From Hufsiella ginkgonis (GTDB lineage: Bacteria > Bacteroidota > Bacteroidia > Sphingobacteriales > Sphingobacteriaceae): a stretch of DNA of 64,000 nucleotides. The notes under the pieces are model-generated. The model was not told the origin of the DNA, ran no database searches, and was given only the letters and a program-made list of their open reading frames with translations. Positions 1 through 64,000 of the stretch are shown here, one piece after another. The DNA is taken from NCBI RefSeq assembly GCF_009834915.1, contig NZ_WVHS01000002.1, positions 1 through 64,000 on the forward strand, written 5' to 3'. Every line of letters begins with the position of its first letter. Position 1 is the first letter of the stretch. A program made the translations under genes and the position numbers.

Positions 1-2856
1 CGTGAACTTCGCCTCTAGAAAAGTAATCGCGTATTTGATTCCCCCGGTTATGGTTCCCTGACTGATCACATATTCACCTGCATCGTCTCCGGGTGCACGC
101 GCAGGCGAACCTGTTAATTGATCATTTCCCACCAATGCGCCAGAGGTAATGGTGTAAGAAAGGGCAGGGTCTGCGTCCCCGTACACCCTGGTTCCCCGGT
201 CAGCGGTTACGGTAACCGGAACGGGCGAGACCACGAGGTTACCGGGCACATAGTGGATCACATAGGCCGAGGGGTTGAAAGTTCCGCCAGTAGCGGCGCT
301 GACGGTGACCTGTCTATTATAGGCGGCTGGCAAGTCTGCAGCTGCAGATCCAGTACCGTAGCTCACCGTTATGCTGCCGATGGTTTCGCCCGGGGCTAAA
401 CCGGTTGCCGTAAATTCCGTAGTACTGCTGCCACCTGAAATAGCTGTGCCATATAGCTTGTTTGCAGCTTTCGCAGTGATGGTTAAGATCGGGCGTCCCG
501 CGGTTACCACCAAGTTGCTGTTCACATAAGTGATGTCATAGTTGTCGGTTAAAAAGCCGTTTGCTCCGACCGCCTGAGTAGGCACCACTGAGCCGGGGTA
601 CGTGCCGACGGGATCGTCCTGGGCGGCACCATTCCCGAAGCTCACCTGTACCGAGCTGATCGTGTTGCCGTTTTTCAGGCTGGCTGCCGGTACAGAAATG
701 TTGGTGAATACGGCATCTTCCGTTAATACGGTGCCATATTCCTTATTTACATTATTGGCCGTAATGGTAAGCGGCTGTTTTGCCACGGTGCCATTGTATG
801 GTTTGAATGTAATATCGTAGTTATTCACGTTAAAGCCTCCGCTACCGCTTGGGGCAGATGGCATGATGGTATAAGAAGCACCGGCATTGGCGGTCGGGGA
901 CAAACCGGTTGCATCGGGCGTAAGTGTTACGCTGGTGATAGTTTGCCCGGTAACGGTACCAACCGCGGTAAATTTGCTGGTTGAAGAGCCCATGGTCAAT
1001 ACTGCACCGTATGTTTTCGGTTGTTCAAGGGCCGTAATGGTGAGCGGGCGCCTTGCAACGGTTAGCGTTTGAGTTAAACTGGCAGGGCTATAATCGGCAA
1101 GTCCCGACTGGCTGGCGGTGATATTCGCGGTTCCTGGTCCTGCAATGTGTACCTTGCCTGATACGATGGTGGCTACAGCGGGATTATCAGACGTGTAGGT
1201 GAGTGGCGCAGAGGTGCTTACCGTCGCTGCTACAAAATCAGCATCACCATAGTTTTTAGACAATGAATTGAACGTGATGGTCTGCTGGAACTTGAAGCGC
1301 AGGTTATACCTGGTTACATATGCGTTGTCTTCTGCGGTGACCTCTATCAATCTTGTAATCGACTTGCCCGGTATCTGGTAGGTAATGGGCTTTCCGGAAA
1401 GGGTAAGTTCTACCTCATCGGCCCACATGGTGGCGTGTTCTTCTATTACAGGTGTCAATGTAATACTAGTCGTTCCTACCGGCACCGTGACCAGGTTTAT
1501 GCCGTCTACTAATGGAGGAGTATTAATAATGCCAGTACTAAGCAGCAGGGAACGGAAAGCGGCATCCCTGGAGATCCTGTTAATGGCAAGTATATAGTTC
1601 TTCTCAGTGCCATTTTTCGCCAGCACATTAATGGATATTGTATTCGTACCTATGGTAAGCGGCAAGGTTACCGGCGCATTGTTCACCGTACGAATGTCCT
1701 GGATCGAAACGATCGCTAAGGCATCCGCCGGGATAGCGGTGATCGAGATCTTATTCTGGTCGCGGGGCACATCTACCTGGTAGTTAAGCGTAGCCGGGTT
1801 AAACGGAATATTCAGTGTCCCTTTATCAAAAGTGATGGACGCCAGGTTCTTATTGTCAGAGAACTCCCTGAATATATTTACCGTATAAGTAGCATCGCTG
1901 TTATCTTCCGTGATCACATCGATCACCAAAATATTGTTTCCCGGATTCAATGACCGGGTGAAAGGCGCGCCGCTCACAATAGAAGTGGTGTGGTTGTCAG
2001 CGACCAGGTTCAGTATCGATCCGGGGCTCCCCGTAGGGGTTAAAGAAACACTACCGGTGCCTGCAGGAACCACAAGGCTGTAGGTATGGGTTGCCGGGTT
2101 AAAACCAGGACTGAGCGTGCCGGCGCTGCTGGCCAGGCCCGTTAGCCGGGGATTACCGGACAACGCCCTGTTAACTATTATGTTATAGTCTCTCGTAGCC
2201 CCGCCCTGGGCAGTAACGCGGATCGTAACGAAGTTCGAGCCGCTGGTCAGCGGTACCGTAACCTGTTCGCCGGAAGCGGTATTCTTACTATGAAGGAAGA
2301 TGGCACTCGAAACATTAAATGCGGTTGCCGACATGGTGATGCTTGATACCTCGTAAGGTACCGCAACAGTATAATCGGTGGTATTGATGTTAAATTCCGG
2401 GCTTAATGTCCCCGTGGACAAACCGATCGCGGTAAGCCCGGGATTATTATTTGGAAGCCTGTCGATGGTAACCCGGTACTGCGTGGTAGTATTATTGACA
2501 TCATGGACTTCCAGGATAATGATATTATCGCCGATAAGGGGCAGTGGAATGGTCTTCGGTCGCCCGCTGGTAACCGGGGTCGGATCGTCGCCAATAGTAA
2601 TAAAGGTAGTTGAAGAGTTAGCTACTGAGGGCGTGAGCTGGATGCTGGTAGTGGTATTCGGCACGGTGGCCGTATATTCAAATACCGTACTGCTAAAGAG
2701 AGTTGATAAAGTAGCGCCTGTCGCCGTAAGCCCGGATAATTCCGGCCCCGCCCGGTGGGACGATGATTTAACAGGAATCGCGGTCGCAGAAAAACCAGCA
2801 AATAACAGGACGCAAACAATTAGCGAGAATACGTTTTTAAAAATACCCAAATGCAT
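1..2856 (-). CDS. Giant secreted repeat adhesin (cadherin-like + MBG repeats), N-terminal part
   Basis: Reading leftward from ATG at 2856, the frame is open for 952 codons and leaves the window, so the C-terminus is missing. Residues 1-27 look like a signal peptide (hydrophobic run ending near FSATA). Residues ~38-520 hold five repeats with the cadherin-like beta-sandwich pattern L-x-x-L-x-x-S-x-G-x-L-x-P-x-F ... Y-x-x-x-V-P; they begin near residues 39, 133, 233, 333 and 429. From ~526 an Ig-like block (TITFNSLSKNYGDADF) leads into about four MBG-type repeats opening with LTITA...K-x-YG (near 602, 693, 786 and 872). Such proteins in Bacteroidota are cell-surface adhesins, usually exported by the type IX system through a C-terminal sorting domain; that part is not visible here. 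The ligand is unknown. Confidence 0.87.
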   Translation of the reverse strand, partial: MHLGIFKNVFSLIVCVLLFAGFSATAIPVKSSSHRAGPELSGLTATGATLSTLFSSTVFEYTATVPNTTTSIQLTPSVANSSTTFITIGDDPTPVTSGRPKTIPLPLIGDNIIILEVHDVNNTTTQYRVTIDRLPNNNPGLTAIGLSTGTLSPEFNINTTDYTVAVPYEVSSITMSATAFNVSSAIFLHSKNTASGEQVTVPLTSGSNFVTIRVTAQGGATRDYNIIVNRALSGNPRLTGLASSAGTLSPGFNPATHTYSLVVPAGTGSVSLTPTGSPGSILNLVADNHTTSIVSGAPFTRSLNPGNNILVIDVITEDNSDATYTVNIFREFSDNKNLASITFDKGTLNIPFNPATLNYQVDVPRDQNKISITAIPADALAIVSIQDIRTVNNAPVTLPLTIGTNTISINVLAKNGTEKNYILAINRISRDAAFRSLLLSTGIINTPPLVDGINLVTVPVGTTSITLTPVIEEHATMWADEVELTLSGKPITYQIPGKSITRLIEVTAEDNAYVTRYNLRFKFQQTITFNSLSKNYGDADFVAATVSTSAPLTYTSDNPAVATIVSGKVHIAGPGTANITASQSGLADYSPASLTQTLTVARRPLTITALEQPKTYGAVLTMGSSTSKFTAVGTVTGQTITSVTLTPDATGLSPTANAGASYTIMPSAPSGSGGFNVNNYDITFKPYNGTVAKQPLTITANNVNKEYGTVLTEDAVFTNISVPAASLKNGNTISSVQVSFGNGAAQDDPVGTYPGSVVPTQAVGANGFLTDNYDITYVNSNLVVTAGRPILTITAKAANKLYGTAISGGSSTTEFTATGLAPGETIGSITVSYGTGSAAADLPAAYNRQVTVSAATGGTFNPSAYVIHYVPGNLVVSPVPVTVTADRGTRVYGDADPALSYTITSGALVGNDQLTGSPARAPGDDAGEYVISQGTITGGIKYAITFLEAKFT

Positions 2857-3198
2857 TTAATCGGTTACCACAGAGCAAAATAACAAATAAATCGTCGATT
2901 GCAACGAATTGCCGGTCATTTATGACATTAGGCGGGTATTCGTGTTGCGGGTCGTCTGCAGCGGACGCACGGATAAGAAAACAACGACAATATAATAACA
3001 ATATGTACCGTTTACCTTTACCGGTTTGCAGGTGATACGCTGGTGCTGAATCCGCCTTGTATCGAAGGCTGCGGGATAAAGCTGGTGCGGTCGCACGCGG
3101 GACAGGGCGGCCAATAACGGTTATGAAGCGAGCCGGATGAGTTTATACATCTTGCAATCCCATCCACAGCGTCTGGAAATCACCTTTCGCGGTACATC
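2857..3198. other. Intergenic region upstream of the adhesin gene
   Basis: About 340 bases between the small FecR-like gene and the adhesin start. Apart from the weak promoter next to the adhesin I see no RNA gene, repeat or convincing ORF. A 64-codon minus-strand frame here has arginine/histidine-rich, unprotein-like composition. Confidence 0.5.
2876..2906 (-). promoter_or_regulatory. Possible promoter of the repeat adhesin
   Basis: On the minus strand, TTATTTTG (2876-2883) is one base off the Bacteroidota -7 consensus TAnnTTTG. A TTG lies 18 bases further upstream. It is about 20 bases from the ATG at 2856. This is a motif match only. Confidence 0.33.
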
Positions 3199-3477
3199 CT
3201 ACCACAATATATAAATGAACAGGCAGATCGCCAGCATTGCAAACAGGATATCCGCGGAAGTGAGGTATCTTTTGTAGGCGGCTTCAGGCAGCAAGCTTTC
3301 CGAGAACTCATCGAACTCCCGGTTAAGCCGGTAGAAACCCTGGTAGATCTCCCTGTTTTCGGCGCTTGCCTTTACCCATTTGTTCAGTTGTTCGAGCTCA
3401 TCGGGTAAGAGGCTGCCGTCGATTTTAGCCATGATCAGTCCAAAGGCATCTTCCCTTGAAATTAATTCCTGCTCCAT
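3199..3477 (-). CDS. Short membrane protein resembling the cytoplasmic part of FecR anti-sigma factors
   Basis: 92 residues. Residues ~8-55 follow the FecR N-terminal pattern: an acidic start, a short helix ending I-D-G-S-L-x-P-D-E-L, then L-N-x-W-V-x-A-S-x-E-N-R-E-x-Y. In FecR proteins this segment binds the sigma factor. Residues ~73-91 form one hydrophobic helix (ILFAMLAICLFIYIL), then the protein stops, so the periplasmic FecR domain is missing. No ECF sigma gene is visible in the window. It lies 9 bases after a 64-residue gene on the same strand, so the two are probably co-transcribed. It could be a dedicated mini anti-sigma or a truncated remnant. The family resemblance is by eye. Confidence 0.66.
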   Translation of the reverse strand: MEQELISREDAFGLIMAKIDGSLLPDELEQLNKWVKASAENREIYQGFYRLNREFDEFSESLLPEAAYKRYLTSADILFAMLAICLFIYILW

Positions 3478-3486
3478 AAAGCTTCG

Positions 3487-3681
3487 TTAGTGGTAAATGT
3501 CCCTCATTAACGCCTGTTCGGTATGCACTATAAAGTTGTATAGATCGGGTGAGCGTTCGCCGTTCTCATACCGCAGCAAGAGGGGAAATATAGCTTTGTT
3601 AAAGGTTACTTTTCGCAGGTTGTCGGCCGTGTAGGTAGCAGTCATGTGCTTGAGTAATTTATCAGCCAGTTCCCAGTTCAT
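3487..3681 (-). CDS. Small hypothetical protein (64 aa)
   Basis: I do not recognise this family. The 64 residues are mostly helical in character (MNWELADKLLKHM...), with no signal peptide, membrane segment or cysteine. It starts with ATG at 3681 and ends 9 bases before the FecR-like small gene, with which it probably forms an operon divergent from the two-component system at 3842. Coding is supported by tight spacing and ordinary amino-acid composition. Confidence 0.55.
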   Translation of the reverse strand: MNWELADKLLKHMTATYTADNLRKVTFNKAIFPLLLRYENGERSPDLYNFIVHTEQALMRDIYH

Positions 3682-3841
3682 TGCGATGAATTAACAAGAT
3701 GCAATTCGTTTTTTACTGGATGTAAAATTATCTCAAACGGCTGTCTGACGGATTAGAATGGGATTAGAATTTTAAATAGTAACGATCTTGTCACTAAAGG
3801 AACCCGATAAGTAGGTAATTTTATCGGTATATTCTGCTTAA

Positions 3842-4525
3842 ATGACCCGGATCTGTTTGATTGAAGACGAAGAAAAAGTTGGTGCTTTTATCAAGAAGGG
3901 ACTGGAGGAGAACGGGTACCGGGTGGAGCGGTACAAGGAAACCAGCAAGGCCAGCGATTCCCTGTTCGCCGGCAAATTTGACCTTCTAATCCTTGATATC
4001 ATGCTTCCCGGGATCAGCGGTGCGGAGTTTTGCCGCAGGCTGCGCGAGAAAAGCTTACACATCCCGGTACTGATGCTCACTGCCCTGGGGACCATCGATG
4101 ATAAAGTGAGCGGGCTGAAGGCTGGCGCCGATGATTACCTGGTAAAACCATTTCGCTTCGACGAGCTGCTGGCCCGCATGGAGGCGCTTATCCGCCGGCA
4201 AAACATGTTCCGGCAGGCCAATGAGTCCATCACCTTTGAAGGTCTTACCTTAAATACCTGGGAGAAAACCGCCGAACGCGAACATAAGAAGATCACACTT
4301 ACGGCCAAAGAATATGCCCTGCTCGAGCTCTTTATGCGCAATCCCGACAAACTGCTTACCCGCCAGTACATTGCGGAAAAGGTGTGGGGCATCGGGTTTG
4401 ATACAGGCACTAACGTGATCGATGTATACGTTAATTATCTCAGGAACAAAATAGACAAAGAGTACGATGTCAAGCTGATCCATACCATGGTGGGCATGGG
4501 CTATATCCTGAAAAGGAACTTATGA
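3842..4525 (+). CDS. OmpR/PhoB-family response regulator
   Basis: 227 residues, the normal length. The receiver domain (1-120) shows the acidic pocket (IEDEEK), phospho-acceptor D52 in LLILDIMLPG, T80 in LMLTA and K102 in YLVKPF. A winged-helix DNA-binding domain follows (~128-225, ending with the wing sequence IHTMVGMGYIL). The last four bases overlap the kinase start (ATGA), so the pair is translationally coupled. Sequence style is that of the CusR/ArlR-like subgroup. The regulated genes are unknown; the two small genes and the adhesin run divergently from it and are candidates by position only. Confidence 0.95.
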   Translation: MTRICLIEDEEKVGAFIKKGLEENGYRVERYKETSKASDSLFAGKFDLLILDIMLPGISGAEFCRRLREKSLHIPVLMLTALGTIDDKVSGLKAGADDYLVKPFRFDELLARMEALIRRQNMFRQANESITFEGLTLNTWEKTAEREHKKITLTAKEYALLELFMRNPDKLLTRQYIAEKVWGIGFDTGTNVIDVYVNYLRNKIDKEYDVKLIHTMVGMGYILKRNL

Positions 4526-5889
4526 AAATAAAGAACCGGCTTTCCCTTTACTTTACTTTAGTGAGCTCCACCATCTTGCTGATCGTCATGACGGTGATCT
4601 ACCTTTCTTTTTATAAATTCCTCCAGATCGATTTCTTTAACCGCTTGAAAGACAGGATCAGCATCGCTACGCGGCTATATATCGAAGCCGACGAGCAATC
4701 GCGCGCCGACCTTACCCGTGTCCGCGAAAAATACCAGGAAAAGATCCCGGGCGAAGTGATCCGGATCTACGATGGGGGAAACGATGCTGCGTTCATTCCC
4801 GACGACAAACAATACTGGCCGGATAATATCATCAACGAAGTAAGAGAGAACGGTGACATCGAATACTCGGAGCGGGGACGTTATGCCGTTGGCATGCATT
4901 ATAAAGATGAACATGGTGATTTTGTAATCCTCGCTTCTGCGCAGGATCCCGGTCGTATCGGGCAGCTTAACCGTTTCAAGTTCATTATGGCTTCTGTTTT
5001 TTTCCTTTCCATCATCCTGGTTTTTAGTATCGGACGGTGGTTCGCAGAGAAAGCGCTGTCGCCAATTAACGGGCTTGTAGCACAGTTGCAGAAGATCAGC
5101 GCTACCAACCTGGACACGCGCGTAAACGTTACGCAAGAGAATGACGAGATCGGCCTCCTTGCCAGGAATTTTAACCACCTGCTCGAACAGCTTCAGCACT
5201 CTTTCGAGCTGCAGAAAACATTTGTTGCCAACGCTTCCCATGAGCTGCGCACACCCATCACGAGCATGATCGGGGAAGCAGAGATCGCACTCAAACAGGA
5301 ACGCAGTGCCGGCGAATACCGCGCGGTGATCCGTTCGACCCTCGCGGAGTCAGAAAAGCTGAACGAGACCATCACCGGCCTCATCGACCTTGCGGAAGTA
5401 GACGTTACGTTTGGTCGCGCGCAGCTGGTGCCTATCCGGGTCGACGACCTGGTATGGGAGCTGGAAGAGTACTGGTCAAAGAAGTTGTTCCGGCATGCGC
5501 TACGTGTTAAAATGGACCGGGTGTCCAGCGACGAAGCATCGCTGATCATACAGGCAAATAAGGCCTTGTTGTCTATTGCCCTGAATAACCTGGTCGGCAA
5601 TGCCTTTAAATTCTCAAACAATAAGCCGGTAAGCTTTACGCTTGAAACGGGCAACGGGCTGGTTAAAATAAAGATCCAGGATAAAGGAATCGGAATTATC
5701 CACGAAGACCGTGAACGGATCTTCGATGCCTTTTACCGTTCAGAAACGGCGGCAGACTACCCGGGGAACGGCATCGGCCTGTATGTAACCAATAAGATCG
5801 TCCGCATGTTAAAAGGGGAGATCGGGGTATTGTCAATTGCCGGCTCCGGCACGGTTATTACGCTGCAGTTTCCTAATAGCGAAGGGTGA
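4522..5889 (+). CDS. Sensor histidine kinase, partner of the upstream response regulator
   Basis: 455 residues. Transmembrane helices at ~9-31 and ~153-172 flank a periplasmic region of about 120 residues. HAMP follows (~173-228), then the HisKA domain with phospho-acceptor H240 (ANASHELRTPITSM) and the HATPase_c domain (N box NNLVGNAFKFS, G1 DKGIGI, G2 GNGIGLYV). It phosphorylates the regulator encoded immediately upstream, with which it shares a 4-base overlap. The periplasmic segment has no recognisable named sensor fold, so the stimulus is unknown. Membership of the classical OmpR-coupled class is secure. Confidence 0.95.
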   Translation: MKIKNRLSLYFTLVSSTILLIVMTVIYLSFYKFLQIDFFNRLKDRISIATRLYIEADEQSRADLTRVREKYQEKIPGEVIRIYDGGNDAAFIPDDKQYWPDNIINEVRENGDIEYSERGRYAVGMHYKDEHGDFVILASAQDPGRIGQLNRFKFIMASVFFLSIILVFSIGRWFAEKALSPINGLVAQLQKISATNLDTRVNVTQENDEIGLLARNFNHLLEQLQHSFELQKTFVANASHELRTPITSMIGEAEIALKQERSAGEYRAVIRSTLAESEKLNETITGLIDLAEVDVTFGRAQLVPIRVDDLVWELEEYWSKKLFRHALRVKMDRVSSDEASLIIQANKALLSIALNNLVGNAFKFSNNKPVSFTLETGNGLVKIKIQDKGIGIIHEDRERIFDAFYRSETAADYPGNGIGLYVTNKIVRMLKGEIGVLSIAGSGTVITLQFPNSEG

Positions 5890-5899
5890 TGTGCTTCTC

Positions 5900-7096
5900 C
5901 TAAGCCTTTCCGGGGTATTCCGTCAATGCCTTTTCAAGACAAAGCATGGCGGCGGCAATATCCTCTTTATTGAGTACATAGGCCAGCCGCACTTCGTTCC
6001 TGCCCGCGCCGGGAGTGCTGTAGAAGCCCGTTGCCGGCGCCATCATCACTGTTTGGTTTTTGTAGCTGAATGATTCGAGTATCCATTGACAGAATTTATC
6101 GGCGTCATCTATGGGGAACCTGGCCACCACGTAGAAAGCGCCGCCCGGGTTGGGACAAAATACACCGGGAATACGGTTCAATGAACTTACGATGAGGTCA
6201 CGGCGTTCGGTATACTCCCTGTTAACGGTTTCGAAATACGAAGCGGGCGTGTCTACCGCCGCTTCGCCGGCGATCTGCGCCACCATCCCGGGGCTTAACC
6301 TCGCCTGTGCGAACTTGAGCGCCGAGGCGATCACGGCCTTGTTTTTTGTAATGATACAGCCCAGCCTTGCGCCGCAGGCGCTGTAACGTTTGGAGACGGT
6401 ATCGAGCACGATCACGTTTTCTTCCATTCCTTCCAGGTGCATCGGCGATTCAAACTGCCGGCCGTCATAACAGAATTCCCGGTACGCTTCATCCGAGAAA
6501 AGATAGAGATCATATTTAAGGCATAAGGCCTTCAGGTCTTCGAGCTCGCGCCGGGAATATAAGTAGCCGGTCGGGTTGTTCGGGTTACAGATCATGATCG
6601 CACGGGTGCGTTCGGTGATCACCTTCTCAAACTCGGCCACCGGCGGAAGAGCAAAACCGTTTTCTATGTGCGAAAGGATAGGCTTTACCACCACATCGCC
6701 CATGCAGGCGAACCCGTTGTAGTTGGCATAAAAGGGCTCGGGGATGATCACCTCGTCGCCGGCATCCAGGCAGGTTTGCATCGCGATCGTAATGGCCTCA
6801 GAGCCGCCGTTGGTAACAATGACATCTTGCGGCTGTATGTGGTAGCCGAGGTCGTTATAATAGCCGGTAAGCCTGGTTCGGTAAGAAAGAGTGCCTTCCG
6901 ACGGGGTGTATGCCCACACCTTAAAACTGATGTTTTTAATAGCGTCGAGCATCACGTCGGGCGTCTGTATGTCGGGCTGGCCGATGTTCAGGTGATATAC
7001 TTTTTTTCCATCCCGTTTTGCCTGGTCGGCATAAGGAGTGAGTTTACGGATAGGAGAGGCAGGCATCCGTGTACCTTTGCTGGAGATTTTCGGCAT
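5900..7096 (-). CDS. Class I/II PLP-dependent aminotransferase
   Basis: Fold-type I aminotransferase of the aspartate/aromatic type. From the ATG at 7096 it is 398 residues. Visible are the CNPNNPTG loop, SDEAYREF, and the PLP lysine in DTVSKRYSACGARLG (about residue 236 from this start). A longer reading begins with TTG at 7105, but that TTG lies inside a perfect -7 box, so the ATG is preferred; Bacteroidota homologues also begin near MPKIS-x-KG. The substrate cannot be read from sequence; aspartate/glutamate-type or broad specificity is likely. It is preceded by the DUF1573 gene on the same strand, but a terminator separates them. Confidence 0.93.
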   Translation of the reverse strand: MPKISSKGTRMPASPIRKLTPYADQAKRDGKKVYHLNIGQPDIQTPDVMLDAIKNISFKVWAYTPSEGTLSYRTRLTGYYNDLGYHIQPQDVIVTNGGSEAITIAMQTCLDAGDEVIIPEPFYANYNGFACMGDVVVKPILSHIENGFALPPVAEFEKVITERTRAIMICNPNNPTGYLYSRRELEDLKALCLKYDLYLFSDEAYREFCYDGRQFESPMHLEGMEENVIVLDTVSKRYSACGARLGCIITKNKAVIASALKFAQARLSPGMVAQIAGEAAVDTPASYFETVNREYTERRDLIVSSLNRIPGVFCPNPGGAFYVVARFPIDDADKFCQWILESFSYKNQTVMMAPATGFYSTPGAGRNEVRLAYVLNKEDIAAAMLCLEKALTEYPGKA

Positions 7097-7102
7097 AAGG
7101 TG

Positions 7103-7110
7103 CAAAAATA
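7103..7110 (-). promoter_or_regulatory. -7 box of the aminotransferase gene
   Basis: TATTTTTG on the minus strand is a perfect TAnnTTTG. It ends 6 bases before the ATG at 7096, so the transcript would be nearly leaderless. It abuts the T-run of the upstream terminator. Confidence 0.68.
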
Positions 7111-7139
7111 AAAAAACCTCCCCGGTTTAAGGAGAGGTT
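7108..7139 (-). terminator. Rho-independent terminator after the DUF1573 gene
   Basis: On the minus strand, the arms AACCTCTCC and GGGGAGGTT (one bulged base) are followed by a run of seven T. It lies about 25 bases after the DUF1573 stop codon. Confidence 0.83.
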
Positions 7140-7163
7140 CCTGAATAATGTTTAGAGTTGTGA

Positions 7164-7568
7164 CTATTTCGAGCTTGACGAAGTTGCCGCAGCCACTACT
7201 TCACCCTTAATATAAAGATATTTTACAGGGGTGCGGGCATTTGACTTCACCGTAGCCAGCTTGGTGAAAGTAGATACGGTTGCTGCGTTGTAGGTAAGCG
7301 TGATCACGCCTTCACCGCCTTTTTTAATAGGAGTGGAAGTGAATTTTGCTACGGTACATCCGCACTGCGGTTCTACCGCGCTTATGATCAGCGGCTCATC
7401 ACCGATATTGGTGAACTTAAAATCCACTGTTACCGGTTTGTTTTGGGGGATCTTGCCAAAATCATGGGTTTCTTTCTCAAATTTGAACTCGGCAGTAGAT
7501 TCAACCTGCATGGCAGTCATCGCAGTAAAGCCTAAAATAACTGCACAGAAGATGATTAATTTTTTCAT
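7164..7568 (-). CDS. DUF1573 (ASH-like) secreted protein
   Basis: 134 residues with a signal peptide (~1-19, MKKLIIFCAVILGFTAMTAM). The mature part is a single DUF1573 domain: FEKETHDFGKIPQNKPVTVDFKFTN..GDEPLIIS, the conserved cysteine pair in PQCGCTVAKF, then KKGGEGVITLTYN and a closing strand K-Y-L-Y-I-K-G-E. The family is a small Ig-like (ASH/HYDIN-type) fold that is abundant and periplasmic or surface-exposed in Bacteroidota; its molecular role is not established. The tail is serine-rich. It is a single gene with its own promoter and terminator. Confidence 0.9.
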   Translation of the reverse strand: MKKLIIFCAVILGFTAMTAMQVESTAEFKFEKETHDFGKIPQNKPVTVDFKFTNIGDEPLIISAVEPQCGCTVAKFTSTPIKKGGEGVITLTYNAATVSTFTKLATVKSNARTPVKYLYIKGEVVAAATSSSSK

Positions 7569-7634
7569 CGTGTTTGATTTTGTTAAATGGTGATCTCGCT
7601 TTTCTGTGCCTTTTTAATTTGGGCTCAGCTTACA

Positions 7635-7642
7635 CAAATATA
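7635..7642 (-). promoter_or_regulatory. -7 box of the DUF1573 gene
   Basis: TATATTTG on the minus strand is an exact TAnnTTTG. It lies about 65 bases upstream of the ATG at 7568, giving a leader longer than usual in this window. Confidence 0.55.
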
Positions 7643-7709
7643 ATAATTTACTATTCAAAAAGCATTCCAGTAATCACCTGCAGTGTAAAAATACTGTAAA
7701 TTAAACGGG

Positions 7710-7790
7710 TATCGGTGACCGGTTACCAGCAATCGGTTTCTATGAAGCGCAATATATGGAACTGATTAACGGTAACTGATCACAGACAAC
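7710..7790. repeat. Intergenic inverted-repeat element, family B
   Basis: Contains AACTGATCACAGACAAC (7774-7790), which matches 39774-39790 at 16 of 17 bases. Upstream at both loci are related GGTGA...TTACCAG motifs that can pair partly with the right part. It lies directly upstream of the E1 promoter. Confidence 0.55.
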
Positions 7791-7822
7791 CAAGCCACCT
7801 TCTTTATTCCCGATCAAAATAT

Positions 7823-7830
7823 TACTTTTG
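7823..7830 (+). promoter_or_regulatory. -7 box of the E1 dehydrogenase gene
   Basis: TACTTTTG is an exact TAnnTTTG, 22 bases before the ATG at 7852. Confidence 0.62.
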
Positions 7831-7851
7831 GAATTCTGCTAACCGGTGAAT

Positions 7852-10269
7852 ATGATTGAAAGCGAAGTAAAAGTTACAAACCAGTTTGGTGTGTCGGCAT
7901 TAAGTTTCGACGCTTTTAAGGAGATTGTGATCAACGATTACAAGATCGCCTGTGAAAGTCGCCAGGCGAGTTTGCTTGGGCGAAGGGAAGTGCTTACCGG
8001 AAAAGCCAAGTTCGGCATCTTTGGCGATGGCAAGGAGATCGCGCAGATCGCCATGGCGAAAGCTTTTAAGAACGGCGACTGGCGGGCGGGTTATTACCGC
8101 GACCAGACTTTTATGTTCGCTACAGGGATGTCGACAATCCTGGAGTTTTTTGCACAGTTATACGCAAATCCTGATACTGATTTTGACCCCGCATCCGCCG
8201 GAAGGCAAATGAACTGTCATTACGCTACGCGCAGCCTGAACGACGACGGCACCTGGAAAAATCTTGCGGAGATGAAAAACTGCTCTTCTGATATTTCTAC
8301 CACCGGCGGACAGATGGCCCGGCTCGTAGGGCTGGCACAGGCCTCCAAATTATTCCGTAATAACCCGGAGCTGGAATATCTCCGGAATTTCTCCGTAAAC
8401 GGGAATGAAGTAGCGTTTGGCACCATCGGTAACGGCTCTACGTCAGAAGGTGTGTTTTTCGAAGCGATCAATGCCGCCGGGGTAATGCAGGTGCCCATGG
8501 CGATCTCGATCTGGGACGATGCCTACGCGATCTCCGTACCGGCCGAGCTGCAAACTACCAAACAGGATATTTCAGAAATCCTGAAAGGCTTCCAGCGTGA
8601 TGAGAAGGGCGAGGGTTACGAGATCTTCAAGGTAAAGGGCTGGGACTACCCGGGCCTTTGCGAAACTTATGAAACAGCCATCCAGATCTGCCGCACAAAA
8701 CATGTCCCCGTGATGATCCACGTAGTGGAAATGACCCAGCCACAAGGGCATTCTACCTCCGGCTCGCACGAACGCTATAAAGCCGCCCACCGCCTGGAAT
8801 GGGAAAAAGAATACGACTGCCTGCTCCAGATGCGCAAATGGATGATTGAATCGGCCATAGCGACCGATGAGCAGCTGGACGAAATAGAAGACGATGCAAA
8901 AATATACGTCCGCCATTGCCAGAAAAAAGCCTGGGCCGACTTCAACATCGCCATTAAAGCGGAAACAGACCAGCTGAACAAGTTGCTGTCTGCAACCGGT
9001 AACGATGAGGTGCAGGCGCTTTCGCGTGCCCTGGACAGCACCGTAGATCCGTCGCGCCGCGATGTGATGGTTACCGCACGCAGGGCGATCCGGATATTGC
9101 GCAACGACCAGTATGACGCAAAAACACAGCTCGTTGCCTGGTACCAGGAGCAGCTGGCGGTTAACCGCGAACGTTACAACTCCAAGCTGTTTACGGATGG
9201 AGTGGATTCGCCGTTGCGTGTTCCCGTGGTAGCGCCCGAATACGAGCCGGATGCACGCCTGGTGGACGGCCGCGAAGTGCTGAACGCCTGTTTCGACGCC
9301 AACTTTATGCGCGATCCGCGGATCGTCGCCTTTGGCGAAGACGTGGGTGCCATCGGTGACGTAAACCAGGGATTTGCGGGGCTACAAGTCAAATTCGGAA
9401 CTAACCGCATCTTCGATACCGGGATCCGCGAGAACACCATCGCCGGGCAAGGTATCGGTCTGGCCATGCGCGGGTTAAAACCCATTGCCGAGATCCAGTA
9501 CCTCGACTACCTGGTATATGCGCTTACCGTGTTAACCGACGACCTGGCAAGCCTGAGCTACCGCACCAAAGCAGGGCAGAAGTCTCCCGTGATCGTGCGC
9601 ACACGTGGTCACAGGCTGGAAGGTATCTGGCATTCAGGGTCGCCGTTGGGTATGATCCTGGGATCGCTGCGCGGCATGCATATTTGCGTACCACGTAACA
9701 TGACGCAGGCAGCGGGCCTCTACAATACATTGCTTCGCGGCGACGAACCGGCATTGGTGATCGAATCCCTCAACGGCTATCGCCTGAAAGAGAAACTACC
9801 CGCTAACGTGGGTGATTTTACGGTGCCGCTTGGCAAGGCCGAAGTGGTGCTTGAAGGGAACGACATCACCGTGGTGTCGTACGGTTCCACCCTTCGCGTA
9901 GTGCAGGAGGCGGCCGTGGAGCTTGAGAAATTGGACATCCGCATCGAGATCATCGATCCGCAGACGCTGCTTCCTTTTGATACGGAACAGGTTTGCCTCG
10001 CATCGCTCAGGAAAACCAATAAGCTGCTGGTGGTAGATGAAGATCTCCCCGGGGCAGCATCTGCTTTTATCCTTCAGCAAATACTTGAAGTGCAAAACGG
10101 CTATTATTATCTCGACTCCCAGCCGCAAACATTAACGGCAGTTGATCATAGGCCGCCTTATGGTTCCGACGGCGACTATTTCTCCAAACCTTCTGTAGAT
10201 GATGTGATCGAAAAGGTGTACCATATTCTTTCTGAATCGAACCCGGGTAAGTTCCCTAAGATGTGGTAG
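7852..10269 (+). CDS. 2-oxoacid dehydrogenase E1, fused alpha and beta subunits
   Basis: About 805 residues. The N-terminal half is the E1-alpha type thiamine-diphosphate domain (GNGSTSEGVFFEAINAAG ... WDDAYAIS, matching the GDG...NN diphosphate-binding region, with the final Asn read as Asp as in other Bacteroidota fused E1s). The C-terminal half is E1-beta (AFGEDVGAIGDVNQGFAGL, the helical DTGIRENTIAGQGIGLAM region, and a transketolase C-terminal domain). It decarboxylates a 2-oxoacid and passes the acyl group to lipoyl-E2; branched-chain 2-oxoacids are the likeliest substrates for this fusion. No E2 or E3 gene adjoins it. ATG 7852 is preferred; an in-frame GTG at 7846 is possible. Confidence 0.93.
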   Translation: MIESEVKVTNQFGVSALSFDAFKEIVINDYKIACESRQASLLGRREVLTGKAKFGIFGDGKEIAQIAMAKAFKNGDWRAGYYRDQTFMFATGMSTILEFFAQLYANPDTDFDPASAGRQMNCHYATRSLNDDGTWKNLAEMKNCSSDISTTGGQMARLVGLAQASKLFRNNPELEYLRNFSVNGNEVAFGTIGNGSTSEGVFFEAINAAGVMQVPMAISIWDDAYAISVPAELQTTKQDISEILKGFQRDEKGEGYEIFKVKGWDYPGLCETYETAIQICRTKHVPVMIHVVEMTQPQGHSTSGSHERYKAAHRLEWEKEYDCLLQMRKWMIESAIATDEQLDEIEDDAKIYVRHCQKKAWADFNIAIKAETDQLNKLLSATGNDEVQALSRALDSTVDPSRRDVMVTARRAIRILRNDQYDAKTQLVAWYQEQLAVNRERYNSKLFTDGVDSPLRVPVVAPEYEPDARLVDGREVLNACFDANFMRDPRIVAFGEDVGAIGDVNQGFAGLQVKFGTNRIFDTGIRENTIAGQGIGLAMRGLKPIAEIQYLDYLVYALTVLTDDLASLSYRTKAGQKSPVIVRTRGHRLEGIWHSGSPLGMILGSLRGMHICVPRNMTQAAGLYNTLLRGDEPALVIESLNGYRLKEKLPANVGDFTVPLGKAEVVLEGNDITVVSYGSTLRVVQEAAVELEKLDIRIEIIDPQTLLPFDTEQVCLASLRKTNKLLVVDEDLPGAASAFILQQILEVQNGYYYLDSQPQTLTAVDHRPPYGSDGDYFSKPSVDDVIEKVYHILSESNPGKFPKMW

Positions 10270-10329
10270 CTGCGGCTTTTGTAGCCTCCCAGGTGTTGAA
10301 AAGAACGGGGCCCCGGAGGTGACGGATAT

Positions 10330-11019
10330 TCAGCTAAGACGTATTGGCGAGGGGCCTTTTACCGCTCTCAGCATCTCCCTCTTCCCCGGCGCGCCCGGGA
10401 GCTTTTCGACTGTAAATCCCAGCGCTTTCATCGTTCTTTTCAGGTTGCCTGTAATGGCATAAGTAACAAATACTCCGCCGGGTTTCAGGAAGCTGCACAG
10501 GTGAGCGATGGCGTCATGTGTCCATAATTCCGGCTGGTGGACGGCGGCAAATGCGTCGAAGTAAAGTACATCGTACGCCGCATCGGTATCAAAATCGGCA
10601 AATGTGCTTGTGTCGATCGCTAATTTACAAGTGTCGCTGATCATTACCGGCCCGCTTAATGCCACCAGGTATTTTGCGGCCAGCGATTGCCACGTGTTCC
10701 CGGAGATATATGCATCATAGCCGGTGCTTTTGAACAGCTCGTCTGTTACCGGGAAAGCCTCGATGCCGGTATAGTCAAGCGCGATATCCTGCTGCAGGCA
10801 CCAGTCGGCGCTAAGCATAAAGTTCAGGCCCGTGCCAAATCCGGCTTCGAGCACCGCAACAGACCCTGGATGGTTTTTTCCCGTGAAATGTTTTAACCCG
10901 GCTTCAAGGAAAACATGTTTACTCTCCTGCAGGGCGCCGTGCCGCGAATGATAATGCTCGCCAACCTCGGAATTAAAAAGGGTGTTGGAGCCATCGGAGG
11001 TAAGTACGAGTGTGATCAT
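10330..11019 (-). CDS. mnmD: tRNA 5-aminomethyl-2-thiouridine methyltransferase MnmD
   Basis: 229 residues, the length of a stand-alone MnmD (the methyltransferase half of E. coli MnmC). Visible are the N-terminal signature SEVGEHYHSRHGALQES, the SAM-binding glycine loop VLEAGFGTGLNF, and the catalytic-side segment YDVLYFDAFAAVHQPELW. It methylates the 5-aminomethyl group of U34 in tRNAs for Glu, Gln, Lys and similar, completing mnm5s2U34; the 2-thio group is added by MnmA, encoded at 32875. Its start overlaps the stop of the upstream MBL/rhodanese gene by 4 bases (ATGA), so the two are translated together. Confidence 0.93.
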   Translation of the reverse strand: MITLVLTSDGSNTLFNSEVGEHYHSRHGALQESKHVFLEAGLKHFTGKNHPGSVAVLEAGFGTGLNFMLSADWCLQQDIALDYTGIEAFPVTDELFKSTGYDAYISGNTWQSLAAKYLVALSGPVMISDTCKLAIDTSTFADFDTDAAYDVLYFDAFAAVHQPELWTHDAIAHLCSFLKPGGVFVTYAITGNLKRTMKALGFTVEKLPGAPGKREMLRAVKGPSPIRLS

Positions 11020-12383
11020 GTTACCGCCGGCGAAGATGCTTTAGCGACTGTACCGGTAAACCCGGTGACGGCTTCCCCCAGGTCGTACACCGCCGTCTCT
11101 GCCAGGGCTTCCGCAATAATGGATGAACCGATGGCCGAGCGGTAGCCGCCCGCGCAGTGCACGATCACCGGTTTACCCGCCGGGATGCGGTCCAGGTGCT
11201 TGCGAAGATCCGGGAGCGGCAGGAGCAGCGCGTTTTCGAAAATCTTACCCGCTGAATGTTCACCGCTGTTCCTGACGTCAACGATGGTGTAATCGTCCAT
11301 GTGTTTCTTAAAATGATCCAGGTCGAGCAGGGGGCTGGTCGTTGTGCCTGGTGCCGCAGCAACTACCGTTCCCGTTACCTGCTTCTCATAACCGATCTTC
11401 GCCGCCCTTGTTAACGCCGTTTGCAGGGCATTCACTGATCCGGCCAGCAGGTAGAATGGCTCATTGGGAGCGACCACTGAGCCGAGCCAGGTTTCGAACG
11501 AATTGCCATCCGGGATATTGAACGAACCAGCACGGTGCCGCGCCTTGTAATCACCGCCGGGACGGGTATCTATTTCCAGCGCGCCGGGCGGCAGGTCTTC
11601 AACGGCAACCTGGGGAATGGCCGAAATACTCTGTTTGAAAGGAGCGGCCCCGTTCCGGTTTATAGTTACATCGAACTCGAAATAAGCAGGTGTGAATGGC
11701 TGATCTGCGGTGATCAGCTGCACGAACGCCGTTTCGGTCATATCCTGGAGCGCGTAATTAGACACCCGTTCCTTCCCGATGGTGCTGAACAACTCCGGGC
11801 TCATGTTTTTGCCGCAAAGCGAACCAGGACCATGTGAAGGGTATACAAGTACTTCGTCAGGCAGCGTAAGCAGCTTTTCGCGGGTTGAATGGTACATGTC
11901 TTTGGCAAGCTCCTCCTTCCTGGCAGTGATGCTTCCCGCGTTTTCGCGAAGGTCCGGGCGACCGACGTCCCCGGCAAAGAGCGTGTCGCCGGTAAAAATG
12001 GCATGTTCTTTCCCTGATTCGCCGATCACGAGAATACAGATGCTGTCTGGCGAATGGCCGGGAGTATTGATGGCACGAAGCAGCACCGTCCCAAGCCTGA
12101 TCTCATCGCCTTCATCAAAAGTAATATGCGGGTAGCCTGCATCCACCAGTTTACTGGCATAAATGGGTGCACCGGTCTGCTGATGCAGCTCCAGGTGCGA
12201 ACTCACGAAGTCGGCATGGGGATGAGTTTCAATTACACCTGTTAATACGGCCTGGTTTGCAATGGCCCAATCGAGGTAGGGCTGCGGATCGCGTGCGGGA
12301 TCGATCACTACCATTTCGCCGCTGCTGATCACCGCGTAGGAACTATGAGCTAATCCTTTGTCGTAAAACTGTTCAATTACCAT
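11016..12383 (-). CDS. Metallo-beta-lactamase-fold persulfide dioxygenase-like protein with rhodanese domains (CstB-like)
   Basis: 455 residues. The MBL domain (1-~250) has the ETHPHADFVSSH motif of the ETHE1/persulfide dioxygenase subgroup, plus FTGDTLFAGDVGRPDL and a distal YPSHGPGSLCG. Two rhodanese-like modules follow. The first (~265-345) keeps the EIDTRPGGDYKARHRAGSFNIP fold signature but has no catalytic cysteine. The second (~355-440) has an active-site loop VHCAGGYRSA. The layout matches CstB-type enzymes that oxidise persulfides and move sulfane sulfur. It is coupled to mnmD by a 4-base overlap. A role in sulfide or persulfide detoxification is inferred from the family. Confidence 0.9.
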   Translation of the reverse strand: MVIEQFYDKGLAHSSYAVISSGEMVVIDPARDPQPYLDWAIANQAVLTGVIETHPHADFVSSHLELHQQTGAPIYASKLVDAGYPHITFDEGDEIRLGTVLLRAINTPGHSPDSICILVIGESGKEHAIFTGDTLFAGDVGRPDLRENAGSITARKEELAKDMYHSTREKLLTLPDEVLVYPSHGPGSLCGKNMSPELFSTIGKERVSNYALQDMTETAFVQLITADQPFTPAYFEFDVTINRNGAAPFKQSISAIPQVAVEDLPPGALEIDTRPGGDYKARHRAGSFNIPDGNSFETWLGSVVAPNEPFYLLAGSVNALQTALTRAAKIGYEKQVTGTVVAAAPGTTTSPLLDLDHFKKHMDDYTIVDVRNSGEHSAGKIFENALLLPLPDLRKHLDRIPAGKPVIVHCAGGYRSAIGSSIIAEALAETAVYDLGEAVTGFTGTVAKASSPAVT

Positions 12384-12391
12384 ATCTGGCG

Positions 12392-12399
12392 CAAAGATA
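12392..12399 (-). promoter_or_regulatory. -7 box of the MBL/rhodanese-mnmD operon
   Basis: TATCTTTG on the minus strand is an exact TAnnTTTG, 8 bases before the ATG at 12383. It sits in the 24-base gap after the DNA glycosylase stop codon, so the operon has its own promoter. Confidence 0.67.
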
Positions 12400-12407
12400 A
12401 AAAAACC

Positions 12408-13157
12408 TTACGGTGCTTCGTTATCCTGGTAAAGCTCCTGGCAAACCGGGCAGTAGAACGTACGCCTGTTGGTCTTCCCCATATATTCTTTGTGAAAAGG
12501 GATATGGTCTCTCGGGCAGGTCTTTTTGGTATGTGCCAGCCAGTGTTTCTTAAGCGTGAACTCCTTCTTCCACCTGAGAAAATCGAAACTGTAATTAACG
12601 GCCTCCTCCGTCATCTCTGCGAGTTTGTTTTCGGGAATGTTCCCTACCAGGTTTCCGGGGTGCACATGGATGCGAAACAAGACTTCATTCTTAATGATAT
12701 TGCCAACTCCGGCGAAAATCTCTTGGTTCAGTAACGCATCGCAGGCCAGCATTGCCGGGTTTTCGCGAAGTTTGCGGATGGCGCTATTGCCGTCCCAAGC
12801 GGGGCTCATTACATCGGCGGTCCAGTCATAAACCTCGTCGATCGGTTTTTCGATCAGCTGCACGGCGCAGGCGTACAAGTTGAGCTCGCCATCGTCGAAC
12901 TGTAAACTTAACCGGGGAATAGCTGCCTTTCGCTCATTGATGAGGTAAGACCCGAATAGCATAAAATGGATCCTGACGGTAATGGTATCGAAGCAGATGA
13001 GGAAGTGTTTTCCCCAGCTTTTAAAGTCGGTGATCACCCGGTTGTTTAGTAAGGCGGGATCGAGCTTTTTTGTGGTGCCTTCTGCACGAAGCACTTTTTG
13101 GCCTTTAAATGCCTGGACCGCTTCTTTGAGAATGATGATGGTAGGACCTTCGGGCAT
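12408..13157 (-). CDS. Fpg/Nei-family DNA glycosylase (endonuclease VIII-like)
   Basis: 249 residues from the ATG at 13157. A longer frame opens 51 bases upstream, but the family needs Met removed to expose the catalytic Pro2-Glu3, and MPEGP lies exactly at this ATG. The helix-two-turn-helix is present (LLNQEIFAGVGNIIKNEVLF), as is the C-terminal zinc-finger region CPRDHIPFHKEYMGKTNRR followed by FYCPVCQ. In the first knuckle the second Cys of the usual C-x2-C is Asp or His, so the zinc site is a variant. It removes oxidised bases and nicks abasic DNA. It stands alone between two oppositely functioning neighbours. Confidence 0.9.
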   Translation of the reverse strand: MPEGPTIIILKEAVQAFKGQKVLRAEGTTKKLDPALLNNRVITDFKSWGKHFLICFDTITVRIHFMLFGSYLINERKAAIPRLSLQFDDGELNLYACAVQLIEKPIDEVYDWTADVMSPAWDGNSAIRKLRENPAMLACDALLNQEIFAGVGNIIKNEVLFRIHVHPGNLVGNIPENKLAEMTEEAVNYSFDFLRWKKEFTLKKHWLAHTKKTCPRDHIPFHKEYMGKTNRRTFYCPVCQELYQDNEAP

Positions 13158-13212
13158 ATCGTTTTTACGGGGAGTAAAACAACTATTGAGCCAATAAAAC
13201 CTCTTCACAAAA

Positions 13213-13247
13213 AAAGCCGTCTCATAAACGGCTTATGAGACGGCTTT
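13213..13247 (-). terminator. Terminator after the M13 peptidase gene
   Basis: A perfect 15-base stem (AAAGCCGTCTCATAA and its complement) with a 5-base loop. On the minus strand it is followed by seven T. It lies 22 bases past the M13 stop codon. Confidence 0.92.
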
Positions 13248-13268
13248 TGTTTTTAGATCTTCTGATTT

Positions 13269-15317
13269 CTACCAGAGCCTGATCCTGTCTTCAGGCTTTT
13301 TGTACAGCTTGTTGCCGGGCTGTACATTAAACGCTTTATACCAGGCGTCCATGTTTACGGGAGCGCCGATGGTGCGGTACGGGCCGGGTGAATGCGAATC
13401 CGTAACGATCAGTTGTGCGGCGGTTTCGTTAAGGATATTTCCGCGCCAAACCTGTGCCCATGCCAGGAAGAAGCGCTGATCGGGCGTAAAGCCGTCTATC
13501 AGTTCGTTCGACTGGCCTTGTTTGGTCATTTTAAATGCTTCGTAAGCCGCGTTCAGTCCGCCGAGATCGCCGATATTTTCACCGAGTGTCAGCTTTCCGT
13601 TCACATGGATGGTATCCAGTACGGTATACGCATCGTATTGTTTCTGGAGCGCTTCCGCCTTTGCTTTAAACTTGGTACGGTCCTCGTCGGTCCACCAGTT
13701 GCGCAGGGTCCCGTCGGCATCATACTGGCTTCCCGAATCGTCGAATCCATGGGAGATCTCGTGCCCGATCACTGCCCCGATGCCGCCATAGTTTACGGCG
13801 TCATCCGCGTTGGGGTCAAAGAAAGGGAACTGGAGGATACCCGCGGGGAATACGATCTCGTTATTTACCGCATTGTAATAAGCGTTTACGGTAGGAGCGG
13901 TCATGCCCCAACGGCTTTTGTCTACCGGTTTGCCGAGCTGGTTTACCATCTCGTCATACTGGTACTCGCTTGAATTACGCAGGTTCGCGAAGAACGCTTT
14001 CTTGCTGATCTCCATGCCGTCATAGTTTTTCCATTTATCGGGATAAGCGATCTTCGGCGTAAAAGCGTGAAGCTTAGCCAGCGCCTTCTGTTTGGTGGCG
14101 GGGCTCATCCAGTCGAGGTTGTTGATGCGGATCTCGTATGCTTTCACCAGGTTCTGGATCATGGTGCTCATGCGGGCCTTTGCTTCGGGCTTAAAATGCT
14201 TCTGCACATACAGCTGGCCGAGCAATTCGCCCACAGTGCCATCGGTAAGTTGCGACATGCGCTGCCATCTCGGAGTTTGCACTTTCTGCCCGGTCATTAC
14301 CTGGCTGTACGCGAAGTTCGCTTTTACGAATTCGGAGCTGAGGTAAGGTGCGGCGCTTTTAAGTACGTTCCATTGCAGGTAGTCCTGGAAATCCGCCGCA
14401 GGAGTGGTAGAAACCAGGTTATCGAGATCTTTAAAGAACTTGGGATTGCCAACCAGTACGGTATCCTGGCCGGTCACTTTCATTTTCGCCATCAGCGATT
14501 TCCAATCCAGGTTGGGCGTAGTTTTGCTAAAATCGGCTACAGAAAACTTATTGTAGGTCTTATACGGGTCGCGCATTTCCACGCGGCTCATTTGTGAAGC
14601 GGCCAGTTTTTTCTCCAGCTGGAAAACCGTTTCTGCTTTTTTCTCCGCTTCGGCCTGTGGTACGCCGGTGAGAGCAAACAGCCGGGTAATGTATGTTTTA
14701 TAAGCCTGTTGGATCTTTAAGGTCGGTGCGTCGCTTTTGAGGTAATAATCACGATCTGGGAGTGTCGTGCCTCCCTGCGCAAGCTGCGGCACCATGTTCT
14801 TAACATTTTTACGGTCCTGCGCCACGCCAAATCCAAAAAGGGGAGCGCCTGCGCCGAAGGTACGCATTTCGGCAGCCAGGTTTACGGCTTCGGCGCCGCT
14901 TTTCACTGCGGCCGCTTTTGCCAGCTCGGGCTTGATGGGCGTGTACCCAAGCTTTTCGATGGCCACACTATCCATTCCTGCCGTGTAAAAATCGCCTACG
15001 CGGCGCTCGATCGAGCCGGCGGGCGCTTTCTTATTGTTGGCGGCATCGTTCAAAATGGTTTTTACGGCGTTGATGTTGAAGTCGCGAAGCTGGTTAAAGC
15101 TGCCCCAACGGGTTTCTTTGGCAGGAACCGGGTTTTTTTTGATCCAGTTCCCGCTGGCATACGTGTAAAAATCGTCGCCGGGAGGTACCGTTACGTCCAT
15201 GTTAGACTGGTCAAGAAATTTGGGCTTAACCGATCGCGGGGAGTTGTGCTGCGCGGTAGCCTGCAGGGTCACCAGCATCATACCGGGAATTAAAAGTTTG
15301 TAAATGTTTTTTTCCAT
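13269..15317 (-). CDS. M13-family zinc metallopeptidase (neprilysin/PepO type), secreted
   Basis: 682 residues from ATG 15317. This start gives a clean signal peptide (MEKNIYKLLIPGMMLVTLQATAQ); a longer frame from 15353 would bury it. The M13 N-terminal domain begins FLDQSNMDVTVPPGDDFYTYASGNWIKK. The catalytic domain carries NAYYNAVNNEIVFPAGILQFPFF, the zinc motif VIGHEISHGFDD (HExxH), the third ligand region ENIGDLGGLNAAY, and the terminal segment with DAWYKAFNV and a C-terminal W as in neprilysin. It is a periplasmic endopeptidase with a large chamber that cuts oligopeptides. It is monocistronic with a strong terminator. Confidence 0.95.
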   Translation of the reverse strand: MEKNIYKLLIPGMMLVTLQATAQHNSPRSVKPKFLDQSNMDVTVPPGDDFYTYASGNWIKKNPVPAKETRWGSFNQLRDFNINAVKTILNDAANNKKAPAGSIERRVGDFYTAGMDSVAIEKLGYTPIKPELAKAAAVKSGAEAVNLAAEMRTFGAGAPLFGFGVAQDRKNVKNMVPQLAQGGTTLPDRDYYLKSDAPTLKIQQAYKTYITRLFALTGVPQAEAEKKAETVFQLEKKLAASQMSRVEMRDPYKTYNKFSVADFSKTTPNLDWKSLMAKMKVTGQDTVLVGNPKFFKDLDNLVSTTPAADFQDYLQWNVLKSAAPYLSSEFVKANFAYSQVMTGQKVQTPRWQRMSQLTDGTVGELLGQLYVQKHFKPEAKARMSTMIQNLVKAYEIRINNLDWMSPATKQKALAKLHAFTPKIAYPDKWKNYDGMEISKKAFFANLRNSSEYQYDEMVNQLGKPVDKSRWGMTAPTVNAYYNAVNNEIVFPAGILQFPFFDPNADDAVNYGGIGAVIGHEISHGFDDSGSQYDADGTLRNWWTDEDRTKFKAKAEALQKQYDAYTVLDTIHVNGKLTLGENIGDLGGLNAAYEAFKMTKQGQSNELIDGFTPDQRFFLAWAQVWRGNILNETAAQLIVTDSHSPGPYRTIGAPVNMDAWYKAFNVQPGNKLYKKPEDRIRLW

Positions 15318-15610
15318 AGTGTTTTTTTTAACCGCGAAAGTCATACGCTTCAAGAAATACTAACGTTAATGAGAGATCACCGTACGCTGCGGGTTACGTT
15401 AGGGTGTAAATATATCCGATTCCACCATAAATAAGAAATTGACAGTAAGCGAAGATCACTTATTGAACCAGCCGAGGATCCGCCTGACGTGAGTAGAATG
15501 AAAAATTAAGCTTGAAATTTTAAGATTAGGAAAGAATTTCATAGTAAGTTCATCTTCAGGTAATATAACTGTAGATAATTAAGAATATTGTTCCGGGCTC
15601 CATTTTTTTG

Positions 15611-15690
15611 TTGCCGTCAGCCACCCGCCGCCAGCTTTTTGTAAGGCCAAAAAGGAGCTGAGAGCTGACGGCTGATAGTTGACAGCCAAA
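15611..15690. repeat. Dispersed inverted repeat, family A, upstream of valS
   Basis: GCCGTCAGC near 15612 pairs with GCTGACGGC near 15665-15673. An inner CAGCTTTTTG pairs with CCAAAAAGGAGCTG. The right end GCTGATAGTTGACAGCCAAA (15671-15690) matches 46759-46778 at 19 of 20 bases, so this is a dispersed element. Confidence 0.62.
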
Positions 15691-15697
15691 AAAATCT

Positions 15698-15705
15698 TAT
15701 TTTTG
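15698..15705 (+). promoter_or_regulatory. -7 box of valS
   Basis: TATTTTTG is an exact TAnnTTTG, with TTGACA starting at 15679 as a possible upstream element. It is 28 bases before the ATG at 15734. Confidence 0.63.
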
Positions 15706-15733
15706 CACCTCCCTTAACCCGGGAGCCCGAAGC

Positions 15734-18448
15734 ATGAGTATTTCAAAGACATATAGTCCCCGAGAAGCAGAAGATAAATGGTACAATTACTGGATGGAAA
15801 AACGGTTTTTCCGCTCGGTGCCCGACGATCGTGAGCCTTACACCATTGTGATCCCGCCGCCTAACGTGACCGGTGTGCTGCATATGGGGCATATGCTGAA
15901 CAATACCATCCAGGATGTGCTCATCCGCCGTGCACGCATGCAGGGTAAAAATGCCTGCTGGGTACCTGGAACAGACCATGCTTCTATTGCTACGGAGGCC
16001 AAGGTGGTAGCCATGCTGCGTGAGCGCGGTATTGAAAAAAAAGACCTTAGCCGGGAGGCTTTTATGGAGTACGCCTGGGAATGGAAAGAGAAATATGGCG
16101 GCATCATCCTCGAGCAGCTGAAAAAACTCGGTGCGTCCTGCGATTGGGACCGCACTAAATTCACCATGGACCAAGATCTTTCAGAAGCGGTGGTGGATAC
16201 GTTCGTTCACCTATATAAAAAGGGCTGGATCTACCGCGGCATAAGAATGGTGAACTGGGACCCGAAAGGAAAAACCGCTGTTTCCGATGAGGAGGTGGTA
16301 CGTAAAGAAGTAAATCAGAAGCTCTATTATATAAAATACGCCTTAATTGATCAGCAGCCAACCGGCAGCCACCAGCCATCGGTAAACAGTTATGTTGTTA
16401 TTGCGACTACCAGGCCGGAAACCATCATGGCAGATGCTGCCGTTTGTATAAACCCGAATGACGGGCGGTATAAACACTTGAAAGGTAAATCGGTATATGT
16501 CCCGTTGATAAACAGGGAGATCCCCATCATTGAAGACGAGTATGTGACTATGGAATTCGGTACGGGTTGCTTAAAAGTAACGCCGGCGCATGACCTGAAC
16601 GACTATGAGTTGGGCGTAAAACACCGCCTTAGCGTGATCGACATTTTAAATGACGATGGTACGCTAAACGAAAAAGCCGGGATACTGGTGGGAGAGGACC
16701 GGTTCGCCGCACGAAAAAAAATCGCAGAGCTTCTCGATCTTCATCACCATCTCGAGAAAGTAGAAGACTACAAATCGCAGGTCGGGTTTTCGGAACGCAC
16801 CGATGCCGCGATCGAGCCCCGTCTTTCGATGCAGTGGTTTTGCAAAATGGGAGAGATGGCCGGCCCGGCATTGGATTATGTGCTGGATGGCGAAATAAAG
16901 CTCATTCCCGATAAGTTCGTAAACACCTATCGCCACTGGATGGAGAATGTAAAGGACTGGTGTATCAGCCGCCAGCTCTGGTGGGGGCAGCAGATCCCGG
17001 CGTGGTACAACCAGCACGGAGACTGGGTGGTTGCCAAAACGCGCGAAGAAGCCCTTGACGGTTTCCTGGAGAAAGCGGATCCCGACAGGAAGTTTTCTGA
17101 AAACGCCGCGCGCGGGTTTAAAGCGCAATTGGATCCGTTCCTTAAACAGGACGACGATGTGGTAGATACCTGGTTCTCTTCCTGGCTATGGCCGATCTCG
17201 GTGTTCGATACGAGCGTATTTGGAGATCCGGCCAACCCGGGAAACGCCGACCTGCAATATTATTACCCTACCAACGACCTGGTAACGGCGCCCGAGATCC
17301 TCTTCTTCTGGGTGGCCCGCATGGTGATGGCCGGACACGAATTTAAAGGGGAGGCGCCGTTTAAGAACGTATACCTTACCGGGATCGTCAGGGATAAGCT
17401 GGGCAGGAAGATGTCGAAATCGTTGGGCAACTCGCCCGACCCGATCGGCCTGATCGGGAAATACGGCGCTGATGGCGTTCGCGTGGGGATGCTTCTTTGC
17501 TCGCCCGCAGGTAACGACCTGATGTTCGATGAATCGTATTGCGAGCAGGGCAGGAACTTTGCCAATAAGGTGTGGAACGCCTTCCGCCTGCTGAAGGGCT
17601 GGGAGATAGATGATTCGATGCCGTTTGCTAACGCTGTGCCGGTAGCGTGGTTCGGCAACCGGTTTGCGGAAGCGTTGGAAGAGATCGACCAGCATTTTGA
17701 TGGATACCGCCTGTCGGAAGCTTTAATGGCGACCTATAAACTGGTATGGGACGATTTTTGTGCCTGGTACCTGGAGATGATCAAACCCGCGTACCAGCAG
17801 CCGGTAGACCGGGAAACCTTTAACCACACCAAGGCATTTTTTAGCCAGGTTATTCGTTTGCTGCACCCTTTTATGCCTTTCCTGTCTGAAGAGCTATGGC
17901 ACGACGACGTTTTTGGTGAACGGGCGGAAAGCGACTGTTGTATCGTTGCCGAATATCCTGTATTGGGCCATCCGACCAACGAGGTGCTGCTTTCGGAGAT
18001 CCAGGCCGTGAAACAGCTGATATCCGAGATCCGGAACCTGCGAAACAGTAAACAATTATCCCCGAAAGAAGCATTACCGCTTACCGTTAAATCAGGTTCT
18101 GATACGGACTACCAGGTGTACAAAGACATCATCGTAAAGCTGGCCAATGTCAGCGAAGTGGCGATTTCCGAAGAGAAGGTAACAGGCGCGGCGTCGTTCC
18201 TGGTGGGACGCGACGAGTTCTTTGTTTCGATCCCCACCGGGTTGATCGATGCGGAATCAGAGCGCGAACGAATCACCAAAGAGATTGGATACCTGCGGGG
18301 ATTCCTGAAATCAGTGGACGCCAAACTCTCCAATGAGCGCTTCGTGGCCAATGCCAAGCCGGAAGTGGTGGAGAACGAACGCAATAAGAAAGCGGATGCG
18401 GAAGCGAAGATCAGGATATTGGAGGAAAACGTTATACGTTTGACGTGA
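15734..18448 (+). CDS. valS: Valyl-tRNA synthetase
   Basis: 904 residues, normal for ValS. The class Ia signatures are clear: PPPNVTGVLHMGHML (HIGH motif, residues 50-53) and GRKMSKSLGNSPDP (KMSKS, 559-563). The editing (CP1) domain lies between them, including ATTRPETIMAD and FGTGCLKVTPAHD. The anticodon-binding domain and a C-terminal ValS coiled coil (~840-904, ERERITKEIGYLRGF...) complete the enzyme. It charges tRNA-Val. Residues ~205-219 are an unusual low-complexity insertion (LIDQQPTGSHQPSVNSY) just before the conserved ATTRPET strand; its DNA resembles the repeat upstream of the gene. The stop codon lies inside another repeat. Confidence 0.97.
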   Translation: MSISKTYSPREAEDKWYNYWMEKRFFRSVPDDREPYTIVIPPPNVTGVLHMGHMLNNTIQDVLIRRARMQGKNACWVPGTDHASIATEAKVVAMLRERGIEKKDLSREAFMEYAWEWKEKYGGIILEQLKKLGASCDWDRTKFTMDQDLSEAVVDTFVHLYKKGWIYRGIRMVNWDPKGKTAVSDEEVVRKEVNQKLYYIKYALIDQQPTGSHQPSVNSYVVIATTRPETIMADAAVCINPNDGRYKHLKGKSVYVPLINREIPIIEDEYVTMEFGTGCLKVTPAHDLNDYELGVKHRLSVIDILNDDGTLNEKAGILVGEDRFAARKKIAELLDLHHHLEKVEDYKSQVGFSERTDAAIEPRLSMQWFCKMGEMAGPALDYVLDGEIKLIPDKFVNTYRHWMENVKDWCISRQLWWGQQIPAWYNQHGDWVVAKTREEALDGFLEKADPDRKFSENAARGFKAQLDPFLKQDDDVVDTWFSSWLWPISVFDTSVFGDPANPGNADLQYYYPTNDLVTAPEILFFWVARMVMAGHEFKGEAPFKNVYLTGIVRDKLGRKMSKSLGNSPDPIGLIGKYGADGVRVGMLLCSPAGNDLMFDESYCEQGRNFANKVWNAFRLLKGWEIDDSMPFANAVPVAWFGNRFAEALEEIDQHFDGYRLSEALMATYKLVWDDFCAWYLEMIKPAYQQPVDRETFNHTKAFFSQVIRLLHPFMPFLSEELWHDDVFGERAESDCCIVAEYPVLGHPTNEVLLSEIQAVKQLISEIRNLRNSKQLSPKEALPLTVKSGSDTDYQVYKDIIVKLANVSEVAISEEKVTGAASFLVGRDEFFVSIPTGLIDAESERERITKEIGYLRGFLKSVDAKLSNERFVANAKPEVVENERNKKADAEAKIRILEENVIRLT

Positions 18449-18454
18449 GACGTT
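18436..18454. repeat. Dispersed repeat, family C, at the end of valS
   Basis: ACGTTTGACGTGAGACGTT overlaps the valS stop codon and matches 32808-32826 at 16 of 19 bases. Confidence 0.45.
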
Positions 18455-18544
18455 ATAATGATGACGCATAGCTGCGCTGTTTGAACGCGGGACAGGAACA
18501 TGTAACGTAACTACAATTTTATACGACTCTTTATACGCCATTTT

Positions 18545-18552
18545 TATATTTG
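18545..18552 (+). promoter_or_regulatory. -7 box of the lipoprotein gene at 18570
   Basis: TATATTTG is an exact TAnnTTTG, 17 bases before the ATG. Confidence 0.66.
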
Positions 18553-18569
18553 CCAACAAACCAAACCGT

Positions 18570-19232
18570 ATGTTTTCCACCCGAAGAATCACATTTTTAT
18601 TCCCGGCTGCCGTTGCTTTATTAAGTTTTGGCGCCTGCCAGCAGTCTAAACCTGTATCAGAAAACAAAGAACCGGCCGTTGCTGCGAAAGACCTCGTATC
18701 ATGTACCGGCATCGGGGAAGTGAAGCTGACAGACAGTTACCAGGACCTTGAGAAGAAATTTGGCAAGGCCAACCTGACAGAACATGATAACAACGTGCTT
18801 GGCAAGTTCACCGCTATCTGGGACCAGAAACCCGAACAGGTTAATATCTACTGGAAAGAAAAGGCCGCGCCATATACACACATCGATTTTATGGAAACCG
18901 TATCACCCGACGCACCGTACACCACACAAAAGGGCTTAAAGGTGGGGATGCTGATGGTGGATGTGCAGAAGATTAATTCCGACATGCCGTTAACCTTTGT
19001 AAATCCTTACGCGAACCAGGATCCCGGCCTCATCACCAGCTTTAATAACGGTGAGCTGGCTATTGCCGATCCCTGCCTTTCGGGCCATGTAGAGGTAACC
19101 AAGACCCGTAATATTGATGCCAAAGTACTGGCGGCGTTTACCGGTGAGAAATCGGTAGAGTCGACCCACAAGCTCATCATGGGCGGGCGCATGGACGTGA
19201 TCTTTGCGAATTTCCGTCTCGCCAATAAGTAA
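18570..19232 (+). CDS. Lipoprotein of unknown function
   Basis: 220 residues. The N-terminus is a lipoprotein signal peptide with a lipobox-like LLSFGAC, so Cys23 would be lipidated. The mature domain contains GIGEVKLTDSYQDLEKKFGKANL, a segment like the start of small SmpA/BLIP-like folds (a short helix after G-x-V/K-L-x-D-S). I do not recognise a specific family and assign no function. It has its own exact promoter and is followed after 7 bases by the end of a convergent gene. There are two cysteines in the mature protein besides the lipidated one. Confidence 0.8.
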   Translation: MFSTRRITFLFPAAVALLSFGACQQSKPVSENKEPAVAAKDLVSCTGIGEVKLTDSYQDLEKKFGKANLTEHDNNVLGKFTAIWDQKPEQVNIYWKEKAAPYTHIDFMETVSPDAPYTTQKGLKVGMLMVDVQKINSDMPLTFVNPYANQDPGLITSFNNGELAIADPCLSGHVEVTKTRNIDAKVLAAFTGEKSVESTHKLIMGGRMDVIFANFRLANK

Positions 19233-19239
19233 CAACGGA

Positions 19240-19701
19240 TCAGCTCCCGTTGGTATACATCGGGAGCTCTTCTATAAACTTGTAGGAGCGCCGCCCGAAA
19301 TCCACTTCACAAAAATAGTGCTGCAGCCCGTTAGTAACCGCCAGGAAGCTCACCTGGTGTACCACGTTGTAGCGTGCTACCTGGTCGAAAGTCGCCTGGC
19401 TGATCTTAACCGACGGCGCCTTGCATTCCACCAGCAGCGTTTTATTCCCCGCCGCGTTAAATAATACGATATCGCTTCGCTTTTGCAGGCTATTGAGCTT
19501 CAATCCGCCTTCCAGGCCGATCAGCCCTTTGGGGTAATTCTTTTGCCTGATCAGGAACTGTACAAAATGTTGCCTTACCCACTCTTCGGGTGTAAGCACC
19601 AGGAATTTCCTGCGTACCTCATCAAAGATGAAGATAGTGCCCGACTCTTCTTTCAGCCTGAACGGGAACTGCGGCAGGTTAAGCGGGGTAGGATTGAACA
19701 C
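19240..19701 (-). CDS. Orphan HsdR N-terminal-like nuclease-fold protein
   Basis: 154 residues from GTG 19701. A longer frame begins with GTG 19749, but an exact -7 box (19707-19714) lies inside that extension, and homologues start near N-P-x-x-L-N-L-P. It has the HSDR_N_2 pattern: LTPEEWVRQHFVQFLI, then a PD-(D/E)xK core with SDIVLF (D77) and VECKAPSVKIS (E92, K94), then F-D-Q-V-A-R-Y-N and F-L-A-V-T-N-G-L. There is no helicase or methylase partner, so this is not a classical type I restriction system. Stand-alone copies beside holA are, to my knowledge, common in Bacteroidota, which hints at a replication or repair role; that is inference. Confidence 0.86.
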   Translation of the reverse strand: MFNPTPLNLPQFPFRLKEESGTIFIFDEVRRKFLVLTPEEWVRQHFVQFLIRQKNYPKGLIGLEGGLKLNSLQKRSDIVLFNAAGNKTLLVECKAPSVKISQATFDQVARYNVVHQVSFLAVTNGLQHYFCEVDFGRRSYKFIEELPMYTNGS

Positions 19702-19706
19702 GCAGG

Positions 19707-19714
19707 CAAAGATA
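19707..19714 (-). promoter_or_regulatory. -7 box that decides the start of the HsdR_N-like gene
   Basis: TATCTTTG on the minus strand is an exact TAnnTTTG, 5 bases before GTG 19701. Transcription from here would exclude the longer start at 19749. Confidence 0.6.
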
Positions 19715-19792
19715 ATGAAATGGCCAGGTAAATATTTCCTAAATGCCACAGGAAACGCCGTGTTTATTGCCGCGATTAGCTAAATTCGCATC

Positions 19793-20809
19793 GTGTCTGT
19801 CGCCAATATTCTGTCTGATCTAAAGGCCGGGAAATATAAGCCTGTTTACCTGCTGCATGGGGAGGAGCCGTATTATGTCGACCTGGTAAGCGACTACATC
19901 GAAAAAAACGTACTGTCTGACGGGGAAAAGGGCTTCAACCAGACCGTGTTGTACGGAAGAGACACGGACGTGCAAACGATCCTGAACGCCGCAAAGCGCT
20001 ACCCCATGATGAGCGATTACCAGGTAGTGATCGTCAAGGAAGCCCAGGAGCTTAAATGGGGGAAAGAAGGGGTCGGTGATCCTTTTGCCGGCTATGTAGA
20101 AAACCCGTTGCGGAGCACTATCCTGGTGATCTGTTTTAAATATGCCAGGTTCGATAAGCGAAAAAAACTGTACAAGGCCTTCGAGAAAAGTGGTGTGGTG
20201 CTCGAATCTGCCCCGATCTATGAAAGCAAGCTTCCGGCATGGATTGAAGAAGCCGTGGCCGCAAAAGGGTACCGGGTTCACGCACGCGCTGCTGCTATGA
20301 TAGCCGGGTACCTGGGTAACGACCTGTCTAAAATTGCCAATGAACTGGAGAAGCTGATGCTGAACATACCCAAAGGACAGGAGATCTCCCCGGATGACGT
20401 GCAGAACAACATCGGCATCAGCAAAGAATATAATGTATTCGAGCTGCAGGCCGCGATCGCCAAACGCGACATCTTTAAAGCAAACCAGGTGATTGACTAT
20501 TTCGCCGCCAACCCAAAGTCGAACCCGGCGGTACTGGTGCTTGGCAACCTGAATACGTATTTCGGCAAAGTCCTGAAATACCATTACGTAGCCGACCGCT
20601 CGCCGCAGGGCCTGGCACGTGAGCTCGGCGTAAATCCCTATTTTGTGAAAGATTACGAAATGGCCGGACGCAATTATCCTGTTGGCAAGATCTTTAACGT
20701 GATCAGCTACCTGAGAGATTATGACCTGAAAACCAAGGGAGTAGATTCTACCGGTAACACCACGCAGGGCGAACTGATGAAGGAACTGGTATTTAAGATC
20801 ATCCATTGA
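19793..20809 (+). CDS. holA: DNA polymerase III subunit delta
   Basis: 338 residues from GTG 19793. The sequence opens with the HolA pattern KPVYLLHGEEPYYVDLVSDYIE (a Walker-A-like region degenerate for ATP, as usual in delta) and continues with RYPMMSDYQVVIVKEAQEL and the middle-domain segment YLGNDLSKIANELEKL. Delta opens the beta clamp within the clamp loader. It overlaps the next gene by 4 bases and is divergent from the HsdR_N-like gene, with 91 bases between starts. TAAATTCG at 19781-19788 is a one-mismatch -7 box. Confidence 0.94.
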   Translation: MSVANILSDLKAGKYKPVYLLHGEEPYYVDLVSDYIEKNVLSDGEKGFNQTVLYGRDTDVQTILNAAKRYPMMSDYQVVIVKEAQELKWGKEGVGDPFAGYVENPLRSTILVICFKYARFDKRKKLYKAFEKSGVVLESAPIYESKLPAWIEEAVAAKGYRVHARAAAMIAGYLGNDLSKIANELEKLMLNIPKGQEISPDDVQNNIGISKEYNVFELQAAIAKRDIFKANQVIDYFAANPKSNPAVLVLGNLNTYFGKVLKYHYVADRSPQGLARELGVNPYFVKDYEMAGRNYPVGKIFNVISYLRDYDLKTKGVDSTGNTTQGELMKELVFKIIH

Positions 20810-21405
20810 AACTGCCGCTTTCATTTTACCAGCGGGACGATGTGCTCGCGATTGCCCGGGAGCTGAACGGGAAGTGCCTGTATACCTGTGTAGACGGGTT
20901 ACTTACCGGCGGTATGATCGTAGAAACCGAAGCCTATCGCGGGCCGGATGACCGTGGCTCTCATGCCTGGAACGACCGCCGCACGCCCCGCAACGAAATG
21001 ATGTATGCTGCCGGGGGCGTAGTATACATGTATATCTGTTACGGAATACACGATATGCTGAACATCGTGACCGGCGACGAGGGCTCATCGCACGCCATTC
21101 TTATCCGTGCCATAGAGCCATTAACCGGGCTTGAGGTTATGCGGGACCGGAGAAATGTCCATCATGCGGATGTGCGCCTGTGCCAGGGACCTGGCGCCCT
21201 TGCAAAAGCCTTGGGCCTGAATAAGATACATAACGGTGCTTCCCTGGCCGGCGATGAGATCTGGATAACGGATAATCCTTCCCCGGAACCGTTAGAGATC
21301 GCTTCCTCCGCCCGGATCGGCCTCAATTTCCCCGGGATCTACCGTGACATTCCCTGGCGTTTTTATGTGCGCGGCAACCGCTACGTAAGCAGGAATAAAA
21401 CGTAG
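20806..21405 (+). CDS. DNA-3-methyladenine glycosylase (AAG/MPG family)
   Basis: 199 residues, starting with a TTG that overlaps the holA stop (TTGA), so translation is probably coupled. Family signatures are clear: GMIVETEAYRGPDDRGSHAWNDRRTPRNEMMYAAGG carries the catalytic Glu and the intercalating-loop region, followed by VYMYICYGIHDMLNIV and CQGPGALAKALGL. It excises alkylated purines (3-methyladenine, hypoxanthine, ethenoadenine) to start base-excision repair. No other start fits better, because the conserved fold begins about 15 residues in. Confidence 0.94.
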   Translation: MKLPLSFYQRDDVLAIARELNGKCLYTCVDGLLTGGMIVETEAYRGPDDRGSHAWNDRRTPRNEMMYAAGGVVYMYICYGIHDMLNIVTGDEGSSHAILIRAIEPLTGLEVMRDRRNVHHADVRLCQGPGALAKALGLNKIHNGASLAGDEIWITDNPSPEPLEIASSARIGLNFPGIYRDIPWRFYVRGNRYVSRNKT

Positions 21406-21495
21406 TAACTCAAGTTTGCTGTAAAAAAATAAAACCGGCCCTGCTGTAACTTGTTCAACCTGAAAGGATTCTACCAAACCCTTAAGAACAAGGTT

Positions 21496-21759
21496 ATGAA
21501 AACAACCAGATCAATGATAGCAGCCATCGCTTTCACGGCAGTGAGCGGTATCGCGCTGGCACAAAATCCGCCGGCAAAGGAAACCAAATCCACAAGGGAC
21601 ACTATCAGGACTGCGGCTCCTGCACCGGTAAGGCGCGATACGGTAGCAAGAAAAGAGACGCGGTCTACGCGGGATACCATTAAAACTTCGGCGCCGCCAA
21701 CGCCCCGTGACACTACGCGGAGAGATACCACCAGGAAGCCCGTACCCGGGAAAAACTAA
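21496..21759 (+). CDS. Small secreted low-complexity protein with R-D-T repeats
   Basis: 87 residues from ATG 21496; an upstream in-frame start at 21451 would place 15 residues before an obvious signal peptide. The signal peptide is residues 1-~23 (MIAAIAFTAVSGIALAQ). The mature ~64 residues are disordered and basic, built on repeated K-S-T-R-D-T-I and R-R-D-T motifs with Pro/Ala linkers. I recognise no family. Its regular repetition and signal peptide support it being real; the function is unknown. Confidence 0.68.
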   Translation: MKTTRSMIAAIAFTAVSGIALAQNPPAKETKSTRDTIRTAAPAPVRRDTVARKETRSTRDTIKTSAPPTPRDTTRRDTTRKPVPGKN

Positions 21760-21785
21760 CAGGAATACCTCCGGGAACGGGTGTC

Positions 21786-22988
21786 TCAGAACAGGCTAAG
21801 CTGCGCAGTTGACGGCGGGTTTGCCTTTCCAAGTACGGTTCGTCCGCCGTATTTCCATGATTCGTAACGTTCTTTCCGGATCACCTGGTCAAAATTGGCA
21901 TTTGGGGTGAAGCCCCGTTCGGCATTACGTGCGATTTCGCCCAGTTTCTGGATCGCGCGCAGTTTATCGCCCTGGTCGATCTTAGCCCGCTGAACCGCTT
22001 TCTCCAGCGTGCCGATCGTTTCGTCATAAACCTTTAGCGGAACAGGGAACGGGTGCCCGTCTTTTCCGCCATGGGCGAAGGAAAAGCGCGCCGGGTCTTT
22101 GAACCGGGAAGGAGTACCATAGATCACTTCGCTTACCAGCGCCAGCGATTGCAGGGTGCGCGGCCCCAGGCCTTCAAGCAGCAGCAGTTCCTCGAAGTCT
22201 GCAGGTTTGCGCTCGTGGGCGAGCCATAATACGGCGCCGAGCCGTTTCAGGTCTACATCTTTCGCCTGTACGTCATGGCGGGCCGGCATCACCAGCTTTC
22301 GCGTTTCCGCGATCATCTTATCGGGGTGTTCGCCCATGATTTCGAGCATGGCGTTCCGGGCGGGCGCAGAACGGCTCGTGGCGAGGTTCAGGATGGTTCC
22401 CTGGTTCGGGCCAAAGATACCGGTGTGCGGATCGTCGATGAAAGATGCCAGTTCCGGCGAATGCCAGTGATAGCGGCGCGCGGTAACGTTTACATGGTTC
22501 ATGCCCTGCTGCACCACCGCCCATTGCCCTTCGCTGCTCACCACGAAGTTATGGGTGTATAGCTGGAAACCGTCTTGGATAGCCGTATTATCAACCTTTG
22601 CGCTGAGCTTACTGCATTTAACGAGGTGGGCGCCGTCGAGACCGGTGCGTTCACCCGCCGCCAGGAGTTCGCGGGGCGCCAGCCGGGAGTGTTTGCCTTT
22701 ACCGCCACAAATGTAAATGCCAAGTTCCTGCGATCGCGGGTTGATGGCTGCCTTTAAAGCCCCCATCACGGAAGTAGTGATGCCCGATGAATGCCAATCC
22801 ATGCCCAGTACCGCGCCAAAGCTCTGGAACCAAAACGGATCGCTTAAGCGGCGTATTACCTCGTTCCTCCCGAATTCGGTAATGATCGACTCGGTAATGG
22901 CTAACCCAAGCCTGGCCATCCGCTCGGCAAGCCACCTGGGCACGTACCCGTAATGTAAGGGGAGATCTGCTGACCCGGAATGTTTCAT
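21786..22988 (-). CDS. DUF763 family protein
   Basis: 400 residues from ATG 22988; the longer frame from 23018 crosses an exact -7 box, so it is rejected. DUF763 signatures are clear: SGSADLPLHYGYVPRWLAERMARLG at the start and ITEFGRNEVIRRLSDPFWFQSFGAVLGMDWHSSGITTSVMGALK. Later the segment LLLEGLGPRTLQSLALVSEVIYG reads as a helix-hairpin-helix, the usual DNA-backbone binding element. The family is found in bacteria and archaea and its function is not established; a nucleic-acid role is inferred from the hairpin motif and the nearby repair genes. Confidence 0.9.
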   Translation of the reverse strand: MKHSGSADLPLHYGYVPRWLAERMARLGLAITESIITEFGRNEVIRRLSDPFWFQSFGAVLGMDWHSSGITTSVMGALKAAINPRSQELGIYICGGKGKHSRLAPRELLAAGERTGLDGAHLVKCSKLSAKVDNTAIQDGFQLYTHNFVVSSEGQWAVVQQGMNHVNVTARRYHWHSPELASFIDDPHTGIFGPNQGTILNLATSRSAPARNAMLEIMGEHPDKMIAETRKLVMPARHDVQAKDVDLKRLGAVLWLAHERKPADFEELLLLEGLGPRTLQSLALVSEVIYGTPSRFKDPARFSFAHGGKDGHPFPVPLKVYDETIGTLEKAVQRAKIDQGDKLRAIQKLGEIARNAERGFTPNANFDQVIRKERYESWKYGGRTVLGKANPPSTAQLSLF

Positions 22989-22993
22989 GCTAA

Positions 22994-23001
22994 CAAAATT
23001 A
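22994..23001 (-). promoter_or_regulatory. -7 box of the DUF763 gene
   Basis: TAATTTTG on the minus strand is an exact TAnnTTTG, 5 bases before ATG 22988. It lies inside the longer frame and argues for the shorter start. Confidence 0.62.
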
Positions 23002-23110
23002 GTAAATATTTTCTGCAACTATTGCAGGTAAAGGGGGACTTTCTTACTTTCATGGGCGATATGAAGATCCCTGTTTTTAGCCCTTCCGGGTTTGGTAAAA
23101 TTGTGAACGG

Positions 23111-23479
23111 ATGAATATAGAAGAGCTGCGCGACTATTGCCTCGATAAAAAAGGCACCACCGAGGGGTTTCCTTTCGGTGAAGAGGTGCTGGTGTTTAAA
23201 GTAGGCGGTAAAATGTTCCTGCTGGCGCCGGTAGAGGGCCGGTTAACGATGAATGCCAAGTGCGACCCGGACCGGGCGGTAGAGCTGAGGGAACGCTACC
23301 CGGAGATCGTCCCGGGCTACCATATGAATAAGCAGCAATGGAATACGGTGGACCTTACAGGAAACTTACCAAATGGCCTGATCAGGGAGCTCGTTGACCA
23401 TTCCTACGATCTTGTTTACCGGAAATTGACGAAGAAACTGCAGCATGAGATCGCTGACGGCACATGGCTGCCTGAATAA
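23111..23479 (+). CDS. MmcQ/YjbR family protein
   Basis: 122 residues, full length for the family. Conserved features are M-N-I-E-E-L-R-D-Y-C-L near the start, TTEGFPFGEEVLVFKVGGKMFLL, the N-A-K-C-D-P segment, PGYHMNKQQWNTVDL and the terminal YDLVYRKLTKKLQ. The fold is a CyaY-like double-wing motif often annotated as DNA-binding; no enzymatic activity is known. It lies 35 bases upstream of the DUF2130 gene on the same strand and may be co-transcribed. Confidence 0.9.
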   Translation: MNIEELRDYCLDKKGTTEGFPFGEEVLVFKVGGKMFLLAPVEGRLTMNAKCDPDRAVELRERYPEIVPGYHMNKQQWNTVDLTGNLPNGLIRELVDHSYDLVYRKLTKKLQHEIADGTWLPE

Positions 23480-23514
23480 GCTGACCAAAAGTTATACATT
23501 GTAATTCACACAAG

Positions 23515-24768
23515 ATGTCGACAGAAGTAAAGTGTCCGGGATGCGGACATACCTTTCCCATCGAGGAGGTAATGACCGAGGAATACAAGAAAGAGCTCCG
23601 GGAGAAAATGAATTCCTTTAAAAAGGAGAAGGACGAGGAGTATTCGCGGAAGCTGGAAGAATTTAACCGGCGTGAAAGGGCCCAGGCCCAGGCATACGAG
23701 CACCAGCTGGCGGAAGAACGGAAACGCCTCCAGGCTCAATTGGAAGAAAGTTTGCGAAAAAGCATTTCTGCTGATTATACTTACCAGATCCAGCTGCTCG
23801 AAACCGCTAATAAAGAGAACGAAACCCGTCTGCAACTGGCGCGGGAAAAAGAAATGGCGTTCCTGCAGCAGGAACAGGTATTGAAATCCCGGGAAGCGGA
23901 GCTGGAACTGGAAGTGCAGCGTAAGCTGCACCAACAGCGCGGCGAACTGACCGAGCAGATCCGCAAGCAGGAACATGACCGCTCGCTGCAAAAAGATACG
24001 GAGCACCAGCTCCGGGTAAAAGAACTCGAGAAACAGCTCGACGACCAGAAAAAGCTGGCCGAGGAAATGAAGCGTAAGGCGGAACAGGGATCTACACAAC
24101 TGCAGGGCGAAGTACAGGAGCTGATCCTGGAGGAACTGCTCAGGGCGACCTTCCCGTTCGATATGGTGACCGAAGTCGGGAAAGGCGTCAGGGGAGCCGA
24201 TTGCGTGCAGACCATCCGTAACCAGTTCGGGCAGGAATGCGGCAAGATCATTTATGAAAGTAAACGCACCAAGGATTTTTCGCAGGACTGGATCGAAAAG
24301 CTGAAGAAGGATATGCGCGGCCTTGGCGTAGACATCGCCGTGATCGTAACGCAATGCTACCCAAGGGGGATGGACTGTTTCGGTGAACGCGACGGGGTTT
24401 GGATCTGCTCTTTCGAAGAGGTGAAAGCCGTGGCCTATGTGCTGAGAGATACCGTGATCAGGCTGGCGAATGTTTCCCGTTCGCAGGAAAATAAAGGAGA
24501 AAAGATGCATATGTTGTACCATTATCTTACCGGAACGGAGTTCTCTGAACAGTGGAAAGCCATACGGGAAGGATTTATGAGCATGAAGCTGTCTATCCAG
24601 CGCGAGCGCGACGTCATGGAGAAGCTATGGAAGGCCCGTGAAAAGCAACTGGAAAAAGTGTTACTGAATGCTGCGCACATTCGCGGATCTATTGAAGGGA
24701 TCGCCGGGAGCGATAACATCAGCCTGAGCCTCTCTGACGAAGAAGAAGACCCCCTGCTGATCGGGTAA
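23515..24768 (+). CDS. DUF2130 coiled-coil protein
   Basis: 417 residues. An N-terminal half zinc ribbon (VKCPGCGHTFPIEE) is followed by a long charged coiled coil (~25-205, dense in E/K/Q/R). The globular DUF2130 domain comes next: EELLRATFPFDMVTEVGKGVRGADCVQ, YESKRTKDFSQDWIEKLKKDMR and VDIAVIVTQCYPRGMDCF. That core looks like a PD-(D/E)xK nuclease fold (D...E-S-K), related in design to RmuC-type proteins. Molecular function is unproven. An acidic tail (SLSDEEEDPL) ends the protein. Confidence 0.9.
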   Translation: MSTEVKCPGCGHTFPIEEVMTEEYKKELREKMNSFKKEKDEEYSRKLEEFNRRERAQAQAYEHQLAEERKRLQAQLEESLRKSISADYTYQIQLLETANKENETRLQLAREKEMAFLQQEQVLKSREAELELEVQRKLHQQRGELTEQIRKQEHDRSLQKDTEHQLRVKELEKQLDDQKKLAEEMKRKAEQGSTQLQGEVQELILEELLRATFPFDMVTEVGKGVRGADCVQTIRNQFGQECGKIIYESKRTKDFSQDWIEKLKKDMRGLGVDIAVIVTQCYPRGMDCFGERDGVWICSFEEVKAVAYVLRDTVIRLANVSRSQENKGEKMHMLYHYLTGTEFSEQWKAIREGFMSMKLSIQRERDVMEKLWKAREKQLEKVLLNAAHIRGSIEGIAGSDNISLSLSDEEEDPLLIG

Positions 24769-24838
24769 ACAAAGCATCAACCCGATCGATCCCAAACAAA
24801 TTATGGCCTGTCACTTATAATTGGTAAATTTCCTTCGC

Positions 24839-25105
24839 ATGAGCAAATTTGAAATACCTGAGCGGGTGATCTTCGTGTGTACCGGGAGCAAGTGCGAAAA
24901 ACGCGGAAGTAAATATCTGTATAAGTCCCTGAAGGCTTACCTGAAACAAAAGGGAATGAGGGATAAACTGGAAGTGATGGAGGTGGATTGTACGGACAGG
25001 TGCAAATTCGCCCCTGTATTAACCATTCAGCCAGATAATATCTGGCTGAATGAGTATACGGAAAAACAGGTTTTTAAGCAGGTTGAACGCCTTGAGCAAG
25101 ATTAA
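24839..25105 (+). CDS. Small thioredoxin-like 2Fe-2S ferredoxin
   Basis: 88 residues from ATG 24839; an upstream in-frame start at 24821 adds six unconserved residues. Cysteines are arranged C-T-G-S-K-C and C-T-D-R-C (C-x4-C ... C-x3-C), as in thioredoxin-fold (2Fe-2S) ferredoxins, with VIFVCTG at the first strand and FAPVLTIQPDNIWLNEYTE in the C-terminal half. It probably carries electrons; the partner is unknown. Its stop codon abuts the ferritin stop codon on the other strand with no gap. TAAATTTC 11-18 bases upstream is a one-mismatch -7 box. Confidence 0.87.
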   Translation: MSKFEIPERVIFVCTGSKCEKRGSKYLYKSLKAYLKQKGMRDKLEVMEVDCTDRCKFAPVLTIQPDNIWLNEYTEKQVFKQVERLEQD

Positions 25106-25636
25106 CTACGCTTCGCTGTCGTATTTGATGCTGCCAACGTGTTTGTCGATCTGCCAGCGACCGGTGCCTTCTTCGCCGATCACTTCGAAGAGCTCGAGTG
25201 CACGACGGGCCTTGTATTCTTCTTCACGCTGTTCTTTCAGGAACCAGTTCAGGAATTCCATGGTTACAAAATCCTGTTCTTTATGGCATTTTGCAGCGAT
25301 GTTCTTGAATGATTGGGTAATGGCCACTTCCTGGTCGAGTGCATCTTCAAATACTTCCCTGAAAGAATTGTATTCGATCTTGATATTGGTGATCTCGGGA
25401 GAAATGGCGGTGCCACCCATATCCAATACGTATTTATACAATTTCATCTGGTGGTGGCGCTCTTCTTCCGCTTGTTTGAAGAAATAGTCGGCCGATCCGT
25501 CAAATCCATTGCGGTCACACCACGATGCCATAGAAAGGTAGATAGAGGAAGAATACGCTTCTTTTTTTATTTGCTGGTTTAATACGGCCTCGATCTCGGC
25601 AGAGATCAGGCTTCGTACGCGGATAAGATCTTTCAT
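25106..25636 (-). CDS. Bacterial ferritin (non-heme)
   Basis: 176 residues forming one four-helix ferritin domain. Ferroxidase-centre residues are visible: Glu in AEIEAVLNQQIKKE, the E-x-x-H motif in QAEEERHHQMKLYKYV, Glu in EVFEDALDQEVAIT, and the Q-R-E-E-E segment late in the chain. It oxidises and stores iron in a 24-mer shell. It is convergent with the 2Fe-2S ferredoxin gene with zero intergenic bases, so read-through would give antisense transcripts. No Fur-like box is obvious. Confidence 0.95.
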   Translation of the reverse strand: MKDLIRVRSLISAEIEAVLNQQIKKEAYSSSIYLSMASWCDRNGFDGSADYFFKQAEEERHHQMKLYKYVLDMGGTAISPEITNIKIEYNSFREVFEDALDQEVAITQSFKNIAAKCHKEQDFVTMEFLNWFLKEQREEEYKARRALELFEVIGEEGTGRWQIDKHVGSIKYDSEA

Positions 25637-25724
25637 AAAGCTGATATTAATAACATTGACAACGCAATAATAATGCTAATAATAGCAACGCCTGAATATT
25701 TGCGCAATATAAAATGAGTCTAAA

Positions 25725-25743
25725 TATAGGCTAAAAGCCTGTA
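25725..25743 (-). terminator. Weak hairpin after the 125-residue gene
   Basis: A short stem AGGCT/AGCCT with a 3-base loop, followed on the minus strand by ATATTT. It lies about 30 bases past the stop codon at 25772. Only a weak terminator. Confidence 0.3.
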
Positions 25744-25771
25744 AAGTAGTAATTGCCAGGGAATTAGCAGC

Positions 25772-26149
25772 TTAATATACAAGCCTGTTGAGGCAATCAG
25801 TGATTAGGTGGTTTAATTCGAGCATGACAAAAGTGCCCTGTAACAGTTCCTTTAAAGCGATCACTTCAGCTACAGAAAGCACATAACAATGTTCGCAGGC
25901 GCAGAGAAAAATGATTTCTACATCGGGAACAGCGGCGGTATCCAATAACGCGCGCTCAATGTCAATGCTGTAAACGGCTTTTTTAAGTTTCAGGAGGCAG
26001 CGGTAATCGAACTTTGCACTCTTACCCGCAAATTCTATGAGCCATTGATGCGATTTGTCGCATTGCTGGACAGAGCCATGTTTTGTGTGAAACACTTCTG
26101 TTAAAGAGGAGGAAGCACTGCCCGTTTCGATCATCATGTTATTACCCAC
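25772..26149 (-). CDS. Conserved small Bacteroidota protein (DUF6686-like)
   Basis: 125 residues, cytoplasmic by composition, with no signal peptide. The pattern of two cysteine positions (C-A-C-E-H-C-Y), a central LLKLKKAVYSIDIERAL and the ending LKELLQGTFVMLELNHLITDCLNRLV matches my memory of a Bacteroidota-only small family, probably DUF6686; I am not certain of the name. Function is unknown. It follows a tandem repeat region and is on the same strand as the AlbA_2 gene upstream, but 120 bases separate them. Confidence 0.68.
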   Translation of the reverse strand: MGNNMMIETGSASSSLTEVFHTKHGSVQQCDKSHQWLIEFAGKSAKFDYRCLLKLKKAVYSIDIERALLDTAAVPDVEIIFLCACEHCYVLSVAEVIALKELLQGTFVMLELNHLITDCLNRLVY

Positions 26150-26212
26150 AAAGATTGCAATTATTTAGAACTGATCCAAATAAAAGTGAAAGGAAATTTT
26201 GGGGGAGAGGGG

Positions 26213-26247
26213 AGAATAGGGAATAGAAAATAGAGAATAGAAAATAG
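26213..26247. repeat. A/G-rich tandem repeat
   Basis: About 2.5 copies of the 14-base unit AGAATAGAAAATAG (26213-26247), between the 125-residue gene and the AlbA_2 gene. It is a simple-sequence tract likely to vary in copy number. Confidence 0.72.
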
Positions 26248-26272
26248 GGTGTGATACTTGGGTAGCGGGTGA

Positions 26273-26896
26273 TCATGATGCGGTATAGTACTCTTCTTTC
26301 TCGGTAGTGTGCAATTTCACTACACCAGAGAGCACCAGGTTCACCAGGATGCGCTGCGCCCTGCGGCGCGACAATTTCATCAGCCTGCCATATTCGCCGG
26401 AGGTAATGCGCTGGTTGTTTTCCAGGTATTCGAGCAGCTCCTTTTCTTTGGCGGAGTATTCGATAAGTACACCCTCATCGCTGTTGCTGCGTTTTAATAC
26501 GTCTACCACGATCTTGCTGGCCAACAGGCTCTTGTCTTTCACCCGGATATATACCCACCAGCGATGATCATCGCCCAGCGCATAATGCGGCTTGGTATCG
26601 CTCTCTTTTATTTCGGCTACCAGCACGATTTTATCGTCTATGTATACTTCTTCAAAGATGGGATCGATGGTGGGCCTGCAATAGGACAGGCCAGCACGGG
26701 TGAGCATGTATCTCTCCTCGTCCTCAGATTTTACGCCGTTAATGCTGCCGTCATCGCGCACGCCGATCAGCAGTCTGCCGCCTTTGTTGTTGGCAAAAGC
26801 GACCAGTGTTTTTGCGATCTTCTCGCAATTGTTTATCGTTTTCTTGAAATCTAAAGTTGCGCTTTCACCCTCCAGGATTAACTTCTTTATATTCAT
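26273..26896 (-). CDS. AlbA_2 (Schlafen-type) DNA-binding domain protein with C-terminal HTH
   Basis: 207 residues. Residues ~1-130 form an AlbA_2 domain: ESATLDFKKTINN at the start (E-x-x-x-L-D-F-K), LVAFANNKGGRLLIGVRDDGSINGV, and a beta-strand set with Y-I-R-V-K-D-K-S. Residues ~140-200 look like a winged helix (KEKELLEYLENNQRITSGEYGRL ... RRRAQRILVNLVLSGVV). Such proteins are usually regulators or nucleic-acid binders. Targets cannot be read here. It lies 30 bases after the DUF4442 gene on the same strand and may share its transcript. Confidence 0.88.
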   Translation of the reverse strand: MNIKKLILEGESATLDFKKTINNCEKIAKTLVAFANNKGGRLLIGVRDDGSINGVKSEDEERYMLTRAGLSYCRPTIDPIFEEVYIDDKIVLVAEIKESDTKPHYALGDDHRWWVYIRVKDKSLLASKIVVDVLKRSNSDEGVLIEYSAKEKELLEYLENNQRITSGEYGRLMKLSRRRAQRILVNLVLSGVVKLHTTEKEEYYTAS

Positions 26897-26926
26897 CTCT
26901 TTAAATAAGTTAGCCGGCGGCCTGCC

Positions 26927-27382
26927 TTACAACCGCCTGATGTAAACCTCATTTTGTACGTTGGCGCACACCTCACCCTGCCGGTTAAGGATCTGGAGTG
27001 AAAAGGTCCGTACAAATTTTCCTTCCGAATTTAATACTGCGATGGCATCTTCCACATCCTTATCTTCCAGCTGGATCTTAAAATGCATCCGCGAACGGCC
27101 GGGCTTAAGGTAGCTGATCGAAGCACTTTTTAACCAGACCCGTACCTTGAAACCGTTTCGCTGCATCACCTGGTCGAGCAGCACGGAATAAAAGGGATCT
27201 GCCGCGCTGAAGATCGTCCCCCCGAAGACCGAACGGTTATAATTAAGGTTAAGGATACTTTTTGTGATGTGTACCTCGGCACTTCTGAAATCCTTGCCAA
27301 ACCTGGCCACCCAGATACGTTGAAAAAAAAGAGGAGGGTAAAACCGCATCGCCCACTTCAACACATTCTCGGAAACTACCAT
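26927..27382 (-). CDS. DUF4442 (hotdog-fold, thioesterase-like) protein
   Basis: 151 residues from ATG 27382; the longer frame to 27466 adds a hydrophobic stretch not seen in the family, whose members begin near VSENVLKWAMRFYPPLFFQ. Other features are FGGTIFSAADPFYSVLLDQVM (the hotdog helix) and KSASISYLKPGRSRMHF. The fold resembles PaaI-type acyl-CoA thioesterases, but no substrate is known. It is divergent from the MFS transporter. Confidence 0.86.
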   Translation of the reverse strand: MVVSENVLKWAMRFYPPLFFQRIWVARFGKDFRSAEVHITKSILNLNYNRSVFGGTIFSAADPFYSVLLDQVMQRNGFKVRVWLKSASISYLKPGRSRMHFKIQLEDKDVEDAIAVLNSEGKFVRTFSLQILNRQGEVCANVQNEVYIRRL

Positions 27383-27474
27383 GACGGTAAATATGAGGAA
27401 AAATATGTTAAGTAGTAGTGACGGCGGGAAGTGATTATATAGATCCCCAGCGCTAGCGGCCGGCATATTTATAA

Positions 27475-27545
27475 ATAAAAAACCCCTGCTAACAGAACAG
27501 CAAGCAGGGGTAAAAATTACAACAAATGTTTAACCTCGCGGGACG
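27475..27545 (-). ncRNA. Candidate small RNA upstream of the DUF4442 gene
   Basis: On the minus strand TTG (27574-27576) is 20 bases from TACCCTTG (27546-27553), one mismatch from the -7 consensus. About 65 bases downstream is a strong terminator with no coding gene to serve. The span would be ~70 nt with a G+C-rich 5' end. Alternatively this is a leader with an attenuator for DUF4442. Confidence 0.28.
27482..27511 (-). terminator. Orphan terminator hairpin in the DUF4442/MFS divergent region
   Basis: The arms ACCCCTGCT and AGCAGGGGT form a 9-base perfect stem with a 12-base loop. On the minus strand it is followed by TTTTTTATTT. No gene ends upstream on that strand. Confidence 0.74.
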
Positions 27546-27676
27546 CAAGGGTATTCCTATTTGCACTGTAAATCAATATATTGAATGCAAAATCCGTGCC
27601 TTTTGTTTTAAAAAAAATAAAATTTGCCGGGGTTTTATAATTTAGCGGCTTAAACCGTTGTAAACCTTTTCACCAG

Positions 27677-28924
27677 ATGACAAAACCCGCTTCCAAGAAT
27701 GTGATATTTTTAGTGATCGTAGCAGCATTAGGATATTTTGTGGATATCTATGACCTGGTACTATTCTCGATCGTGAGGGTGCAGAGTTTTAAGGACATCG
27801 GCATCACCAACCCGGAAGACATCACCGCCAACGGCGAGTTCGTTTTGAACATGCAGATGGGCGGATTACTGCTTGGAGGCATCCTTTGGGGGGTATTGGG
27901 TGATAAGATCGGTCGTGTAAGGGTACTTTTCGGTTCGATCCTGCTGTACTCACTGGCAAACTTTGCGAACGGGATGGTGGCGGACATCAATACCTATGCT
28001 TTTATCCGCCTTATTGCCGGCATCGGGCTGGCCGGTGAGCTCGGTGCGGGGATCACGCTGGTAAGCGAAACCATGAGCAAAGAGAACAGGGGATATGGCA
28101 CGATGATCGTAGCCGGCGTAGGATTGTTAGGTGCGGTAGCGGCCAACATGGTAAACGAAATGTTTAGCTGGAAAACGGCTTTTTTTGTGGGCGGCGGTAT
28201 GGGCTTGCTGTTATTGGCGCTTCGGGTAGGTACTTTCGAGTCGGGCATGTTTAAGGGGATCGCCGGAAAAAAGGTGGCCCGCGGCGATGTCAGGCTGCTG
28301 CTGTTTAACGGCAAGCGGTTGTATAAATACGTGTGCTGCATCCTGATCGGTGCACCGCTTTGGTTCGTGGTAGGCATCCTGGTAACGCAGGCCATGGAGT
28401 TCGGCAGCGCAAAGGCGCTGAACGCCACCAGCCCCCTCAGCGCGGGAAAGGGGATCATGTTCACTTATATCGGCATTTCTATTGGCGATATCCTCGCCGG
28501 GTTGCTTGCACAGGTTACCCGTTCGCGTAAGCTGACCATGATGGTATTCCTGCTTCTCTCGCTGGTAAGCGTCACCACCTATCTCCGTAGTTATGGCCTG
28601 AGCCCGGAGACGTTCCGCTGGCTATGTCTTTTTATGGGTATTTCCGTGGGATACTGGGCTACTTTCGTTACCATCGCCTCGGAGCAGTTCGGTACAAACA
28701 TCCGTGCTACGGTGACCACTACCGTGCCGAATTTCGTTCGCGGTGCGCTTATTCCTATCACGTTCGCGTTTGGTGCGTTCCGCGCGCATTTCGGGACCAT
28801 TACGGCCGCTTACCTGATGATGGGGATTCTTTCGGTGCTGTCGCTCTTCGCACTTAGTCAGTTGAAAGAAACATTTGGCAAAGACCTCGACTATATGGAG
28901 GGCGAGGAATTAGAGATCAGCTAA
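27677..28924 (+). CDS. MFS transporter
   Basis: 415 residues with about 12 hydrophobic helices. The motif-A loop after helix 2 reads GDKIGRVRVLFGS, and helix 4 has RLIAGIGLAGELGAGITLVSE, the pattern of the metabolite:proton symporter branch. A hydrophilic loop (~183-205, ESGMFKGIAGKKVARGDVRL) separates the two halves, followed by a second set of six helices. It sits in the inner membrane. The substrate is not readable; organic acid or sugar-like solutes are typical of this branch. It is divergent from DUF4442 and followed 19 bases later by hemF. Confidence 0.92.
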   Translation: MTKPASKNVIFLVIVAALGYFVDIYDLVLFSIVRVQSFKDIGITNPEDITANGEFVLNMQMGGLLLGGILWGVLGDKIGRVRVLFGSILLYSLANFANGMVADINTYAFIRLIAGIGLAGELGAGITLVSETMSKENRGYGTMIVAGVGLLGAVAANMVNEMFSWKTAFFVGGGMGLLLLALRVGTFESGMFKGIAGKKVARGDVRLLLFNGKRLYKYVCCILIGAPLWFVVGILVTQAMEFGSAKALNATSPLSAGKGIMFTYIGISIGDILAGLLAQVTRSRKLTMMVFLLLSLVSVTTYLRSYGLSPETFRWLCLFMGISVGYWATFVTIASEQFGTNIRATVTTTVPNFVRGALIPITFAFGAFRAHFGTITAAYLMMGILSVLSLFALSQLKETFGKDLDYMEGEELEIS

Positions 28925-28931
28925 TCTTGAT

Positions 28932-28939
28932 TACCTTTG
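28932..28939 (+). promoter_or_regulatory. -7 box of hemF
   Basis: TACCTTTG is an exact TAnnTTTG, 4 bases before the ATG at 28944. hemF may therefore have a near-leaderless transcript as well as read-through from the MFS gene. Confidence 0.6.
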
Positions 28940-28943
28940 CCGC

Positions 28944-29840
28944 ATGATCAGCAAAGCGGAGGTAGCAACGGCATTCGGGAAAATACAGGATGAGATATGC
29001 CATGCCCTGGAACTGGCAGACGGCGCCGGTAAATTTAAAGAGGAAGCCTGGGAGCGGGAAGGCGGCGGCGGCGGACGTACCCGCATCCTGCAGCAGGGCA
29101 ACGTGATAGAACGGGGAGGAGTTAACTTTTCTGCGGTCCATGGCAGGCTGCCCGAATTAATGAAGAAGTCGCTTGGTGTTACCGGGGACGAGTTTTTCGC
29201 CACGGGAGTATCCATCGTTATTCACCCCCTAAACCCGTGGGTGCCCATCATACACATGAACATCCGTTACTTCGAGATGAACGGGGACGTCCGCTGGTTT
29301 GGCGGCGGGATCGATCTTACACCGCATTACGTCGTCGACGAGGATGCACAGTTCTTTCACGGGAAGCTTAAAGCCGTTTGTGATCAATATAGCCAGGCAT
29401 TCTACCCTGAATTTAAAACCTGGGCCGACAATTATTTCTACATCAAACACCGGGAGGAGACCCGCGGTATCGGCGGTATATTCTACGACAAGCTTTCGCC
29501 GGTTAAGACAGGTCTTGACTGGGAGCAGTTGTTCAGCTTTTCGCAATCCGTTGGCCGCACCTTTGCGCCTACTTATACGGAACTCATGCGCAAGAATGCG
29601 TCAAAGCCCTTTACCGATGCCAACAAGCAGTGGCAGTACCAGCGCCGTAGCCGGTATGTGGAGTTCAACCTGGTATACGATGCCGGTACGAAATTCGGAC
29701 TTGAAACTAACGGACGTATAGAATCGATCTTAATGAGCCTTCCGCCGCAGGCGAACTGGGTATACGATTTCCATCCCATACCGGGAAGCGAAGAGGAGAG
29801 GACGATGGGGAGGTTGAAGAAGGGAGTTAGTTGGGTTTGA
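28944..29840 (+). CDS. hemF: Oxygen-dependent coproporphyrinogen-III oxidase
   Basis: 298 residues, standard HemF length. Signatures include GGGGGRTRILQQGNVIERGGVNFS, NPWVPIIHMNIRYFEM, WFGGGIDLTPHYV, DNYFYIKHREETRGIGGIFYD and RRSRYVEFNLVYDAGTKFGLETNGRIESILMSLPP. It converts coproporphyrinogen III to protoporphyrinogen IX with O2, so the organism makes heme aerobically. No other heme genes lie in the window. It is convergent with the small gene at 29855. Confidence 0.97.
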   Translation: MISKAEVATAFGKIQDEICHALELADGAGKFKEEAWEREGGGGGRTRILQQGNVIERGGVNFSAVHGRLPELMKKSLGVTGDEFFATGVSIVIHPLNPWVPIIHMNIRYFEMNGDVRWFGGGIDLTPHYVVDEDAQFFHGKLKAVCDQYSQAFYPEFKTWADNYFYIKHREETRGIGGIFYDKLSPVKTGLDWEQLFSFSQSVGRTFAPTYTELMRKNASKPFTDANKQWQYQRRSRYVEFNLVYDAGTKFGLETNGRIESILMSLPPQANWVYDFHPIPGSEEERTMGRLKKGVSWV

Positions 29841-29854
29841 CGCTCAACGCGTTG

Positions 29855-30259
29855 CTAGCCGATCATCACGCCCGGCTTATTCACAAGTGGGATCTTGATC
29901 AGGTTCGAATCCACGATAGATTCGGGTAAGAATATGAACTTCTTGTCGTAAATCACGTTGCCGACGTAATAGCTAAGCCAGTATTCGTTGGTAAGGCCGA
30001 AAACCTGTTCGTCGATCGCCTCTACTACCGCGTAAGAGCGGCTCTCTACATCACCTATGGAATGCCTCAATACGGATGTTTTTACATCTTCGCCATCTTT
30101 CGTCCCGTAGCCCTTCGAAGTGATCAGCACCGTGCTGATGGTTTCATTTTTCAGGTTTACCAGGTATACGTTCCAGTTCTTGCTCTCTGGAGTTTCACCT
30201 TCCAGCACTACTGCGATGGAGATCTCTTCAACGTGGTTTTCGGGCAAATCTTTAATCAT
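29855..30259 (-). CDS. Conserved hypothetical protein upstream-linked to topA
   Basis: 134 residues, no signal peptide, mostly beta-strand character (SIAVVLEGETPESKNWNVYLVN ... STVLITSKGYG). It contains no known motif. It lies 16 bases downstream of the topA stop codon on the same strand, so it is probably co-transcribed with topA. I recall similar uncharacterised proteins in Bacteroidota, sometimes mis-named as phenylalanyl-tRNA synthetase; nothing here supports that name. Confidence 0.7.
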   Translation of the reverse strand: MIKDLPENHVEEISIAVVLEGETPESKNWNVYLVNLKNETISTVLITSKGYGTKDGEDVKTSVLRHSIGDVESRSYAVVEAIDEQVFGLTNEYWLSYYVGNVIYDKKFIFLPESIVDSNLIKIPLVNKPGVMIG

Positions 30260-30275
30260 GGCTGATCTGCGGGTA

Positions 30276-32696
30276 TTATTTTTTTGGTGCCTTTTTTGCC
30301 GGTGATGCCTTCTTAGTCGCCGCTGCTTTTGCGGGTGTCGCTTTTTTTGCCGGCACGGCTTTTTTAGCCGCCGCTGTTCCCTTCTTTGCCGGTGCGGCAG
30401 CGGGTCCGGCGAGCTTTAGTACATCCTCGTAGGTGATCTCTTCGGGCGTTTTTCCTTTCGGGATCTTAATGTTCAGCTTGCCGAACTTGATGTATGGCCC
30501 CCACCGGCCGTTTTCGATCTTCGCATCCGGGTTCTCCTCAAACGTTTTGATCAGCTTTTCGATGTCCTTAATACGTTTGGCCTGGATGATCTCTATCGCC
30601 TGCGGTTCTGTTACCGCATGCGGATCGGCATCTTTCGGCAGGGAGTAAAATGCATTGTTGTGGCGGATATACGGGCCGAACTTGCCGATGGCCACCGTCA
30701 TTTCTTTGTCCTCGAACAAGCCAACCTTTTTGGGGAGTTTAAACAGCTCCAGCGCGTCTTCCAGGGAGATCGTCTCGATCATCTGCCCGCTGCGGAGACT
30801 GGCGAACCGCGGTTTTTCCTCTTCTCCTTCTACCGCTTCCCCGATCTGCACGAACGGTCCGAATCGCCCGATGCGGACCGAGACCTTCTTGCCTGTGGCG
30901 GGATCCGTTCCCAGGTCGCGCTCACCGCGTGCGCGGTCGGCATTCTGGATGGTCATTTCCACTTCCAGGTGGAAAGGGTTATAGAACGAGTCGATCATTG
31001 CGGTCCATTCTTTCAGTCCCTGGGCGATCTCGTCAAATTGCTTTTCTACAGAAGCGGTGAAGTTAAAATCTACAATACCCTTAAAATGAGAAACTAAAAA
31101 GTCGTTAACTACCGCGCCGATATCAGTAGGGAACAACTTAGAGCGTTCGGCCCCGGTCATCTCCGATTTGACGGCGCTCTGTACCTGTCCGTCCTTCAGG
31201 GTGACCACCTGGTAATTGCGTTGTTTGCCGTCGCGGTCTTCTTTTACCACGTAACCACGGTTCTGGATAGTGGAGATGGTAGGCGCGTAAGTAGACGGGC
31301 GGCCGATGCCAAGCTCTTCCAGTTTCTTTACCAGGCTTGCCTCGGTATACCGTGATGGCGGGCGTGAGTATCTTTCCGTAGCGACGATCTCCCGGGCGGT
31401 AAGAGCTTGCGCCTGGTGCAGCGGCGGAAGAATGGCATTCTCAGCATTTTCGTCTGCGCTTACTTCCTGTTCTTCATCGTTCGATTCGATGTACACTTTC
31501 AGGAAACCATCAAACTTCATCACCTCGCCGTTTGCGATAAATTCTTCTCCGCGTGTGGATACGGAAATCTTTGCGGTGGTTCTTTCAAACAATGCTTCGC
31601 TCATCTGCGAGGCGATGGCACGTTTCCAGATCAATTCGTACAGTCTTTTTTCGCTGTTATCGCCCTCTACGGTATGAAGGTCGAAATAAGTAGGGCGGAT
31701 GGCCTCGTGGGCTTCCTGTGCGCCCGCCGATTTTGTTTTATATTTTCTTACCTGGTGGTACACCGGTCCATAAGCGGAGCGGATCTGCTCCGAGGCTGCA
31801 TTTAGTGCGGTATCCGATAAGTTCACTGAATCGGTACGCATATACGTGATCTTTCCGGATTCGTACAGTTTTTGCGCAACAGACATCGTCCGGGAAACCG
31901 AGAATCCCAGCTTCCTGCTGGCTTCCTGCTGGAGCGTCGACGTGGTAAAAGGAGGGGCGGGGCTTCTTTTGGAAGGTTTGGTCTCCAGGCTTTTTACGGT
32001 GAAGGCGGCATTTACGCAATCCTGCAGGAACTTTTCCGCCTCCCCGGCGCCATCGAACCTCCGCGAAAGCTCGGCCCGGAACGATTCTTTCTGTTTACCG
32101 GTGGTAAAAATAGCCACCACCTTAAAGGCGGCGGCGGCGGTAAACTTATTGATCTCACGTTCGCGGTCCACGATCAGGCGTACGGCGACAGACTGTACGC
32201 GTCCAGCGGAAAGCGACGGTTTTATTTTTTTCCAAAGAACGGGAGACAGCTCGAAACCCACCAGCCGGTCGAGCACCCGGCGTGCCTGCTGCGCGTTTAC
32301 CAGGTTGTAATCAATGCCGCGCGGCGTTTCGATCGCTTTTAAAATAGCAGGTTTGGTGATCTCGTGAAAAACGATCCTGCGGGTTTTGTCTTCTTTCAGG
32401 CCAAGGGTTTCGAATAAGTGCCAGGAGATCGCTTCACCCTCCCGGTCCTCGTCAGACGCCAGCCAAACCAGCTCACACTCTTTTGCCAGCTTCTTTAACT
32501 CGCTCACTACCGACTTTTTATCAGCCGGCACCTCATATTTTTGTGCGAACTTATTCTTGGTGTCAATCGCGTCATCTGTTTTTACGAGATCACGGATATG
32601 TCCATAACTGGACCTAACCATGAAGTCTTTCCCCAGGTATCCTTCAATTGTTTTTGCCTTTGCAGGAGATTCTACGATCAATAAGTTTTTGGCCAT
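30276..32696 (-). CDS. topA: DNA topoisomerase I
   Basis: 806 residues. It opens with the Toprim domain (KNLLIVESPAKAKTIEGYLG ... LASDEDREGEAISWHL). The active-site tyrosine is Y285 in KITYMRTDSVNLS. Instead of classic four-Cys zinc fingers, the C-terminus holds repeated short modules of the RFGPFVQIGE / KFGPYIRHN / RWGPYIKFG type, as common in Bacteroidota and Chlamydia-like TopA. The last ~50 residues are a K/A/P-rich basic tail (AKK-AVPAKK-ATPAK style) resembling histone H1. It relaxes negative supercoils. TTTATTTG upstream is a one-mismatch -7 box. Confidence 0.96.
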   Translation of the reverse strand: MAKNLLIVESPAKAKTIEGYLGKDFMVRSSYGHIRDLVKTDDAIDTKNKFAQKYEVPADKKSVVSELKKLAKECELVWLASDEDREGEAISWHLFETLGLKEDKTRRIVFHEITKPAILKAIETPRGIDYNLVNAQQARRVLDRLVGFELSPVLWKKIKPSLSAGRVQSVAVRLIVDREREINKFTAAAAFKVVAIFTTGKQKESFRAELSRRFDGAGEAEKFLQDCVNAAFTVKSLETKPSKRSPAPPFTTSTLQQEASRKLGFSVSRTMSVAQKLYESGKITYMRTDSVNLSDTALNAASEQIRSAYGPVYHQVRKYKTKSAGAQEAHEAIRPTYFDLHTVEGDNSEKRLYELIWKRAIASQMSEALFERTTAKISVSTRGEEFIANGEVMKFDGFLKVYIESNDEEQEVSADENAENAILPPLHQAQALTAREIVATERYSRPPSRYTEASLVKKLEELGIGRPSTYAPTISTIQNRGYVVKEDRDGKQRNYQVVTLKDGQVQSAVKSEMTGAERSKLFPTDIGAVVNDFLVSHFKGIVDFNFTASVEKQFDEIAQGLKEWTAMIDSFYNPFHLEVEMTIQNADRARGERDLGTDPATGKKVSVRIGRFGPFVQIGEAVEGEEEKPRFASLRSGQMIETISLEDALELFKLPKKVGLFEDKEMTVAIGKFGPYIRHNNAFYSLPKDADPHAVTEPQAIEIIQAKRIKDIEKLIKTFEENPDAKIENGRWGPYIKFGKLNIKIPKGKTPEEITYEDVLKLAGPAAAPAKKGTAAAKKAVPAKKATPAKAAATKKASPAKKAPKK

Positions 32697-32805
32697 TCAG
32701 CTGTCCCTTTTTTGCAAATAAAACCAATAATTTCTAAAGTCAGGTATTAAAGATGATTTAGCCAAGGGGGACTTGGCATGTGCAAACGAACATGGTTGGT
32801 GGGTT

Positions 32806-32832
32806 GAACGTGTGACGTGGTACGTTCGACGT
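32806..32832. repeat. Dispersed repeat, family C, between topA and mnmA
   Basis: GAACGT...ACGTTC inverted pieces; ACGTGTGACGTGGTACGTT (32808-32826) matches the copy at the valS stop codon at 16 of 19 bases. Confidence 0.45.
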
Positions 32833-32874
32833 TCCGTGTCCGATGCTTATTTCGGGATGGTGGTAGTTGCGATA

Positions 32875-33963
32875 TTACATAAGAAACCCGCCACCCAGCA
32901 GATCATTCCCCTCATAAAACACCGCCGACTGGCCCGGGGCGATACCGGCTACCGCGTTTGAAAAGTCAACTTTCATCAGGTCGCCGTGCTGTACGACGGT
33001 GCTGAGCGTTCCCGCATCCTTGTAGCGGATCTTGGTAACGGCTTCCAGCGGCTCGGTGATGGATGCGTATTTAACCAGGTTGAGGTTGCGTACCAGGGCA
33101 TGCGAGCGTTGGAGCTCGTCCTGCGTGCCAAGTACCACGGTATTTGTTTCGGGAATGATCCGGCTTACAAACATCGGGTGCCCCAGCGCAATACCCAGTC
33201 CTTTACGCTGCCCGATCGTATAGAAAGGGTATCCCTGGTGTTTTCCCACGATGGTGCCGTCGGTAAGTACGAAATTTCCTTCGCCGATCCGGTCGTCGAG
33301 ATCTTCCACTTTATGACGTAAAAAAGCGCGGTAATCGTTATCCGGTACAAAGCAGATCTCGTAGCTCTCGCTTTTATTGGCGAGTTCCAGCTGACCCATG
33401 TCTCTTGCCATCTGGCGGATCTCTGACTTGGCAAACCTGCCTAACGGGAATTGCGTACGGGCGAGGTTCTTCTGCGACACCCCCCACAGGACGTAGGATT
33501 GGTCTTTATTTTCATCTTTTCCTTTCGAGATCACGTAGCGGCCGTTGTCCTGCAGCCGGATGTCGGCATAATGGCCGGTTGCGATAAATTCACACCCGAG
33601 CTTATCGGCCCGTTTAAGCAAAGCCTCCCACTTGATGTGCGTATTGCAGAGCACACAGGGGTTAGGAGTGCGACCGGCCAGGTATTCATCCACGAAATTA
33701 TCGATCACGAAATCTCCGAATTCATCCCGTATGTCGAGGATGTAGTGGGGGAAGCCGTAGCCGACCGCCAGGGCACGTGCATCGTTAATACTGTCGAGGC
33801 TGCAGCAGCCGGTTTCTTTTGAAGAGCTGCCGGAAGAAGCGTAGTCCCATGTTTTCATCGTTAACCCGATCACCTCGTAACCCTGCTCATGCAGCATTAC
33901 GGCTGCGACAGAACTGTCGACACCGCCGCTCATCGCTACCAGGATCTTTCCGTGTTTGCTCAT
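32875..33963 (-). CDS. mnmA: tRNA-specific 2-thiouridylase MnmA
   Basis: 362 residues. The PP-loop is AMSGGVDSSVAA (residues ~10-21). The two catalytic cysteines are C103 (TPNPCVLCN) and C204 (SYEICFVPD). A GQRKGLGIALG segment begins the RNA-binding domain. It adds the 2-thio group to U34 of tRNA-Lys, Glu and Gln, the same wobble base that MnmD (10330) finishes. The insert near residues 40-60 (YASSGSSSKETGCCSLDS) fits the longer Bacteroidota form. It has its own exact promoter. Confidence 0.96.
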   Translation of the reverse strand: MSKHGKILVAMSGGVDSSVAAVMLHEQGYEVIGLTMKTWDYASSGSSSKETGCCSLDSINDARALAVGYGFPHYILDIRDEFGDFVIDNFVDEYLAGRTPNPCVLCNTHIKWEALLKRADKLGCEFIATGHYADIRLQDNGRYVISKGKDENKDQSYVLWGVSQKNLARTQFPLGRFAKSEIRQMARDMGQLELANKSESYEICFVPDNDYRAFLRHKVEDLDDRIGEGNFVLTDGTIVGKHQGYPFYTIGQRKGLGIALGHPMFVSRIIPETNTVVLGTQDELQRSHALVRNLNLVKYASITEPLEAVTKIRYKDAGTLSTVVQHGDLMKVDFSNAVAGIAPGQSAVFYEGNDLLGGGFLM

Positions 33964-33986
33964 GTGTATTTTGTAAAATTATTATG

Positions 33987-33994
33987 CAAAGATA
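33987..33994 (-). promoter_or_regulatory. -7 box of mnmA
   Basis: TATCTTTG on the minus strand is an exact TAnnTTTG, 23 bases before the ATG at 33963. Confidence 0.64.
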
Positions 33995-34162
33995 GGCTTT
34001 TTAGAAAGCTGTACGGTATGTCATTTCGTCAGGATAAGGTCATCTATGCCAGTTAATTTATAGTTAATCATATCTTATAATCAGTTTATTATAATATTTA
34101 TCTAAATGAATATGTTAGTTTTAGGTAACAGATAGATACCCGGTAAACGGTCCCGTATTACA

Positions 34163-34193
34163 TTTGCCATAACCGAAAAATCTGTTACATTTG
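34163..34193 (+). promoter_or_regulatory. Complete Bacteroidota promoter of the BatA-hscB cluster
   Basis: TTTG (34163-34166), a spacer of exactly 19 bases, then TACATTTG (34186-34193), 7 bases before the ATG at 34201. This is the best full -33/-7 match in the window. The upstream TTTG is itself the end of another TACATTTG (34159-34166). Confidence 0.78.
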
Positions 34194-34200
34194 AAACTTA

Positions 34201-36255
34201 ATGAGCTTCCTCTATCCCGCATTTCTGTTTGCCTTATCAGCGGTCGCCATACCCATCCTCATCCATCTTTTTAATTTCCGGAGGTTTAAGAAAGTCTATT
34301 TCAGCAATGTCCGTTTTCTAAAGGATATCGAGGTGCGGACCTCTTCGAGCAAGAACCTGCGCAGGCTGCTCATCCTGTTTGCCAGGATCCTGGCGATCAT
34401 TTTCCTTGTCCTCGCTTTCGCGAAACCTTTCATCCCGGATAATGCCAGCCTTAAACAGGCAGGTAATCAGGTGATCAGCATATACCTTGATAACTCCTAC
34501 AGCATGGAAGCCGTGAATAAAGACGGCACCCTCCTGGATGAAGCGAGAAGGCGGGCACGCGAGATCGTATCGGCTTATACCCTGAATGACAAGTTCCAGC
34601 TATTGACCAACGATTTCGAGGGAAGGCACCAACGGCTGCTCAGCCGAGAAGAGTTTATTTCTGCGCTCGATGAAGTAAAGATCAGCGGTGTTACCCGTAC
34701 CATTCCGCAGGTGCTGAAACGCCAGCAGGATATTTTTACCGGTGAGCCAAATGCGCCGAAAACCAGTTACCTGCTTTCGGATTTCCAGGTGAACATGGTG
34801 CCTGATGAAGCTTTTGTTCCCGACAGTACCGTTGCCCTGCGGTTCGTAAAGATCGGCTCGAACCCGCTGCCTAACATCTCCGTTGATTCGGCATGGTTTG
34901 CATCTCCCATACATAAACCGGGTGAGACCGAGCGCCTCATCGTACAGCTGCGCAACAACTCCGATAAACAGGCGGAGAATATTCCCGTAAAACTAAACAT
35001 CAATAAACAGCAGAAAGCGGTGGCCAGCCTGAGTATTCCGCCAAGATCTGTTAGGAGCGATACGTTGTCTTTCAGCGGGCTTACCGGCGGCTGGCAGCAA
35101 GGCGAGATCCAGATCACGGACTACCCGGTGGTGTTCGACGATAAATTCTTTTTTTCATTCTACGTGAAAAAGAGCCTGCCGGTGCTGGTGATCAGCGACA
35201 AAGGCTTTAGTCCTTACCTCAACGCGGTTTACCGTTCCGACCCGTTCTTTAGCCTGGTTAACGTAAGTTCCGGTAACCTGAACTATTCCGGCCTGGGCGG
35301 TTACCCGATGATCATCCTGAATGAACTGGCGTCGATTCCGCCCGCCACCTCGCAGCAGCTGAAGAAATACGCCGATAACGGCGGCACGCTGGTGATATTT
35401 CCCTCGCTCGATGCCGACCTTTCCAGCCTCGGCAGCTTTTTACAAGGTTTGGGCACTGATATTCCCGAAGAAGTGGTGGACCAGGAGACCAAGGTTACGG
35501 CCATGAACGTGAGGCACCCGCTGTTTGGCGGTGTGTTCGAAAAAGTGCCACAGAACATGGATTTGCCGGTGGCGAAGGCCTACATCAGGTACAGCACACA
35601 AAGCCGCACCAGCCGGCAGCCGATACTGGATTTTCCTGGCGGACGCAGCTTTTTCAGCCAGTACCGGTCCGGCCTGGGTAACGTGTACCTTTCGGCGGTG
35701 CCGCTCGACGACGAAGTGAGCAATTTTGCGCGCCACTCGGTATTTGTGCCGATCATGTACCAGTCGGCGTTGCTGAGCCTGCGCGACGGCAAATTATTTT
35801 ATACGCTGGGCCGCGACCAGTTTCTCGAAATAAATAAGATCACCCTGCAGGCTAACCAGGTGTTAAAGCTTAAGAAAGATAACTTCGAGGTGATCCCGGA
35901 TGTACAGCAAGCCGCCAACAGCACCCGCGTATACATTGCCGACCAGGTGAAACAGGAAGGGAACTACAACCTGGTAAAAGGTGACAGTATTATTGCCGCA
36001 GCCGGGTTTAACGACAACCGCGGGGAGTCGGATCTTTCATACCTGGATGACAAGAACCTTGAAAGTATGTTTCCCGGCAGGAAGGTAAATATCTTCAATA
36101 CCTCGAAGGCTTCGATACAAAATGAAATAAAGGAAGTGAACGACGGCATGCATCTCTGGAAAGTTTGTATAATTTTGGCGTTAATTTTCCTGGCGGCCGA
36201 AGTATTGTTAATCAGGTTTTACGACACTGCGGCGCCCAAACCCATTGCAAGTTGA
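34201..36255 (+). CDS. BatA-domain membrane protein
   Basis: 684 residues. Residues 1-~80 are the BatA (aerotolerance N-terminal) domain: FLYPAFLFALSAVAIPILIHLFNFRRFKKVYFSNVRFL then a second helix ILFARILAIIFLVLAFAKPF. A vWA-like segment follows (ISIYLDNSYSMEAVNKDGTLLDEARRRA), then a large extracytoplasmic part. A terminal membrane helix is at ~652-671 (WKVCIILALIFLAAEVLLI). It is the first gene of a long co-directional cluster under a consensus promoter. The real cellular role of these proteins, often called aerotolerance factors, is poorly known. Confidence 0.92.
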   Translation: MSFLYPAFLFALSAVAIPILIHLFNFRRFKKVYFSNVRFLKDIEVRTSSSKNLRRLLILFARILAIIFLVLAFAKPFIPDNASLKQAGNQVISIYLDNSYSMEAVNKDGTLLDEARRRAREIVSAYTLNDKFQLLTNDFEGRHQRLLSREEFISALDEVKISGVTRTIPQVLKRQQDIFTGEPNAPKTSYLLSDFQVNMVPDEAFVPDSTVALRFVKIGSNPLPNISVDSAWFASPIHKPGETERLIVQLRNNSDKQAENIPVKLNINKQQKAVASLSIPPRSVRSDTLSFSGLTGGWQQGEIQITDYPVVFDDKFFFSFYVKKSLPVLVISDKGFSPYLNAVYRSDPFFSLVNVSSGNLNYSGLGGYPMIILNELASIPPATSQQLKKYADNGGTLVIFPSLDADLSSLGSFLQGLGTDIPEEVVDQETKVTAMNVRHPLFGGVFEKVPQNMDLPVAKAYIRYSTQSRTSRQPILDFPGGRSFFSQYRSGLGNVYLSAVPLDDEVSNFARHSVFVPIMYQSALLSLRDGKLFYTLGRDQFLEINKITLQANQVLKLKKDNFEVIPDVQQAANSTRVYIADQVKQEGNYNLVKGDSIIAAAGFNDNRGESDLSYLDDKNLESMFPGRKVNIFNTSKASIQNEIKEVNDGMHLWKVCIILALIFLAAEVLLIRFYDTAAPKPIAS

Positions 36256-37517
36256 TGAAATCATTACTCGTTAAGTCTGCTACCATCTTATTCCCGGGTT
36301 CCTCTCTCTACGGTCGCGTTGCGGATGTGCTTGTCGAAAACGGCAAGATCACCTCGATCGGTACGGGCATTATCCTGCCGGAAGGCGCCGGAGAGGCGGA
36401 TGGTTCCGGCAAATACCTCGCGCCCGGTTTTTTTGACCTGCATGCCAATTTCGGTGAGCCGGGCCTGGAGACCAAAGAAGACCTTGAAACAGGCGCCGCC
36501 GCCGCCGCCGCCGGTGGCTTTACGGGCGTTTCACTGATGCCGAATACCCGGCCCCCGGTACAATCGCGGAGCGAGGTGGCGTACCTCGTTAACAGGAGCA
36601 GGGAGCTGCTGGTGGATGTGTTCCCGTTAGGCGCCATCAGCCAGGAACGGGCAGGGAAGGACCTCGCCGAACTGTATGATATGCATCAATCGGGCGCCAT
36701 TGCGTTTAGCGACGGTAATAAGCCGGTGGCCGATTCGGGGTTGATGAGCCGCGCCATGCTCTATGTGAAAGCATTTAACGGTCTTGTTTTTTCGTATGCA
36801 GAAGACCCTTCACTAGCCGGCGCCGGCAAGATGAACGAAGGCACTACCAGCACCTACCTCGGCATGAAAGGGATCCCATCGCTTGCCGAAGAGATCATGG
36901 TGGCCCGCGATATTTACCTGGCGGAGTACAACGACACCAAAGTGCATTTTACGACGATCTCTACTGCACATAGCGTGGAGCTGATCCGCAAAGCAAAAGA
37001 ACAGGGGCTGCAGGTTAGCTGTGATGTGGCTGCACATCACCTGGCGCTTACCGAGGAAGCGCTCACGGGTTTCGATAGCAATTTTAAGGTGAAGCCGCCG
37101 CTCCGCACCCATGAGGATGTGGCCGCGCTACGCGCCGGGCTCATGGACGGCACTATCGACGCTATTGTTTCGCAGCATACGCCGCATGAAATAGAATATA
37201 AGAACATCGAATTCGAAATAGCCTCTTACGGCATCCTCGGCCTGCAAACCGTGCTGCCGCTGGCGGTGTGCGCCGGGCTCAGTCCCGAACTGATCGCGGA
37301 GAAGCTTTCCGTAAACCCCCGGAACATCGTAGGGCTGCCGGTTCCCGCGCTCGCGGAAGGCGACGCCGCCAATTTCGTGCTTTTTGACACAGACACCCAT
37401 TGGGAGCTTAATGAGGGTACCAATCGCTCTAAATCATCAAATTCTCCCTTTATGGGTCAGCAGCTTACGGGTAAAGTGCATCTCGTAGCAAATAACGGCC
37501 AGTACTTCACATTTTAA
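36255..37517 (+). CDS. Dihydroorotase-like amidohydrolase, probably non-catalytic
   Basis: 420 residues from ATG 36255, which shares one base with the BatA stop. The fold is clearly dihydroorotase/amidohydrolase: GKYLAPGFFDLHANFGEPG, GFTGVSLMPNTRP, AIAFSDGNKPVADS, CDVAAHHL, KVKPPLR and IVSQHTPHE. The metal ligands are largely missing: the usual H-x-H is H63-A-N65; the His of the H-A-E-D loop is Y181; the His of the H-V/I-S-T strand is T234; and the Asp of D-H-A-P-H is Q307. D153 remains. It is therefore probably a structural or regulatory relative (compare PyrC-prime). Database records may call it dihydroorotase; catalysis is doubtful. Co-transcribed with BatA. Confidence 0.88.
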   Translation: MKSLLVKSATILFPGSSLYGRVADVLVENGKITSIGTGIILPEGAGEADGSGKYLAPGFFDLHANFGEPGLETKEDLETGAAAAAAGGFTGVSLMPNTRPPVQSRSEVAYLVNRSRELLVDVFPLGAISQERAGKDLAELYDMHQSGAIAFSDGNKPVADSGLMSRAMLYVKAFNGLVFSYAEDPSLAGAGKMNEGTTSTYLGMKGIPSLAEEIMVARDIYLAEYNDTKVHFTTISTAHSVELIRKAKEQGLQVSCDVAAHHLALTEEALTGFDSNFKVKPPLRTHEDVAALRAGLMDGTIDAIVSQHTPHEIEYKNIEFEIASYGILGLQTVLPLAVCAGLSPELIAEKLSVNPRNIVGLPVPALAEGDAANFVLFDTDTHWELNEGTNRSKSSNSPFMGQQLTGKVHLVANNGQYFTF

Positions 37518-37520
37518 GAT

Positions 37521-38189
37521 ATGGACAAGCGGGTAAAACAAGCGTTAACCGCCGGACTGAAACGGTTCGGCAATGCAACACAAATGGATGCCGGACCGTT
37601 GGAACAGGCGTTGATAACAGTTTTTAACAGCGATCTCCCGTTTCTCGAAAAGGTGGACGCACTTGACGCCGCTTTTGACGACGCACCAAAGGCATCCGCG
37701 CTTCGCGAAGTATATTTCGACCTGCTGATGATCAATTTCTTTACAGAAGACGTAAAGAAGCTGGAAGAGGATTACCTGGATTCGCCAGAATGGGAAGCCA
37801 TCGAAGAAGAAACGCTCGACCGTGGTACCGAAATCCTGAACGTGTTATTGTACCTGAAGGAATGCGAAGACGAACAGATAGCCCCTTCGCTTGAAGACTA
37901 CCTGAAAGAGTTCCTGCTGGTGGACGAGGATGAGTTCCAGGATGAATACCGGATCTATGAAGACGTGATCGACAACCAGGCACTGATGGAAAGCTCGATA
38001 ACCGAAATCGCCGCTGCCGCACAGGCACTTCCCGCAGAATCGGAAATGGCGGAGCTCTTCTACCCGGTGATGAGTTTTTTTTATGAGCAAAAACCTACCG
38101 AGCAACAAATAGAATCCTATATTCGTACCAGCAATGACCCTGGCTTCGATGCTGCGGTGTATGCTGTTCTCTTAGCATTCAGAAACTAA
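37521..38189 (+). CDS. Hypothetical acidic helical protein
   Basis: 222 residues, strongly acidic and almost wholly helical (EEDYLDSPEWEAIEEETLDRGTEIL ... LLVDEDEFQDEYRIYEDVI). No signal peptide, membrane helix or cysteine cluster. It starts 3 bases after the dihydroorotase-like gene, so it is part of the same operon. I do not recognise a family; it reads like a Bacteroidota cluster-specific protein. Confidence 0.8.
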   Translation: MDKRVKQALTAGLKRFGNATQMDAGPLEQALITVFNSDLPFLEKVDALDAAFDDAPKASALREVYFDLLMINFFTEDVKKLEEDYLDSPEWEAIEEETLDRGTEILNVLLYLKECEDEQIAPSLEDYLKEFLLVDEDEFQDEYRIYEDVIDNQALMESSITEIAAAAQALPAESEMAELFYPVMSFFYEQKPTEQQIESYIRTSNDPGFDAAVYAVLLAFRN

Positions 38190-38201
38190 ACCTTATTAAC
38201 A

Positions 38202-38777
38202 ATGGAAGATATCAACAAAGAAATTCGTAAAAACGCGCTGTCGAACGGCGTAATCATCGGGATAATTATCCTGGTTATGAGCATCGTATTGCTCTATCTA
38301 ATGTCATCCTGGGTATCTATGATGGCGCTGGCGGTAAGCGGCGGCCTCACGTTCGTCGTATACATTTTATGCGCTATTTTCTTTTCCATCGACCTGCGTA
38401 AAAAGGTCGGCGGTTTTTGGTCGTTCCGCCAGGCGGTGTCGGGCATCTTTATTATGTTCCTGGTGGCGACCATCGTTTCTACCATCGGTAATTACATTTT
38501 TACCCAATTCATCGAGAAAGATCTCACCGTTAAAATGGTGGAGAACATCAAAACGGCTACTTCAAACTTTATGAGTAACCAGGGGGTAGACCAGGCTACG
38601 ATCGATCAGAAAATGTCGGAGATGGACGTGGATATGGCAGGCAAGCTGCACCCGACGGCGATGGACTACGTTAAAAACCTTTTGACTTCTGTTATCGTAA
38701 TGTTTATTTGCGCGCTTATATTTGCGGCTATCTTTAAAAAGGAGCGTCCGATCGTTATTTCGGATGACGAAAGTTAA
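38202..38777 (+). CDS. DUF4199 membrane protein
   Basis: 191 residues. The DUF4199 layout is clear: a short basic N-terminus (INKEIRKNALSNG), two adjacent hydrophobic helices (~18-34 and ~40-60), a third (~78-100, FRQAVSGIFIMFLVATIVSTIGNYIFTQF), a soluble acidic loop, and a last helix (~160-180). Family function is unknown but it is widespread in Bacteroidota, often beside a DPM-like glycosyltransferase, as here. Spacing to both neighbours is 12-14 bases. Confidence 0.9.
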   Translation: MEDINKEIRKNALSNGVIIGIIILVMSIVLLYLMSSWVSMMALAVSGGLTFVVYILCAIFFSIDLRKKVGGFWSFRQAVSGIFIMFLVATIVSTIGNYIFTQFIEKDLTVKMVENIKTATSNFMSNQGVDQATIDQKMSEMDVDMAGKLHPTAMDYVKNLLTSVIVMFICALIFAAIFKKERPIVISDDES

Positions 38778-38791
38778 TTAAGTACGCACAG

Positions 38792-39742
38792 TTGAATATT
38801 TCCGTAGTAGTTCCCCTATATAACGAAGACGAGTCGCTGCCCGAACTGACCGAATGGATCAGGAAAGTGATGCTGGAGAACGCTTTTTCGTACGAGATCC
38901 TGTTGGTTGACGATGGCAGTACGGATACTTCCTGGGAGGTTATCGAGCACCTGAAACGATCGCACCCGGAGATCGCCGGGATCAAGTTCCGTCGCAATTA
39001 CGGGAAATCGGCAGCTTTAAATATCGGTTTTGAAGCGGCCAAAGGCGATGTGGTGATCACTATGGATGCCGACCTTCAGGATAGCCCGGATGAGATCCCG
39101 GAATTGTATCGCCGGATAACGCAGGAAAAATTTGACCTGGTGTCTGGCTGGAAGCAAAAACGGCATGATCCGCTGAGCAAAACCATTCCCACCAAGTTGT
39201 ATAATGCGGCTACGCGCCGGATGTCGGGCATTAAAAACCTGCACGATTTTAACTGCGGGCTGAAAGCATACCGCAAAGAAGTGGTCAAAAGCATCGAGGT
39301 TTATGGCGAAATGCATCGTTATATTCCCGTAATAGCCAAATGGGCCGGCTTCACCCGCATAGGCGAGCAGGTGGTTGAGCACCGGGCCCGTAAGTACGGG
39401 ACTACAAAATTTGGGCTTAGCCGGTTCATCAACGGGCTGCTGGACCTGCTGTCGATATTTTTCGTAGGCAAGTTCGCTAAACGCCCTATGCATTTCTTCG
39501 GCACAATGGGCGCGCTGAGCTTTATCGGGGGATCTATTTGCGCACTCTGGATCGTGATCGATAAACTGGTACTCATTTCAAATAACCAGCAGTACCGGAA
39601 CGCGACCGATCAGCCATTGTTTTACTTCGCCCTGGTAGCGATCATCGTAGGCTTCCAATTGTTTCTGACCGGTTTCGTGGCCGAGCTGGTTTCACGAAGC
39701 GCTCCTGAAAGAAATTCTTACCAGATTGAAAAAACGGTATAG
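38792..39742 (+). CDS. Family 2 glycosyltransferase with two C-terminal membrane helices (DPM/GtrB-like)
   Basis: 316 residues from a TTG start. The GT2 domain reads ISVVVPLYNEDESLPEL, LLVDDGSTDTSWEV, ITMDADLQDSPDEIPEL (D-A-D metal motif) and FNCGLKAYRKEV. Two hydrophobic helices (~232-255 and ~268-295) end the chain, as in polyprenyl-phosphate hexosyltransferases (GtrB/ArnC type). It likely transfers a sugar from a nucleotide donor to undecaprenyl phosphate. An ATG is absent near the conserved N-terminus, so TTG 38792 is the best start. Confidence 0.9.
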   Translation: MNISVVVPLYNEDESLPELTEWIRKVMLENAFSYEILLVDDGSTDTSWEVIEHLKRSHPEIAGIKFRRNYGKSAALNIGFEAAKGDVVITMDADLQDSPDEIPELYRRITQEKFDLVSGWKQKRHDPLSKTIPTKLYNAATRRMSGIKNLHDFNCGLKAYRKEVVKSIEVYGEMHRYIPVIAKWAGFTRIGEQVVEHRARKYGTTKFGLSRFINGLLDLLSIFFVGKFAKRPMHFFGTMGALSFIGGSICALWIVIDKLVLISNNQQYRNATDQPLFYFALVAIIVGFQLFLTGFVAELVSRSAPERNSYQIEKTV

Positions 39743-39790
39743 TGATCGGTGATCAGCTACGGCGCTTACCAGAAACTGATCACTGACAAC
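39743..39790. repeat. Intergenic inverted repeat, family B
   Basis: GTGATCAG (39750-39757) and CTGATCAC (39776-39783) are exact inverted arms. AACTGATCACTGACAAC (39774-39790) matches 7774-7790 at 16 of 17 bases. It lies between two glycosyltransferase genes. Confidence 0.55.
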
Positions 39791-39808
39791 TGGTCATAGA
39801 GAACTCAA

Positions 39809-40786
39809 ATGATTTCCATGTTCTTCTCCATTATCATCCCCCTCTATAATCGCCCCGACGAGATCAATGAACTGCTGCATACCCTTACGCTGCAGGCTTA
39901 CCGGAATTTCGAGGTGCTTATTATCGAGGACGGATCGGTGAGAGACGCAAAAGAGATCGTGGAAAGTTATCGCGACCGCCTCAACGTGCGGTACTATTTT
40001 AAGCCCAACGAAGGACAGGGGTTTTCCCGTAACTACGGATTCGCAAGAGCGAAGGGCGATTACTTTATCGTGTTTGACTCCGATTGCCTGATCCCACCGG
40101 GTTACCTGCAGAACGTGTATTCGTTTTTAACGAGCAGTTACGTGGATGCTTTTGGCGGGCCCGACGGTGCGCACGCTTCTTTTACCCCGGTGCAGAAAGC
40201 GATCAGCTATTCGATGACCTCGCCATTTACTACGGGGGGCATCCGGGGAAATAAAAAACACCTGGGGCCTTATCATCCCAGGAGCTTTAACATGGGGCTG
40301 TCACGGCAGGTATGGGAAAAAACAGGTGGGTTTATTCTCACCCGTCTTGGTGAAGATATCGAACTGAGCATCCGCATCCAGTCGTTGGGCTTTAAAACGG
40401 CGCTCATCCCGGGGGCGCTGGTATACCATAAACGACGTACCAGCTTTTTGCAGTTTTATAAGCAGATCCATTTTTTTGGTCGCGCCAGGATCAATATTTA
40501 TCGGTTCTTTCCCTCGCAGCTTAAGCCGGTACATGCATTTCCTGCTGCATTTACCCTCTTTCTTTTTGTTACCATTGTTGCCAATATCTTTGGATCATTC
40601 ATGGGTATACTGGGTGATGCCGTGCTGGTCTTATTCATTTTGTTGATATTTTTTCATTCATGGATGGTAAACAAATCTGCAAAAGTTGCATTTTTGAGCA
40701 TATTCGCGGCTTTTATCCAGCTGGTTGCCTACGGACTGGGTTTTATTCAGGATTTTGTTAAAAGAGTTATTTTTAAACACGCATGA
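39809..40786 (+). CDS. Family 2 glycosyltransferase (second)
   Basis: 325 residues. The GT2 core is FSIIIPLYNRPDEINELLHTL, VLIIEDGS, NEGQGFSRNYGFARAKGDYFIVFDSDC (donor and metal region) and the acceptor-side LTRLGEDIELSIRIQSLGF. Two or three membrane helices follow (~240-310). An ATG at 39818 is equally possible (three residues shorter). It overlaps the next gene by 4 bases (ATGA). It probably builds a surface polysaccharide or glycolipid; the donor sugar is unknown. Confidence 0.9.
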   Translation: MISMFFSIIIPLYNRPDEINELLHTLTLQAYRNFEVLIIEDGSVRDAKEIVESYRDRLNVRYYFKPNEGQGFSRNYGFARAKGDYFIVFDSDCLIPPGYLQNVYSFLTSSYVDAFGGPDGAHASFTPVQKAISYSMTSPFTTGGIRGNKKHLGPYHPRSFNMGLSRQVWEKTGGFILTRLGEDIELSIRIQSLGFKTALIPGALVYHKRRTSFLQFYKQIHFFGRARINIYRFFPSQLKPVHAFPAAFTLFLFVTIVANIFGSFMGILGDAVLVLFILLIFFHSWMVNKSAKVAFLSIFAAFIQLVAYGLGFIQDFVKRVIFKHA

Positions 40787-41784
40787 TCGAATTTTTAAAG
40801 GAAAGTACCTTTGCCGTTAATGATATTATCCACACCTCCTGGAGGTTGTTGAAAGAGCAGTATTTCCTGATCGCGGGGCTTTGTTTCCTGATGTTCGAGA
40901 CGCTGAATATTTCCGGGTCGATGGCGCAGTACCTGAGCGGTGATAACCTTGTGCTGCGGGTGCCCATCATGTTTTGCTTTATCCTGATCTACTTTGGCCT
41001 GCAGCTCACCCTTTTTAATTTTACGATCCGGCTGATCGATAAAAAAGGCAACCTGGATGAGGAATCGACCAAGGTGCGCACCTATAACTACCTGCGTGTG
41101 CTGTTATACCTGCTGGGTGCGGCGTTTGTCTTTTCGGTGATCATCGCCATTATCGTGTTTGTATGCATCCTGTCGGGGGTTTATGTGATCCTGTCGGTGC
41201 AGTCTATCATTTCGCTCGGGATCATTTGTTCGCTCATCTGGAACCGCAAGCGCCTCTACCCGTTCGTGGTGGTGATTAAGAATAACTGGCCGCGGGGAAA
41301 ACAAATGCTTAATTTCCTGGTGGCCACCATTTACTCGGTGGTGCTGCTGTTCCTCGCGTTTATCGTAATGGCGGTGGTATTCCTTCCCTTTATTTACCTG
41401 CACATCCGCAAAGAAGTAGTGGCGGAACTGGCCGTTTCACTGGGGCTGGTGCTGGCAATCATCGTGCTTATCCGCATCTCGTTTTTCCCGCTCTTTATTA
41501 TGGACCGCAATTGCAGTGCCTGGAAATCTATCCGTTTCAGCCTGGCCATTACCCGCGGCAACTTCACCAGGCTGCTGCTGCTGCTGGGGTTCCTGGCCCT
41601 GTTTCACTTTTTGTCGTTATATTTCCTGGTGAAGGAATACGAAATATTGTTATTTGCTGTAAGCGTGGTAAGCTCCTTTTTTATCGTTCCTTTGTCGTCT
41701 ATCACTACTTCGGTAGCCTACCGGCAGATGATTGGAGAGTATAAGGGCGATGAAGACCCGGACCTGATACACCATATTATTTAA
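40783..41784 (+). CDS. Polytopic membrane protein, function unknown
   Basis: 333 residues with about six hydrophobic helices (near 25-45, 60-80, 103-125, 132-148, 183-212, 220-240, and two more at the end) and a cytoplasmic-looking N-terminus (EFLKESTFAVNDIIHTSWRLLKEQ). Overlap of 4 bases with the glycosyltransferase gene implies coupled translation. The layout resembles DUF975-type or glycerophosphodiesterase-membrane-domain proteins, but I see no diagnostic motif and assign none. Confidence 0.82.
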   Translation: MIEFLKESTFAVNDIIHTSWRLLKEQYFLIAGLCFLMFETLNISGSMAQYLSGDNLVLRVPIMFCFILIYFGLQLTLFNFTIRLIDKKGNLDEESTKVRTYNYLRVLLYLLGAAFVFSVIIAIIVFVCILSGVYVILSVQSIISLGIICSLIWNRKRLYPFVVVIKNNWPRGKQMLNFLVATIYSVVLLFLAFIVMAVVFLPFIYLHIRKEVVAELAVSLGLVLAIIVLIRISFFPLFIMDRNCSAWKSIRFSLAITRGNFTRLLLLLGFLALFHFLSLYFLVKEYEILLFAVSVVSSFFIVPLSSITTSVAYRQMIGEYKGDEDPDLIHHII

Positions 41785-41803
41785 CAATGAAATATAATAA
41801 GCA

Positions 41804-41832
41804 TACCGCCGGGGGCATAATGCCCGGCGTAC
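41804..41832. other. G+C-rich hairpin between the membrane protein and GH3 genes
   Basis: GCCGGG...GCAT pairs with ATGCCCGGC around a very short loop. No T-run follows on either strand, so it is more likely an mRNA-processing or stability element than a terminator. Confidence 0.38.
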
Positions 41833-41879
41833 CGGCAAACCGCTTCGGTCTTCCTGCTTTTACCTTTCAGCGATAAGAC

Positions 41880-43379
41880 ATGGGAATAAAAGCCGTGCTA
41901 AGCAAGCCGTTTGCCGCGTGGACCGTGTGGCGGATCAGCAAGTGGAAGAAGAACGCAGTTGCAGCGCAGGAACAGGTATTCAGGCAGCTGATCGCTGCGG
42001 CCGCCGGTACGCAGTTTGGGCGCGACCACCGGTTCTCTTCCATCAACACGTACGATGATTTTAAGCGCCAGGTACCGGTGCGCGATTATGAAGACCTGAA
42101 ACCCTATATCGATAAAATGGTGCATGGCGATCCCGATATATTGTGGCCCGGCAAGCCCGCTTACCTCGCCAAGACCTCCGGCACCACTTCCGGCACCAAA
42201 TATATCCCGCTAACAAAAGAATCGCTTCCGGAGCACATTAAAGGGGCCAGGAACGCGTTACTTACCTATATACACGAAACCGGCAAAGCGGATTTTGTAG
42301 ACGGGAAGATGATTTTTTTGCAGGGGAGCCCCATATTACAACAAAAAGCGGGAATTTCCGTGGGGCGTTTATCGGGCATCGTGGCACATCACGTACCAGG
42401 TTACCTGCAAACTAACCGCCTTCCTTCTTACGAAACCAATTGTATCGAAGATTGGGAAACTAAGGTGGAAACCATCGCCAAAGAAACATTGCACGAAGAC
42501 CTGCGCCTCATTTCCGGGATCCCGCCCTGGGTGCAGATGTATTTCGAACGGCTTTCTGCCCGGGCCGGCAATAAAAAGATCAAGGATATTTTCAGGAACT
42601 TCGGCCTTTTCGTATACGGAGGGGTGAACTTTGAGCCTTACCGTGCCAGGCTCGAAGAAACCATTGGGAAACGTGTCGACTCGATCGAGATCTATCCCGC
42701 CTCCGAGGGGTTTATCGCTTACCAGGACTCGCAGACGGAAAAGGGGCTCCTGCTGCTGGCTGATGCAGGCATGTTTTACGAGTTTATACCCACCGAGGAG
42801 TATTACAACGAAAATCCTTCGCGGCTTTCGTTAAAAGAGGTAGAGACCGGCAAAAATTACGCGCTCGTGCTTAACACCAACGCCGGCCTGTGGGGGTACA
42901 GTATCGGCGATACCGTGAAGTTCGTTTCCAAAAACCCTTACCGCATCGTGGTAACCGGGAGGATCAAGCATTATATTTCCGCTTTTGGCGAGCATGTGAT
43001 CGGTGAGGAGGTGGAGGCTGCCCTGATGGACGCTGCCGGTCGTTTTGGCGCAGGGGTAACGGAGTTCACGGTGGCGCCGCAGGTAAATCCGCCGGCGGGG
43101 GCGTTGCCTTACCACGAATGGTTCATCGAGTTTTCCAAGGAACCGGCGGATATGGAAAAATTCGGGCTGGCAATTGATGAGACGCTGCAAAAGAAAAACG
43201 TTTATTATGCCGACCTGATCGTAGGCAAGATCCTGCAGCCGCTGGTGATCCACAGCGTGGCAGCCGGAGGGTTTGCAAGCTATATGAAGCAGGAGGGTAA
43301 ATTGGGAGGGCAAAATAAGGTGCCGCGATTGGCTAACGACAGGAAGATTGCCGCGGCGTTACAAAATTTTATCAGGTAA
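41880..43379 (+). CDS. GH3-family acyl-acid amido synthetase-like protein
   Basis: 499 residues. The ATP-binding motif is LAKTSGTTSGTKYIPLTKES; a second motif is YPASEGFIAYQ, and later YSIGDTVKFVSKNPYRIVVTGRIKHYISAFGEHV fits the GH3 nucleotide site (Y-R-V-G-D in plants). GH3 proteins adenylate a carboxylic acid and join it to an amino acid; plant members act on auxin and jasmonate. Bacterial substrates are unknown. It sits between a membrane protein and dxr in a cluster with glycosyltransferases. TACCTTTC 10-18 bases upstream is a one-mismatch -7 box. Confidence 0.93.
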   Translation: MGIKAVLSKPFAAWTVWRISKWKKNAVAAQEQVFRQLIAAAAGTQFGRDHRFSSINTYDDFKRQVPVRDYEDLKPYIDKMVHGDPDILWPGKPAYLAKTSGTTSGTKYIPLTKESLPEHIKGARNALLTYIHETGKADFVDGKMIFLQGSPILQQKAGISVGRLSGIVAHHVPGYLQTNRLPSYETNCIEDWETKVETIAKETLHEDLRLISGIPPWVQMYFERLSARAGNKKIKDIFRNFGLFVYGGVNFEPYRARLEETIGKRVDSIEIYPASEGFIAYQDSQTEKGLLLLADAGMFYEFIPTEEYYNENPSRLSLKEVETGKNYALVLNTNAGLWGYSIGDTVKFVSKNPYRIVVTGRIKHYISAFGEHVIGEEVEAALMDAAGRFGAGVTEFTVAPQVNPPAGALPYHEWFIEFSKEPADMEKFGLAIDETLQKKNVYYADLIVGKILQPLVIHSVAAGGFASYMKQEGKLGGQNKVPRLANDRKIAAALQNFIR

Positions 43380-43381
43380 AA

Positions 43382-44557
43382 GTGACCGTAAAGAACATTG
43401 CCATATTGGGCTCTTCGGGGAGCATAGGTACACAAGCCCTCGAGGTGATCAGGGAGAATAGGGACCGTTTTAATGTTACCGTGCTTACCGTGCAGCAAAA
43501 CGCCGCGATGCTGGTTAACCAGGCGCTGGAGTTTATGCCGGAGAAGGTGGTGATTGCCGATGAGAACCGGTACAAGGAAGTACACGATGCATTGGCGGGG
43601 ACCGGCATTGAAGTGCTTGCGGGAGAGGTGGCATTGGCCGAAGTAGTCACCCTCGGCCAGGTAGATATCGTGCTTACGGCGCTTGTAGGCTTTTCAGGCC
43701 TGAAACCGACCCTGGCGGCCATCCGCGCGGGCAAAGACATCGCCCTGGCCAACAAGGAAACGCTGGTGGTGGCAGGCGAGCTGGTAATGAACCTCGCCAG
43801 GCAACACGGCGTGCACATTCTCCCGGTGGATTCAGAGCATTCGGCCATTTTTCAGTGCCTTGCCGGGGAAGAGGCGAACGCAATAGAAAAGATCTACCTT
43901 ACGGCTTCGGGAGGCCCGTTCCGGGGACGAGACCGCGCCTACCTTTCCGGCGTGAGCCGTGAAGATGCGCTGCGCCATCCAAATTGGGTGATGGGCGCTA
44001 AGATCACCGTCGATTCAGCTTCGCTGATGAATAAAGGGCTTGAAGTGATCGAAGCTAAATGGCTCTTCGGGCTGGACCTTCCGCAGATCGAGGTAGTGGT
44101 ACACCCGCAATCGGTGATCCACTCGATCGTGCAATTTGAAGATGGATCTATGAAGGCGCAAATGGGCCTGCCCGATATGAAGCTTCCTATCCAATATGCG
44201 CTTACCCACCCGGGGAGGACGAGGAATAACTTCCCGCGTTTTGATTTCATGAATTATCCCACGCTTACGTTCGAGCGCGCAGATACTGACACCTTCCGGA
44301 ACCTCGGCCTCGCCTTTTCGGCATTAAAACAGGGCGGGAATATGCCATGTGTCATCAATGCCGCCAACGAAATCGTCGTGGCAGAGTTTTTGAACAACCG
44401 GGTAGGGTTCCTGGAAATGAGCGACCTGATAGAAACCTGTATGTCATCGATCGCTTTTGTAAACAACCCTTCGCTGGAGGATTACCTCGAAACCGACCGG
44501 GAAACCCGGCTGCTCACCAGGCGCTTAGTAACAAAAAGTACGATAAACTTATCTTAA
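43382..44557 (+). CDS. dxr: 1-deoxy-D-xylulose 5-phosphate reductoisomerase
   Basis: 391 residues from GTG 43382, 2 bases after GH3. The NADPH site is IAILGSSGSIGTQALEV. Metal and substrate loops are LANKETLVVAGELV, ILPVDSEHSAIFQCL, LTASGGPFRG, HPNWVMGAKITVDSASLMNKGLEVIEA and EVVVHPQSVIHSIV. It commits DXP to the MEP pathway by making 2-C-methyl-D-erythritol 4-phosphate. The pairing with rseP downstream is common in many bacteria. Confidence 0.97.
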   Translation: MTVKNIAILGSSGSIGTQALEVIRENRDRFNVTVLTVQQNAAMLVNQALEFMPEKVVIADENRYKEVHDALAGTGIEVLAGEVALAEVVTLGQVDIVLTALVGFSGLKPTLAAIRAGKDIALANKETLVVAGELVMNLARQHGVHILPVDSEHSAIFQCLAGEEANAIEKIYLTASGGPFRGRDRAYLSGVSREDALRHPNWVMGAKITVDSASLMNKGLEVIEAKWLFGLDLPQIEVVVHPQSVIHSIVQFEDGSMKAQMGLPDMKLPIQYALTHPGRTRNNFPRFDFMNYPTLTFERADTDTFRNLGLAFSALKQGGNMPCVINAANEIVVAEFLNNRVGFLEMSDLIETCMSSIAFVNNPSLEDYLETDRETRLLTRRLVTKSTINLS

Positions 44558-44577
44558 TAAAATAAAGAAACGAAACG

Positions 44578-45906
44578 ATGGATGGATTGATCATGGCCGG
44601 CCAGCTGCTGCTGGGATTATCGATATTAATCATATTACACGAGTTGGGGCACTTCCTGGCGGCCAGGGCCTTCGGCATCAGGGTAGAGAAGTTCTACCTG
44701 TTCTTTGATGCCTGGGGATATAAGCTGGTAAGCTTTAAGTTTAAAGGATGCGAATACGGCATCGGTTGGCTGCCGCTGGGTGGCTATGTAAAGATTTCGG
44801 GGATGATCGACGAATCGATGGATACCGAGCAGATGAGCGGTCCGCCGCAACCCTGGGAGTTCCGTTCGAAACCGGCCTGGCAGCGACTGATTGTCATGCT
44901 CGGCGGCGTTACCGTGAACGTGATACTGGGTATTCTTATTTTTTGGATGCTGGTGGTTCGCTATGGCGATACTTACATCCCTACAGAGAACCTGGTGAAC
45001 GGCATTACGCCCGGCATTATCGGGAAAGAGGTAGGCTTGCTCCCGGGCGATAAGATCGTTACCGTGAACGGGCTGCCGGTTAAAAGCTTCGAGGAGATCG
45101 CCAGCTCGAAGGTGTTGCTGGGCAACTCGGAGCTGGGCATCGAGCGGAACGGTCAGCCTAGAACCATTAAGATCCCCGATAATGTGCTGGAGATGGTTTC
45201 AGACCACGGTATCGCGCAATTCGTATTGCCAAGATACTCGTCGGTTATCGATACGGTCTTTCCCAAAAAGGGCGCCATCAGGGCCGGCCTGCAAAAAGGC
45301 GACCGGTTAACCGATGTGAATTTTCACCCGGTACGGTACCAGGATGAGGTGAAACAGGAGCTGCAAAAAGTAAAGAACAAATGGATCGTCGTTAAATTTA
45401 CCCGCAACGGGAAAGCCGAACGCCGCTGGGTGTATATCAACAAGTATGGGGAGCTGGGTTATGGCCCTAACTTCGATGAAATAAAAGAAGATACCCTTCA
45501 CTATGGATTTTTTACCGCCCTTCCGGTAGGCGCCTCTAAAGCCTGGGGCTCTCTTACCGACAATGCAAAGGGGCTGTGGAAAGTAGTATCCGGCAAGATC
45601 AAAGCCACCAAGGCATTTTCCGGCCCCATGGAGATCGCCAGGAAGTTCTACGGAGGCACATTTACCGCCGAGAAGTTCTGGGGAATTACCGGCCTGTTGT
45701 CTATGGCGCTGGCGCTGATGAACCTGTTGCCGATCCCTGCGCTGGATGGCGGTCATGCCGTTTTTCTCCTGGTGGAGATGATAAAAGGCAAGCCGCTGAG
45801 CGATAAATTTATGGAACGCGCGCAAATGGTAGGCTTCTGCATCCTGGTGGTGCTGATGGTGTTCGTAATGGGTAACGACGTGCTGAAAGCTGTAGTAGGT
45901 AAGTAA
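44578..45906 (+). CDS. rseP: RIP metalloprotease RseP (site-2 protease)
   Basis: 442 residues. The zinc motif IILHELGHFLAAR (H21, E22, H25) lies in the first membrane helix, and the third ligand is in ALMNLLPIPALDGGHAVF near residue 385. Two PDZ-like domains separate them: ITPGIIGKEVGLLPGDKIVTVNGLPV, and IRAGLQKGDRLTDVNF. It cleaves anti-sigma factors and leftover signal peptides inside the inner membrane. Gene order dxr-rseP with 20 bases between is normal. Confidence 0.96.
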   Translation: MDGLIMAGQLLLGLSILIILHELGHFLAARAFGIRVEKFYLFFDAWGYKLVSFKFKGCEYGIGWLPLGGYVKISGMIDESMDTEQMSGPPQPWEFRSKPAWQRLIVMLGGVTVNVILGILIFWMLVVRYGDTYIPTENLVNGITPGIIGKEVGLLPGDKIVTVNGLPVKSFEEIASSKVLLGNSELGIERNGQPRTIKIPDNVLEMVSDHGIAQFVLPRYSSVIDTVFPKKGAIRAGLQKGDRLTDVNFHPVRYQDEVKQELQKVKNKWIVVKFTRNGKAERRWVYINKYGELGYGPNFDEIKEDTLHYGFFTALPVGASKAWGSLTDNAKGLWKVVSGKIKATKAFSGPMEIARKFYGGTFTAEKFWGITGLLSMALALMNLLPIPALDGGHAVFLLVEMIKGKPLSDKFMERAQMVGFCILVVLMVFVMGNDVLKAVVGK

Positions 45907-45929
45907 AGTTGAACGCCAGCACCCGACCG

Positions 45930-46460
45930 ATGATGGATTACTTTTCTTTTTATGATCTCCCGGTGTCGTTTAACCCGGATGTTGCTTATGTAAAGCGGAA
46001 GTTTTACGAGCTGAGCAAAGTATATCACCCGGATTTTTATATCAACGAGCCGGCAGAGAAACAACAGGAGATCCTCGAACTTTCTACCCTGAATAACCGC
46101 GCCTACCAGGTACTTTCCGATCCGCGGAAGCGGCTGGCTTATATCCTGGAGGTGAACGGCCTGCTGGAAGAAGGGGAGAAGTACCAGTTGCCCCCCGCCT
46201 TCCTGATGGAAATGATGGAGGTGAACGAGGCGCTGATGGAACTCGAAATGGACCCCGACGATGCGGGCCTGGTCGCCATTACCGTTCAGGTAGGCGATAT
46301 TGAAGCCAATATTGCCGGGGAGTTGGCACTGCTGATGCAGCATTTTGATGAAAATACAGCCGATAAGGGAGCTACCTTATTGCAAATCAAGGACCTGTAT
46401 TACCGGCAAAAATATCTCTTGCGAATAAGGGATACGTTGAGTAAGTTTGCAGCCCGTTAG
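45930..46460 (+). CDS. hscB: Fe-S assembly co-chaperone HscB
   Basis: About 176 residues. J-domain features are DYFSFYDLPVSFNPDVAYVKRKFYELSKVYHPDFYIN (HPD motif at 33-35) and LNNRAYQVLSDPRKRLAYIL. The C-terminal helical bundle (MEMMEVNEALMEL...) is the HscB oligomer/IscU-binding domain. A TTG start at 45909 adds seven unconserved residues; ATG at 45930 or 45933 fits family N-termini better. It delivers IscU to HscA for cluster transfer. No other isc genes lie nearby. Confidence 0.92.
   Translation: MMDYFSFYDLPVSFNPDVAYVKRKFYELSKVYHPDFYINEPAEKQQEILELSTLNNRAYQVLSDPRKRLAYILEVNGLLEEGEKYQLPPAFLMEMMEVNEALMELEMDPDDAGLVAITVQVGDIEANIAGELALLMQHFDENTADKGATLLQIKDLYYRQKYLLRIRDTLSKFAAR
46442..46449 (+). 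promoter_or_regulatory. -7 box of tRNA-Leu inside the end of hscB
   Basis: TAAGTTTG is an exact TAnnTTTG in the last codons of hscB, 17 bases before the tRNA 5' end. Confidence 0.58.
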
Positions 46461-46466
46461 AATAAT

Positions 46467-46546
46467 GCCCAGCTGGCGGAATTGGTAGACGCGCTGGTCT
46501 CAAACACCTGTGGGAAACCGTGCCGGTTCGACTCCGGCGCTGGGTA
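46467..46546 (+). tRNA. tRNA-Leu (anticodon CAA)
   Basis: 80 bases. The acceptor arms GCCCAGC and GCTGGGT pair with one G-U. The D-arm is GCGGAATTGGTAGACGC, the anticodon loop CTCAAAC gives CAA at 34-36, the T-arm is GCCGG-TTCGACT-CCGGC, and there is a short class-II variable region. It decodes UUG. The anticodon stem has a T-T mismatch at the second pair. A73 is followed by CCG, so the final CCA is not fully encoded. Confidence 0.95.
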
Positions 46547-46551
46547 CCGAG

Positions 46552-46581
46552 CCCCTTTTTACGCAAGTAAAGAGGGGTTTT
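46552..46581 (+). terminator. Terminator of tRNA-Leu
   Basis: CCCCTTTTTAC and GTAAAGAGGGG pair over 11 bases (one G-T pair) around a GCAA tetraloop, then TTTTCT. It begins 6 bases after the tRNA. Confidence 0.9.
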
Positions 46582-46644
46582 CTGTTAAAAACCTGCCTGG
46601 AGTTTTAAAAATGAAAATGGAGTAAGAGATCAGGCTTAAAGTTT

Positions 46645-46786
46645 GGGAGCTATTAGCTGTCAGCTATCAGCCTTGATTACACTGTCAAGCCTGGAATACT
46701 ACTCAGGAATAGCTCAACATCAATTACTTATCTTATAAAGTATACTCACAGGCTGAATGCTGATAGCTGACAGCCAAATACTCCCC
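46645..46786. repeat. MITE-like inverted repeat, family A
   Basis: GCTGTCAGCTATCAGC (46656-46671) and its exact reverse complement (46759-46774) are 87 bases apart. Similarity continues outward through GGAG...ATT. The right arm matches the element upstream of valS at 19 of 20 bases. No coding frame lies between the arms. Confidence 0.7.
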
Positions 46787-46802
46787 GGAAATTCAGCTTG
46801 AT

Positions 46803-47010
46803 CCAAACAAACCAGGCCCCCAAAAGAAAATATCAGGTCCGAAACTAAAGAGTCATCACTTCCCAGGTGCCTGACAGTATGGTTCGGAATAACAAGTTAG
46901 AAACGGAAATATTTTGATCGCCTCATGGAATGGTATTTTTCGATACGATAGAGAATCGTTCACTAATAGCAAGTAAAATAAGTTCGCGCGGTAACAAGTG
47001 TTTCTTCCTC
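46803..47010 (+). pseudogene. Decayed copy of the propeller lipoprotein gene (5' part)
   Basis: This stretch aligns base by base with ~56243-56450 of the intact propeller gene. Shared blocks include CAGGTC-GAAAC, ATCACTTCC, ATATTT...GATCGC-TCATGG and GGTATTTTTCGATA. One frame still reads NGIFRYDRESFTNSK against EGIFRYDGRSFTNIT. Frames are broken by small indels and stops, and the signal peptide and the rest of the gene are missing. It is a dead paralogous fragment, not a functional gene. Confidence 0.8.
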
Positions 47011-47177
47011 ATCTAAAACGAAATCAACATGTCCGGAAAATCGTCATTTTCACAGGCGCACGGGCTGAATTCACATCCGGGAAAGTTTGCAAACGAGGTG
47101 GCGTTATCTTTATATCGTCACGGCCTTTAAAGGTGTTTTATAGCGCCGGGTATGTGGCCACTTAATTAGCAATACGT

Positions 47178-48665
47178 ATGAAACCCATTAGTTTGGTTCT
47201 TTTTTTCTCTTTATTAAACGGTACGACGGTTTTCGCGGCAACCCTGTCTATAACGGTTATAGCACCAAAAAAGCAAGACATCAAAATAACCGAGCCTTTA
47301 AACGGGGCCTACTTCTGGGGTAATTTTACGTCGTATTCGCTTAACGCGGACAATAAGTTATCCCTCCCCAACAGGCTTACACGGGCCGGGATCATAGACA
47401 TCGCCTATGGACCCTCCAGCTTCAGATTCTATATCGAGCCGGGAAAGGACTATTCGATAAGTATCGATCTTAGCGATAGCAGGCAGCCTTTCCGGTTTTC
47501 GGGAGCAGGGGCGGACGGTCAGTACCAGCTGAATAAATTTAAGCCATCAGCTCTCAGGAATCAAACAGATTCCTGGATTGACAGCGATAGCTCGCTGACT
47601 ACGATAACCCGTGCCATAGAAAGAGAAAAAGATCGAAGTATTCGTCCTTTTGACAGCCTGCTAAGCGCAGGAAAGATCAGCAGGGCGTTTTATGGTCTCG
47701 CCGCCAGCGAGCTTACTTACTATTACGCCGAAGCGACGGCCTCAGTGATGATGAACGCATACAGGCAAAATAAATCTGACTGGCAGGGAAAAGTACATTT
47801 TATGATGTCGAAGGCAGAGCTTGATAAATCGTGGTCCGGAATGTACGACACCTATAAGTTAAGCGGCACGTATGCCCTGGGGTCCAGGAAATTCTTTGCG
47901 TTCGCCGATAATTTTATTGGGGCCTATCAATTACAATTTCTTGGCGACGCCCTGTATCATCGCGGAGCGTATTGGACCATGAAACCCTACACCCATACCG
48001 CCCGCTACAATGCCTATACTAAACACTTTAAAGGAGAAGCCAGGGAATATTTACTGTTCCAATACCTGCACCAGGCGGCATCGCAACGGAAGTACGAGCA
48101 AGAGCTGGTTACGCTATATGACCGCTATAAAGCCACTTATCCCAAAAGCATATATCTTCCTTTTTTGAAACCGGAAATAGATAAAGTGCTCGCCTTCCAC
48201 ATTAAAGCAAGAATGAAGGCGGATTCAACCCAGGTATTTTTGACTAATTATGCAAAAATCAATTCGCTGGCCGAACTAATGGCACGATTTAAGGGTAAAG
48301 TGGTTTTTGTGGATATGTGGGCCACGTGGTGCGCGCCCTGTAAAGAAGAGTTTCAATATAACCCGGAGCTCAAGCGATTTCTAAAAGAAAAAAACGTGGA
48401 GATGCTTTACATCTCCATGGATGACGCCGACCGCGACCAGCAATGGAAAGATATGATCAAATATTATGATCTTTCAGGTACACATATCCGCGTATCCGAC
48501 TCACTTCGTAAAGACCTTTCGGAAAAGATCTGGAACAGTAAAACCGGCGATGGGTATTCCATACCGCAATACCTGATCTTCCGCGATGGCACGATGGTAG
48601 AACATAATGCAAAAAGACCCGGCAGCAGGCAGGAACTGTACGACCAGATCGCGGCTTACCTTTAA
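47178..48665 (+). CDS. TlpA-like thiol-disulfide oxidoreductase, periplasmic
   Basis: 495 residues with a signal peptide (~1-20, ISLVLFFSLLNGTTVFA). Residues ~21-345 are the helical/beta N-terminal region found in Bacteroidota TlpA-like proteins (FYIEPGKDYSISIDLSDSRQPFRFSGAGADGQ is the DUF4369-like part). Residues ~350-495 are a thioredoxin fold with the redox motif WCAPC (C385, C388) in FVDMWATWCAPCKEE and the cis-Pro region YSIPQYLIF. It probably reduces or isomerises disulfides outside the cytoplasm. It is convergent with the LytTR regulator gene, overlapping its stop by 4 bases. Confidence 0.9.
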   Translation: MKPISLVLFFSLLNGTTVFAATLSITVIAPKKQDIKITEPLNGAYFWGNFTSYSLNADNKLSLPNRLTRAGIIDIAYGPSSFRFYIEPGKDYSISIDLSDSRQPFRFSGAGADGQYQLNKFKPSALRNQTDSWIDSDSSLTTITRAIEREKDRSIRPFDSLLSAGKISRAFYGLAASELTYYYAEATASVMMNAYRQNKSDWQGKVHFMMSKAELDKSWSGMYDTYKLSGTYALGSRKFFAFADNFIGAYQLQFLGDALYHRGAYWTMKPYTHTARYNAYTKHFKGEAREYLLFQYLHQAASQRKYEQELVTLYDRYKATYPKSIYLPFLKPEIDKVLAFHIKARMKADSTQVFLTNYAKINSLAELMARFKGKVVFVDMWATWCAPCKEEFQYNPELKRFLKEKNVEMLYISMDDADRDQQWKDMIKYYDLSGTHIRVSDSLRKDLSEKIWNSKTGDGYSIPQYLIFRDGTMVEHNAKRPGSRQELYDQIAAYL

Positions 48666-49414
48666 ATGCCCAGTCTTTTTTTTATACCATCCCGTTTCTG
48701 CCTGGATAAGGGCACTTTTCTCCCGCCTTCCATGAGTAAATACCCGTTATCCTCCTTCACCAGAGAAAGTACGTGATCCAGGTTAACCAGGTGCGATTGA
48801 TGACAGCGAACGAATCCGTAGTCGACAAGCAGTTCCTCGTATTCATAGATCGCGCGCGAAACAAGTATTTCCTCACCCGTTAACAGGTAGAATGTGGTGT
48901 AGTTGTTTGATGATTCGCATCTGACAATGTCCCGGACAGGCACAAACCGGGTATCTTTTTGAGAAGGCAAGGCAATGCGGTGACTGTTGCGGTCGCGTCG
49001 TCCATCGATTAGCGCAAGCAGGTTTTCGAGTTGGCGGTTCTTTTGCTTGTGGTCCAGGCGGATAACCGCTTTGTTCACCGCCTCTTTCAGTTCCGCGCTG
49101 TTTACCGGTTTTAACAGGTAATCGATAGCCGAAAATTTTATCGCCTGTATTCCGTGTTGATCGTAGGCTGTTACAAAGATCACCTCCACATCGCGGTCGG
49201 GGAGCTCCCGCAAAAGGTCGAATCCATTTTTTCCCGGCATCTGGATATCCAGGAACAACAGATCCGGGCGATGGAGTGTGATCAGCCTGGCGCCGTCGGC
49301 AGCGTTCCGGGCGGTAGCGGTTATTTCTACCTCTGGGCAATGTGCCGCTAGCATCGCCCCGAGGTTATCAAGATTCGGAAGTTCGTCGTCGATAAGGATG
49401 GCACGAATGTTCAT
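48662..49414 (-). CDS. LytTR-family response regulator
   Basis: 250 residues from ATG 49414 (a longer frame to 49429 ignores the ATGA overlap with the kinase gene). The receiver domain has D56 in DLLFLDIQMPGKNG and K in DYLLKPVNS. The C-terminal LytTR domain carries VPVRDIVRCESSNNYTTFYL, VSRAIYEYEELL and VRCHQSHLVNLDHV. It binds direct-repeat promoter sites after phosphorylation by the upstream kinase. A gene next door it may control is the TlpA-like gene or the region to the right; this is inference. Confidence 0.94.
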   Translation of the reverse strand: MNIRAILIDDELPNLDNLGAMLAAHCPEVEITATARNAADGARLITLHRPDLLFLDIQMPGKNGFDLLRELPDRDVEVIFVTAYDQHGIQAIKFSAIDYLLKPVNSAELKEAVNKAVIRLDHKQKNRQLENLLALIDGRRDRNSHRIALPSQKDTRFVPVRDIVRCESSNNYTTFYLLTGEEILVSRAIYEYEELLVDYGFVRCHQSHLVNLDHVLSLVKEDNGYLLMEGGRKVPLSRQKRDGIKKRLGI

Positions 49415-50994
49415 GAGCTGGCGATCCAATTTGCGAAGGTAAGCAATGCGTGCGTTCCTTCCCTGTTCACGAAGGTAAGGCTTACCGATCTTTCTTTTTC
49501 TAGTTGGTTGATCAACCTGATCCGATCGCGCGTGAGACGAATACCGTAACCCGGGTAAACTTCTTCGGTAAAGCCCAGGCCGTTATCGCTTATTGCGACG
49601 GATAAGGTGGCGCCCTGCCGCGAAATAGCGATGGTTAACGTTCCCTCTGATCCGTTGACCGAAATACCGTGTTTCACCGCATTTTCTACCAACGGCTGCA
49701 TGAATAAGTTGGGGACATCGATTTCAGACACGGATAAAGCAGGGTCAGTGATAATAGCCCACTTGAAACCGAAGCGGAGCTGTTCCAGTTCAAGGTAAGT
49801 CCGCAGAATCTCCAGTTCGAGGTCGAGGGGATTATAGAGACGTCCGCTGGTTCTTAACGTACTCCGTAACAGGGAGCTGAACTCTGTTAAGTAGTGGTTG
49901 GCACGATCGGCATTTCCGGCATTAATAAGCCCCTGGATGGAACCAAGCGCGTTGAAAACAAAGTGAGGATTAAGTTGGGCCTGCAGGGAGAACAGCTGCT
50001 GCTCCGTTTTCAGCTGCCGGGTTTGAGCCGCGCGCAGGCGATATACCGTTGCTGCAAGGAGCGCTCCGATAAGTAAAGCCAGTATCGCTCCGCCAAGTAT
50101 CACGTAAAAAAGCGTGGTTTGATACCAGTACGGTTTTACGCGCACATACAGGTTCACTTTCACGTTCTTTTGAAAAGTATACCATATCAAAAGTGTATAC
50201 GCTGAGTTCGGTTCCAGATTTTGAAGCACAACGTCATTGCGGCCCTTACCGTCAATCGTGCCGTTCGTGCCGTTTTGCGTTAAGTGATAGGACAGCAAGA
50301 GGTCATCCCATAACCCGGCAGGCTTTCGAAAGAACAGGCGTACTGGCTCGCCGGGAGAGACCACGATTTCTTGCTCCTCTTTCACCGGTACAAAGCTGGA
50401 AGTGTCTTTTTCAGCGATCACCTCTCCGGGGCGGTACGTGCGGTAACCTTTGACCAGTAAGGGTAAACGTATTCGTTCCAGATAGTAACTGCTCACGAGC
50501 GTATCAGTAGCCGAACGGTAAAAATTCACGCGGAGAGGTTCATTTTCCTGTATGGATGTGTCTACGATCAGCCCACGCTGGCGAATAATTCGCGCCTTAT
50601 CTTTGCGATTTGTGAAGTTTGAGACCGTACTGCCGGTTAGTTCCCTGTTAAATTTATCGAAAACACGGTAATAGTAGCGCGAATCTTCTGAGCGCGCTAA
50701 CTGAACGTCTGTCGAGGCGCGCATGACCTTATCCCTGGCGCCGTCGCGATCGGTAAGCGTCATAGAAATCCGGGGGCCAGAAAAGATCATAACCGAAGTT
50801 TTCCCGCGGTATACTCCCCCGGTTATAGCTGGATCAGCATAATAGCGGGCCGTTAATGAAGTATCCTGTCTAAATCCGTTTACGGTTATCTTAAGCGGAA
50901 CTCCACCGGTTGGGAAGTACGTTTGCCCCGTAACAGGAAGCACCCGGGCCAGGAGCATAAGCAGCATGGGATATCGGAATGATTGAAAATGCAT
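49411..50994 (-). CDS. LytS-type sensor histidine kinase
   Basis: 527 residues. A signal peptide or first helix (~8-24) is followed by an extracytoplasmic beta-rich region (~25-295). One membrane helix lies at ~300-322 (TLFYVILGGAILALLIGALLAATVY). The cytoplasmic kinase part is the His_kinase (PF06580) type with SLQAQLNPHFVFNALGSIQGL, then HATPase_c (LFMQPLVENAVKHGI, SDNGLGF, GYGIRLTRDRIRLI). There is no propeller domain, unlike many kinases of this group. It shares a 4-base overlap with the LytTR regulator. Stimulus unknown. Confidence 0.94.
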   Translation of the reverse strand: MHFQSFRYPMLLMLLARVLPVTGQTYFPTGGVPLKITVNGFRQDTSLTARYYADPAITGGVYRGKTSVMIFSGPRISMTLTDRDGARDKVMRASTDVQLARSEDSRYYYRVFDKFNRELTGSTVSNFTNRKDKARIIRQRGLIVDTSIQENEPLRVNFYRSATDTLVSSYYLERIRLPLLVKGYRTYRPGEVIAEKDTSSFVPVKEEQEIVVSPGEPVRLFFRKPAGLWDDLLLSYHLTQNGTNGTIDGKGRNDVVLQNLEPNSAYTLLIWYTFQKNVKVNLYVRVKPYWYQTTLFYVILGGAILALLIGALLAATVYRLRAAQTRQLKTEQQLFSLQAQLNPHFVFNALGSIQGLINAGNADRANHYLTEFSSLLRSTLRTSGRLYNPLDLELEILRTYLELEQLRFGFKWAIITDPALSVSEIDVPNLFMQPLVENAVKHGISVNGSEGTLTIAISRQGATLSVAISDNGLGFTEEVYPGYGIRLTRDRIRLINQLEKERSVSLTFVNREGTHALLTFANWIASS

Positions 50995-51255
50995 GTTGAT
51001 TCTATTAGTTTAATTGCCGGCGAGTTTGCCGTCAGTCAACATACACCCGGAACTCAGTCAAGCCTCCATTCATTACATACAGAGATACCGCCAGGTAAAT
51101 TTAATGATACCGGCGACTTTGGTGCAATGTAAACAGACCAGGTAACTAATCAAAACCGGAATGTGAATTAAAACGCTGTGTCTGTGAAAATGATAGGAAA
51201 TCCCCGGGGTGTGCCCCTTTGAAAGATGCGAACTTTCGGATGTGTTTTGCCCATT

Positions 51256-52779
51256 CTATAACAGGCCGCTAATCATCTCTTTTACTTCCTTGTTCCCGGG
51301 AAAGGCTGTAAATTTATTGGTGAGCACCCCTTTTTTGTTATATAATAGATATGACGGAATACCTTCGAACTCAAAATGGTTCATGATATATTCCCACTGC
51401 GAGGCTGTAAGATAATAATGTTCATTACCTATTCCTTTAATTTTTTCTTCCCATAGCTTGCGCGGAGAGGAACCGTTTGTTAAATACACAAATGCAACCT
51501 TTTTATCCCGAAATTCACCCTTTGCACCTCTGAATTCTTGCATTGCCTCCAGGCAGGGAGCACACCATGTTGCCCAAAGGTCGATAAAGATAACTTTACC
51601 CTTGTGTTTAGCGACGATTGTTTCTATAACTTTATCATTCGAAACCAGGGAGATATCATTTATAATAGTGGGCGATTTTAATTTGTTTAATTCAATAACC
51701 TGTAGATTTTTTCGAAATAATATCTTTGCAATTTCTCCATTCTTCCAATAATTCACTATATGCTCTTTTTGCTTTTCGGTTAGCGGTTTTATTTCTTCAT
51801 TTAGCTGTCTGCCATAGGCATTAGCCGCCAAAATATCATAGTATAGACCATCTTCGAATCCGACTAAGTCAGATAAAATAACTTTCGCCTTTGCCAACCA
51901 GGCAGGAATATCGCTTTCACCGATTACAGGAAGCCCTAATATTTCATTCTGAAGAATTGTCTTTTGAAATTCCGGGAATGTAAAACAATACAGATATTGT
52001 GGATCATTGAGATTAAAGTCTTTCAAAAAATGATAATACGATCTATCAATCTTTTTTATCTCAGGCTTTTTGCCTTTATTGTCCTTTAGATTTCGGTAAT
52101 TAAGCATCATGTATTCTTCATAATCAAAGACATGTGCATTATAAAGGAATAAACAAAAATCTCTTGACAGAACCCCTTTTAGCTCCTTTGATATCAGTGT
52201 GTCATTATTTACGATCGCTAATCTTTCCGATAAGATAGTCTTAGCGTAATTCAGAAAATAATCCGTACTTTTTTCATGCAGAGGTTCCGGTGTCCTGCCC
52301 GATCGATGACCAATCATTTTACTCATGACCTCCAGGCCCTGGGTCATATCATTTTGAGTCATACCAGCAGGCGTAACGTCGATATTTTTGATTTCATAAT
52401 CCGAATTATAAGTAATATCGATGTTGGTGACACCACCGCTTGTCAATTTAACAAGAAAGGTATTTTCCAATTTTAAACTTATATATAATCCAACCAGGGA
52501 AGTAGCTGTTTCAACCTCAACGTCGATAGAGAACTTCCCTGATCGGTCGACAAGCACTTTATGCCGGACATTCTCTCCTGAAATTGGATGTAAAACAGTA
52601 ATAACTATAAGAATATTATTCTTGTTAGTGTCATGTGGGCTTATAATTCTTCCTGTTATTTTACATGTACCTGCTACTATAGTAGGTGTATCTGTAGCCA
52701 TGTGAACAGGCTGTTTACATGATAATAAAAACAAAAGGCTGATTATGCAAAATAGATGTGCGGTTATTTTAGTTTTCAT
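51256..52779 (-). CDS. TlpA-like thioredoxin-fold lipoprotein
   Basis: 507 residues with a lipoprotein signal peptide (LLFLLSC, Cys21). The DUF4369-like N-terminal part starts CKITGRIISPHDTNKN. The thioredoxin domain begins near 390 with KGKVIFIDLWATWCAPCLEAM (C406, C409) and ends with the cis-Pro strand FEGIPSYLLYNKKG. It is therefore a second member of the family at 47178, but clearly more A+T-rich in its DNA than the genes before 46 kb. Upstream lie a small ORF, an exact -7 box and a BlaI-like palindrome, which suggests repressor control. Confidence 0.92.
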   Translation of the reverse strand: MKTKITAHLFCIISLLFLLSCKQPVHMATDTPTIVAGTCKITGRIISPHDTNKNNILIVITVLHPISGENVRHKVLVDRSGKFSIDVEVETATSLVGLYISLKLENTFLVKLTSGGVTNIDITYNSDYEIKNIDVTPAGMTQNDMTQGLEVMSKMIGHRSGRTPEPLHEKSTDYFLNYAKTILSERLAIVNNDTLISKELKGVLSRDFCLFLYNAHVFDYEEYMMLNYRNLKDNKGKKPEIKKIDRSYYHFLKDFNLNDPQYLYCFTFPEFQKTILQNEILGLPVIGESDIPAWLAKAKVILSDLVGFEDGLYYDILAANAYGRQLNEEIKPLTEKQKEHIVNYWKNGEIAKILFRKNLQVIELNKLKSPTIINDISLVSNDKVIETIVAKHKGKVIFIDLWATWCAPCLEAMQEFRGAKGEFRDKKVAFVYLTNGSSPRKLWEEKIKGIGNEHYYLTASQWEYIMNHFEFEGIPSYLLYNKKGVLTNKFTAFPGNKEVKEMISGLL

Positions 52780-52792
52780 AATTAGAAAATAA

Positions 52793-52978
52793 TTATCGAT
52801 GCAAGGCGTGGCGGCATTTCTGGCGAGGTGACCATTGGATCTCCGTGTAAATAGCCGCGTTCGCCTGTTTTATTTCTGTGATATACTTTGTAGGCGACAT
52901 AAACGACGTCAGTCCGCTTAACCAATGCTGCTTAAGATATAAGATTTCGGCCTTTTCCTCAGGCGTTTCATGGAACAA
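52793..52978 (-). CDS. Small ORF ahead of the TlpA-like lipoprotein gene
   Basis: 61 residues (MFHETPEEKAEILYLKQHWLSGL...), ending 13 bases before the lipoprotein start. The exact -7 box just upstream of its ATG points to real transcription, and the operator palindrome lies beyond. Composition is protein-like, but I recognise no family. It could be a leader peptide, a small regulator, or the eroded end of a longer gene. Confidence 0.45.
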   Translation of the reverse strand: MFHETPEEKAEILYLKQHWLSGLTSFMSPTKYITEIKQANAAIYTEIQWSPRQKCRHALHR

Positions 52979-52983
52979 ATATA
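52976..52983 (-). promoter_or_regulatory. -7 box of the small ORF and TlpA-like lipoprotein
   Basis: TATATTTG on the minus strand is an exact TAnnTTTG; its last base overlaps the ATG region of the small ORF, so transcripts would start just after it and serve mainly the lipoprotein gene. Confidence 0.6.
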
Positions 52984-53003
52984 AACTATTTTTGTAATTT
53001 AAA

Positions 53004-53019
53004 AACTACAATTGTAGTT
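53004..53019. promoter_or_regulatory. Perfect 16-base palindrome, BlaI/MecI-like operator
   Basis: AACTACAATTGTAGTT is a perfect palindrome containing TACA-n2-TGTA, the core recognised by BlaI/MecI/CopY-family winged-helix repressors. It sits 20 bases upstream of the -7 box, across the -33 region. No BlaI or BlaR1 gene is in the window. Confidence 0.6.
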
Positions 53020-53551
53020 ATTTCGGAAATGAAAATCCGGAACAGCAATCCGTCGCAAACCTGTTGATAACCGTAGGCATCATTCTACACGGCAATACCG
53101 GGACCAGGCACTTTTATCCTGATCAATTTGGCGAATAGCTCGTCTGCTCCCGGGATAGTTTGCATCTTCAATCGAGGCATCGGACAGGTTCAATTTTACC
53201 TGCTTTTGCTGGTTAGCGGAGGCAACATATGAACGATTTCAGGGCGGTGTCGCCCATCCATTATGATCGAAAACTTGGTTTTTCTGAAAAAAACTTAATC
53301 ATATAACCCGTCACGCGGTTAATAAAGCAGCCAGAGATTTTATTACCGGCATCTTATACTCCAGGTTAAAAGACTGCTTACCACTACCGATCTTAACATC
53401 AAGGAATCTTGATACAAAACAGGTTTTGATGAGCCTACTAATTTTGTCAAATACTTTAAAAATTTAGCGGGCAGCTTTCATCTGAGTTCAGGAAACTCAA
53501 AATTGGCTTATAGCGTTAATATAGAATCCGAAAGCTGAACACTTAACAACA
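53020..53551. other. Gene-free region before the AraC gene
   Basis: About 530 bases without an intact gene. The right half holds a decayed AraC remnant (53271-53486). In the left half I see no RNA gene, repeat or clear remnant. Confidence 0.5.
53271..53486 (+). pseudogene. Decayed AraC-family regulator (C-terminal HTH)
   Basis: Two frames together read KLGFSEKNLI..., NKAARDFITG..., RLLTTTDLNIKE then a stop codon, then YKTGFDEPTNFVKYFKNLAG. This matches the AraC double-HTH pattern (A-x-x-L-L-x-x-T-D-L-N-I-K-E-I-S-x-x-x-G-F-D-x-P-x-x-F-x-K-x-F-K). At least one frameshift and two stops break it. It lies directly upstream of an intact AraC-type gene. Confidence 0.76.
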
Positions 53552-53977
53552 ATGAAGAGACCGGAAGAAATAAAAAGGGAATATATTCACTTGATAGAAA
53601 GGCACCTGGATGAACTGATACGGAACAAGGCCGGTAAAATGTTCGGGATAGAAGATTTTTCCAGGATGCTGTTCGTTCATCCCACACATTTGAGCAATAC
53701 CATAAAGGAAGCAACCGGTACCTCGGCATGTGGAATTTATCAGCTGAAGATCATGGAGATGGCACTGCGTTTATTGGCCGACACTTCTTTATCCATAAAA
53801 GACATCGCATTGCTGCTTACTTATGAGCCTTCTCAATTTACCAAATGGTTTAAGCGCATAATCAACTTAACGCCGAAACAGTATCGTTTAAAGTTATCCT
53901 CATTAGGCCCGATGCGGGTAAATTCTGAAACCATGACCATTTTAAAAAGATATAGCGATATACCTTTGTGCTTTTAA
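53552..53977 (+). CDS. AraC-type HTH regulator, DNA-binding domain only
   Basis: 141 residues that are essentially one AraC/XylS C-terminal domain: the first HTH near FGIEDFSRMLFVHPTHLSNTIKEATG and the second near SIKDIALLLTYEPSQFTKWFKRIINLTPKQYR. There is no ligand-binding N-terminal domain. It ends 4 bases before the SDR gene, so the two are one operon; AraC-SDR pairs are common, and auto-regulation or control of the SDR is likely. The DNA is relatively A+T-rich. Confidence 0.88.
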   Translation: MKRPEEIKREYIHLIERHLDELIRNKAGKMFGIEDFSRMLFVHPTHLSNTIKEATGTSACGIYQLKIMEMALRLLADTSLSIKDIALLLTYEPSQFTKWFKRIINLTPKQYRLKLSSLGPMRVNSETMTILKRYSDIPLCF

Positions 53978-53981
53978 ATGC

Positions 53982-54755
53982 ATGGTAATGAATTTATCTG
54001 TAAGTAATGTCCTTATTACGGGTGGTAGTGATGGTATAGGAAAAAGTCTGGCAAAGAGATTTATTGAAGCAGGAAGCAGGGTTATTGCGACAGGGCGCGG
54101 CGAAGAGAGATTAAGACAAGCAGCTGGTGAGATTCCCGGCCTGGAAATTTTTGCAAATGACATTGGAAACCCTGATGAACGGGAAAAATTAGCGGAACAT
54201 ATCAAACAGCTTATGCCCGGTATTAATATTCTTGTTAATAACGCAGGTATCCAGAGACGGGTTGAACTTGCCGCCGATACGGCGCCATGGGCCGAGCGGC
54301 AGGCAGAAATCGATATCTTATTATCAGCACCCGTACATCTTAACCATTTACTTATTCCGGTTATCCTTGCTAATGGAGCGCCTTCGCTGATCGTAAATGT
54401 TACATCCGGCGGCGCATATATCCCGCAAGTATTTGCTCCTGTATATAGTGCATGTAAAGCAGCATTGCATAGCTATACAGGTACACTTCGCCACTCCCTG
54501 GCAGGCACAGCATGCCGTGTCGCCGAACTTATCCCGCCTGCAGTACAAACAGGTTTGGCGGGAGGAAATACCGCTCATGGCGCAGCTTTGGAGGCATTTG
54601 CCGATACCTTTAATAATTTGTTTATCGAAGATGAAATCGAAGTGGGCTACAAAACTACTGAAAACATCTCCGTGGAAATTTCAGGAAAGCCGCTGAATGA
54701 ATTGTTCACTGCGTTTTCCGGGAGATTTCCCGTTAAGACCTATAAGAACAGATGA
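53982..54755 (+). CDS. Short-chain dehydrogenase/reductase (DltE-like)
   Basis: 257 residues. The Rossmann motif is LITGGSDGIGKSLAKRF (12-28), N-N-A-G is ILVNNAGIQ, and the catalytic set is S142 (VNVTSGG) with Y155 and K159 in YSACK. The C-terminal part lacks strong substrate clues; the overall pattern is that of the DltE-like subgroup. An ATG two codons in (53988) is also possible. Co-transcribed with the AraC regulator. Confidence 0.92.
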   Translation: MVMNLSVSNVLITGGSDGIGKSLAKRFIEAGSRVIATGRGEERLRQAAGEIPGLEIFANDIGNPDEREKLAEHIKQLMPGINILVNNAGIQRRVELAADTAPWAERQAEIDILLSAPVHLNHLLIPVILANGAPSLIVNVTSGGAYIPQVFAPVYSACKAALHSYTGTLRHSLAGTACRVAELIPPAVQTGLAGGNTAHGAALEAFADTFNNLFIEDEIEVGYKTTENISVEISGKPLNELFTAFSGRFPVKTYKNR

Positions 54756-54792
54756 ATGTTGGTTTAATCAATTAGGGCCGGGGCGATTCTTT

Positions 54793-55683
54793 TTAAGAGC
54801 TGATCTCGAGCTTATATCCTTTGCCGCGGATCACGGTAATTTTGATATTCGGATCAAATTCTATTTTTTTTCTGAGTTTTGATATGAACACATCCAGGCT
54901 ACGCCCCACAATAACGCCTTCATCTTCCCATATCTCTTTTTGAAGCCGGGTTCTCTCTATAATCTCGTTAGGTGATATTGCGAAAATAAGCAGCAGACGC
55001 GTTTCGGTGCCGGTCAGGTCTATGATCTTTTTATTTATTGTCAGCCGCCGTTCCTGCGCATCAAACAAGACCGAGCCCAAAGTGAATATCCTGGTAGGCT
55101 GAGCGTTAGGTAAGACTTTCCGCGGTTTAACGGATCTCAAAAAAATAAAACCGACAAATGCTAAAAATGGTAGGCCGCCCAGCAGATATCCATTCTTCGC
55201 GGTAATTATGCCCGTCGGCTTAAATCTAATGTTTATAACGTAACAGGCTTTGGGCTGCACTCTTCCTGAACATGCTATAATATTATCTTTTTCATTTCCG
55301 GATATGGCGTAACCGAACATTACACCGTTGCTGCCGCAATTCCGGACGTTAACGATATAATCACTTGCCAGCGGATCTTTGGCTAACAAACGCCTGGTAG
55401 TATTCACCAGGGAGTCCGGCTGGAAGGTGAAATTGTTCTCAAAGCTGATCTGGTATTCATTTTCGGCGGTTTTTTTCACCGGAAGGACTCTTGATGTACT
55501 GTCGCCCGACTGTAATAGCAGCTCATGTCCGATCCTGCGGAGCAAAACTTCTTTTTTCGCGGAATCAAAATCGTTACCGCCGGACATGCTGAAAGCCCCG
55601 CAGATTACGGAGATAAGCAACAGCAGCATCAGCCCGTACAGGTACCTGCCTTTCCCCTTAAGCAGTTTTTGCTTTTCAAACAT
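54793..55683 (-). CDS. Membrane-embedded winged-helix transcription factor
   Basis: 296 residues. Membrane helices at ~14-32 and ~165-183 enclose an extracytoplasmic segment of about 130 residues with three cysteines (116, 138, 147). The C-terminus (~198-294) is an OmpR/PhoB-type winged helix in the cytoplasm: LTGTETRLLLIFAISPNEIIERTRLQKEIW and SLDVFISKLRKKIEFDPNIKITVIRGKGYKLE. Topology is thus a ToxR-like one-component regulator, but with its DNA-binding domain at the C-terminus. It is divergent from a broken small ORF and the propeller lipoprotein, with a large palindrome between. Family function is not established. Confidence 0.9.
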   Translation of the reverse strand: MFEKQKLLKGKGRYLYGLMLLLLISVICGAFSMSGGNDFDSAKKEVLLRRIGHELLLQSGDSTSRVLPVKKTAENEYQISFENNFTFQPDSLVNTTRRLLAKDPLASDYIVNVRNCGSNGVMFGYAISGNEKDNIIACSGRVQPKACYVINIRFKPTGIITAKNGYLLGGLPFLAFVGFIFLRSVKPRKVLPNAQPTRIFTLGSVLFDAQERRLTINKKIIDLTGTETRLLLIFAISPNEIIERTRLQKEIWEDEGVIVGRSLDVFISKLRKKIEFDPNIKITVIRGKGYKLEISS

Positions 55684-55748
55684 AGTATTGTGATTTATTT
55701 ACAAAGTTTACATTTTAATTTACAATCCTGATTTTACCGGCCGAAAAA

Positions 55749-55781
55749 TATCAAAGTAGATTCGTCGAATCAATTTTGATA
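55749..55781. promoter_or_regulatory. 33-base near-perfect palindrome, candidate operator
   Basis: Outer arms TATCAAA/TTTGATA and inner arms GATTCG/CGAATC are spaced symmetrically around a single T; only 2 of 16 pairs fail. It lies 4 bases before the ATG at 55786 and covers its one-mismatch -7 box (CAATTTTG). It is probably a repressor site shared by the divergent genes. Confidence 0.68.
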
Positions 55782-55785
55782 TGAT

Positions 55786-56025
55786 ATGAAAGATAAAAAA
55801 AATGTTTTGTACAGCCTGATTATTATACTGTCAGGGGTGCTTTACGTTCCTGTCCGGGCTCAGCAGAAAAATGAAGCCCGGGATGTAGTTTACCAGCTCG
55901 ATCTTAAAAAAGCAAACTGTTTTGGAAGGCGCCTGGAAACAAGCATAACGGGTTTATATTATTTAATCTGGGCACCCTTAGCAACTTTAACGCCGGCAGC
56001 CCGACCCGTGGCATCTTCAGTATAA
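55786..56025 (+). CDS. Small secreted ORF, probably frameshifted
   Basis: 79 residues with a signal peptide (~1-25, YSLIIILSGVLYVPVRAQ). The first ~50 residues look like real protein; then the frame turns into low-quality sequence. In another frame coding resumes from about 55955 as FNLGTLSNFNAGSPTRGIFSINM... and runs to a stop at 56105. A +1 or -1 shift near 55950 is therefore likely. It is the first gene after the palindrome. No family is recognised. Confidence 0.45.
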   Translation: MKDKKNVLYSLIIILSGVLYVPVRAQQKNEARDVVYQLDLKKANCFGRRLETSITGLYYLIWAPLATLTPAARPVASSV

Positions 56026-56177
56026 ATATGAACAGCATGAGGAGTACTGATGAATCTACAGCCACCGGGAGAAAAAAGGTTGACGACAAGCTAAGTGTTT
56101 ACTAAGAAATGATCCGAACGGCTGAATTGTCCGCTATCGAACGGTGAAGCCCTTACCCGGTAAAAATTAAATAAATT

Positions 56178-57233
56178 ATGAAATACGTACATGTATATAC
56201 GCTGTTCTTGATCTTTGTTTTTTGCGCTTCCTGTAAAGGGCAAAACAAAACAGGTCCCCCGAAAGGAAATACCAGGTCTGAAACCAAGGAGGTAACCACT
56301 TCCTATGGGCCCAATAGGATCGTTCGTACAATCAAGCAAGATAAAAAAGGCGATATTTGGATCGCTTCATGGGAGGGTATTTTTCGATATGACGGAAGAT
56401 CTTTTACCAATATTACCGGTAAAGTGAGCTCGGCCCGTTTTTTTTCTGTTTTAGAAGATAGCAAAGGCAACTTGTGGTTCGGCTCCATCGGTTCAGGTGT
56501 TTATTATTACGATGGGAAATCCTTTCAAAACTTCACTACCAGGGACGGACTTCTTAATAATGATGTCGGTAGTATTTATGAAGATAAAAAAGGCGATATC
56601 TGGTTCGGTGTTTTTGGAGGAGCAAGCCGGTACGATGGAAAATCCTTCCATAATTATATCATAAATGGAGATGGGATGAGTGAAGATCGGACAGGGAAAA
56701 CTTTTCCGTATAGACCCCCTTATGAAGTTAATTCTATTATAGAAGACGGCACTGGCAAATTTTGGTTTGCTACGAGGGGCAATACCTTCGTATACGACGG
56801 AAAAGCATTTACCGTTTTTACCCATGAGGATAAACCATTTAAGAATGTTCGTTCTATTATCGAAGATAATAAAGGCAATATCTGGCTTGGTGGACCTGAT
56901 GGTCTTTGGCGCTATGATGGCAATACATTTACCAATTTCACGCAGAAATTCATTGGCTACATCATCGAAGATAAAAAGGGCAATATTTGGACTAGTTCAG
57001 AAGGGGATAATAGCCGTGCCTGGGCGCTTTCCCGGTATGAGGGAAAGTCCTTGTCTGATAAAAAGCCCGCTGTAACCGAAATAAAGTCAAATGAAGGAAT
57101 GATTTTTGGGATCTTAGAAGCTTATGACGGAAGTATTTGGTTTGGCACTCTGAATGGTGTGTATAGTTATGATGGTAATGCCATTAGTGACTATAAAAGT
57201 AAGAGGTTAGGAAATAACTTTTATAGCCAATAA
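56178..57233 (+). CDS. Two-component-regulator-type beta-propeller lipoprotein
   Basis: 351 residues with a lipoprotein signal (VFCASC, Cys19). The mature protein is built from seven Reg_prop-like repeats, each G-x-I-W-x-G/A ... G-x-x-R-Y-D-G-K-S-F-T-N-F, e.g. GIFRYDGRSFTNIT and GLWRYDGNTFTNFT. In hybrid sensors such propellers are fused to kinase or AraC domains; here the propeller is free. It probably folds as one seven-bladed disc anchored to a membrane and binds a polysaccharide-type or other ligand, unproven. A decayed paralogue lies at 46803. Confidence 0.9.
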   Translation: MKYVHVYTLFLIFVFCASCKGQNKTGPPKGNTRSETKEVTTSYGPNRIVRTIKQDKKGDIWIASWEGIFRYDGRSFTNITGKVSSARFFSVLEDSKGNLWFGSIGSGVYYYDGKSFQNFTTRDGLLNNDVGSIYEDKKGDIWFGVFGGASRYDGKSFHNYIINGDGMSEDRTGKTFPYRPPYEVNSIIEDGTGKFWFATRGNTFVYDGKAFTVFTHEDKPFKNVRSIIEDNKGNIWLGGPDGLWRYDGNTFTNFTQKFIGYIIEDKKGNIWTSSEGDNSRAWALSRYEGKSLSDKKPAVTEIKSNEGMIFGILEAYDGSIWFGTLNGVYSYDGNAISDYKSKRLGNNFYSQ

Positions 57234-57303
57234 TTTAAATTAGCGAATCTACTTCAGCACCTGGTTTAGTCGCTCTAACAGATCCCGGATGACACTCTTG
57301 TAT

Positions 57304-58614
57304 TTAGTTGTCCATTAATCCTGCCGGTATTTTCCCGTCTGTTTTCGGAAATGCGATACCAAGAAGTTTCACCATGATGGGCGTCATGTCGCGCAGGTTC
57401 ATTTCTTCTATTACGGCGCCTTTGCGGATACCCGGGCCATGCGCTACCAGGCCGGTGCGAATATTCCTGGTGTCGGGAAAATGCCCGTGGGTACCGCCCT
57501 TGCCGGGTTTCACGGCATCGCCGGTGCCGGCCGCGCTGAATGAGGCGTCATGCTCCCCGGTAAGCGCGAACGCAACATTGGGGTTGTAGCCGCCTTTGTC
57601 TAGCTGTTCCTTGCTGATGATGCGGTAATATTGCTTCACACTGTCTGGCTGTGCTTCCAGCAGTGCTTTTACCTTATTGGCGGTAGTTTTGTCGGAAGGA
57701 TCTTTGAGGTACAGGTAAGCAGATCCGCCCACTGAATTGAACTGGGCTTTCCAGTCGCCTGTTTTCAGGTCATTGATCAAGCCGGCTTCTTTCAGCCATA
57801 CATTAGGTGAGATCGTCTTTTTCACATCATAGAACCCATGGTCGCCGCCGATGAGGAGTACCGTGCTTTCCCAGATGCCTGCTTCTTTCAACGCATCCAT
57901 GATAATGCCCGCGGCCGCATCCGCATCAGCTACCGCTTCCTGTACCCGGGCTCCGTAACGCCCCACAGCATGTGCCGCGCCGTCGACGGAGAATACGTGA
58001 ATGGTCATCAGTTCAGGTTTGCTTTTTTTTATTACATAAGCGGCGATCTTAGCGATGTTCTGATTTTTTCCGTGATCTATTTTGTCAACGCCGCCGAACA
58101 CTTCTTTTTTTACGACGGCATAGAACCCTTGCGGTAAAGTATACTGCTCGCGGACAGCGTCGCCCAGTCCGCCTATGTCAGGGATATTATAGTCTACAGG
58201 AGCATTGGCGGATACTGGCCAGTAGAGCGAAGCAACGGTCATGCCTTTTTCTTTCGCTGCTTTCCAGATGGTAGGTACATGGATGGAACTATCCTGCCAG
58301 TAAGGCTGTTGGGGAGCTCCATCGGGTGTGAACAGGTTGTTATAAAATATGCCATGCCTGGCTGGCTGTACGCCGGTAATGATCGTGGTATGCGAAGGGT
58401 AGGTCATAGAAGGAAATACACTGTTCACTCCTTTGGCATATGCCCCGTCTTTCATCAACGCATGCAGGTTTGGCGTTTGCCATCCGCTATCAAGGTAAAA
58501 ATCAGGACGAAATCCGTCGATGGTCAAAAAAATAACGTGTTTGGCGGGCTGTGCCAGGAGTTGCCCTGTTGTGATAAACAAGGCAAGCAATGCGATCGAT
58601 AGTTGTTTTTTCAT
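57304..58614 (-). CDS. Nucleotide pyrophosphatase/phosphodiesterase (NPP family), secreted
   Basis: 436 residues with a signal peptide (~1-21, QLSIALLALFITTGQLLAQ). Alkaline-phosphatase-superfamily sites: D33 in FLTIDGFRPDF, nucleophile T71 in SVFPSMTYPSHTTIITG, SVDGAAHAVGRYG, LIGGDHGF, and the late HGHFPDTRNIRTGLVAHGPG. It hydrolyses nucleotide or sugar-nucleotide phosphodiesters in the periplasm or outside. No -7 match stands out upstream. The DNA is again G+C-richer than the preceding patch. Confidence 0.94.
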   Translation of the reverse strand: MKKQLSIALLALFITTGQLLAQPAKHVIFLTIDGFRPDFYLDSGWQTPNLHALMKDGAYAKGVNSVFPSMTYPSHTTIITGVQPARHGIFYNNLFTPDGAPQQPYWQDSSIHVPTIWKAAKEKGMTVASLYWPVSANAPVDYNIPDIGGLGDAVREQYTLPQGFYAVVKKEVFGGVDKIDHGKNQNIAKIAAYVIKKSKPELMTIHVFSVDGAAHAVGRYGARVQEAVADADAAAGIIMDALKEAGIWESTVLLIGGDHGFYDVKKTISPNVWLKEAGLINDLKTGDWKAQFNSVGGSAYLYLKDPSDKTTANKVKALLEAQPDSVKQYYRIISKEQLDKGGYNPNVAFALTGEHDASFSAAGTGDAVKPGKGGTHGHFPDTRNIRTGLVAHGPGIRKGAVIEEMNLRDMTPIMVKLLGIAFPKTDGKIPAGLMDN

Positions 58615-58716
58615 GCTTCTTCCATACTGGTTTGCGGGAGTTTGGGTTCGATCCGTAAACCGGGATAAAGAACGGGGTAATGTGTTTGTGTTTTTGTTAA
58701 CTTTTTGTGATATTTC

Positions 58717-58759
58717 AATAACGAAAGAGCCCCGTCATCGACGAGGCTCTTTCGTTATT
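58717..58759 (-). terminator. Long hairpin downstream of the small GNAT-like gene
   Basis: A 15-base perfect stem (AATAACGAAAGAGCC and complement) with an inner CGTC/GACG. It lies between the stop of the 98-residue gene and the NPP start. The T-run is weak (TTATT), but the stem is strong. Confidence 0.68.
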
Positions 58760-58813
58760 GATCTTATATTCGGGCGTTGTCACGTCGCTGTTCTCCGCTG
58801 AGAATGCACGTAC

Positions 58814-59110
58814 TTATGCCACCGCTCTCTCCATGCCAGTGTCTATAGTTTCGGAGCCTGTTTCTAAAAGTGATTGGATTTCCGGACACTTGATGTATAC
58901 AAATAAGCCATTCTCAAAGGCAAATTTCCTAACGTGCAGGGAGAGCAGTGATATCGCATTGTTTCCTTGGTTAGCATCTGATACTTGAACCTGGTCGATC
59001 ATAATTGCGCTTATCCCGCAAAAAGTGAATGAAATGCGGGCGATTTCGTTCTTATCGGAGTACATCGTGCAGGTTCCGCGGGTGCTGGTTTCTTTGAATG
59101 TTATCTTCAT
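58814..59110 (-). CDS. Small GNAT-like protein (Acetyltransf_CG type), degenerate
   Basis: 98 residues, the length of the YidJ/Acetyltransf_CG group. The outline fits: RGTCTMYSDKNEIARISFTF, then IMIDQVQVSD (I-I-D-H-T-E-V in the family), then HVRKFAFENGLFVYIKCPEIQSLL. The usual CoA loop G-Q-G-x-G is replaced by NQGNNAI, so acetyl-CoA binding may be lost. The match is by eye and moderate. Monocistronic, with a strong hairpin behind it. Confidence 0.62.
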   Translation of the reverse strand: MKITFKETSTRGTCTMYSDKNEIARISFTFCGISAIMIDQVQVSDANQGNNAISLLSLHVRKFAFENGLFVYIKCPEIQSLLETGSETIDTGMERAVA

Positions 59111-59335
59111 GAGTTTAGTTAAGCTAATTCCTTTATGGGAACGCCGGTTATAAATGCAAACAGGATGCCAGAAAGACTGCAGCTCACGTCATCCCCCGGA
59201 TCCTGATCTATTCGTCATCCACGGTGTATTAACGGCGTGACGCCCTTGCCCGGACATACATAAAAACAAAAAAAGTGAAACCAGGATTTGCGAACGTGGT
59301 TTTATTGTTGATACGTACTTAAATCATTTACTACC

Positions 59336-59515
59336 ATGGCAAAATATTCGAAAAAGGCCGGCGAGAAAGTGGAAAAAGCCGTCCACGAAGAAAAGGAAGG
59401 CAAATTGAAAACGGGGAGCGGCAAGAAGGTCACCTCAAAAAAGCAGGCGATAGCGATCGGCTTATCTGAAGCCCGTAAAGAGGGAGCGAAAGTGCCTAAA
59501 AAGAAGGGGGATTAA
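59336..59515 (+). CDS. Small basic protein of the DUF6496 type
   Basis: 59 residues: MAKYSKKAGEKVEKAVHEE, then GKLKTGSGKKVTSKKQAIAIGLSEARKEGAKVPKK. The conserved block K-x-K-Q-A-I-A-I-G-L-S-E-A-R-x-x-G is that of small lysine-rich proteins found across bacteria, often filed as DUF6496. It is strongly basic and may bind nucleic acid, though no function is known. It is too short for most ORF cutoffs. Its stop is 18 bases from the stop of the convergent Lrp gene. Confidence 0.85.
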   Translation: MAKYSKKAGEKVEKAVHEEKEGKLKTGSGKKVTSKKQAIAIGLSEARKEGAKVPKKKGD

Positions 59516-59533
59516 ATATCCGCCTGGTTTATT

Positions 59534-59995
59534 TCAGATATTAATATTATACGAATTCTTGTTCTCGCACATCACAAACGTACTGTGTGTGCTTCCTATG
59601 CTTTTTACAGAACCTAGCTTATTAAATACAAAGTCCTGGTAATGTTTCATGTCTTTGGCATACACTTTCAGCAGGAAGTCGTAATCGCCGGAGATATTGT
59701 AGCATTCCACCACTTCGGCGAGGTGCAGGATATCGGTCACGAACTGGTGCCCGATACTTTTATCGTGCTGTTTAAGCCGGATATTACAAAAGACGATCAG
59801 CCCGTAGTTGAGCTTTTCCGCGTTAATTAATGCGATGTACTTTTTGATGTAGCCGTTCGCTTCCAGCCTTTTTACCCGTTCGAATACGGGAGATGGCGAA
59901 AGGTTTACCCTGCCGGCGAGCTCTTTAATGGTGAGATTTGAGTCTGCGCCCAGCAACCTCAGCAGCTGCAGATCTGTTTCATCAGGTCCTTCCAT
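59534..59995 (-). CDS. Lrp/AsnC-family transcriptional regulator
   Basis: 153 residues. The N-terminal HTH (DLQLLRLLGADSNLTIKELAGRVNLSPSPVFERVKRLEANGYIKKY) is followed by the RAM/AsnC effector domain (IRLKQHDKSIGHQF ... VVECYNISGDYDFLLKVYAKDMKHYQDF). It senses an amino acid or related small ligand and forms dimers to octamers. It is divergent from metE with 183 bases between, and each gene has an exact -7 box. Control of metE is likely from position. Confidence 0.94.
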   Translation of the reverse strand: MEGPDETDLQLLRLLGADSNLTIKELAGRVNLSPSPVFERVKRLEANGYIKKYIALINAEKLNYGLIVFCNIRLKQHDKSIGHQFVTDILHLAEVVECYNISGDYDFLLKVYAKDMKHYQDFVFNKLGSVKSIGSTHSTFVMCENKNSYNINI

Positions 59996-60032
59996 GGAAT
60001 AATTTTCTTTTAAAGTGATCTCAATCTGTTTA

Positions 60033-60040
60033 CAAAGGTA
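60033..60040 (-). promoter_or_regulatory. -7 box of the Lrp gene
   Basis: TACCTTTG on the minus strand is an exact TAnnTTTG, 37 bases before the ATG at 59995. Confidence 0.62.
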
Positions 60041-60117
60041 TAAAATTCTTCAGAGAAAGATTTCTTAGACTTTTATGCTGATTTTTTTAGTTAAAAAGGC
60101 GATATGATCTTATATTA

Positions 60118-60125
60118 TAGCTTTG
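60118..60125 (+). promoter_or_regulatory. -7 box of metE
   Basis: TAGCTTTG is an exact TAnnTTTG, leaving a ~50-base leader. No cobalamin or SAM riboswitch fits in that space; the divergent 77 bases to the Lrp promoter are the likely operator region. Confidence 0.62.
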
Positions 60126-60178
60126 CAGGGTATTTTAATCTTTCCATTTCAATGGATTAGGTACCTAAAACTGAAGAA

Positions 60179-62470
60179 ATGCTGACGCAAAACCTGGGCT
60201 ACCCGCGAATTGGTAGCCAAAGACAACTTAAAAAAGCCTGCGAACAATATTGGGCGGGCAAAATCGGGCAGGACGAATTAAACCGGGTCGCCCGTACCAT
60301 CAAGGAAGAAAACTGGCAAACACAACTGGATACCGGTATCGGCCTGATCCCGTGTAACGATTTTAGCTTCTATGACCAAACCCTGGATATGAGCCTGTTG
60401 CTGGGCGTTATCCCGCAGCGCTATTCGCCTGTATTGACGCAGGTGCCGGGCAACTCGGAGATCGATCTTTATTTTGCGATGGCTCGTGGCTACCAGAAAG
60501 ACGGGCTGGACATCACCGCGATGGAAATGACCAAGTGGCTGGATACCAACTATCATTATATCGTACCGGAGTTTAAGGCAGGCCAGGAGTTCGCCATTTC
60601 TTCTGAAAAAGTATTCGGTGAATACCAGGCGGCTAATAAACTGCTCGGGCAAAGAGCCAAACCGGTACTGCTTGGCCCCGTAAGTTACCTGTTGCTCGGC
60701 AAAGAAAAGGAGCAGGGATTTGAGCGTATAGATCTCATTAAGAAGCTGGTGCCGATTTATGTCGACATCATTAACCGTCTTAAACGCTTGGGCGCCGAAT
60801 GGGTCCAACTGGATGAGCCTTGCCTGGTGCTTGACCTTTCCGCAAAAGAAAAGGATGCGTTTAATTATGCCTACCACTGCATTGCTAACGGGGTAAGCGG
60901 GGTGAAGCTGCTGGTGGCCACTTATTTCGACGCCTTGCTGGACAATACGCAGCTTGCCGTTAACCTCCCGGTAAAAGCCCTGCACATAGATCTCGTACGC
61001 GCGCCCGAACAACTGGATGAAGTGCTGGCCTTAATTCCGCCTAACCTCCGGCTTTCGGTAGGTGTGGTAGACGGACGTAATGTCTGGAAGAACGATTACG
61101 TAAGATCTTTGAACCTGGTTAATAAAGCGGTTGAAAAGCTTGGCGCCGACCGGGTGATCATTGCGCCTTCCTGCTCATTGCTGCACTGCCCGATAGACCT
61201 GGAGCTGGAAACCGGGATAGACCCGGAGATCAGGAACTGGGTGGCTTTTGCCAGGCAGAAGCTGGATGAAATAGCGGAACTCGGGCAAATTACCCGCGGT
61301 AACACTGCGCTGCTCGACGCTAACAGGCGGGCGATGGAAAGCAGGCGTTCGTCGCAGAAAGTGCACAAACAAGCGGTAAAAAGCCGTGTTGCCGCCATCT
61401 CTGAAACCGATACCGCCCGTAAAAGCGCTTTCCCGGTACGCCAGGAACTACAGCATGAACGTTTTAATTTTCCGCTCTTTCCAACCACTACGATCGGGTC
61501 TTTTCCTCAAACGGAAGATATCCGGCAGTTACGTGCCAGGTTAAAAAAAGGCGACCTCACCATCGAACAATATGAGAAAGCTATTGAAGAGGCTACCATC
61601 GATGCCATCCGCTGGCAGGAAGAGATCGGGATCGATGTGCTGGTGCACGGCGAATTTGAGCGGAATGATATGGTGGAATATTTCGGCGAGCAGCTCGACG
61701 GGTTCCTGTTCACAAAGAACGGCTGGGTACAGAGCTACGGCAGCCGCTGTGTGAAGCCACCTGTTATTTACGGAGATGTGAGTCGTCCGCAAGACATGAC
61801 CGTACGCTGGACCAAATTTGCCGCCGCGCAAACCACCAGGGAAATGAAAGGCATGCTAACGGGCCCGGTAACTATCCTGCAGTGGTCGTTCGTGCGCGAC
61901 GACCAGCCCCGTGAAATAACCGCCAACCAGATCGCCCTGGCGATCCGTGATGAAGTGATGGCCCTGGAAGAGGCAGGTATCAGCATCATACAGATCGATG
62001 AAGCCGCTATCCGCGAAGGGTTACCGTTGCGTAAAGCCAAACGCCCGCATTACCTGGATTGGGCGGTACGGGCGTTCAGGATCACTGCGGGCGGGGTCAG
62101 GGACGAGACACAGATCCACACGCACATGTGCTACAGTGAATTTAATGATATCATCGAACACATCGCAGCCATGGACGCGGATGTGATCACGATCGAGACC
62201 TCGCGCTCGCAGATGGAGCTATTACAGGCGTTCGCTCATTTCGAGTACCCGAACGAGATCGGGCCGGGCGTGTACGACATCCACTCGCCGCGTGTGCCCG
62301 GCACCGGCGAAATGGTATCGCTCCTGGCCAGGGCGGCCGGCCTGCTGCCTGCACGCAACTTATGGGTGAACCCTGACTGTGGCCTCAAAACGCGTAAATG
62401 GCCGGAAACCAAAGCTGCGATAGTAAATATGGTGGCGGCGGCGAAACAAATAAGAGAACTGATCGGGTAG
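60179..62470 (+). CDS. metE: Cobalamin-independent methionine synthase
   Basis: 763 residues, full MetE length. Two barrel halves are joined near residue 400. The zinc ligands are visible in the C-terminal half: H649 and C651 in HTHMCYSEF and C734 in NPDCGLKTRKW, plus E in the IQIDEAAIREGLPLR region. It transfers methyl from 5-methyl-THF-triglutamate to homocysteine. It is followed by a hairpin and an MTHFR-like gene that could supply the methyl donor. Confidence 0.97.
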   Translation: MLTQNLGYPRIGSQRQLKKACEQYWAGKIGQDELNRVARTIKEENWQTQLDTGIGLIPCNDFSFYDQTLDMSLLLGVIPQRYSPVLTQVPGNSEIDLYFAMARGYQKDGLDITAMEMTKWLDTNYHYIVPEFKAGQEFAISSEKVFGEYQAANKLLGQRAKPVLLGPVSYLLLGKEKEQGFERIDLIKKLVPIYVDIINRLKRLGAEWVQLDEPCLVLDLSAKEKDAFNYAYHCIANGVSGVKLLVATYFDALLDNTQLAVNLPVKALHIDLVRAPEQLDEVLALIPPNLRLSVGVVDGRNVWKNDYVRSLNLVNKAVEKLGADRVIIAPSCSLLHCPIDLELETGIDPEIRNWVAFARQKLDEIAELGQITRGNTALLDANRRAMESRRSSQKVHKQAVKSRVAAISETDTARKSAFPVRQELQHERFNFPLFPTTTIGSFPQTEDIRQLRARLKKGDLTIEQYEKAIEEATIDAIRWQEEIGIDVLVHGEFERNDMVEYFGEQLDGFLFTKNGWVQSYGSRCVKPPVIYGDVSRPQDMTVRWTKFAAAQTTREMKGMLTGPVTILQWSFVRDDQPREITANQIALAIRDEVMALEEAGISIIQIDEAAIREGLPLRKAKRPHYLDWAVRAFRITAGGVRDETQIHTHMCYSEFNDIIEHIAAMDADVITIETSRSQMELLQAFAHFEYPNEIGPGVYDIHSPRVPGTGEMVSLLARAAGLLPARNLWVNPDCGLKTRKWPETKAAIVNMVAAAKQIRELIG

Positions 62471-62518
62471 CAGGAAATCCATGATATAAATAATATCTTA
62501 GGAACCTCGAAGAACGGC

Positions 62519-62543
62519 CGGCGGCCCCGATGTCGGGGCGCCG
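62519..62543 (+). other. Strong G+C hairpin between metE and the MTHFR-like gene
   Basis: CGG-GCCCCG pairs with CGGGGC-CCG around an ATGT loop (one bulge). No T-run follows, so it is not an ordinary terminator. It may separate or stabilise parts of a shared transcript. Confidence 0.48.
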
Positions 62544-62589
62544 ATAAACTATTGACGAATAGCTGTTTATAAGTAGTTCAAGTATTAAC

Positions 62590-63522
62590 ATGTTTTTAGA
62601 AAAGATAAAATCCGGGGAATCAGGCGTGTTGCTTTACGGCATTACCCCGCCAAAAGAGGAAACTGCTCCAGAGCGCGTTGCAGAGATCGCAAGGAAAACA
62701 ATTGAGCGCCTGGCCGCCTTAGACATTGATGCCCTGGTAGTATATGATGTGCAGGACGAGTCTGCCCGGACGCAAGAGGAACGGCCTTTCCCGTTTTTAA
62801 AAGCGCACGACCCGTTCGATTTTGCTTCCCGATATCTCGGTACTTTAAATGTTCCCAAGATCATTTACCGTCCTGCAGGCAAATTCTCGCCGGAAGAGCT
62901 CACCGCATGGCTGGAAGGGCTGCATCAGCATAATTTCTACCCTGTTTTTGTAGGCATACCGGCACCCGATTTCCCGGTAAAAACCAGCCTGGCAGAGGCT
63001 TACAAGATCTGGAGCAGCCACCGGGATACCTCCGTGATCGGGGCGGTAACCATCCCGGAACGGCATGCTGTGCTCAAAGACGAAGATGTACGGATGCTCG
63101 ACAAAATGAGCTGTGGCGTATCCTACTTTATTTCACAATGCGTGTTTAATGTCGGGTATGCAAAGGAGGTGATCGAGGCTTTGGCCAACAGCTGCCAGGC
63201 GCACGACAAAAAATTCCCGACAGTGATTTTTACCCTGACCGCCTGCGGATCGGCGAAGACGCTGCATTTTATGGAGTGGCTGGGCATCCATGTACCCGAT
63301 GAGCTGAAAGAAGACCTGAAAACATCCGATAATATTCTTCAGAAGTCAGTCAATGTTTGTCTCGGAATTGCATCGGAACTTACGGCCTTCTGTACGGAGC
63401 GTTCCATCCCCTTTGGCTTCAACATAGAAAGTGTTGCTATCCGCAAAGAAGAGATCGAAGCTTCCGTTCACATGGCCAATGAGATCGGCCAGATGCTGAA
63501 GACCCGGGGCGTGAGAAAATAG
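62590..63522 (+). CDS. Methylenetetrahydrofolate reductase-like protein
   Basis: 310 residues. A TIM-barrel of the MTHFR kind is suggested by YGITPPKEETAPERVAEIARKTIERL at the start, ALVVYDVQDESARTQEERPFPF, and FISQCVFNVGYAKEVIEAL (the Q of the folate/FAD side). The classic start F-E-F-F-P-P is replaced by Y-G-I-T-P-P, so the catalytic Glu is missing from its usual place. Next to metE a role in making methyl-THF is natural, but the enzyme may be a divergent relative with another job. Confidence 0.78.
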   Translation: MFLEKIKSGESGVLLYGITPPKEETAPERVAEIARKTIERLAALDIDALVVYDVQDESARTQEERPFPFLKAHDPFDFASRYLGTLNVPKIIYRPAGKFSPEELTAWLEGLHQHNFYPVFVGIPAPDFPVKTSLAEAYKIWSSHRDTSVIGAVTIPERHAVLKDEDVRMLDKMSCGVSYFISQCVFNVGYAKEVIEALANSCQAHDKKFPTVIFTLTACGSAKTLHFMEWLGIHVPDELKEDLKTSDNILQKSVNVCLGIASELTAFCTERSIPFGFNIESVAIRKEEIEASVHMANEIGQMLKTRGVRK

Positions 63523-63613
63523 CGGCGGCAGATGCCCTTAAGCCGATTTTTACGCCCGCCGTATGGAAATTACGCCGGTTAGTTATCCTTATTATGCGGT
63601 ATAAAAGCATAAT

Positions 63614-64000
63614 ATGAATAAACTCGACTTAAAAATAGCAATTCGCACTTTTCTGAACGGTAAATGGTATAACTTTTTAAACCTATCAGGGCTTGCCCTG
63701 GGCTTTGCGGCATTTATGTTTGTAGCGCTGTATGTCGACCACGAGACCGGCTACGATGAATGGAACCGAAACGTCGACCGTATTTTCCTGGTAGAAAGGG
63801 AAACGCCAAACGGGCCTTCGCCATATACTCCCGGTAAGCTTGCGGCGGCCGTCAAAAGTCAGTGCCCGGAAGTAGAAGAGACCGGGCGGATGAATACCGC
63901 ATTATTCCAGCTTCCCTTTTACACTTCAGCAGGAAGGTTCCTGGTAACGAAATGGGTGGGGGCCGATTATTCGATCGCCGGCATGCTGGGTATCAAACCC
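63614..64000 (+). CDS. ABC-transporter permease of the MacB/FtsX type, N-terminal part
   Basis: 129 codons are visible; the gene continues past the right edge. It opens NKLDLKIAIRTFLNGKWYNFLNLSGLALGFAAFMFVALYVDHETGYDEWN, a membrane helix followed by the D-x-x-H/N...R-I-F periplasmic start found in Bacteroidota MacB-like permeases with two FtsX domains. Such permeases drive extracytoplasmic work (lipoprotein, peptide or antibiotic handling). Its ATPase partner is not in view. Confidence 0.86.
   Translation, partial: MNKLDLKIAIRTFLNGKWYNFLNLSGLALGFAAFMFVALYVDHETGYDEWNRNVDRIFLVERETPNGPSPYTPGKLAAAVKSQCPEVEETGRMNTALFQLPFYTSAGRFLVTKWVGADYSIAGMLGIKP

What the first reader, a model, noticed from the sequence alone, without database searches (positions are those of the whole stretch)
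36255..37517. Dihydroorotase-like protein that has lost most metal ligands
The fold is unmistakably amidohydrolase, but of the usual ligand set only H63 and D153 are left: H-x-H is H-x-N (N65), the loop His is Y181, the strand His is T234 and the terminal Asp is Q307. It is translated with a BatA membrane protein, outside any visible pyrimidine operon. Noncatalytic PyrC-prime proteins are known to scaffold aspartate transcarbamoylase; this may be a Bacteroidota-wide analogue or something new linked to the envelope.
Basis: partly seen in the sequence, partly recalled or inferred. Interest (0 to 1): 0.68.

Follow-up and report, generated by a model that had tools for sequence, protein, structure and literature searches.

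The report
Dead dihydroorotase, probable ATCase scaffold subunit
This gene encodes a dihydroorotase that has lost its metal site throughout almost the whole bacterial class Bacteroidia and whose presence tracks one lineage of aspartate transcarbamoylase, so it most likely survives as a structural partner of that enzyme and is misnamed as a catalyst in databases.

Summary
Confirmed, with one correction. Window 36255-37517 encodes a full-length dihydroorotase-fold protein (420 aa) with a dead metal site. Only one of six ligands, H63, remains, and the substrate arginine is also gone.

The loss is class-wide. About 135 relatives from Bacteroidia that I inspected are degenerate. The one intact copy comes from a foreign, Hymenobacter-type pyrB-pyrC pair. 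The dead proteins form one clade (100/100) nested among intact dihydroorotases of other classes of the phylum, several of which sit in pyrR-pyrB-pyrC operons. The genome holds a separate, otherwise intact dihydroorotase and an unlinked pyrR-pyrB.

In 296 Bacteroidia genomes the family is absent from all 15 that have the alternative ATCase subunit PyrI. It is present in 253 of 272 that have PyrB without PyrI. Of the 19 exceptions, 14 belong to lineages whose sampled PyrB falls outside the native clade.

Best explanation (0.75): a structural subunit of aspartate transcarbamoylase, working like Pseudomonas/rhizobial PyrC'/PyrX but evolved separately and moved behind a BatA gene. Binding to PyrB is inferred, not shown. 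The envelope link is only genomic context.

The parts
36255..37517 (+). PyrC' : dead type-I dihydroorotase, 420 aa
   Evidence: TIGR00857 361 bits; PDB 3d6n E 4e-87; AlphaFold pTM 0.89, Foldseek 3d6n_A TM 0.90
36441..36455 (+). H63-A-N65-F-G67: Aquifex H61-x-H63-x-R65; second His and substrate Arg lost
   Evidence: alignments
36711..36716 (+). D153-G154: Aquifex D152-D153; the ligand Asp is Gly
   Evidence: ligand identity from PMC3880350
36795..36797 (+). Y181 in place of H180
36954..36956 (+). T234 in place of H232
37173..37175 (+). Q307 in place of D305
36822..36869 (+). Low-confidence loop, residues 190-205, with conserved N194, E195, S199, G203; candidate for Aquifex loop A
   Evidence: pLDDT; conservation; loops of Aquifex PMC3880350; equivalence inferred
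37068..37097 (+). Low-confidence loop, residues 272-281, running into conserved P281-P282-L283-R284; candidate for loop B or C
   Evidence: equivalence inferred
37191..37229 (+). Low-confidence loop, residues 313-325, with conserved K316, E319, F320, A323; candidate for loop B or C
   Evidence: equivalence inferred
34201..36255 (+). BatA-type membrane protein (684 aa) upstream; stop/start overlap TGATG
   Evidence: PF07584 73.5 bits; upstream on the same strand at 82 loci
37521..38189 (+). Conserved 222-aa protein downstream, no family hit
   Evidence: found downstream at 79 loci
38202..39742 (+). DUF4199 protein (38202-38777) and family-2 glycosyltransferase (38792-39742), recurrent downstream neighbours
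   Evidence: DUF4199 at 78 and GT2 at 90 loci

Best explanation
It is a catalytically dead type-I dihydroorotase (PyrC') kept as a structural subunit of the native Bacteroidia aspartate transcarbamoylase (PyrB). Shown here: the metal site is lost class-wide, with one origin, from an intact type that in other classes of the phylum can sit in pyrR-pyrB-pyrC operons; an otherwise intact DHOase is encoded elsewhere in the genome; presence of the dead protein follows the native PyrB and excludes PyrI. Inferred: PyrC' dimers join PyrB trimers into a dodecamer as in A. aeolicus and P. aeruginosa, and its conserved mobile loops (about 190-205, 272-281, 313-325) become ordered on, and help build, the PyrB interface. 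The PRK09236-type DHOase does the chemistry. PyrC' is made from a membrane-protein operon, away from pyrR-pyrB.
For: Degenerate pocket in about 135 class members, intact HHRNDHHDH in 20 of 20 homologues fetched from other classes, five of them directly behind pyrB. One clade of dead proteins, 100/100, nested among intact ones. Family in 0 of 15 PyrI+ genomes, 253 of 272 PyrB+ PyrI- genomes, 3 of 9 PyrB- genomes. PyrBs of family-bearing genomes form one clade; the sampled PyrBs of f22, f76, f83, G308, Hymenobacter-type G127 and PyrI+ genomes, which lack the dead protein, lie outside it. G127 carries a foreign PyrB with an intact PyrC in place of both native partners. Full-length fold, best match the DHOase of the Aquifex DHOase-ATCase complex. 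Half of the columns conserved in intact enzymes are kept, among them loop residues, while the ligands are lost. Experimental precedents: P. aeruginosa pDHO needed for ATCase activity (PMC7053772); disruption of S. meliloti smc01361 beside pyrB gives pyrimidine auxotrophy (PMC5929573).
Against: No binding data. The gene is not next to pyrB in the class but behind BatA. Five genomes keep native PyrB with no PyrC' found (G423, G429, G472, G431, G479), and two of these, G429 and G472, are sisters. Three genomes have the family but no PyrB found (G053, G353, G394; drafts). f76 keeps PyrR-PyrB without it. A distance test gave partial r 0.157, p 0.077 for PyrB-PyrC'. The co-occurrence is partly shared ancestry.
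Confidence: 0.75

Rival explanations
1. The protein has left pyrimidine metabolism and works with the BatA-type membrane protein and glycosyltransferase neighbours in envelope biology.
For: BatA lies directly upstream in many families of the class, with a stop/start overlap in the window, and the neighbourhood is old and even occurs on a Rufibacter plasmid. Partial distance correlation PyrC'-BatA is high, 0.509, though neighbours and truncated BatA sequences weaken this.
Against: Absence of the gene follows the kind of PyrB and presence of PyrI, which an envelope role does not predict. Whether BatA stays when PyrC' is lost was not tested.
Confidence: 0.1
2. It binds and regulates or stabilises another pyrimidine protein (the PRK09236-type DHOase, or PyrR), not PyrB itself.
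For: The partial distance correlation of PyrC' with PyrR was larger than with PyrB (0.504 against 0.157). The second DHOase coexists with it in many genomes.
Against: PyrI+ genomes keep the PRK09236-type DHOase but not PyrC'. f76 keeps PyrR-PyrB without PyrC'. The known analogues partner with PyrB.
Confidence: 0.08
3. It is still an enzyme, with a different metal arrangement or a metal-free reaction on another substrate.
For: The fold is complete and some pocket residues (H308, K316, P310) are nearly invariant.
Against: The former catalytic positions vary freely between families (F, N, S, W, K, R and others at H61/H63), with no replacement motif conserved across the class; only six columns are newly conserved in the dead group.
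Confidence: 0.05

Closest known systems
Pseudomonas PyrC' / pDHO, subunit of class A2 ATCase
   Same: Type-I DHOase homologue without zinc ligands, alongside an active DHOase elsewhere and a PyrB without PyrI (PMC7053772).
   Different: Here the gene is unlinked to pyrB and lies behind BatA; binding to PyrB is not shown.
Alphaproteobacterial PyrX (Sinorhizobium smc01361 and relatives)
   Same: Dead pocket with the substrate Arg lost and a GEPG motif in several; disruption in S. meliloti gives pyrimidine auxotrophy (PMC5929573).
   Different: Those lie beside or near pyrB and form a separate clade (99/97).
Aquifex aeolicus DHOase in the DHOase-ATCase dodecamer (3d6n, 4bjh)
   Same: Closest solved sequence and fold.
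   Different: Aquifex is catalytically active with an intact alpha site (PMC3880350).
PRK09236-type DHOase (P. gingivalis 2gwn; second copy in this genome)
   Same: Same amidohydrolase fold; both carried by the genome.
   Different: Distinct clade; pocket intact apart from Gln for the first His.
Pseudo-DHO domain of fungal CAD-like proteins (yeast Ura2, Chaetomium)
   Same: Dead DHOase retained next to an active ATCase (PMC7053772).
   Different: A domain of a fused eukaryotic protein; here a separate bacterial chain.

Membership tests
Catalytic type-I dihydroorotase | Amidohydrolase fold of full length | tested here: met
   AlphaFold pLDDT 87.4, pTM 0.89; Foldseek 3d6n_A TM 0.90
Catalytic type-I dihydroorotase | Alpha-site ligands H61, H63, D153, with D305 | tested here: not met
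   H, N, G, Q; ligands from PMC3880350
Catalytic type-I dihydroorotase | Substrate-binding Arg65 | tested here: not met
   G67
Class A2 ATCase pseudo-DHOase subunit (PyrC'/PyrX) | DHOase homologue lacking zinc ligands and substrate residues | tested here: met
Class A2 ATCase pseudo-DHOase subunit (PyrC'/PyrX) | Separate active DHOase in the same genome | tested here: inconclusive
   A PRK09236-type DHOase over its cut-off is present; its first His is Gln and activity was not measured
Class A2 ATCase pseudo-DHOase subunit (PyrC'/PyrX) | PyrB present and PyrI absent in the genome | tested here: met
Class A2 ATCase pseudo-DHOase subunit (PyrC'/PyrX) | Gene next to pyrB (usual, not essential) | tested here: not met
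   pyrR-pyrB is on contig C19, this gene on C12
Class A2 ATCase pseudo-DHOase subunit (PyrC'/PyrX) | Stoichiometric complex with PyrB, needed for ATCase activity | not testable with these tools
   needs purified proteins or a complex prediction
Class A2 ATCase pseudo-DHOase subunit (PyrC'/PyrX) | Common descent with the proteobacterial pseudo-DHOases | tested here: not met
   Separate, supported clades; the Bacteroidia clade nests among intact enzymes. Pseudomonas itself was not in the tree.

The most novel reading that the evidence does not exclude
A class-wide pseudo-DHOase that joins PyrB while its synthesis is tied to a BatA-type membrane-protein operon, thereby coupling pyrimidine synthesis to the envelope, or carrying a second envelope role of its own.
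Probability: 0.12. Interest if true: 0.75.

Novelty: new variant of a known kind. Interest (0 to 1): 0.5.

Why it matters
Most genomes in the class carry this gene and its profile hit (TIGR00857) names it dihydroorotase, so metabolic models and drug-target lists would count a dead protein as an enzyme. If the ATCase role holds, it would be a separately evolved case of a dead dihydroorotase kept as an ATCase subunit, next to the proteobacterial and fungal ones. It would define the ATCase architecture of most non-PyrI Bacteroidia, and it makes a clear knockout prediction: a pyrC' deletion should need uracil although an otherwise intact DHOase gene is present. I found no description of it in the papers library; papers outside that open-licence library were not searched.

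Tried and rejected
1) Chance or a local defect: rejected, because the same loss is found class-wide.
2) Multiple independent losses within Bacteroidia: not needed, the dead rows form one clade.
3) Shared descent with the alphaproteobacterial PyrX: not supported.
4) Rate covariation of PyrB and PyrC': inconclusive; BatA was partly truncated in the loci and few control genes were available.
5) pyrB-pyrC fusions suggested by long open frames in G187 and G128: no PyrB domain in them.
7) Papers giving the interface and loop residues of the Aquifex complex were not held, so loop equivalence stays an inference.
8) A promoter scan was not informative.

Full report
THE OBSERVATION. The ORF at 36255-37517 is real and complete (420 aa). 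Its start overlaps the stop of the BatA-type gene as TGATG. It matches the type-I dihydroorotase model TIGR00857 at 361 bits (cut-off 279) but stays far below the listed equivalog cut-offs. The best solved relative is Aquifex aeolicus DHOase. Aquifex ligands are H61, H63, D153 (alpha site), D305 close by, and H180 and H232 (beta site); H180 and H232 can be replaced by alanine with little loss of activity (PMC3880350). In the window protein these are H63, N65, G154, Q307, Y181 and T234. So one ligand of six is left, and the substrate Arg65 is glycine.

HOW WIDE IT IS. In 101 family members from the class the pocket is degenerate in all, and variably so. The 30 lower-scoring members I fetched on purpose, from 27 genera, are degenerate too, as are the very divergent copies in family f64 and genome G053. 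One class genome, G127, has an intact HHRNDHHDH protein directly behind pyrB; it groups with Hymenobacter plasmid pyrB-pyrC pairs. In other classes of the phylum, 20 of 20 homologues fetched are intact, and five follow pyrB directly, in pyrR-pyrB-pyrC order. A maximum-likelihood tree puts all sampled dead Bacteroidia proteins in one clade (100/100) nested among these intact enzymes (quick version). This is one ancient loss followed by long retention.

THE REST OF THE PATHWAY. The same genome has a second DHOase of the PRK09236/2gwn type, above its curated cut-off. Its other ligands are intact, but the first His of HxH is Gln, as in the solved P. gingivalis protein. PyrB is at another locus, directly behind PyrR; this pair is conserved in all 48 class genomes examined at that locus that carry the family. 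No PyrI occurs in the genome or its sampled relatives (60 genomes).

CO-OCCURRENCE. In 296 class genomes: PyrI over or near the cut-off in 15 (leaving out one short fragment with stops); PyrB in 287; the type-I family in 256 (after removing six matches that are or appear to be PRK09236-type proteins: three were read, the other three were judged from the PyrI status of the genome and the weak score). The family is in 0 of 15 PyrI+ genomes, 253 of 272 PyrB+ PyrI- genomes, and 3 of 9 PyrB- genomes. Nineteen exceptions lack it despite PyrB. Fourteen of them belong to lineages f76, f83, f22 and G308, whose sampled PyrB is 35-50% identical to the native one and falls outside the clade formed by the PyrBs of family-bearing genomes. 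Five have native PyrB (G423, G429, G472, G431, G479). In G127 both native partners are gone and a foreign pair is present; in its congener G217 both are undetected. These are my tallies from the tool tables; related genomes are not independent, so I give no p-value. The lineage-level pattern is what counts: the PyrI+ lineages, f22, Hymenobacter, f76, f83 and G308 lack the dead protein and have a PyrB outside the native clade, and f73 lacks both.

STRUCTURE AND CONSERVATION. AlphaFold with 25 relatives gives pLDDT 87.4 and pTM 0.89. The best PDB match is the Aquifex DHOase in its ATCase complex (TM 0.90). The stretches with pLDDT under 50 lie within residues 190-205, 272-281 and 313-325. In free Aquifex DHOase three loops (A, B, C) are disordered and become ordered in the ATCase complex (PMC3880350). 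I equate them by position, which is an inference. Of 78 columns conserved at 95% or more in intact enzymes, 39 are kept at 80% or more in the dead ones. Kept columns include E195, G203, P281-P282-L283, H308, K316, A323 and G326, in or beside those loops; the lost ones include all six ligands and the substrate Arg. This is what retention for binding and not for catalysis predicts, though fold constraints contribute.

HOW IT PROBABLY WORKS. By analogy with P. aeruginosa, where inactive pDHO must join PyrB to give active ATCase (PMC7053772), and with S. meliloti, where disruption of the annotated DHOase beside pyrB causes pyrimidine auxotrophy (PMC5929573), PyrC' most likely assembles with PyrB and the other DHOase performs catalysis. 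The alphaproteobacterial dead proteins sit beside or near pyrB but form another clade, so the Bacteroidia case looks like a separate origin of the same solution. The move behind BatA is unexplained. The BatA-PyrC' order is old, but BatA presence after PyrC' loss was not tested. A rate-covariation test did not show a direct PyrB-PyrC' signal.

VERDICT. Dead as an enzyme: about 0.95. ATCase subunit: 0.75. It works like class A2 PyrC' but is not filed as a member, because binding is untested and descent looks separate. New variant of a known kind; interest 0.5.

Noticed in passing
L009:10210-11544 (G000:C12, about 700209): The genome's second DHOase (PRK09236 type) has Gln for the first metal His (IDDQVHFREPG), as in P. 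gingivalis 2gwn, while some relatives keep His. Whether and how it binds two metals is worth a look.
   Followed up: partly
L313 (Rufibacter tibetensis plasmid 2, 12.5 kb): A small plasmid carries the window-like gene set: BatA-type gene, dead PyrC, two DUF4199 genes and two glycosyltransferases, and no other annotated gene in the record.
   Followed up: partly
L315, L325 (Hymenobacter plasmids), L143 (G127): Hymenobacter-type genomes carry a foreign pyrB with an intact pyrC, in two cases on plasmids, in place of the native PyrB and dead PyrC.
   Followed up: partly
window 37521-38189: A 222-aa protein with no family hit in Pfam or NCBIfam recurs directly downstream of PyrC' in Sphingobacteriaceae and some other families.
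   Followed up: no
families f76 (G265, G297, G323, G348) and f83 (G281, G310): Lineages with a divergent PyrB, no PyrI and no PyrC', and a DHOase of a divergent PRK09236-like type in those read; they may show how PyrB became independent of a partner.
   Followed up: partly
L145, L146, L150 (f64 g148): Extremely divergent PyrC' copies with a W-N-H-G motif in place of H-x-H, still full length and in genomes with PyrR-PyrB.
   Followed up: no
G278:C1:3673936-3675179 and MAGs G435, G314, G383, G293, G376, G444: PyrC' broken by a frameshift (G278) or by internal stops in several assemblies; sequencing error or recent decay was not resolved.
   Followed up: no
G007:C1:2557132-2558024 and G007:C1:300962-301861: In G007 pyrB is split in two frames and a second, more distant PyrB-like gene of about 370 aa exists; G031 of the same genus has the second gene too.
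   Followed up: no
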